From Hydrogenimonas sp. (lineage in GTDB: Bacteria > Campylobacterota > Campylobacteria > Campylobacterales > Hydrogenimonadaceae): a stretch of DNA of 32,557 nucleotides. The stretch's first letter is position 1; each line of letters starts with the position of its first letter. Positions 1 to 32,557 of this stretch are shown in pieces. The stretch is from the NCBI GenBank assembly GCA_015484905.1, contig WFUN01000044.1:1-32557 (forward strand). Reading direction: 5' to 3'. A model generated the notes under the pieces. That model did no database searches. It was not told the origin of the DNA and saw only the letters and a list, made by a program, of their open reading frames with translations. The position numbers and the translations under genes are program-made.

Positions 1-325
1 GTACAGACTTGCCAAAATAAGGGCGAAACAGGCTGCCTTGAAGGCTAAAAAAGTCGAAACTGCCCAGCGTCTCAGACTTGAGTCGCTGACGCTTGAACTC
101 GAAATTCTAAAAAAAAGGTATGCTGTACTCAAAGAGCAGGAGCTTAAAGAGCAGGAGCTCCTGGCCCTTTTTGAAGAGGGGTATAAAATGGCGCAAAGCT
201 CTCTTCTGGATCTGCTGCGCACGAAAAACGGCCTTATAGAGACTGAGAGAAAACTTCTTCAGACAATCTATCTGACAAACCTTTACAAAATAGAAATAGA
301 GTATCTGAAAGGACATAAAATATGA
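1..325 (+). CDS. TolC-like outer membrane efflux protein, C-terminal part (truncated by window start)
   Basis: Frame is open from base 2 (YRLAKIRAKQAALKAKKVETAQ...). Coiled-coil LxLExLKKRYxVLxEQE...LFEEGYKMAQSSLLDLLRTKNGLIETE is typical of TolC/CusC C-termini. Its stop overlaps the next start (ATGA at 322-325), followed by MFP and RND genes. Confidence 0.8.
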   Translation, partial: YRLAKIRAKQAALKAKKVETAQRLRLESLTLELEILKKRYAVLKEQELKEQELLALFEEGYKMAQSSLLDLLRTKNGLIETERKLLQTIYLTNLYKIEIEYLKGHKI

Positions 326-1506
326 ACAGAATTCTAATAACACTCCTACTCACCCTCGCCACTTTGAATGCAACCGGTATAGTCATAGAAAAAGCGAAAT
401 TGGAAAAATTTGGAAAACAGATGCATGTAAATGCCAAAATTGTACAGTTGAGCAACCAGAAACAGCTGATCGTATCACGCCTTGGAGGACACTTGGAGCG
501 CTACTATATCGAGCCTGGCAAAAAGGTGAAAAAGGGTGACGCAATTGCGCAGATCAAGTCACTCGAACTATCGAAAATGAGTGCGGACTATATTGCTTTT
601 GGCAAAAAGCTCACAGCTGCAAAAGCCAGATTGGCTTCTACAGAGAATCTCTACAAAAAAGGGCTCGCTTCGAAGCAGGATCTGAATCGTGAGCAGATAG
701 CATACGCATCTATCGAAGCCGACAGAAACACCCTTGCTTCACAGCTTGCATCTTTGGGTGTGAACCCCTCATCGCTTGAAAAACCGACCGACACCCTCAT
801 TATAAGGGCCCATGCCGACGGTCTTGTGAGCCGGCTTCTGGTCCCGCTTCACACCAATCTCTCGGCCGAGACACCGATAGTATCGCTGGTTCGCTCGAGT
901 GGATACTACGCCATAGCGTACATAGGCGTTGCCGAGGCTCTCAAGATGCCAAAAAAGGTCGAAGGAAGGCTAAATATAGACGGAGTAGGCTTCAAATGCC
1001 GCTACCTCTATCTACTCCCGAAGGTTGATGAAGAGACCCAGAGAGCCCAGATGCTTTTTTGGATAGAGAGCGACAAACAGCCGCTTCTTCTGAACGCATT
1101 CGCAGAGATGGAGATAAACCTTCCGCCTTTTAAAAAATATGTCGCCATAAAGCGCACCGCACTTACGATGTTCGAAGGCGAATGGGTCGTTTTTGTACCT
1201 GCCGAAGAGGGGCATGAAGAGCATGGTGAACACGAGGAACACGAGAGGCATGAGGAACATGGCGAACACGATGAACATGAAGGGAATGAGGAGCATAACG
1301 AGCACGGTGAGGAGTCCGACCACGATGAGCATGCGGAGCACTCGGAAAAAAAACCGTATGAGGTCAGAGTGGTAGAGCCTATAACAAGATTCGGCGGATA
1401 CGTTGCCGTAAAGGGAATAGAACCCGGCGAAGAGTACGTCGCGGACGGGGTATATTTCGTCAAATCTCTGATGCTCAAGTCGGAGCTCGGCGAACACGGT
1501 CATTAA
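322..1506 (+). CDS. HME-RND efflux periplasmic adaptor (membrane fusion protein) with a His/Glu-rich C-terminal segment
   Basis: Signal peptide, lipoyl/barrel-sandwich region (GGHLERYYIEPGKKVKKGDAIAQI), coiled-coil, and HEEHGEHEEHERHEEHGEHDEH tract. Lies between a TolC end and CusA. Confidence 0.9.
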   Translation: MNRILITLLLTLATLNATGIVIEKAKLEKFGKQMHVNAKIVQLSNQKQLIVSRLGGHLERYYIEPGKKVKKGDAIAQIKSLELSKMSADYIAFGKKLTAAKARLASTENLYKKGLASKQDLNREQIAYASIEADRNTLASQLASLGVNPSSLEKPTDTLIIRAHADGLVSRLLVPLHTNLSAETPIVSLVRSSGYYAIAYIGVAEALKMPKKVEGRLNIDGVGFKCRYLYLLPKVDEETQRAQMLFWIESDKQPLLLNAFAEMEINLPPFKKYVAIKRTALTMFEGEWVVFVPAEEGHEEHGEHEEHERHEEHGEHDEHEGNEEHNEHGEESDHDEHAEHSEKKPYEVRVVEPITRFGGYVAVKGIEPGEEYVADGVYFVKSLMLKSELGEHGH

Positions 1507-1516
1507 GGAGTACGAA

Positions 1517-4500
1517 ATGGAAAACTTTTTCAAGCTCCTTATACGTTACAAATTCCTGGTGGTAGCGCTCTTCGTCGCCATAGCCGGTTTCGGCTACAAG
1601 GCGTACAAAGAGATCCCGGTAGACGCTTTTCCGGACATTACACCCAAACAGGTCGTGATATATACGGAGAGTCCGGGCAATTCGGCACAGGATATCGAAA
1701 AGCTGATTACATACCCGATAGAGTCGGCGATGGCAGGACTTCCGGGTGTCAAGATGATACTCTCGAACTCCATTTTCGGTCTCTCGTACGTCTCGATCTT
1801 CTTCGAAGACAGATACGACACCTACTTCCTGCGCCAGCTCGTCACCGAACGGCTCAACAGCGTAGATATACCGCAGGGATGGGGCAAGCCTGTCATGGGA
1901 CCGAACACGACAGGTCTCGGACAGGTCTTCTGGTATCAGCTAAAGGACAACTCCGGCAAACAGGGCCTCACACGGCTCAGGGAGCTTCAGGAGTATGTGG
2001 TGGCACCGATGCTCAAGTCGGTAGACGGTGTCGAAGAGGTGATCGGATGGGGCGGCTTTAACAAACAGTACGAAGTGCTGATAGACCCCAAAAGGCTTCA
2101 GGCCGTGGATGTAACCTACGACGAGATCATCGAAGCGCTCCAAAAGGCCAACCGAAGTGCGGGCGGACAGTATCTGGAGATGAACCGTGAACAGTATCTG
2201 ATTCGCGGCAGCGGCTTCTATCAGAGTCTCGAAGATATAAAAAATACGGTTGTACGGGCCAAGGAGGCGAAAGCGGTTACGATAGGCGACATCGCCGATG
2301 TGAGAGCGGGCAGAGCACCGCGTTTCGGCGCCGTATCCATTGACGGCAAAGAGGCGATGTTCGGTATGGTCCTACAGCGCAGCGGAACGAATGCCGCAAA
2401 GGTGGTCGAACGGATAAAAGAGAAGATTCCGCTGGTTAACGCCGCACTTCCCGAAGGAGTGGAGATAGGCACGGTTTACGACCGTACCGAAATAACGCAT
2501 AAAGCGGTAAACACGATGACGAGTGCGCTTTTAAGCGGAGCCGTCCTCGTAGCTATCGTGCTCTTTCTCTTTCTCTTCGAGCTCAGAAGCGCCTTCATCG
2601 TCATACTCTCACTACCGCTTTCGCTGCTTATCGCATTTTTGCTCATGAGAGAGTACGGCATTAGCGCCAACCTGATGAGCCTTAGCGGTCTGGCGATAGC
2701 GATAGGCATGATCGTAGACGGTACTATCGTCGTGGTGGAAAACGCCTTCAGACTTCTGCACGACAAACCGGAAGCTTCGAAGATCGACATCATCGCCGAA
2801 GCTACTGCCGGCGTAGCAAAACCGGTTATATTCGCGCTGCTCATTATCGCAGCCGTATTCATTCCGCTTCTAAGCCTTGGAGGTCTGGCCGGAAAGCTCT
2901 ACACGCCGATGGCCATAGATATCGTTTTTGTCATGCTCGGCTCTCTGGCCGTGGCTATGCTGCTGGTTCCGGTGCTCAGCTACCTGCTGCTAAAACCCGC
3001 AAAACACGGTATCAGTCCGGTAATGCGCGCTATTAAAACGCTCTATCTGCCCGCTCTAAAATTCACACTTCACTATGCAAAAACGATAACCCTGCTTGCC
3101 GCACTCCTCTTCGGCGCGACGGCATGGCTTCTGAGTCAGCAGGGGCGCGAATTCATGCCCGAACTCAACGAAGAGTCGATAATGTACCGGGTCATAGGCA
3201 TACCGGGTACCGCACTGACGCAGAATATCGAAACGGCAAAAGAGATGGAGCGCTACATCCTCAAGGAGTACGGCACAGAGGTTTCGAGTGTGCTCAGCAT
3301 GATAGGCCGGAGCGAAAAGGGCGAGACCGCACAGGCCAACTACATGGAGGTGTTGCTGACTCTGAAGCCGGGAATCGAAAACCTTCCGGATCTGGCAAAA
3401 AGAATGACGCACGACCTTCAGAAGCGCTTCGGGTATGTGCAGTTCGTCCCTACACAGCCTATCGCCATGCGTATAGAGGAGCTGCTCGAAGGGGTCAAGG
3501 CGGAGCTGGCCATCAAGATATTCGGAGATGATCAGAAGGTCATGGACTCCATCGCTTCACAGATTCAAAAGGTGCTCGGCACCGTAGAGGGTCTCGAGCG
3601 CACGGAGGTGGAGACCCAGCTGGGACAGGCGCAGGTAACGATACGCCCCGACTTCCTTGCGCTTTCGCGCTACGGTATCGGCGCGGACGAGGTTATGCGC
3701 GTTATCCGTCACGGTATCGGTGAAGAGCCGGTGACCGAAAAGATAGAAGGGATCAGACGTTTCGGAATCGTGCCTAAGATAGAGGGTGCCAAAAACGATA
3801 TAGAGAATCTCGGTGCCATAATGCTTAGAAGCTCAAGCGGCAAAATGGTACGTCTGGACGAAGTGTGCGACGTCAAGGTCGTTCAGGGGCCATCTTTCAT
3901 AAAACGCGAAAACCTAAGCCGCTACATGGTCATATCTATGGATGTGGAGGGTCGTGATATCGCGTCGTTTGTCAAAGAGGCACAGCAGAAGATCGACAAA
4001 GAGGTAGATATCCCGAAAGGCTACTACACGAGATGGGCGGGAGATTTCAAAAATATGCAGGAGGCGACGAAGAGGCTGATGGTAATCATACCGATCACTA
4101 TCGTTATAGTCATCCTTCTGCTCTATACCGCTTTCAACTCGATCAAGAAATCTCTTCTTATACTGCTGGGGGTTCCTATGGGGCTTATAGGCGGGATCAT
4201 AGCGCTCGTCATGAGCGGAGAGTATCTGAGCGTTTCGGCGATTGTAGGTTTCATAGCCATATTTGCCATAGCGATTCTAAACGGAATCGTTTTGGTCAGC
4301 TTCATAGACGAGCTTAGAGAGAGATTCCCGGACGTCAAGCTCGAAACCCTGCTCAAAGACGCCGCTTCGCTGCGCCTTCGCCCAGTGCTCATGACAGCGT
4401 TCACGACGCTTTTCGGCATTCTGCCGCTTCTGTATGCCACTGGAGTGGGAAGTGAGATACAGTATCCGCTGGCTGTAGTCGTCACTGGAGGTATAATCAG

Positions 4501-4570
4501 CTCTACACTCCTTACACTGCTGGTGTTACCGGCGCTCTACCTGCTCTTTTACAAAAAGGAGCATAAATAA
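1517..4570 (+). CDS. CusA/CzcA-family heavy-metal efflux RND transporter, 1017 aa
   Basis: VDAFPDITPKQVVIYTESPGNSAQDIEKLITYPIE, GMIVDGTIVVVEN in TM4, full RND length. Confidence 0.95.
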   Translation: MENFFKLLIRYKFLVVALFVAIAGFGYKAYKEIPVDAFPDITPKQVVIYTESPGNSAQDIEKLITYPIESAMAGLPGVKMILSNSIFGLSYVSIFFEDRYDTYFLRQLVTERLNSVDIPQGWGKPVMGPNTTGLGQVFWYQLKDNSGKQGLTRLRELQEYVVAPMLKSVDGVEEVIGWGGFNKQYEVLIDPKRLQAVDVTYDEIIEALQKANRSAGGQYLEMNREQYLIRGSGFYQSLEDIKNTVVRAKEAKAVTIGDIADVRAGRAPRFGAVSIDGKEAMFGMVLQRSGTNAAKVVERIKEKIPLVNAALPEGVEIGTVYDRTEITHKAVNTMTSALLSGAVLVAIVLFLFLFELRSAFIVILSLPLSLLIAFLLMREYGISANLMSLSGLAIAIGMIVDGTIVVVENAFRLLHDKPEASKIDIIAEATAGVAKPVIFALLIIAAVFIPLLSLGGLAGKLYTPMAIDIVFVMLGSLAVAMLLVPVLSYLLLKPAKHGISPVMRAIKTLYLPALKFTLHYAKTITLLAALLFGATAWLLSQQGREFMPELNEESIMYRVIGIPGTALTQNIETAKEMERYILKEYGTEVSSVLSMIGRSEKGETAQANYMEVLLTLKPGIENLPDLAKRMTHDLQKRFGYVQFVPTQPIAMRIEELLEGVKAELAIKIFGDDQKVMDSIASQIQKVLGTVEGLERTEVETQLGQAQVTIRPDFLALSRYGIGADEVMRVIRHGIGEEPVTEKIEGIRRFGIVPKIEGAKNDIENLGAIMLRSSSGKMVRLDEVCDVKVVQGPSFIKRENLSRYMVISMDVEGRDIASFVKEAQQKIDKEVDIPKGYYTRWAGDFKNMQEATKRLMVIIPITIVIVILLLYTAFNSIKKSLLILLGVPMGLIGGIIALVMSGEYLSVSAIVGFIAIFAIAILNGIVLVSFIDELRERFPDVKLETLLKDAASLRLRPVLMTAFTTLFGILPLLYATGVGSEIQYPLAVVVTGGIISSTLLTLLVLPALYLLFYKKEHK

Positions 4571-4680
4571 CTGACGTTATGTAAAAAGCGTCATCCCATT
4601 TCGAAACTTTTGGGAGTGCAGGGGACAATAAGCCCCTGCCAAAAAATGGGCTTTGTTCATCTTTTGTGTAACATCGGTAA
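4570..4680 (+). repeat. Copy A of a dispersed multi-hairpin intergenic element (diverged)
   Basis: GCAGGGG(acaataag)CCCCTGC, then AAAAAATGGGC(TTT)GTTCATCTTTT, then GTAACATCGGTAA. Same order of blocks as copies B and C. Confidence 0.7.
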
Positions 4681-4701
4681 ATAACAATACTTCTGCGGTG
4701 G

Positions 4702-4707
4702 TATAAT
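4702..4707 (+). promoter_or_regulatory. Probable extended -10 of polX (TGGTATAAT)
   Basis: TGnTATAAT 27 nt before the polX ATG, with AGGAG SD in between. Confidence 0.6.
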
Positions 4708-4733
4708 TGTAAAAACCGCCATAGGAGTTAAAA

Positions 4734-6452
4734 ATGGCCCTCTCCAACAGTGAAATAGCCGATATCTTCAACCAGATGGCCGATATGCTGGAGATAAAAG
4801 GGGAAAATCCTTTCAAGGTACGTGCATATCGCAATGCGGCAAGAACGGTACAAAATCTCGGCAAAAGCCTTGAAGATCTTGTAGAGAGCGGCATGGACCT
4901 TACGAAACTTCCTGGAATAGGAGCCGATCTTTCAGATGCCATTGCCGAGATTCTAAAAACCAGGAAGTTCTCCAAACTCGAGGCACTTAAAAAAGAGCTG
5001 CCTCCCGGGTTAGACAAACTCCTATCCATAGAGGGGCTTGGACCCAAACGTATAAGACAGCTCTACGATACATTCGGCATAACATCGCTTGAAGAGTTGG
5101 CCGAAGCGGCCAAAAGCGGAGAGATATACAGCCTAAAAGGATTCGGCCCCAAACTTGTAGAGAAGATTCTAAAGGGTATTCAACTGGCCAAAAAGGCGGG
5201 ACGCCGCTTCCGATTCGATGTAGCCAAACCGTTTGCGGAAGAGTTGAAAAACTATCTGCGGAGCTTCGAAGGTGTCCTAAAGGTGGAGGTGGCAGGCAGC
5301 TACCGGCGAAGAAAAGAGACGGTGGGAGATCTGGACATTCTGGTAGTGGCGAAAAACTGGGAAGCTGTAACGGAGTGGTTCGTAAAATACGAAAAGATAA
5401 AAGAGGTGGTCTCCAAAGGTCCCACCCGCTCGACGGTGATTCTGCGAAACGATCTGCAAGTAGACTTAAGAAGCGTCGCGAAAGAGAGCTACGGCTCGGC
5501 TCTTCACTATTTTACCGGTTCAAAGGCACACAATATAAAAATAAGAAAAATGGCGATAGAGAAAGGGTGGAAAATAAACGAATACGGAGTCTTTGAAAAA
5601 GAGAAAAGGCTTGGCGGCTCTACCGAAAAGGAGCTTTATGAAATGCTCGGGCTTCACTATATAGAACCGGAGCTCCGGGAGGATCGTGGTGAGATAGAGG
5701 CGGCATTACAGGGGAATCTGCCAAGACTCGTGAAGCTTAACGATATCAGAGGCGATCTTCATATCCATACCAAATGGACAGACGGTCACGCTACGATAGA
5801 ACAGATGGCTGAAGCGGCGAAAAAGAGAGGTTATGACTACATCGCCGTTACCGACCATTCGCACCATCTTACAGTCGCCAAAGGACTGGATGAAAAACGC
5901 CTGAGAGAACAGATGGAACTCATAGACAGCATCAATGAGGAGCTTGAGGGTATCACGGTTTTAAAGGGAATTGAATGCGATATTCTCGAAGATGGAACCA
6001 TGGATCTTCCAGATTCTGTGCTAAAAGAGCTGGATCTGGTAATAGGGGCTGTACATTATAAATTCAACTTCTCCAAACAAGAGCAGACAAAACGGATCGT
6101 AAAAGCGCTGCAGAATCGATATCTGAATATTCTGGCCCATCCTACGGGACGTATCATAGGTCACAGAAACGCATACGAACTTGAGATGTCGGAAATTTTC
6201 AGAGTATGCAAAAACGAGGGAGTGTTTATGGAAATAAACGCACAGCCTGAACGACTGGATCTAAACGACATCTATATCAAAGCGGCCAAAGAAGATGGCA
6301 TAAAATTCTGCATATCTACAGACGCACATGACCAGATGAGTCTTGATTTTATGGAATACGGGGTAAATCAGGCACGTCGAGGATGGGTAGAAAAAGAGGA
6401 TCTTGTAAACACAAAAAGTGTTGAAGAGCTCAAAAAAGTGTTGAAAAGATAG
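4734..6452 (+). CDS. polX: DNA polymerase/3'-5' exonuclease PolX (bacterial polX + PHP domain)
   Basis: HhH region (LPGIGADLSDAIAEI), nucleotidyltransferase GSYRRRKETVGDLDILV, PHP motifs DLHIHTKWTDG, VTDHSHH, ILAHPTGR, STDAHD. Confidence 0.95.
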   Translation: MALSNSEIADIFNQMADMLEIKGENPFKVRAYRNAARTVQNLGKSLEDLVESGMDLTKLPGIGADLSDAIAEILKTRKFSKLEALKKELPPGLDKLLSIEGLGPKRIRQLYDTFGITSLEELAEAAKSGEIYSLKGFGPKLVEKILKGIQLAKKAGRRFRFDVAKPFAEELKNYLRSFEGVLKVEVAGSYRRRKETVGDLDILVVAKNWEAVTEWFVKYEKIKEVVSKGPTRSTVILRNDLQVDLRSVAKESYGSALHYFTGSKAHNIKIRKMAIEKGWKINEYGVFEKEKRLGGSTEKELYEMLGLHYIEPELREDRGEIEAALQGNLPRLVKLNDIRGDLHIHTKWTDGHATIEQMAEAAKKRGYDYIAVTDHSHHLTVAKGLDEKRLREQMELIDSINEELEGITVLKGIECDILEDGTMDLPDSVLKELDLVIGAVHYKFNFSKQEQTKRIVKALQNRYLNILAHPTGRIIGHRNAYELEMSEIFRVCKNEGVFMEINAQPERLDLNDIYIKAAKEDGIKFCISTDAHDQMSLDFMEYGVNQARRGWVEKEDLVNTKSVEELKKVLKR

Positions 6453-6560
6453 ATTTCTACCTGCAGACGAACGATATTTATTACCAAAAACAGACACTCT
6501 TACACAACTCTTGCACGATAACTATTTACAATTGAGACAAGTATACATATAACTTCAAAG

Positions 6561-6623
6561 GGTCTCGGAAAAAGAAATGTAAACAGTCGGCTTCTTTTTT
6601 GACCTTTCGGTTGAAGGCTGTTT
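6561..6623 (+). promoter_or_regulatory. Candidate leader with two mutually exclusive hairpins upstream of the Cu ATPase
   Basis: GGTC..AAAAAGAA (6561-6576) pairs TTCTTTTT.GACC (6592-6604). AAACAGT..CTTC (6581-6594) pairs GAAGGCTGTTT (6613-6623). The arms overlap. Confidence 0.35.
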
Positions 6624-6679
6624 CAAAACTTACTGGATAGGGAAACGAACATATAGATATGGTACTAAAAGGAGAAAAA

Positions 6680-8815
6680 ATGAGCCATAGACGTCATAAA
6701 CATCCGAAACGTTCGGCAAAAACCGAACAGCCGGAGCATATGGATCATCCTGAACACGAGAAAAAGAGTGATAAAACGAAAAGCGCCCCACACTCGCACG
6801 AAACCGGTGAAATGGAGGGGATGAGTCATGATAGCCACAAAAATCATGGAGGAGGACATGATCACACTACTGCAGGCCAAATGCACCATATGAAAGATAT
6901 GAAACGGCGTTTTATCGTATCTGTTATCATTACGATTCCTATATTGTTGCTCTCGCCAATGATTCAACAGTGGTTCGGCTTCACAATCGATATTCCATAT
7001 CGGGAAGGGATTATATTCGCTCTGGCCACTTTTATCTACCTGTATGGCGGCAAACCTTTTTTGACAATGATGATAGGCGAGATCAGATCCAAGAAACCGG
7101 GAATGATGACACTTATCTCCATGGCAATCAGCGTTGCATATTTCTATTCTGCAATGACGCTCGTAATGCCTGGAGGCAAAGAGTTTTTCTGGGAACTCGC
7201 CACACTTATCGACATTATGCTCATAGGGCACTACATTGAAGCCAAAAGTGTTCTTGGAGCTGCCAACGCACTCGAAGAGCTTGTAAAGATGATGCCCAAA
7301 ACCGCAATGCGTGTCAAAGCGGACGGGCAGCTTGAAGAGGTTGGAGTGGACCAACTGAAGAAAGAAGACATCATTCTGGTTCGCCCCGGTGAGAAGATTC
7401 CGGCCGACGGAAAAGTTGTAGAAGGCGAAAGTATGACCGATGAAGCCTTCTTGACCGGTGAGTCAAAACCGGTTTACAAAAAACCGGGCAGTGATGTTTT
7501 TATGGGAAGTACCAATATAGACGGGGCTCTTCGGATCAAAATAACCAAAAGCGGCGAAGAGAGCTATCTTTCACAGGTAATCGAGCTGGTCAAAGAGGCA
7601 CAACAGAGCCGCTCCAAAACCCAGGATCTGGCCAACAGGGCCGCGGCATGGCTCTTTTATGCCGCAACCGCAATTGGTGCGGTCACATTTGCCGTCTGGG
7701 CTGCAATTGCGTCACAGATGGATGCCGTGCTTAGAAGTGTCACCGTACTTATAATCGCATGTCCGCATGCGCTTGGCCTCGCTGTACCTCTCGTAGTGGC
7801 GATATCCACTTCAATCGCCGCACGAAAAGGAATTTTAATACGAAACAGACAGGCGTTTGAGACATTGAAAGATATAGATGCCATCTGTTTCGACAAAACC
7901 GGCACAATAACCGAAGGAAAGCTTTCGGTAAGCGATGTAATAGCTCTTGAAAACGAATCTACAATACTTCTGTACGCTGCTTCTATCGAACAAAATTCCG
8001 AACATATAATTGCAAAAGCGATCGTAAATTATGCAAAAACCAAAAATGTAAAGCCGATAAAGGCAGATGATTTTATCGCTTTTCCGGGAATAGGCGCAAA
8101 GGCTGTGGTAGACGGACATACCATAATGGTTGGAGGACCTCAGATACTATCGAAAGAGTCTCTGACTCTGCCTGAAGAGCTCAAAAAATATGAGGAGAGT
8201 GAATCTACCAAAGTATGGGTCGTTGTCGATGGCAGAATCGTAGGGGTCATACTTCTCAAAGATACGGTACGGAAAACATCAGCGGAGGCTATAAAAACTC
8301 TTAAAGAACTTGGAATAGAGACATGGATGCTTACCGGCGACAATGAAGCGGTAGCGAAAGACGTAGCCTCAAAGACCGGCATAGATCACTTTGAAGCGAA
8401 TCTCCTGCCAGATCAAAAACTCAAGATCATCAAAAAGATACATGACAGCGGCAAGATCGTCGCGATGGTTGGCGACGGTATAAACGATGCACCCTCACTT
8501 CTTACTGCGGATATAGGAATAGCAATCGGAGCGGGTACGGACATAGCAATCGAGAGCGCCGACATTATATTGACAAAAAGCGATCTTTACAGTGTGGTCC
8601 CTGCGATCCGTCTCAGTCGGGCAACATACAAGAAGATGGTGCAAAATCTTTGGTGGGCAAGCGGATACAATATAGTCGCCATACCTCTTGCAGCTGGAGT
8701 TATGGCACCATGGGGAATAATTATCGATCCAGCCATTGGAGCGGTTCTTATGTCGGTAAGTACAGTAGTGGTAGCACTCAATGCTCAACTTCTAAAAAGA
8801 GCGTCAATAGAGTAA
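6680..8815 (+). CDS. copB: Copper-translocating P1B-type ATPase, CopB-like (CPH motif), His-rich N-terminus, no HMA domain
   Basis: IIACPHALGLAVPL, DKTGTITEGK, MLTGDNEAVAKDVA, VGDGINDAPSL. N-terminal His/Met-rich tail. ATG 6680 has an AAAGGAG SD; the ORF-track start at 6659 is in frame but lacks one. Confidence 0.93.
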   Translation: MSHRRHKHPKRSAKTEQPEHMDHPEHEKKSDKTKSAPHSHETGEMEGMSHDSHKNHGGGHDHTTAGQMHHMKDMKRRFIVSVIITIPILLLSPMIQQWFGFTIDIPYREGIIFALATFIYLYGGKPFLTMMIGEIRSKKPGMMTLISMAISVAYFYSAMTLVMPGGKEFFWELATLIDIMLIGHYIEAKSVLGAANALEELVKMMPKTAMRVKADGQLEEVGVDQLKKEDIILVRPGEKIPADGKVVEGESMTDEAFLTGESKPVYKKPGSDVFMGSTNIDGALRIKITKSGEESYLSQVIELVKEAQQSRSKTQDLANRAAAWLFYAATAIGAVTFAVWAAIASQMDAVLRSVTVLIIACPHALGLAVPLVVAISTSIAARKGILIRNRQAFETLKDIDAICFDKTGTITEGKLSVSDVIALENESTILLYAASIEQNSEHIIAKAIVNYAKTKNVKPIKADDFIAFPGIGAKAVVDGHTIMVGGPQILSKESLTLPEELKKYEESESTKVWVVVDGRIVGVILLKDTVRKTSAEAIKTLKELGIETWMLTGDNEAVAKDVASKTGIDHFEANLLPDQKLKIIKKIHDSGKIVAMVGDGINDAPSLLTADIGIAIGAGTDIAIESADIILTKSDLYSVVPAIRLSRATYKKMVQNLWWASGYNIVAIPLAAGVMAPWGIIIDPAIGAVLMSVSTVVVALNAQLLKRASIE

Positions 8816-8847
8816 TCAGAAAAAAGAGACCGATTGAAAGGAGCATC

Positions 8848-9366
8848 ATGTCAGATTTTTCATCAGACACCGAAGATGTATCGACCAAAAAGAGCGGATG
8901 CTGTATCTCCAAACAGAAAAAAAGTCAAACTTGTCCTGAGTGTATGAAACCTGCAAAACCGGTACCCGCCGTCACGTTGGCACACCTTTTGATACCTACA
9001 GCCAAAGCGGCCATAGGATCTTTAGAAAATTTCCATTTTTGCAAAACACCTGATTGCGACGTCATATACTTTCAAGAAGAGACGATTTTGCGCCAGGATG
9101 ACCTCATCGTTACAGTCGGACTTAAAGAAGGCGCGATTCCAGCAACCATTTGCTACTGTTTCGGATGGACGAAAGAGAAGATCGAAAAAGAGATAAAAAC
9201 GTATGGTAAAAGTTTCGCACCGGAGGATATAAAAGCAAAAATGAAAGATCCAGGATGTTCGTGCAAAACTCTAAACCCAAGCGGAAGATGCTGTCTTGGC
9301 GATATATCAAAAGCCATAAAAGAGTTGAGCATCTTTGAGAAAAAAGAGATAAATCTTCTTCGATAA
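8848..9366 (+). CDS. CopZ N-terminal-type zinc/[2Fe-2S] metallochaperone domain protein (stand-alone, no HMA)
   Basis: Start ATG 8848 with AAAGGAG SD. Cys pattern CPEC...CKTPDCDVIYF...CYCFGWTKE...CSCKTLNPSGRCCLGDI matches the Cys-rich domain of Archaeoglobus-type CopZ. Directly downstream of the Cu ATPase. Confidence 0.8.
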   Translation: MSDFSSDTEDVSTKKSGCCISKQKKSQTCPECMKPAKPVPAVTLAHLLIPTAKAAIGSLENFHFCKTPDCDVIYFQEETILRQDDLIVTVGLKEGAIPATICYCFGWTKEKIEKEIKTYGKSFAPEDIKAKMKDPGCSCKTLNPSGRCCLGDISKAIKELSIFEKKEINLLR

Positions 9367-9455
9367 ACGTCAATACAACAAAATGGTGACTATCGAGCCT
9401 TTTTCCTGTCATATTTGGCGGAATCTACACTATATCCGCTTTGATAATCAATGGT

Positions 9456-11450
9456 TCAATCCCACTTACACCTCTTGATGACAGGAACAGGTTTGCCTAT
9501 ATAATAGCCTTGCAGAAAATCTATACCGAGTTCGGCGCACATATCGGCAATCTCTTTATTCTCGACATATTCCGCGATTGTTTTGACACCCAGTTTTTTA
9601 GCGAAAAGAACTATACTCTCCACCAACAGTTTCGAATCCTCGTCTGTTACCAGATAGCGAATGAGAGAGGCGTCTATTTTATAATAGTCGACCTTCATTT
9701 TGAGCAGATAGTGAAAATTGGAGTATCCGCTTCCAAAATCGTCTATTGCAATTTTGGCTCCGAATTTGTGGATATTTTCTATGAAATCGTTTATCAGGTC
9801 GAAATCGGAAATCTCTTCCGATTCGAGAATCTCAAAAATTACACGTTCAGGAGAGTGATATTCATGAAGCGCTCTGTAGATATAGTCTCGACAGGACGCA
9901 TCTTTTATATCGTTTATGGAGAGGTTGAGAGAGAAGTTGCAGTGGCACTCTTTGAAGTGTGAAAATGCTTTTTCAACCATTATCCTGGTAATGCTTGCAT
10001 AAAGACGGCTATTTTGTGCCACTTCTAAAAATTCGGCAGGGGTATGGATTTTTTTATTTCTGTCAATGAGTCTTACCAATACCTCATATCTTTTTGCTTC
10101 CGATTCGCCAACTTTGACTATGGGTTGGAAATAAGGAACTATTCTATCCTGCTCTATCGCATCTTCAATCTCCTTCATCCATCGGACATGCCGCTTATAG
10201 TCCGCTTCCAGATCGGTAGAGTTACGATAGTATTCATACAGCTTTTTTCTTTTCTTGGCAGCACTGAGAGCGACGGAAGCCTTTTCGATCAATGATTCTC
10301 TCTGGTTCTCCACTACTCCGCCGGTAACGGAAATTCTCAACCCTTCAAGCTCTGCGCTTTCAAATGTTATATGATGCAACTCGTTCATTATCTCTTCGAT
10401 TTTTTTCGGATCGCAACGTTCGTCTCCGACAATCACAAACTCGCTGCCGCCTATTCTGTAGAGCTTCGTGTTCTTTGGTGCGATCCTCTTCAGATTTTTT
10501 GCAATATTTTTTAATACTTTGTCCCCAAGTTCGAACCCGTAATAGTCGTTGAGTTCTTTGAAGCGGTCGATATTGAGTAACAGCAACGACACTGATCTCT
10601 TCTCTTCGAGATCTTTTCTGAGACGATTGATATTGCCAAGTCCCGTAAGAGGATCTATAAAAAAAGATGAGAGAAGTTTTTCATAGTAGTATCTGATTCT
10701 GGACATCAGGGTATTGAAAGATCTCTCAAGCAGCTTTATCTCTTTGCAGTCTGTGTTTATCTGTACGGATTGCTCTTTGTTGAAGTCTTTTCTGATTTTC
10801 GATATTTCGTCGCTGAGTTCGGTAAGAGGTCTTACCAGCCGCCTGTTGAAGACCAGGTAAAAGAAAGCGAAAAAGAGAAGAAGAAAAAATGCGAGCGTGA
10901 GAATGAAATAAAAGATCATCTGGTCCAGCGAAACTATGATCTGGCGTACCGGCATTTTAATATCTATAACACCGTTTATATCCCCTGCTTTTGCATTTGG
11001 GTGGCACTCCAGACACTTTTTCTGTACACGTATCGGGTAGAGATAACGGACCGTATTCTCTTTGTCGATACGTATTATTTCGCGCCCTTTGAGAGCCTCT
11101 TTGATAAGCGGATCGGACTCCACCTTCGCATGATCTTCGGCAATACGCCCATATAGCTCCTCGACACCTTCGCTTCGATAGGTATGGACTCTCATACCGG
11201 GACGTATCATACTCAAGCGTTCAAGAATTTTTTTGATATCTTCCTTGCTCCAGCCCTCCTGCATTTTTGTATAGAGGTTTTCAAAAACCAGTTCACTGCT
11301 GTGACGGGCATCCTCAATAGCCAGCTCCGTAAGCGCTTGTCGTTTCAGATACAAACCCACGACAAGCTCCAGAATCAGACTTGCAATCAAAAATACGCCT
11401 ATCGTATTCAACATTAAACGGCGAATTGTTACGAGCTTTTTCTTTGACAT
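9456..11450 (-). CDS. Membrane c-type-heme sensor (DUF3365/Tll0287-like) - GGDEF - EAL c-di-GMP protein
   Basis: N-terminal TM, CLECH heme motif in a periplasmic domain, HAMP-like region, degenerate GGSEF, EAL domain with YEVLVRL, FSLNLSINDI, DDFGSGYSNF, AEYVEN. Confidence 0.88.
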   Translation of the reverse strand: MSKKKLVTIRRLMLNTIGVFLIASLILELVVGLYLKRQALTELAIEDARHSSELVFENLYTKMQEGWSKEDIKKILERLSMIRPGMRVHTYRSEGVEELYGRIAEDHAKVESDPLIKEALKGREIIRIDKENTVRYLYPIRVQKKCLECHPNAKAGDINGVIDIKMPVRQIIVSLDQMIFYFILTLAFFLLLFFAFFYLVFNRRLVRPLTELSDEISKIRKDFNKEQSVQINTDCKEIKLLERSFNTLMSRIRYYYEKLLSSFFIDPLTGLGNINRLRKDLEEKRSVSLLLLNIDRFKELNDYYGFELGDKVLKNIAKNLKRIAPKNTKLYRIGGSEFVIVGDERCDPKKIEEIMNELHHITFESAELEGLRISVTGGVVENQRESLIEKASVALSAAKKRKKLYEYYRNSTDLEADYKRHVRWMKEIEDAIEQDRIVPYFQPIVKVGESEAKRYEVLVRLIDRNKKIHTPAEFLEVAQNSRLYASITRIMVEKAFSHFKECHCNFSLNLSINDIKDASCRDYIYRALHEYHSPERVIFEILESEEISDFDLINDFIENIHKFGAKIAIDDFGSGYSNFHYLLKMKVDYYKIDASLIRYLVTDEDSKLLVESIVLFAKKLGVKTIAEYVENKEIADMCAELGIDFLQGYYIGKPVPVIKRCKWD

Positions 11451-11456
11451 GGAACT

Positions 11457-11462
11457 ATTATA
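11457..11462 (-). promoter_or_regulatory. -10-like TATAAT exactly 6 nt before the ATG of the heme-GGDEF-EAL gene
   Basis: Minus strand TATAAT-AGTTCC-ATG. Confidence 0.45.
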
Positions 11463-11484
11463 TCCAGTTGTCTCTTAATAGCTT

Positions 11485-14400
11485 TCAGGCTGTTTCATTT
11501 TGATCCTTTACAAATCTATTATATAGCATTGGAAGCAAAACAAGAGTCAAAGCGGTCGAAGTTATGAGTCCACATATTACAACCACGGCCAAAGGTTTTT
11601 GGATCTGTGAACCAGGGCCGGTAGCAAAAAGCATGGGCACAAGTGAAAGTGCGGCGATTGAAGCGGTCATCATTACCGGACGGAGCCTGCGTTTCGCACC
11701 CTCTATCACCACTTTGGCAACTGGCACCTTTTGCGCCAGCTCATTGAAATAGCTTATCATAACCACTCCGTTGAGTACGGCGATACCAAGCAGTGCTATG
11801 AAACCCACAGATGCCGGTACGGAAAGATAACTTCCGGTCAGATAGAGGCCGAAAACGCCTCCTACCATCGCCAGAGGAATCGTCATGAAGATAATAGCGC
11901 TCTGCACAAGAGAGCGAAAAGTCATATACAAAATCATGAAAATCAAAACGAGCGCGATCGGTACTACAATCATAAGACGCTTCATTATGGCCTGCTGGTT
12001 TTTGAACTCTCCTCCGTAACTGATCGAATAGCCTGTAGGCAGTTTCACCTCTTTTGCGATATTGGCTTTCAGGTTCTCCACGAAACTGACAAGGTCCGTG
12101 CCGGTAACGTTTGTCTGGATCGATACGAAACGCCTTGCGTGCTCATGCTTTATCTCTACCGGGCCGCTGCTTCTTATTACAGTAACTACTTCACCCAGTG
12201 AAACAGGCTCTCCGGTGGAGCCTACGAGATAGAGCTCATCAATGTTCTTCCGAAGATAATCGCCCCGTATTACGATTGGAAACTGCTTCATCCCTTCATA
12301 AACGGTACCCATCTGCACCCCGCTGACAGCCGCTTTAAGAAGATGTGCCACATCTGCTTTGTCAAGACCGTAGCTTCCCATCTTCTCATCGTTGAAGCGA
12401 AGCTCCTGATATGCGACTCCTTCATTCTGGCGCATATATACATCCTGGCTTCCGGCTGTCTTTTCGGTAATACCCTTCACAAGCGTACCGAGCCTGTTGA
12501 GCTCCTCTATATCTTCGCCGAATATCTTTATGACCACATCGCCGCGCGAACCTGTAAGCATCTCCGATGTTCTCATCTCTATCGGCTGAGTGAAGCTGTA
12601 TTCGATACCCTGAATCTTTTCGAGAACCTCTCTCATCCGCTCTTTGAGCCACTCTGTATCTGGCTTTCGCCACTCCGATTTGGGCTTGAATACCAAAAAG
12701 ATATCGGTGTCGTTCAGCCCCATCGGGTCGAGCCCTATCTCATCTGAACCGCTCCGTGCGATTATAGACTTGATCTCCGGAACCTCTCTCATCAGCTTTC
12801 TTTGAATCTCGGTATTCAGAGCGATTCCTGCGGGAATGTTTATAGATGGCGGAGATTCGACGCCTATAACGATATTCCCTTCATCCATCGTCGGCATGAA
12901 GGTCTTTCCTATATGGCCGAAGGCGTAGAATGTCCCGGCAAGAAGCACCAGAAGAAGAGCGTAGATGATCTTCTCGGCTTTGAAAGAGGCTTTCAGCACC
13001 GGCTCGTAGAGTGCAAGAAGCCTGCGCATGAGCCATGTATCTTCATGTTTCGGTTTTCTTATGAAAAATGAGGCTATAGTCGGAATTACAAAGAGCGCGA
13101 AAAAGATCGACGAAGCGAGAGTGAACACGATACTGAGCGCCACGGGCGCAAAGAGTTTCCCGCCGAGCCCCTGCAGCATCAAAAGAGGAGTAAATACGAT
13201 AATTATGATCAAAACCCCCGATATTACGGGTACGCTCACCTCTTTCGCGGCCGTATAGATTATGTGCAGTCTCGTCGTATGGCGGCCGGCCGGCTGCGCC
13301 AGCCTCGCGATGATGTTCTCCACCATGACCACGGCCGAGTCTATTATCATACCTATAGCTATGGCGATACCGCCGAGGCTCATAAGGTTGACACTTATGC
13401 CGAAGAGGTACATCAGAATAAAAGAGCTCAATATGGCCAGAGGCAGAATCAGAGCCACCGTCACGGCCGAGATGAAGCTGCCCAAAAAGAGCAGGAGTAT
13501 CACGAGTACCAGCAGCACGGCCTCCGTGAGCGATTTCTGTACCATGTTTACCGCTTTGCCTATCAGATCGCTCCTGTCGTAGAAGATGTTTATCGAAGTT
13601 CCCTCCGGCAGGTTCTTTTCTATCTCTTTCAGACGCACCTTTACATGCGATACGGTTCTCGACGCGTCGGCCCCTTTGAGGCCGAGCACCAGCCCCTGCA
13701 CCGCTTCGCCCTTGCCGTCTTTGGTGACGTAGCCGTAGCGGGTAAGTGCCGCCGTGGAGACTTCGGCAATGTCCGAAAGGCGCACTATCGCGCCGCCGTC
13801 TACCTTTATGACGAGGTTTGAAATCTCGCCGCTGCTGCTCATGCGCCCCGGAAGCCGCACCAGAAGCGCTTCGTCACCCCTCTCTATCCGTCCCGCACCG
13901 AAGTTGGCGTTGTTCTTTCGGATCTTCTCCTCTATCCCGTTGAGCGTTATGCCCAAAGATGCCATCTTCGCGAAGTCGGGCTTTATTCTGAAGGTCCTCA
14001 CCTCGCCGCCGAGGGCGTTTACGTCGGCTACACCCTCTATGTTTCTCAGTGCCGGGCGTATCACCCAGTCAAGAAGTGTGCGTTTCTGCATCAGGCTGAG
14101 ATTGGGTGATTCTATCGTGAACATCAAAATCTCGCCCAGCGGCGTGGTTATCGGTGCTATTCCTCCGCTGATCGATGGCGGAAGGTCGTTTTTTATGTTG
14201 TTGAAACGCTGGTATACACGGTCACGCGCCCAGTAGAGGTCGGTACCCTCTTCGAAGTCTATGGTGACGTCCGCAAGCGCGTATTTGGAGATCGATCTTA
14301 CCATCTTCTGGTTGGGGATCCCCTGCATCTCGAGCTCTATCGGAATCGTGATCTGCTGCTCCACCTCTTTGGGCGTCATACCGGGCGCTTTGATGATGAT

Positions 14401-14559
14401 CTTCACCTGCGTCGTAGAGACGTCGGGAAAAGCGTCGATGGTAAGTTTGGAGTACGATATTATCCCGCCAACCGCGACCGCAAGTGCGATTATTACGGCA
14501 AATATTCGCTGCGAAAGCGCGAACGCTATCAGTTTATCGATCACCTTCTGCTCCTTCAA
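11485..14559 (-). CDS. CusA/CzcA-family heavy-metal efflux RND transporter (second, divergent), 1024 aa
   Basis: IDAFPDVSTTQVKIIIKAPGMTPKEVEQQITIPIE, IAIGMIIDSAVVMVEN, full RND length. Confidence 0.95.
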   Translation of the reverse strand: MKEQKVIDKLIAFALSQRIFAVIIALAVAVGGIISYSKLTIDAFPDVSTTQVKIIIKAPGMTPKEVEQQITIPIELEMQGIPNQKMVRSISKYALADVTIDFEEGTDLYWARDRVYQRFNNIKNDLPPSISGGIAPITTPLGEILMFTIESPNLSLMQKRTLLDWVIRPALRNIEGVADVNALGGEVRTFRIKPDFAKMASLGITLNGIEEKIRKNNANFGAGRIERGDEALLVRLPGRMSSSGEISNLVIKVDGGAIVRLSDIAEVSTAALTRYGYVTKDGKGEAVQGLVLGLKGADASRTVSHVKVRLKEIEKNLPEGTSINIFYDRSDLIGKAVNMVQKSLTEAVLLVLVILLLFLGSFISAVTVALILPLAILSSFILMYLFGISVNLMSLGGIAIAIGMIIDSAVVMVENIIARLAQPAGRHTTRLHIIYTAAKEVSVPVISGVLIIIIVFTPLLMLQGLGGKLFAPVALSIVFTLASSIFFALFVIPTIASFFIRKPKHEDTWLMRRLLALYEPVLKASFKAEKIIYALLLVLLAGTFYAFGHIGKTFMPTMDEGNIVIGVESPPSINIPAGIALNTEIQRKLMREVPEIKSIIARSGSDEIGLDPMGLNDTDIFLVFKPKSEWRKPDTEWLKERMREVLEKIQGIEYSFTQPIEMRTSEMLTGSRGDVVIKIFGEDIEELNRLGTLVKGITEKTAGSQDVYMRQNEGVAYQELRFNDEKMGSYGLDKADVAHLLKAAVSGVQMGTVYEGMKQFPIVIRGDYLRKNIDELYLVGSTGEPVSLGEVVTVIRSSGPVEIKHEHARRFVSIQTNVTGTDLVSFVENLKANIAKEVKLPTGYSISYGGEFKNQQAIMKRLMIVVPIALVLIFMILYMTFRSLVQSAIIFMTIPLAMVGGVFGLYLTGSYLSVPASVGFIALLGIAVLNGVVMISYFNELAQKVPVAKVVIEGAKRRLRPVMMTASIAALSLVPMLFATGPGSQIQKPLAVVVICGLITSTALTLVLLPMLYNRFVKDQNETA

Positions 14560-15601
14560 GCGCCCCTTTAAGGGCTATGACACCGCTGACGGCAACCTCG
14601 CTGCCGTTCGTAAGTCCGGGGCCGAGCAGGTATACCTCTCTTCCGCTTCTGCCAAGCACTGTAACATGAAGGAGCCTGAAGTTAGAACCGCTCTTTACAA
14701 AGATCGCCTCACCGCCGCCATACTCTATGACAGCCGACGATGGGAGCTTGTAGGCTTTTTGGGGCCAGTAGAGCCTGACGTTTCTCTTCTCGCCCGCCAT
14801 AAGAGCGCTGCCCTCGGGTGGCAGAAGATGTACTGCTACAGTCTGCGTGCGCGCCTCTACTGTCGCAGAGACCGATTCGACTGCGACCGGCTTATCCTCT
14901 ATAAAGAGTTTGTCACCTCTTTTCAGACGTTTGGCTATCTTGCCCGGCAGCGCCAGAACCAGATGGACAGCCTTCGGATCGATTATCGTCATCATATGCT
15001 CACCACGCGAAACGTACATTTTGGGATATACCGCCATTTCATTGACAACTCCGCCAATCGGCGCTGAAATCGCGATAGTAGCCAGAGGATTTTTTGTCTG
15101 CGTCATTTTGTCGACCTGACTCTCGCTCAAACCCCACTCAAGGAGCAGGTGGCGGTAGAACGAGCTTTGCGTCTCGAATTTGCTCAACACATTTTGCGCC
15201 TCGAGATACCTCTTCCTGGCAACCACAGCGGCTTCGTAAAGGGGCTTCAGACGCTCCACTTCGGCCCTGTAGTAGTCGAGCTTTATCAATGTATCTATGA
15301 ATTTCGCCTCGAGTTCGAGCAGTTCAGGACTCTTTATGACCAGCAGCTTTCGCCCCTTTTTTACACTCTCGTAGATATGTACGAAAAGGTTTTGGACAAT
15401 CCCCTCCACAGGCGCATCTATTCTGTATACCGCACTCGCCGGAAGCTCTCCGCGCGCAAGAAAACTTCCAAGGTAGACACGGCTTGTCTCTACCGGCTTT
15501 TGGGTCTTTACAGCTATCGTGCCGGCAGTAACGGCAAGCTCTTTCGCATCGACGCTTCCAAATATCAGCGCTATCAAAAAGGGTACTAATACTTTTCTCA
15601 T
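14534..15601 (-). CDS. Efflux RND periplasmic adaptor (membrane fusion protein), no His-rich segment
   Basis: Signal peptide, APVEGIVQNLFVHIYESVKKGRKLLVIKSPELLELEAKF, ISAPIGGVVNEMAVYPKMYVSRGEHMMTI. Overlaps cusA by 26 bp. Confidence 0.9.
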   Translation of the reverse strand: MRKVLVPFLIALIFGSVDAKELAVTAGTIAVKTQKPVETSRVYLGSFLARGELPASAVYRIDAPVEGIVQNLFVHIYESVKKGRKLLVIKSPELLELEAKFIDTLIKLDYYRAEVERLKPLYEAAVVARKRYLEAQNVLSKFETQSSFYRHLLLEWGLSESQVDKMTQTKNPLATIAISAPIGGVVNEMAVYPKMYVSRGEHMMTIIDPKAVHLVLALPGKIAKRLKRGDKLFIEDKPVAVESVSATVEARTQTVAVHLLPPEGSALMAGEKRNVRLYWPQKAYKLPSSAVIEYGGGEAIFVKSGSNFRLLHVTVLGRSGREVYLLGPGLTNGSEVAVSGVIALKGALEGAEGDR

Positions 15602-16776
15602 CTGGTCACTCCTTTGGGGTCTACGGCATAGTTTTCAATAAATTCCGCCACGGCGTCATGGCGCTTTGTCTTCAGAGCTATCAGCGTCTCGATCATCTGA
15701 AGTTTTGTCTCTGCGGCTTTTAACATCGAAAGAAGGCTCTCCTCGCCGGCTTTGAAGCGCATCCTGCTCTGCTCTATCAACGTATCGGCCGTCAGCTTTA
15801 TAGACGACTCGAACTCACGCACTCTCGTATTGTATAGATCGAGCCTCTCTCTCAATGCATCCGATGAGCTTTTGTAGGCTCTTCGCATCGCTTCCGCTTC
15901 GCTTTTTGCAGCGGAATATGCGTGCATCGCCGCCATTCGCCGCGCTTTGCTCTTTTTACCGAAAGAGAGGGGAATCGAAATTCCAAGAGTGGCGCGCCTC
16001 GTATCTATTTCGTCGCTGTACGAAGCGCTCACACCTATCTTCGGTACTCGGGAGCGGCTCAGGGCAAGCTCCTCTTTTGAGCGCTTCTCTTTCAGCCCCA
16101 GCATCGGGTAGAAAGCGGAATTTTCAGGATTGAGCAGATAATTGAGGTCGTAATTGCTTACACTGCACACCGCTCTATTTGTGTCGAAAAAAACGACAGA
16201 CGAAATCTCGCCCTCTATCTTTCTGGTGCGGCTTTGGGTCTCTACGATTTTGAGGTTTAGATTCTCCAGGGCCATATGGGCCATAAGCGCTTTTGAGGCG
16301 TCGAACTCTCCAAAACGGACACCTGTATCTATCTGTTTGAGCATCTGAGTATAGATTGCGGCAAGCTCTTTTTGGGCGGCAAGAGCCTCTCTCTCTATGC
16401 AATACTCTCCGTAAAGCCTGAATATTCGAGCTTTTATGCGGTTTAGCTCCACCTTTTTGCGAAGCTTCGCGTACTCTTTATTAAAGCGCATAAAACTTCC
16501 GAGTGCCGAGCGCTCGAGATTGAACTCTTTTCCTACGCTCAGTGCAAATTCGCCGCCCGAAGAGGAGCCCTCTTTCGGGTACGCCCCCGCCAGATCGGCG
16601 CCTACGCTCCATCCGTCACTGTAACGTTCGGCCTGTGCAGCCGCACTCTGCGAATCTATCGTTTTGGCCCTGCTTATGTATTGCGGCGAATTCTCCGCTT
16701 CGTCATACAGGTCTGTCAGGCTCTGGGCCGACAGCATGGACAGAGCCGCCGCCAGCACGATAATACCTTTTTTCAA
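15598..16776 (-). CDS. TolC family outer membrane efflux protein
   Basis: Signal peptide, OEP-like coiled coils. ATGA overlap with the MFP gene. Likely start is TTG 16776 preceded by AAGGAG (ORF-track GTG start at 16794). Confidence 0.85.
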   Translation of the reverse strand: MKKGIIVLAAALSMLSAQSLTDLYDEAENSPQYISRAKTIDSQSAAAQAERYSDGWSVGADLAGAYPKEGSSSGGEFALSVGKEFNLERSALGSFMRFNKEYAKLRKKVELNRIKARIFRLYGEYCIEREALAAQKELAAIYTQMLKQIDTGVRFGEFDASKALMAHMALENLNLKIVETQSRTRKIEGEISSVVFFDTNRAVCSVSNYDLNYLLNPENSAFYPMLGLKEKRSKEELALSRSRVPKIGVSASYSDEIDTRRATLGISIPLSFGKKSKARRMAAMHAYSAAKSEAEAMRRAYKSSSDALRERLDLYNTRVREFESSIKLTADTLIEQSRMRFKAGEESLLSMLKAAETKLQMIETLIALKTKRHDAVAEFIENYAVDPKGVTR

Positions 16777-17111
16777 TTTTCTCTCCTTCTGCACTCGATC
16801 ACCGCGGCGTCGAGTGCGTTGATTTTAGCTATTCTGTTTTCCGATCCCAGTCGGTAATAGAGCAGTTTTCGCTCCCTGGTCAACCTTATGGACAATATCT
16901 TTTCACTCCTCATACACGACTCTTTCGCTATCTTCTCCGCTTTTGACGGGGAGATATTCGCAAACGAGCGCAGCTTCTGGCGCTTGCCCATAAAGGGTCT
17001 TGCACTATATTCATATCTAAGCAGCGCCGCATACTGAAGGTCGGTAAGCAGCGCCTGGCCTGCCGGCAGCTGTATAAGCACGGCCGATAACAGAAGAGAG
17101 AGTCTGAACAT
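16773..17111 (-). CDS. Small secreted protein (~112 aa), first gene of the RND operon; possible PepSY-like fold
   Basis: ATG 17111 with GGAG SD (MFRLSLLLSAVLIQLPAGQA signal peptide). TTGA overlap with the downstream TolC gene. Confidence 0.7.
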   Translation of the reverse strand: MFRLSLLLSAVLIQLPAGQALLTDLQYAALLRYEYSARPFMGKRQKLRSFANISPSKAEKIAKESCMRSEKILSIRLTRERKLLYYRLGSENRIAKINALDAAVIECRRREN

Positions 17112-17261
17112 ATTTATCTCCTTCCAAATGTTCCACACCTTTTTTTGGCGCCACGGATCGTATAAATGGCCAACAAGGCGGATCTACGGCTGCAACATAA
17201 AATCTCTCATATCGAAACAGAGAACGCTGGTTTTCGAAATAAAATAGGGGTCAGTAAAAGA

Positions 17262-17567
17262 TTAAACTGTTTTTGGAGGTATAAAAGGCGGTTTTAAAGG
17301 TCTATCTTTGAAATTCAGGAGGTAAGAGAAGTGTAGTTTGGAGCCCAATTCGGCAATGAGCGGGTTTTCTATCTGCTCATTGAGTGCAAGCATATGAAAA
17401 GCCTGGTGCTCTACCGTCACTACATTCGTATTTAGATGCTGTGTATAAAGATGTACGGATGTATCTGCCGGTATGGCGTCATGCTGTCCCGTTATATAGT
17501 CGTGCATAACGAAACAGACCATGAACAGCAGCATGATTTTGCTTACAAGATGCCTGACTCTTCTCAT
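17262..17567 (-). CDS. Small His-containing membrane/secreted protein, 101 aa, unknown function
   Basis: Hydrophobic N-terminus, His-rich middle (HDYITGQHD...HLYTQH...EHQAFH), C-terminal RPLKPPFIPP. Located upstream of the RND operon. Confidence 0.55.
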   Translation of the reverse strand: MRRVRHLVSKIMLLFMVCFVMHDYITGQHDAIPADTSVHLYTQHLNTNVVTVEHQAFHMLALNEQIENPLIAELGSKLHFSYLLNFKDRPLKPPFIPPKTV

Positions 17568-17573
17568 GCGACA

Positions 17574-17579
17574 AGTATA
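17574..17579 (-). promoter_or_regulatory. Extended -10-like TGTTATACT exactly 6 nt before ATG
   Basis: Minus strand TGTTATACT-TGTCGC-ATG. Confidence 0.45.
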
Positions 17580-17892
17580 ACAGAAAAAAGTTTTCCACAG
17601 TGGTCAAAAAAGGTGCTAAATACTATATTTAAATAATCTTTAAGCAGCAGGAAGCCTGTATCTTTTTCAAAAATTTGCTCAAAAGAGCGATCTTCACACC
17701 GTTCACACGTCCCGCTGTTTTTCTCCAAAAAGTCTCTTTGGCACCCATTTTCAATCTATTGGCTCTATTGCCGATGTGGCAAAGTTGGCAAGATCGGTCC
17801 GAAGAGCAATCTACAGGTTTAAGCGGCGGCAGGGCGCACATATAGTGCCAAATTCAAGGTTCGGTCCGGATTATAGGTAACGGGGCGATTTA

Positions 17893-18192
17893 CTAAAACG
17901 CTCCCTTGTTTCTAAGCTCGGCTATCTCCGTCTCGACCATAGCGTCTATCATCTGCTTGTAGATGTCGGCTACCATGTTCGGAGATACACCGAGAGTGAG
18001 CGCCTTATGGCGGACATGGTTCAAAACATCCTCTATCCGCTCGTCCGCCTTTATCTCATCTACCGTATGTTTAAAATGTGCAGCCTGTTTTATGTAGTCG
18101 TTGCGCACCGCTATGAGCTCAACTATCTTCTCGTCGACCTTGTCCACCTCTTTGCGCAGCTCTTCAAGGGTTTTACACTCTTTCACTTTCAT
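17893..18192 (-). CDS. Chorismate mutase (AroQ/PchB class), 99 aa
   Basis: LRKEVDKVDEKIVELIAVRNDYIKQAAHFK...ADERIEDVLNHVRHKALTLGVSPNMVADIYKQMIDAMVETEIAE. Confidence 0.85.
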   Translation of the reverse strand: MKVKECKTLEELRKEVDKVDEKIVELIAVRNDYIKQAAHFKHTVDEIKADERIEDVLNHVRHKALTLGVSPNMVADIYKQMIDAMVETEIAELRNKGAF

Positions 18193-18301
18193 ATTTTCAA
18201 ACCTCTCTCGATATTATTACGGGGCTATGGAGCCACGGGGACGCTTTTTCACCCCGCCGATTCCCTACTCGACCAAAAATCCGCTTAACGATCAGTTACA
18301 A

Positions 18302-18499
18302 TCAGCATATTTTATCCAAAAACTCCCCACTTTCGCGGTAGCGCCTGAACTCTTCGTAGAGCTCACCGCACTCACAGCTCTCCATAACACCGTTTCTGAT
18401 ATCTTCGACCATTTCGACAAGCGACCGGCTAAGATCGTCGATCTGAAAAACTCTATATTCGTCGCCTTCAAGCTCATAAGCGCTGCAAGCGCCCTGCAA
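18302..18499 (-). CDS. Small acidic Cys-containing protein, 65 aa; diverged paralog of 18668-18943, start uncertain (TTG)
   Basis: EYRVFQIDDLSRSLVEMVEDIRNGVMESCECGELYEEFRRYRESGE aligns with the C-terminal half of the neighbouring ORF. No ATG before the upstream in-frame TAA. Confidence 0.5.
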   Translation of the reverse strand: MQGACSAYELEGDEYRVFQIDDLSRSLVEMVEDIRNGVMESCECGELYEEFRRYRESGEFLDKIC

Positions 18500-18523
18500 A
18501 AAAGAGAAGATCGCCGTTTATGC

Positions 18524-18649
18524 AACTGATTTTACGCAGAAAGCGTAAAATCATCTCGAAATCTTGGATTTCGTAGCTTCAGGGGGTTGTAGGGCCGCAC
18601 AGGCCCTGCCAAATTACGGGCTTTGCCCGGAATTTGCGTAACATCAGTT
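18524..18649 (+). repeat. Copy B of the multi-hairpin element (best preserved)
   Basis: Closing stem AACTGAT/ATCAGTT. TGATTTTACGC(AGAAA)GCGTAAAATCA, CGAAATC(TTG)GATTTCG, AGGGCC(GCACA)GGCCCT, AAATTaCGGGC(TTT)GCCCGgAATTT. Confidence 0.85.
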
Positions 18650-18667
18650 ATGTACGTTTCGAGCTTT

Positions 18668-18943
18668 TCACACGCCTTCACTTCCCCCTTCGGATTCGAT
18701 CATTTTGACCAGCTCTTTATATATCTCAGAGCACTCCTCTTCGCTCACATCGTTATCTTCTATATCGCTCAAAAGCGCCAAAAAGGAGCTTCTTAGCTCC
18801 TGCAGCTCGGCGTATTCGGCTTTCGAATCCTCGTTTGCCTCTTTAGCTTCGGCAATCTCTTCGAAGAGCTCGTCGATCATCTCTTCCACATCGGGAATCA
18901 CTTCTATCTCGAGCAGTTCTTTAAGATCTTCACATCCCGCCAT
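18668..18943 (-). CDS. Small acidic protein, 91 aa, unknown function, flanked by inverted copies of the element
   Basis: ATG with AAGGAT SD. Very Glu/Asp-rich, helical composition, VSEEECSEIYKELVKMIESEG. Confidence 0.7.
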   Translation of the reverse strand: MAGCEDLKELLEIEVIPDVEEMIDELFEEIAEAKEANEDSKAEYAELQELRSSFLALLSDIEDNDVSEEECSEIYKELVKMIESEGGSEGV

Positions 18944-18954
18944 GATTCATCCTT

Positions 18955-19078
18955 CTTATTATGTTACTCCTTTTGCGGGCAAAGCCCGCAAAAGGGCAGG
19001 GACTAAAGTCCCTACAACCCCCTAAAGCTTTGAAATCTCTGATTTCAAGAGAGCGTTACGCTTTCTCTGCAACCTCGG
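18955..19078 (-). repeat. Copy C of the multi-hairpin element (opposite orientation to A and B)
   Basis: Minus-strand reading: AGAAAGCGTAA, TTGAAATC(AGA)GATTTCAA, AGGGGGTTGTAGGGACTTTAGTCCCTGC, CCTTTTGCGGGC loop GCCCGCAAAAGG (12-bp perfect), GTAACAT. Confidence 0.85.
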
Positions 19079-19140
19079 TTTGAGCTTGAAGTCGGCTCCT
19101 ACAAAACTATACCATAAAACGACACCCCCAGCCGCTTCGC

Positions 19141-20958
19141 TCAACCTGCTCCGGCCCTCTCTGCAAGCTTGCGGCAGAGCTTCAAAAACGGCTCTGCGAA
19201 GCGCTCCATCTTCACCTCGGCGATTCCGTTTATCTCGAGCATCTGCTCTTCGTTTTGCGGCAGCACTTCAGCCATCTGCAGAAGGGTTTTGTCACTGAAA
19301 ACCATATAGGCCGGCACACCCTTTTCGTCGGCTATCTCTCTTCTTAGCTTTCTGAGTTCATCGAATATCTCCATGTCGCATCCCGCCGGCAGGATCTCTT
19401 TGCGCTTTTTGGCTCCGGTGCGCCTCTTTGTCTCCATTCTCGACGGCTTTATATCGACACTCTTTTTACCTTTGAGAATCTCGGCGCCCTCATGCGTTAT
19501 AAGCAGGTTTGCGTGCTCTCCGCGCATCAAAGCCCCGATCTCCATGAGCCGCTGCACCACCGCATCCCACTGCTCTTTGCGCAGATTGGTGCCTATGCCG
19601 TAAACACTGAGCCTCTCGTGGCCGAACTGCTTTATCTTTCTGTTTTCGCTTTTGCGCAAAATGTCTATTATATGGTTTTTGCCGAAACTCTGCGAAGTGC
19701 GGTAGACGGCGGAAAGAAGCTGCCTCGCCTCTGTCGTGATATCGAGCCTGCCGCCGGCCGGAGCCGTGCAGTTGTCGCAGTTGCTTCCGCAAGGCTCCAT
19801 CGTCTCACCGAAATATTCGGCAAGCTGCATGTGGCGGCACGACTCGCTCTGGCTGAAGTTGACCATCTTTTCCAGTTTTCTGAAAGCGTTTTGCTTGTAG
19901 CTGCCGTCATCAAGGGCCTCTATAAGCGAAACGCGCTGCGCCGCATCCGCGGCACTGTAAAGAAGAAGCGTCTCGCTGGACAGTCCGTCGCGGCCGGCCC
20001 GGCCGATCTCCTGGTAGTAGCTCTCGAGCGTCTTGGGCATACTCATATGCACGACAAAACGTATATTCGATTTGTCTATTCCCATTCCAAACGCCACGGT
20101 AGCCACTATCACATCGGTCTCGTCGTGCACGAAGGCGTGGTAGGCGGCGCTTCGCTCATCCGCGCCCAGACCCGCATGGTAGGCCATGGCCCTCACCCCT
20201 TCACCTTTCAAAAAGGCGGCAAGCGTCTCGGTGCTCTTGCGCGTAAAGGTGTAGACGATGCCGCTCTCCCCTTCAAAGCGCGAGAGAAACTCGAGAAGCT
20301 GCCTCTTTCCGTCGCCACTTCTGGGCTCGGCTCTTACAAGCAGATTCTCTCTGTAGACCGAACCGCGAAGCCTCACGGGTGAATCGAGCCCGAGCTGTCT
20401 CGCGATATCCTCTTCCACCTGCGGCGTAGCCGTCGCCGTAAATGCGGAGACTGGGGTCTTTGGAAAAAGCTCTTTGAGAAGGTGCAGGCGCCTGTAATCT
20501 TCCCTGAACTCGTGCCCCCACTCGCTTACGCAGTGCGCCTCGTCTATGACGAACGACGCCAATGGGATCCCCTTCAGAAGCTCCACGAAGCCGGGTGAGC
20601 TGAAGCGCTCCGGAGCGACATAGAGCAGTTTGATCCGCGCATTGCGAAGCCTCCCCATGATCTCGGCGATCTGCGCGCCGCTTTGCATGGAGCCTATCAT
20701 CTCGGCTTCGACCCCCTGAAGTTTCAGGGCTCTTACCTGGTCATGCATAAGCGCCAACAGAGGGGAGACAACGACGGTGACACCCTCTTTAAGCAGCGCC
20801 GGAAGCTGGTAGCAAAGAGACTTTCCGCCGCCGGTAGGAAGCACCATGAGCAGGTCTCTGCCCGAAAGGAGCGCTTCGACGGCATCTTTTTGAAGGGGCC
20901 TGAAACCGCTATGACCGAAAACGTGTTTCAGCACCTCGAGAGTATCCTCTTTTTGCAA
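19141..20958 (-). CDS. recQ: ATP-dependent DNA helicase RecQ
   Basis: FGHSGFRPLQKDAVEALLSGRDLLMVLPTGGGKSLCYQLPAL, DEAHCVSEWGH, RQC Zn motif CxxxxxxxxxxxxxCxxxCDNC, HRDC domain. TTG 20958 has an AAGGAG SD; the N-terminal extension to 21051 lacks RecQ similarity. Confidence 0.95.
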   Translation of the reverse strand: MQKEDTLEVLKHVFGHSGFRPLQKDAVEALLSGRDLLMVLPTGGGKSLCYQLPALLKEGVTVVVSPLLALMHDQVRALKLQGVEAEMIGSMQSGAQIAEIMGRLRNARIKLLYVAPERFSSPGFVELLKGIPLASFVIDEAHCVSEWGHEFREDYRRLHLLKELFPKTPVSAFTATATPQVEEDIARQLGLDSPVRLRGSVYRENLLVRAEPRSGDGKRQLLEFLSRFEGESGIVYTFTRKSTETLAAFLKGEGVRAMAYHAGLGADERSAAYHAFVHDETDVIVATVAFGMGIDKSNIRFVVHMSMPKTLESYYQEIGRAGRDGLSSETLLLYSAADAAQRVSLIEALDDGSYKQNAFRKLEKMVNFSQSESCRHMQLAEYFGETMEPCGSNCDNCTAPAGGRLDITTEARQLLSAVYRTSQSFGKNHIIDILRKSENRKIKQFGHERLSVYGIGTNLRKEQWDAVVQRLMEIGALMRGEHANLLITHEGAEILKGKKSVDIKPSRMETKRRTGAKKRKEILPAGCDMEIFDELRKLRREIADEKGVPAYMVFSDKTLLQMAEVLPQNEEQMLEINGIAEVKMERFAEPFLKLCRKLAERAGAG

Positions 20959-21090
20959 TATTGCGCTCCTTGAACCGGCTTCACAACCACGGATTTTTCC
21001 ATCTTTGCGATACCTTTTATATAAAAAGAGAACGAAGCACCCGACTGTCACCGCAGCGAGACTTGCGGGAGCGAGTCGAACGAAAGCCGG

Positions 21091-21128
21091 CTGAAAATCG
21101 CGCTGCCAAGGTAGTCAGCGATTTTCAG
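21091..21128. repeat. 11-bp perfect inverted repeat CTGAAAATCGC...GCGATTTTCAG in the recQ/lepB divergent intergenic region
   Basis: 21091-21101 and 21118-21128, 16-nt loop. Confidence 0.6.
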
Positions 21129-21280
21129 GCTTTTGTCGACGTTTTAAAGGGCGCGGAGCACTTGTCGAGAGAGGATGACAGCCAGGTGTTTCTTTCATTC
21201 TTATTTGGCGTTATATGAGCTGCATTATACCATCTGCACCCGTGCGGCAGAGTTTTACCGCGGCCAAAGCGGCAACTCTT

Positions 21281-21286
21281 TACAAT
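21281..21286 (+). promoter_or_regulatory. -10-like TACAAT exactly 6 nt before the lepB-like ATG
   Basis: TACAAT-ATAACC-ATG. Confidence 0.4.
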
Positions 21287-21292
21287 ATAACC

Positions 21293-21952
21293 ATGCAGCT
21301 AAAAAAGATAGTCGTACCTGTTTTGGCACTCTTTGCCGTCACCGCATTCGTGCGCATCTACAAAGTTACCGACATAAGCATGAACTATACGCTCATCGAA
21401 GGTGACTACGTAATAGTAGACAACTTCTGTGCCGGAATACACGTTCCTTCGTGGCTCTTTTTCATAGACGCCCACATCTACAGCCGTGAAGAGGGAATCG
21501 ATCGCGGCGATCTTCTGGCTTTCAGGCACCCGCTCGAAAAACGGCTCTATCTCAAAAGGTGCGTAGCTCTTCCCGGCGACAGACTCTTTTTACGAAAGAA
21601 AAACCTCTATCTCCAGCTAAAAGGCGACTCCGAAGCCACCTGCCGCTACGCGAAAAGAAACAGAATCGAAACCTACCTCGACGAAGAGGGGTGCTGGTTG
21701 AAAAACCCCTATGCGAAATTTTACGACATAAAACATATAGAGGGAATCAAAGGTCCCAAAGAGCTTATAGAGTACCCGAAAACCACAATCCCCCCGCACA
21801 GCTACTTCTTCATGGGCGACTTTCGGGACAACTCGACAGACAGCCGCTTTTTCGGCCCCGTCCCTTACGACATGATCTACTATAAAGTCCGCTTCGTCGT
21901 AAAAAAGGCGCGAAGCCTCGAAGAGCTGGGAGCGATTAGAAATATAGAGTGA
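21293..21952 (+). CDS. lepB: Signal peptidase I (S26 family, LepB-like)
   Basis: ISMNYTLIEGDYVIVDNF (Ser box), RLYLKRCVALPGDRL (Lys box), MGDFRDNSTDSRFFGPVP. Confidence 0.85.
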   Translation: MQLKKIVVPVLALFAVTAFVRIYKVTDISMNYTLIEGDYVIVDNFCAGIHVPSWLFFIDAHIYSREEGIDRGDLLAFRHPLEKRLYLKRCVALPGDRLFLRKKNLYLQLKGDSEATCRYAKRNRIETYLDEEGCWLKNPYAKFYDIKHIEGIKGPKELIEYPKTTIPPHSYFFMGDFRDNSTDSRFFGPVPYDMIYYKVRFVVKKARSLEELGAIRNIE

Positions 21953-22068
21953 TCCTGCCCGATAACGCACCGATCCGATCTTGAAAATATCTCGCTTGTA
22001 CCTTATTGCCTTACCAGCCTTGGTTATTGGTTTATGAAAATTTTACAATATGGCGCACTCGAAAATCT

Positions 22069-23202
22069 CTAATCACAACAAGACTCTTTTTTTTGTAAAA
22101 AGTATGGGCTGATAACATACCACAATATGAGAACCCACAGCAAAATTGACGAAAGTGTGCTCAACCAGCTCCCCTCCTCTTTCAGATTTATGACCGAACG
22201 CGGATCTATCTGCATCGAGTCGAAAAAAAAGTCGAGAACGACACCAAACAATATGGCACCGATAACTATTGTCAGCAGATATATTACCAAAGAGCGGTTT
22301 CCCAGCATCTTCTTTACAACTCCGATAGTCACAGTATTTGTAGCCGGCCCTGCACTGAGAAATACGAAAGCGGCACCAAGACTTACACCACTTAGAACCA
22401 ATGAAGCCGCTATTGGAAGGCTTGCCGTGGCACATACATACATAGGAACGGCTATAACTATGACAAACAGGTAGCCTATCCATGAATAACCACTCAGCCA
22501 CTCCCCAATATTTTCCGGAATTGCCACGGTAATGGCCGCACCGACAAGAAGCCCGAAAAACAGCGGTCTGGCGATATCGCTCATAAGTGTTACAAACCCG
22601 TAACGCATGGCACTTTCAAAAGAGAATCCTGATCTCTTATTCGCAGAGCTCTCTTCTTCGCATTCACATCCGCAACCTTCCGAAACGGTTCTATCACTAT
22701 TCGTAACCGTCTGTGAAAAGCCGGAAGATTTCGTACTGCAGGTATTTACAGAGGGCAAACTCTCTTTTGTCTTTGCACTTTCACAAGAGTCGCTATCTGT
22801 AAAGTTGCTAAGTATCCCGGCTGCAAAAGCTATAATTATGGATGTAACCACTCTGTAGAGCGTGAAAATCCAGCCAAACATTCCGTATGTCGCAAGAATG
22901 GAGTCAACACCGGTTATCGGAGTGGATATCAAAAAACTGAGTACCGATCCGCGACTGGCTCCCTCCTTTTTCAATGATGCGGCAAGAGGAATAACACCGC
23001 ATGAACAGACCGGAAGCGGTATACCGAAAAGTGTCGATTTCAGAACGGACAAAACATTGTCACACCCCAGATGCTTTTGTATAAAATTTTTTGGAAGCCA
23101 TTCATGCAAAATTCCTGCGAAAAAGAGACCTAAAACGATATACAAAGCCATAGCGCCCGTCAGTTCCCACAAAGTTTCGAAAAAGAGTATCACCGAATCC
23201 AA
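22069..23202 (-). CDS. Permease of the DUF318/ArsP_1 family, likely SO_0444-type Cu/Zn efflux transporter
   Basis: PVCSCGVIPLAASLKKEGASRGSVLSFLISTPITGVDSI...LSAGPATNTVTIGV. Cys-rich cytosolic loop SEGCGCECEEE. TTG start with AAGGAT SD. Confidence 0.82.
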   Translation of the reverse strand: MDSVILFFETLWELTGAMALYIVLGLFFAGILHEWLPKNFIQKHLGCDNVLSVLKSTLFGIPLPVCSCGVIPLAASLKKEGASRGSVLSFLISTPITGVDSILATYGMFGWIFTLYRVVTSIIIAFAAGILSNFTDSDSCESAKTKESLPSVNTCSTKSSGFSQTVTNSDRTVSEGCGCECEEESSANKRSGFSFESAMRYGFVTLMSDIARPLFFGLLVGAAITVAIPENIGEWLSGYSWIGYLFVIVIAVPMYVCATASLPIAASLVLSGVSLGAAFVFLSAGPATNTVTIGVVKKMLGNRSLVIYLLTIVIGAILFGVVLDFFFDSMQIDPRSVINLKEEGSWLSTLSSILLWVLILWYVISPYFLQKKESCCD

Positions 23203-23446
23203 ATCCGATTATCCTTGTTTTTTTTATGACCTGTCCATCACAAAAGATTATAGATGCATAAGGTCAGTTATATCGTTCATGATAGCTCTTTTTATATTTC
23301 GTTTCGCTTAGAAAAGGTTGACGGTTTTTTTATGACCAATATCGATATATTTAGGTTCCAGAAAAGATTTTGTATGTTATTATTAACTTATGTTAGACAA
23401 AATTTGCATACTCTATGAAGCAGAAGCATACTTTGTATAAAACAGG

Positions 23447-25258
23447 TTGCTTGCCAATCTCATTTCAGGACACTCAATTTTGCAACGAGATCTAAAACTT
23501 CCCATCAAAGTGATATATGTAGAAGACGACGAAACCATTTTGAAAAAGATGACCGGTTTTTTACAAAACCATGTCAAAGAGCTCCACACTGCTAAAAACG
23601 GTAAAGAGGGATTTGACCTTTTCATAAACATCAATCCTGACGCTGTAATTACGGACTTTGACATGCCTGTTATGGACGGTCTTGAAATGATCAGAAAGAT
23701 CAAGGAGCAGAGACCGGAAACCCCTATTTTCGTAACTACGGCATTTGAAAGCGATACACTTCATCTGATGGAAGCCATAGAATACGGTATCACTCGATAT
23801 GTATGCAAAAAATCGAAACCACACAGGCTTCTCGATTCGATCTACGACTATTTTAAAAACAATGAAAGGTTACGCTTCTTTCTTAAATTATCAAGTGATG
23901 GAAAAATTCTTTCAATAGGCGAAAAATTTGCATATTTTCTGGGCTATAACAGTAAAGAGCTTCTGTTTGAACCGGTAGAATCGCTGATAGAACCTATTCC
24001 ACACACCCACAATAGACAATTTTTAAACGGGCTCAAGGAGTATAGAGATATAGAGCGTGTTGAGTGTATTTTTAGAAAAAAAGATGGCAATGATATAGTC
24101 CTGAGCGGTTCTGCAGAATTTTCCATTTCCGGAAAGGAGAAAACTTATGTCACAAAATGGCATCCGATCGATTCAATCGTCCGCACGAACGAAGAGATAA
24201 AAGAGCAGCTTGCAAAAGAGAGTTATCTAAAATCCCTCATGAAATTCCATGCAAAAACAAGCCAGGATATCATCATAGCCGATACAATAGAAGAGTTTTT
24301 TCAAAAATTTATTGAAAAACTTCCTATGATAAGCATAGAAACATTGGGGTTTTTGATATTGAACGAAAACTTGCGTAACCATGAAACAGTCTACAAATTT
24401 AGTACCAAGCTTCCTTTGGAATCTCTTGTTCGGGAATCGATCGACATTAAAGATCTAAAGAATGAAAAAGTGTATCTTCCTTGCTATCTCGCACTGAAAC
24501 ACAACCGGATGGTTTTCGTCGACGACATTTCGCACCTTCCCGATACAGAATTCAAAGAGCTTCTACTCACAAGCGGCATCGTCACCGCTATCTCGATTCC
24601 CATGAAAATCCGGTCGCAAAACAGCCCGAAAGGTATTTTGACGCTTCTTTTCAGGCAAAACCATATATTTGACAAAGAAGAGCTCGATCTGTGGCAGAAT
24701 ATAGCCAATACCGTAGCGTTCGGAATAGAGTCCATAAGAGCCAAAAGAGAAAGAGACGCGCTGATAAAAAAACTCGACATGATGGCCCATACCGACAAAT
24801 TGACCGGAGCGGTCAATCGCCACAGAGGAATAGAGCTCCTTGAACACGAAATCAAAAGAGCGGAGCGTTATGGACACCCCTTTTCCATCATATATTTCGA
24901 TATCGACCATTTCAAGAAGATAAACGATACCTATGGTCATACAACTGGAGACAGGGTTCTTATAAAGACGACCGAAACCATACGTAAAAATCTCAGAGCC
25001 ACGGACTCTTTAATCCGGTGGGGAGGTGAAGAGTTCTTGATTCTCCTCCCACAAACCGTTCTTTGCGATACCGTTCATATCGCACAAAAACTTCGTGAAC
25101 AAATTGAAAACAGATATGCAGATATTCCCGTTCCTATAACAGCCAGTTTCGGAATAGCCACATGGGAAGAAGGGCAGTCTCTCGATACTCTGCTTCATCG
25201 GGCCGATGTGAAAATGTATGAAGCAAAAAAGCTGGGACGCAACCGTATCTCATATTGA
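23447..25258 (+). CDS. Response regulator REC-PAS-GAF-GGDEF diguanylate cyclase
   Basis: VIYVEDDETILKKM...VITDFDMPVMDGLEM receiver; GGEEF with upstream RATD I-site (RxxD). Start uncertain (TTG 23447 or TTG 23480). Confidence 0.9.
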   Translation: MLANLISGHSILQRDLKLPIKVIYVEDDETILKKMTGFLQNHVKELHTAKNGKEGFDLFININPDAVITDFDMPVMDGLEMIRKIKEQRPETPIFVTTAFESDTLHLMEAIEYGITRYVCKKSKPHRLLDSIYDYFKNNERLRFFLKLSSDGKILSIGEKFAYFLGYNSKELLFEPVESLIEPIPHTHNRQFLNGLKEYRDIERVECIFRKKDGNDIVLSGSAEFSISGKEKTYVTKWHPIDSIVRTNEEIKEQLAKESYLKSLMKFHAKTSQDIIIADTIEEFFQKFIEKLPMISIETLGFLILNENLRNHETVYKFSTKLPLESLVRESIDIKDLKNEKVYLPCYLALKHNRMVFVDDISHLPDTEFKELLLTSGIVTAISIPMKIRSQNSPKGILTLLFRQNHIFDKEELDLWQNIANTVAFGIESIRAKRERDALIKKLDMMAHTDKLTGAVNRHRGIELLEHEIKRAERYGHPFSIIYFDIDHFKKINDTYGHTTGDRVLIKTTETIRKNLRATDSLIRWGGEEFLILLPQTVLCDTVHIAQKLREQIENRYADIPVPITASFGIATWEEGQSLDTLLHRADVKMYEAKKLGRNRISY

Positions 25259-25275
25259 CAAAAGAGTTTAAAAGA

Positions 25276-27072
25276 TCAAACCATACACTCTTTTTTTCTT
25301 ACTTCCAAAAAGAGATCCAGATTCTCCAAAAACAGATCGATCAGATAGGGATCGAACTTTTTCCCTCTCTCTCTTTTCATAAAATCTATAATCTCTTCTA
25401 TAGGCCAGGATCTTTTATATGCACGTTCTACGCTCAAAGCGTCGAACACATCGGCAATAGCGACGATACGTCCAAAAATATGGATATCATCACCTCTTTT
25501 TCCATAAGGATAGCCGGTACCGTCATAACTTTCATGATGTTCAAGCGCCACGATACGGGCCGCTTTCATAAAAGATCTTTCCGAGTTGCCAAAAAGCTCT
25601 CCTCCTATAAGTGTATGTTCTTTAATGATTTTTTCCTCTTCCGGCTCCAGTTTTCCTGGTTTTAACAGAATTTTGTCGGAAATTGCGATCTTTCCGACAT
25701 CATGCATCGGAGCCACAATACCCAGCAACTCGACCTCTTCTTCATCGAGTCCGGCGAGACGTCCGAGAATCCGGCTGTATTCCGCAACCCTCTTGACATG
25801 ATAGCCGGTCTCTTGCGAACGACTTTCCACAACTTCTCCAAGTATATATAAAAGCTCTTTTTGGGTATTGTGAATCTCTTCATTGAGTTTTATGATATCG
25901 GTAATGTCGTTGTGAATACTTATAATCTCCTCTATCTCTCCATTAAGGCGGTATATGGGAATAAAGACCGAATCGGATACATACATCCGCCCTTTTTGAT
26001 CCATACATTTTATACGTTTTCTAAGTACGGAACGGCTGTTTATTGCATCTGCAACCTTTGTTTCAAGATCGCTTCCAAGGTTTGGACATAGTTGATAAAA
26101 CGAGCGTTTCACCAACTCATCTTTCTCAAATCCGAAAATCTTGTCGAACCTGCTGTCAGTCTTTAAAATCGTACCATCTTCGAGAAATCGGCATATGGCG
26201 GTCCCTTCATTGATCGCATTTTGGTACTGCTCAAGAAAGTGTATTTTTTCATAAAGCGTATCCTGAGTCTGATCAAGCTCGTTTTTAAGCAGTTTACGAT
26301 AGTTGACCAGTTCGGTTATGTCATCCAGAAGCATCATAAACTGATAAGAGGGCGTAACTGTATCATAGATAGGAATCAGTGTCGCTTTCAATATGATCTC
26401 TCTGTCGGATCGCGTCAGTAGATTCAACTCGCCATACCAGCTCTCTCCTTTACCGAAAGCTTCAAACAAAGAGTCGTATCGATCCGAACAGTAATCTTTG
26501 CAAAGGAGATTTTCGAAAGATTCGCCTATAAGCACATCCTGAGGAAAATCGAGAAGTTCGGACATTCCGTCGTTTATCTGTCTGATCTTACCCTCTTCAT
26601 CCAGATATATCAAAAGGGCACTCTCCTCGATAGCGAGATAGTGTTGCGCGAGTGTAGATTGCGTTTTCGATCGTGCACGTTGCCCCAAAACGTTTTTAGC
26701 CGTTCTTTCTACAGTTTTTATCAACTCCTTTATTTTGATCGGTTTTGGCAAGAAAGCGCTGATTTTGGCTTCGACAACGGCTGATAGACGATATATATCA
26801 TTATATGAAGCGGTGAGAATTATAGGTATCTCCGTATCTTCGCAACGAATCGCTCTGGACATTTTTATCCCATCCATTCTGGGCATATTCAGATCGACCA
26901 GAATAATATCGGGCCTGCACTTTTCATAAAGCTCCAATCCCTTCTCTCCGTTTTCAGCAATCCATAGCGTTTTGACTCTGGGTGCAAGAAAAGGAATTAT
27001 CCGCCTGCGAATATCTCTCTTGTCTTCAACATATAAAAGCGTACAAATTTCGAGTGGATTTTCAATCTCCAA
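25276..27072 (-). CDS. Response regulator REC-PAS(-PAS)-HD-GYP phosphodiesterase
   Basis: LLYVEDKRDIRRRI...ILVDLNMPRMDGIKM receiver; HDVGKIAI, EHHESYDGTGYP HD-GYP signature. Confidence 0.9.
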   Translation of the reverse strand: MEIENPLEICTLLYVEDKRDIRRRIIPFLAPRVKTLWIAENGEKGLELYEKCRPDIILVDLNMPRMDGIKMSRAIRCEDTEIPIILTASYNDIYRLSAVVEAKISAFLPKPIKIKELIKTVERTAKNVLGQRARSKTQSTLAQHYLAIEESALLIYLDEEGKIRQINDGMSELLDFPQDVLIGESFENLLCKDYCSDRYDSLFEAFGKGESWYGELNLLTRSDREIILKATLIPIYDTVTPSYQFMMLLDDITELVNYRKLLKNELDQTQDTLYEKIHFLEQYQNAINEGTAICRFLEDGTILKTDSRFDKIFGFEKDELVKRSFYQLCPNLGSDLETKVADAINSRSVLRKRIKCMDQKGRMYVSDSVFIPIYRLNGEIEEIISIHNDITDIIKLNEEIHNTQKELLYILGEVVESRSQETGYHVKRVAEYSRILGRLAGLDEEEVELLGIVAPMHDVGKIAISDKILLKPGKLEPEEEKIIKEHTLIGGELFGNSERSFMKAARIVALEHHESYDGTGYPYGKRGDDIHIFGRIVAIADVFDALSVERAYKRSWPIEEIIDFMKRERGKKFDPYLIDLFLENLDLFLEVRKKECMV

Positions 27073-27225
27073 GACCGCCCTTTTACTACTCTCTCCGGAT
27101 TATATGCATGTTCAAGCAAAAACCCTTCCACTTTTATATTTTCAAAGCGGTATTTTACCCTTTTATAAAAATTTTATCCAGATGGAAAAATTTTAGTATA
27201 ATAATATTTTCTCGTTTGTATATTT

Positions 27226-29877
27226 TTAATTCTCTTTGGAGTCTACCTCAAACAGCTCCTGACTATCGAGAAAATAGATATACGCATCTATACTTCTCTT
27301 TTCCGGCATAAGATGCAAAAGCGCCTCTTTATATCTTAAAATCTGCTCCTTATAGGCCCTGATATCATGAGGAGTCACGGTTTTGTAATCTATTATCACT
27401 CCCCTGTCTCCCTTGTCTACAAAAAGGTCCACAACCCCTACTTTTCCCTTGCGAACGAACATAAGTTCATGAAAACGACTACCCTCGATCAAAAGCCGAT
27501 ATTTCATATTCTCTTCGGATATGCCTACCATCTTTTTTATCTTTTCCACATCGCACAGGGCCCCGTAACGGTTCAAAAGAGCATCTTCGTCGCCCATTTC
27601 AAAAAGATAATGAACTCCAAGACCGTGAAAAATCGCCTCAAAATTATTGGCCTCGTACATCTCGTCCTCTTTCAAAATCTCCTGGCGTCCATAATTTTTC
27701 CCCCTGTAGACAAATGGACGACTCACTTTACGAACCGTTTCGCATATTTCACTCTTTTGTAATTTTCCTATCGTCTGCTCTTTAAGATTCAAAAAGTCGA
27801 AAACGGATGATTTCTCGTTTTTAAGAACGAAAAGAGCCGTTTTTGCGCGAGTGAAAGCCACATATGTACGATTCATCTCATCCTCTTTTTTCAACCTCTT
27901 TTCACGTGCAACCGCTTCGGCATACTCTGCATCCACAATCTCTCTGTTCTTGAATTTTATGAAAAGACGGTTGAGCTCTATCCCCTCATAATCGAAAATC
28001 AAAGACGAGGTATCGTTCTTACTCTGTCCCAGCCTGTCAAGAACTATCAGATGTTCGAACTCAAGCCCTTTTGATTTATGAATAGTCAAAACTCTTATCC
28101 CCTCTATTCCACCCGGCGGCAACTCTTCATCAAACCTCTCCACTTCATAAACAAATTCAAATATATCATGCAATGGAATGGAAAACTCCAGAAGTTTCAC
28201 AGCGGCCTCGTCAAAAAGAGAATATCGTTGCATTATCTGCTTCAACATGACGGCCGGACGGCCGTTTTTTATATCGGGTACAAACTCTTCATCGTATGGT
28301 TCGCCTATGAGCGAAAGAAAATTGAGTCTATGAAGAGCTCCCTCTTCTCCTCTTTGTCTGCACAAAATCATCTTCATAAGCTCTATCATCGCTTTTGCGG
28401 AAGGCTGTTGTACAACTTTGGCGCGCTTATGTGTTGCGATCTCTTTCCCAAACCGCCTCTTTATATACTCTTGCACTTGCAGTATCTCTTTATTGTCATG
28501 CACAAGAATCGCTATCTGCTCTTCCGGCACTCCATGTTCAAAAAGAGTCTGCAGCGCCTCACCCATCATCTCGAGAGGCTCCCCCTCGGCCACTTTTACA
28601 TATCCACCCTTTTTATGCGCTATCTGAGGCGGCTTCACATAATCAAAAGTTCTATTTACGAACTCCACTATCTCGGACCCGGACCGATAGTTGGTCTGCA
28701 AATGCTCTACTCTTACGCCAAACCTTTTTGCAACATGGGCAAAAAGTGCCTTCTGACCTCCTCTGAAACGATATATGGACTGTTTCGTATCACCTACATA
28801 AAAAAAGGAACGGTCATCTCCTCCGGCGGCGATTTCGGCTATTATCGGTTCGAAAATCCTGAATTGAGTTACGGAAGTATCCTGAAATTCGTCAAAAAGT
28901 ATATGGCCTATTCGTGCATCGAGCCTGAAATATAGAAAGTCGGTAAAACTCTTTCTATGCAAAAGTTCATAGACAAGATGTTCTACATCTTTGAAATAGA
29001 GCTCTCCACTCTGTTTCATATGGGCTATTCTGGCTCTTTTGTAACTGTTGAAAAGAGAAAGTATTCCGGATAGGAAAAACTTCTCTCTCTTTTCGTAATA
29101 TCTGCGAACAGCCTCCTTTAATTCTAGCAGCCAGATATCGAGTATAGGATCGTACGCTTTTTTGTAATCCCAGTAGTTCAGACTCTCTTTTTTAAACCAC
29201 CCCTTTGAAACTACCTCTGCAAGAGAGTCGAACCTCATCGTCTTTTTTGCCCGTTCACTGAGCGGTTTTTTTAGAAGAAACGAGCTTATCTTCAAAGCGA
29301 TATCCATCGCCTCCTTTTCGTCAAACGGTTCGACTCGGGAAGTGAAACCGCAAAGCTCTTTCTCCTTTTCGTAGAGTGTTTCGAAAAGGTGTATAAGATT
29401 CCCGCTTTTTTGTTGTTCGAAACGGGCAAACTCCACCAATCGGGCATAATCTCTCTCATCCAGACCGGATAAAAAGTGTTCGAAAAACTTCTCTTTCGAG
29501 ACCGGAGTTATTTCAAAATCGTTCTGTACCCCCGCATACCAGCAAAATTTACGAAGTACGTGGTGTATGAAACTATCAATCGTCATCACTTTGAGATCGG
29601 ACGATAGAAAAAGAGAGAGAACATGTGAACGTCTCGCTTCTATCTCTTCAGGCAAAACACCGCTCATTCTCGATATTTCACATACCATTTGCGGCTCCAT
29701 GGATTCGAGTGAAGCCATCACTCTCTCTCTCATCTCTCCTGCCGCTTTGTTGGTAAATGTAATCGCCAGAATTTCAGAAGGGTTCGCACCGCCAAAAAGC
29801 AGCGACAGATAACGCGCCACCAATGCGAACGTCTTACCGCTCCCCGCACTTGCACTAAGCGCCAATAACCGCTCCAT
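27226..29877 (-). CDS. addA: UvrD/RecB-like helicase-nuclease (AddA-type)
   Basis: LSASAGSGKTFALVARYL, ILAITFTNKAAGEMRERV, HILFDEFQDTS, YVGDTKQSIYRFRGG, VLTIHKSKGLEF, TYVAFTRAK, C-terminal VVDLFVDKGDRGVIIDYKT nuclease motif. Confidence 0.88.
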   Translation of the reverse strand: MERLLALSASAGSGKTFALVARYLSLLFGGANPSEILAITFTNKAAGEMRERVMASLESMEPQMVCEISRMSGVLPEEIEARRSHVLSLFLSSDLKVMTIDSFIHHVLRKFCWYAGVQNDFEITPVSKEKFFEHFLSGLDERDYARLVEFARFEQQKSGNLIHLFETLYEKEKELCGFTSRVEPFDEKEAMDIALKISSFLLKKPLSERAKKTMRFDSLAEVVSKGWFKKESLNYWDYKKAYDPILDIWLLELKEAVRRYYEKREKFFLSGILSLFNSYKRARIAHMKQSGELYFKDVEHLVYELLHRKSFTDFLYFRLDARIGHILFDEFQDTSVTQFRIFEPIIAEIAAGGDDRSFFYVGDTKQSIYRFRGGQKALFAHVAKRFGVRVEHLQTNYRSGSEIVEFVNRTFDYVKPPQIAHKKGGYVKVAEGEPLEMMGEALQTLFEHGVPEEQIAILVHDNKEILQVQEYIKRRFGKEIATHKRAKVVQQPSAKAMIELMKMILCRQRGEEGALHRLNFLSLIGEPYDEEFVPDIKNGRPAVMLKQIMQRYSLFDEAAVKLLEFSIPLHDIFEFVYEVERFDEELPPGGIEGIRVLTIHKSKGLEFEHLIVLDRLGQSKNDTSSLIFDYEGIELNRLFIKFKNREIVDAEYAEAVAREKRLKKEDEMNRTYVAFTRAKTALFVLKNEKSSVFDFLNLKEQTIGKLQKSEICETVRKVSRPFVYRGKNYGRQEILKEDEMYEANNFEAIFHGLGVHYLFEMGDEDALLNRYGALCDVEKIKKMVGISEENMKYRLLIEGSRFHELMFVRKGKVGVVDLFVDKGDRGVIIDYKTVTPHDIRAYKEQILRYKEALLHLMPEKRSIDAYIYFLDSQELFEVDSKEN

Positions 29878-30030
29878 CCCTCTCCTTTTTTGTACATTGG
29901 ATATCTATTATCTTATCAAAACAGATTTTGCCTGTCCAATTCTACACTGTACAATATCGCTTTCAGATCTCTTTTTCATCCGACACCCAAACAAAGCCCC
30001 CCTGTTGCAACAAAAGAAAACTCTTTCCGG

Positions 30031-30036
30031 TATAAT
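30031..30036 (+). promoter_or_regulatory. Probable -10 (TATAAT) of the oleate hydratase gene
   Basis: CCGGTATAATG 62 nt before the ATG, in the intergenic region. Confidence 0.5.
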
Positions 30037-30098
30037 GATTCTAACGGTTAAAGAAAAACAGGTCGGTTCCAACCTCTCCACAACATAAGGAAAAGCCC

Positions 30099-31694
30099 AT
30101 GAAAACCAGAGCTGACGAAAATACGAAAGTCTATCTTGTAGGAAGCGGAATAGCCTCCCTTGCGAGCGCATTTTATCTTATTGCGGATGCCAATATAGAC
30201 CCCGAGAAGATCACGATATTCGAGCAGTACTCTACAACAGGAGGCGCCTTGGATGGATCAGGAAACCCCCGGGACGGGTATCTGATACGGGGAGGAAGAA
30301 TGCATGAAAAGGAGTATCGCTGCTACTGGAGTCTGCTATCCAATATTCCATCCTTCGATAACCCGGATATCAGCGTGACCGAAGAGAGTATGGAGTTCAA
30401 CAGTCGCTTCGTATCGCATGCACAAGCAAGGCTTTTGAAAGATGGGAAAAAAGTCGATCTCTCATCTTTCGGTATCGGCAGGAGAGACCAGATTCTGATG
30501 ATGGAACTTCTGTTTACACCCGAGTCCGCATTGGCCGGCAAGCGTATAGAGGAGTGGTTCACTCTAAGTTTTTTTTCCACAAACTTCTGGATGATTTTCA
30601 CTTCCACGTTCGCATTTCAAAAGTGGAGCTCTCTTGCCGAAATGAGGCGTTATATGAGACGTTTCATGCATCTGGTACCGGGATTGAAACACCTTGGTGG
30701 AATCTTGCGTACAAAATACAACCAGTACCACTCCGTTGTTTTGCCCCTGGAAAACTACCTGCGCGACAAAGGGGTGAAGTTCGAGTTAGAAACCACTGTT
30801 ACCGACATAGATTTCGACCTCTCCAAAGAGCGCAAAACCGCCACCGCCATACAGATAAAAAGAAAGAGCAAGAGAGATACCGTCATCCTTGAAAACGGCG
30901 ATTTTCTCTTTTTTACAAACGGATCGATCACCGAAAGCACCGATGCGGGCGATCTACACAGAGCACCTCTTTTAAAAGGTGTCGAATCATCGGGAGCGTG
31001 GAAATTGTGGAAAAGAGTGGCTAAAAAAGATCCTTCGTTCGGTAACCCTGGAGTCTTCTGCGATCATATAGACCTGCAGAAATGGTACTCGTTTACCGTA
31101 ACTCTCAAGGAGAGTACGTTCCACGACTATATGGAGGATTTCACAGGCAACCTTGACGGTACAGGCGGGCTTGTGACGATGACCGACTCCAACTGGCTGA
31201 TCTCCATAGTTATAGCGCGCCAACCGCACTTTCCCGACCAGCCAAAAGATATAAAGATTTTCTGGGGCTACGCTCTTTTCGCAGATCGTATCGGAAACTA
31301 CGTAAAAAAGCCGCTGAGCGAATGTAGCGGCGAAGAGATTCTGGAGGAGCTGTGGTATCATCTTAAAATTATAGACCTTATGGAGCCTGTCATGCAAAGA
31401 GGCGGAGTGGTAAACGCTATTGCGGTATCGATGCCTTTTATAGAGAGTCTCTTTATGCCCAGAAAGCCGGGGGACCGCCCTAAAGTGATTCCGGAAGGCT
31501 CTATTAACTTCGCTTTTTTGGGTCAGTTCACCGAAATAGAAGATGATTGCGTATTTACTGTCGAATACTCTGTCAGAAGCGCACAGGAAGCGGTTTATGG
31601 CCTGTTTGAGTGCGGAAAGGAGCCGATACCCGTCTATATGGGTGCGCACAATCCTCTCAATCTATTCAAAGCGGCAGCGGCCATCAGCTCCTAA
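30099..31694 (+). CDS. Oleate hydratase (myosin-cross-reactive antigen family flavoprotein)
   Basis: YLVGSGIASLASAFYLI FAD-binding start, GGALDGSGNPRDGYLIRGGRMHEKEYRCYWSLLSNIPS, LRTKYNQYHSVVLPLENYL, SD AAGGA. Confidence 0.88.
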   Translation: MKTRADENTKVYLVGSGIASLASAFYLIADANIDPEKITIFEQYSTTGGALDGSGNPRDGYLIRGGRMHEKEYRCYWSLLSNIPSFDNPDISVTEESMEFNSRFVSHAQARLLKDGKKVDLSSFGIGRRDQILMMELLFTPESALAGKRIEEWFTLSFFSTNFWMIFTSTFAFQKWSSLAEMRRYMRRFMHLVPGLKHLGGILRTKYNQYHSVVLPLENYLRDKGVKFELETTVTDIDFDLSKERKTATAIQIKRKSKRDTVILENGDFLFFTNGSITESTDAGDLHRAPLLKGVESSGAWKLWKRVAKKDPSFGNPGVFCDHIDLQKWYSFTVTLKESTFHDYMEDFTGNLDGTGGLVTMTDSNWLISIVIARQPHFPDQPKDIKIFWGYALFADRIGNYVKKPLSECSGEEILEELWYHLKIIDLMEPVMQRGGVVNAIAVSMPFIESLFMPRKPGDRPKVIPEGSINFAFLGQFTEIEDDCVFTVEYSVRSAQEAVYGLFECGKEPIPVYMGAHNPLNLFKAAAAISS

Positions 31695-31767
31695 AAAAGC
31701 GCTCCAAACCCAACCGGCAGAGAGCGAAACCTCTATTTACTGTTCAAAAAACAGGTAACCGGGTTTT

Positions 31768-32557
31768 TTATCCTCTGCCGCATGCAATTTTATAGTCGCA
31801 ATAGCGACATTCGGACTCCTCCTGCGTTTTTTCAAATTTAATGGTGTCAGTTTCAAGCAGACTATCTAAAACTTTTTTAAAAAGGTCTCTTTTTTGTGTA
31901 GTCTCCACCGGAATCTCTTTGCTTCCGAAAAGATCGAAGTATAGTGTCTCAGCCATTTTGTCCGGATATGCCGACTCTGCCCAGATTTTGTAAAAAAGCA
32001 GCTGGAAATCGTTTTCATCTTCAAGCAGATTTTTAATGTTTCTGGTCGTTTTATAATCCATTATACGCACTTTATTGGCCGAAAGATCGACTCTGTCTAT
32101 CTTCGAGCTGAGTAAAAATCCTTCAAACTCAACACTGCACCACTCCTCTACAACCGGCTGACTCATATGGAAAAACTTATCGAAATCCAACATACAGAAT
32201 TTTTTCAGCCTATCCTCCCACTCTATGGAAAATTCGAAGCGCTGGGCCATTTTTGTAATATTCTTGTAGATGTGATCCATTATGAAGTGGTAATACTCAT
32301 CCGCTGAGAAGATCGCTTCTTTGTTTCTTGCCGCAGCTTCCAACGAAGCGTGAATAAGTAGGCCGAAATTCTTCTCTTCCCGATCTTCGCTACCGATCTT
32401 CAATATATATTTATAGTAGAAACGACGACGGCACACAAGAAAATCTTTCAGTTTTGTAGGGGTGAGTCGTCGATCACTTCTAAAAGTATTTACCGACTCC
32501 GGGATATCGTCATAAAGGTCCGGGGTTTTGCAAACTGGAGCAATAATAGGCCTGTAC
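31768..32557 (-). CDS. addB: PD-(D/E)XK nuclease, AddB-like C-terminus (5' part beyond window)
   Basis: Frame is open to the window end (YRPIIAPVCKTPDLYDDIPESVNTFRSDRRLTPTKLKDFLVCRRRFYYKYIL). SSKIDRVDLSANKVRIMDYKT; C-terminal CRYCDYKIAC (CxxCx5C), which with the upstream Cys resembles the AddB Fe-S staple. Confidence 0.8.
   Translation of the reverse strand, partial: YRPIIAPVCKTPDLYDDIPESVNTFRSDRRLTPTKLKDFLVCRRRFYYKYILKIGSEDREEKNFGLLIHASLEAAARNKEAIFSADEYYHFIMDHIYKNITKMAQRFEFSIEWEDRLKKFCMLDFDKFFHMSQPVVEEWCSVEFEGFLLSSKIDRVDLSANKVRIMDYKTTRNIKNLLEDENDFQLLFYKIWAESAYPDKMAETLYFDLFGSKEIPVETTQKRDLFKKVLDSLLETDTIKFEKTQEESECRYCDYKIACGRG

Follow-up and report, generated by a model that had tools for sequence, protein, structure and literature searches.

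A mobile, structured intergenic element of Campylobacterota with a conserved interior and a sense bias in mRNA leaders

Related miniature elements

The BOX elements of Streptococcus pneumoniae are non-autonomous, structured, intergenic sequences with terminal repeats and modular, tandem internal units, which are transcribed with neighbouring genes and are likely parasitic (PMC3049150). ERIC, a 127-bp MITE of Enterobacteria, is palindromic and intergenic, varies widely in copy number and has effects on transcripts (PMC10969869). These two are the nearest analogues of the Campylobacterota MITE described here, which resembles each of them in the features just named, ERIC also in size. However, no sequence relation to BOX is seen, and the Campylobacterota element differs from BOX in having a fixed 7-bp target duplication, a phylum-wide core with covarying hairpins, a pronounced preference for the sense orientation immediately ahead of Shine-Dalgarno sites, and tandem units that are whole elements. 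From ERIC it differs in host group and, judged by its ends and duplication length, presumably also in family. Among insertion sequences, the ISPepr1 subgroup of IS4 is characterized by 7–8 bp repeats, 5'-CT ends and AT-rich targets (PMC2266710).

The family itself was found undescribed in Rfam, in the literature searched, and in phage and plasmid collections. The sequence-only reading had assigned no known family, and Rfam 15 returned none at gathering score, whether the query was the window or a diverged relative; the candidates were sub-threshold noise only, RsmY at 18 bits being one example. No match to the element turned up in the collections of phages and plasmids, and a viral origin was discarded when three IMG/VR pattern matches turned out to be one identical unrelated sequence, the longer core pattern giving none.

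Copies in the window and across the phylum

The window, that is, the whole 32,557-nt stretch of Hydrogenimonas DNA analysed, contains three homologous copies, A, B and C (Table 1), whose places and strands had been read correctly from the sequence; a covariance model built from the three (R1) scores B at 144 bits, C at 129 and A at 99. Folding against dinucleotide shuffles gives z values of -6.3 for B, -5.7 for C and -2.8 for A. Their homology is not due to chance, as dozens of family copies occur in several relatives with E values down to 1e-34. The same blocks had been proposed to recur in the same order in all copies, and this holds as homology, but the GAAATC..GATTTC hairpin is missing from copy A, whose blocks are diverged. 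The limits of the element also had to be redrawn: it was correctly placed, but the element proper runs from CTGA to TCAG, beyond which the adjoining bases belong to target duplications. The proposed closing stem AACTGAT...ATCAGTT of copy B proves to be a near-perfect terminal inverted repeat of 14 bp, AACTGATTTTACGC / GCGTAACATCAGTT.

Table 1. Features of the three copies in the window, and of two further MITEs sharing their ends
Feature	Position (window, unless a locus is given)	Strand	Basis or remark
Copy B, element proper CTGATTTTACGC...GCGTAACATCAG, 122 bp	18526..18647	+	Covariance-model match; ends set by duplication register and empty site
Left target duplication of B, TTATGCA	18518..18524	.	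Flanks; extra A at 18525, may be a changed 8-bp duplication
Right target duplication of B, TTATGTA	18648..18654	.	Flanks
Terminal repeat and hairpin 1 of B	18526..18553	+	5' arm pairs with GCGTAAAATCA or 3' terminal repeat
Hairpin 2 of B, CGAAATC TTG GATTTCG	18557..18573	+	Arms vary by lineage, pairing kept
Nearly invariant core of B, (T)AGCTTCAGGGGGTT, between hairpins 2 and 3	18574..18588	+	AGCTT[T/C]AGGGGG in nearly all sampled representatives
Hairpin 3 of B, GTAGGGCC ... GGCCCTGC	18589..18609	+	Folding, covariation
Hairpin 4 of B, CAAATT.CGGGC TTT GCCCG.AATTTG	18610..18636	+	Folding, covariation
3' terminal inverted repeat of B, CGTAACATCAG	18637..18647	+	Flank and duplication register
Copy C	about 18958..19078	-	Covariance-model match; stretch 18648-21018, aligned with G001/G006, contains copy C
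91-aa AF0941-like gene, copy C in leader	18668..18943	-	PF14591, 8e-6
Copy A, diverged, 107 bp, hairpin 2 lost	4571..4677	+	Covariance-model match
Left target duplication of A, TAAATAA	4564..4570	.	Perfect, 7/7
Right target duplication of A, TAAATAA	4678..4684	.	Perfect, 7/7
165-bp MITE, G002	L101:11733-11897, L112:1800-1964, L117:1354-1518, L118:532-696
269-bp MITE, G008	L287:14174-14442 and seven further G008 places, e.g. C1:456262-456530, 1281100-1281368

The insertion of copy A falls on the stop codon that ends the RND pump gene 1517-4570, and its left duplication includes this codon. Metal-efflux genes occupy 322-8815 and 22069-23202 of the window, namely an RND adaptor and pump, a copper-type P-ATPase and an SO_0444-family Cu/Zn exporter. 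Copy C is sense-oriented, with its 3' end about 15 nt upstream of the start codon of the AF0941-like gene. It occupies the same site in the Hydrogenimonas genomes G001 (JALWMA01) and G006 (WFYC01, Hydrogenimonas sp. S141_77), and a flanking duplication is no longer present; copy C is older than copy B.

In the 1.84-Mb assembly of the window, R1 matches only A, B and C; the search for further copies thus failed in the host's own assembly and succeeded amply in relatives. Positions 17250-22005 of the window are 84–95% identical to G001 and G006, against about 71–73% elsewhere on the contig and 71–74% for addA (27–30 kb, at the protein level) and for another contig, and probably reflect, to judge from these identities, homologous recombination between Hydrogenimonas species. 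Because of this difference, B and C would sit in a segment recently exchanged from a copy-rich relative, in a host that is otherwise almost copy-free. Copy A is an independent insertion. Mis-binning of the contig was rejected, as the single-copy addA on the same contig is 71% identical to that of G001 and G006.

The R1 search of 60 relatives found at least 57 copies each in G001, G002, G006 and G008, which belong to the genus of the window, and in G050, and 44 copies in G043; relatives without a copy include G005 and G010. G008 is a complete Hydrogenimonas genome, with 93 copies in 2.16 of its 2.25 Mb (96%). A scan of named genomes adds Sulfurimonas, Sulfuricurvum, Sulfurovum, Sulfurospirillum and Arcobacter; the core-motif loci of Campylobacterota match the model, and matches from other phyla were set aside as chance, none reaching a model score of weight. 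A class-wide search with a broader model, in which at most 11 candidates per genome were scored, found the family in 43 of 298 genomes. Copy number reaches about 100 per genome and is concentrated in some lineages, with absence from others and near-absence in sister species. The family has multiplied separately in several lineages. Weak R2 matches of about 38 bits, with identical scores at 2–3 places per genome, were seen in family f10 (G063, G069, G117, G222 and others); these are doubtful, and a different repeat, for example rRNA, may be what the model matched there.

Ends, target duplications and mobilization

The element is about 105–145 bp long, has no coding capacity and occurs in many dispersed copies. 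Its terminal inverted repeats are CTGACGTTACGC...GCGTAACATCAG, with the left end CTGACCTTACGCACT.. in Sulfurimonas, and comparison of the flanks revealed direct repeats just outside CTGA..TCAG. Over 210 distinct copies, the left and right flanks agree solely in register 7, and across just those seven positions: perfect 7-bp duplications surround 22 copies against 0.4 expected when partners are shuffled, and duplications of at least 6/7 surround 43 against 2.6. The target is AT-rich and resembles TTANTAA. Duplications of 8 bp occur occasionally, as at L112, where TTAGGATA stands on both sides, and copy B fits 7 + 1. The site of copy B is empty in G001 and G006, at 94–95% identity around it, G006 reading CGCCGT-TTATGTA-CGTTTC where the window reads CGCCGT-TTATGCA-A-(element)-TTATGTA-CGTTTC. 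The family is therefore mobile, and the earlier suggestion of a MITE is sustained by the fixed 7-bp target duplications, the empty sites and the terminal inverted repeats of a short, non-coding, multicopy sequence. An autonomous partner sharing these ends was not found in the 96% of G008 that was read; such a partner supports MITE status but is inessential to it, as partners are often lost.

Tandem arrays have a 120-bp spacing, and two dimers carry perfect duplications at their outer ends, so that dimers move as units. A tandem pair with 92-bp spacing and no terminal repeats lies just before a start codon (L207:4036-4218), and the core and hairpins alone can therefore be duplicated. At the opposite extreme of size, L222:5149-5187 is a 39-bp mini-element, CTGATATTACGCACTTTT-TAT-AAAAGTGTGTAAAGTCAG, barely more than both ends.

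Two further MITEs carry the same ends. The first, of 165 bp in G002, has the ends CTGACCTTACGCAAA..TTTGCGTAAGGTCAG and does not share the core; one copy shows a perfect 8-bp duplication, TTAGGATA, and another a perfect 7-bp one. The second, of 269 bp in G008, is near-palindromic, and all eight copies found by pattern have perfect 7-bp duplications, from which its recent activity follows. Since both lack the core, the ends alone seem enough for mobilization. A search of 96% of G008, tolerating two mismatches per end, gave no long element bounded by these ends, and a 1.4-kb end pair in L222 was rejected as an autonomous element, being the mini-element plus a coincidence in coding sequence.

In its 7–8 bp duplications, 5'-CT ends and AT-rich target preference the MITE agrees with the IS4 subgroup ISPepr1. 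However, the ISPepr1 end consensus YT-AA-YTT agrees with the MITE ends just partly, and no such transposase is present in copy-rich genomes, DDE_Tnp_1 genes being absent from G001, G002, G008, G012 and G016. The IS4-type transposases with DDE_Tnp_1 matches in other genomes lack these ends and were rejected as partners. ISPepr1-like, IS4-type mobilization is thus only a lead, not an assignment.

Interior, orientation and the place of the RNA

The interior was surveyed in 66 representatives of less than 80% identity. The core, UAGCUUUAGGGGGUUGUAGGG, is nearly invariant, and AGCUU(U/C)AGGGGG..G(U/C)AGGG hardly varies among these representatives, which were partly collected via the core motif, unlike the R1 matches in G050, G033 and G004. 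Hairpins 2 and 4 replace whole arms, as in GAAATC/GATTTC, CCCGCAT/ATGCGGG and CACAAAG/CTTTGTG, or CACTATAATGGGC/GCTCATTATAGTG and CAAATTACGGGC/GCCCGGAATTTG. In an alignment of 45 of the 66, pairing holds in 92.7% of cells, with a covariation score of 0.462 against 0.191 ± 0.010 for shuffled alignments and 0.07–0.11 for slid structures, and pairing is lost when copies exchange arms (z 13.8 and 14.8). The covariation expected of the proposed structure is thus present, and strong, in this larger alignment. A strand test of G-U against A-C pairs (93:21 versus 131:61 shuffled) points in the sense-RNA direction but is driven by few columns and so is no proof. Template switching at the DNA level is another possible source of covariation in long perfect palindromes. 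Constraint acts on the interior: hairpins 2, 3 and 4 stay paired around a nearly invariant core that is single-stranded. When copy B is folded to minimum energy, the 5' terminal-repeat arm pairs with the internal GCGTAAAATCA to form hairpin 1; the closing stem and hairpin 1 are alternatives, because both compete for this one arm. RNAalifold also pairs the core GGGGG with CCCU, as an alternative to hairpin 3.

Orientation relative to genes is biased beyond chance. In G008, a start codon preceded by a Shine-Dalgarno site lies within 30 nt of the 3' end (sense) in 34 of 93 copies, and a start codon within 30 nt of the 5' end (antisense) in 4 (34 versus 4, p 6e-7); near starts, the sense to antisense ratio is 13:1 in G002 and 16:2 in Sulfurimonas and other loci from named genomes. 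Sense copies in leaders typically end 10–30 nt ahead of the start codon, right before the ribosome-binding site, and antisense copies near start codons lie further away. Tandem arrays occupy sense leaders in 12 of 16 cases and antisense leaders in none, compared with 44 and 12 of 147 single copies (Fisher p 6e-4 for arrays versus singles), several of the arrays having been fetched for being tandem and not for their context. Contexts are mixed overall, about half of the copies lying outside sense leaders and some between convergent genes. The genes behind the copies have no common theme and are unrelated housekeeping genes; 30 downstream proteins in G008 are of unrelated types, including metE, dapF, ilvE-like, transaldolase, gatC, uvrA and peroxiredoxin. 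An interpretation as pure leader RNA beginning at the transcription start, prompted by -10-like flanks, was dropped when the gene contexts proved mixed and the duplications appeared; many of these flanks are probably explained by the AT-rich target. The possibility of a structured RNA, raised from the sequence, is thus upheld at the level of structure only, through the strong covariation and the sense bias in leaders.

Taken as a whole, these observations are very probably explained by a Campylobacterota MITE that is putatively moved in trans by a DDE transposase, has a constrained interior and is sense-biased in leaders. The current model proposes that a trans-acting DDE transposase recognizes the shared ends and moves the MITE by staggered cutting, insertion at AT-rich, TTANTAA-like sites duplicating 7 bp and sometimes 8; the same enzyme would have moved the unrelated 165-bp and 269-bp MITEs. 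Copies in leaders would be transcribed, and their folded sense RNA would be tolerated or useful there, either by keeping the ribosome-binding site open or through an effect on translation or mRNA stability, with antisense leader copies being removed. On the most parsimonious reading, the MITE is selfish, and its sense RNA is one that mRNA leaders can accommodate and may even benefit from, an RNA-level property of the MITE probably being selected.

It could be argued, with a plausibility that falls somewhat short of even, that the sense bias is a survival filter only and that the core is conserved because mobilization needs it. An antisense copy would place the strong reverse complement of hairpin 1 beside the Shine-Dalgarno site and be purged, in agreement with the greater distance of antisense copies from starts, the unrelated downstream genes and a predicted ribosome-site accessibility that drops from 0.53 in the natural orientation to 0.485 when the element is inverted (p 0.04). 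This gain is small, however, and neither the apparent sufficiency of the ends in the two core-less MITEs nor the greater leader enrichment of arrays over singles fits this reading. A more tentative proposal is that the conserved core makes the element a mobile plug-in module of mRNA leaders, adopted by dozens of genes per genome, or that its RNA aids mobilization; as a plug-in, it could for instance act as a ribosome-standby or translation/stability element based on the anti-Shine-Dalgarno-like UAGCUUUAGGGGGGUG, with tandem copies giving a stronger effect. Unlikely, in turn, is a cis-regulatory RNA of riboswitch or leader type that was spread by selection, with mobility secondary or absent. 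Strong covariation around an invariant core, the sense bias 10–30 nt upstream of start codons in three independent genome sets, the leader arrays, which recall tandem riboswitches, and the complementarity, by sequence inspection, of the core UAGCUUUAGGGGGGUG to the 16S anti-Shine-Dalgarno would all suit it, but the target duplications and empty sites, the lack of a common theme downstream, the half of the copies that lie elsewhere and the near-absence in sister species speak against it. REP mobilization by Y1 (HUH) transposases is not known to make target duplications, and a REP/REPIN-type repeat mobilized by RAYT, which had been suggested by GTAG beside a GGG..CCC hairpin and would share the palindromic, intergenic, multi-copy character of the family, is highly improbable, because the fixed 7-bp duplications are present and Y1_Tnp does not track copies (one RAYT-sized gene each in several genomes, none in copy-rich G001 and G016, yet present in copy-free G005 and G010), and GTAG is no free tetranucleotide but the base of hairpin 3 itself (GUAGGG/CCCUGC).

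In the Campylobacterota MITE, strong sense bias in leaders is combined with an interior that is deeply conserved and covaries, which makes it a clear and, for a MITE, unusual case; ecologically important vent and sulfur-oxidizing bacteria carry up to about 100 copies of it per genome. Its copies are insertion markers for population genomics, and they carry a warning for RNA-motif discovery, as a transposon can produce both covariation and a 5'-UTR position. They also raise the question of whether bacterial MITEs supply ready-made regulatory RNA leaders, which is testable in cultivable Hydrogenimonas and Sulfurimonas.
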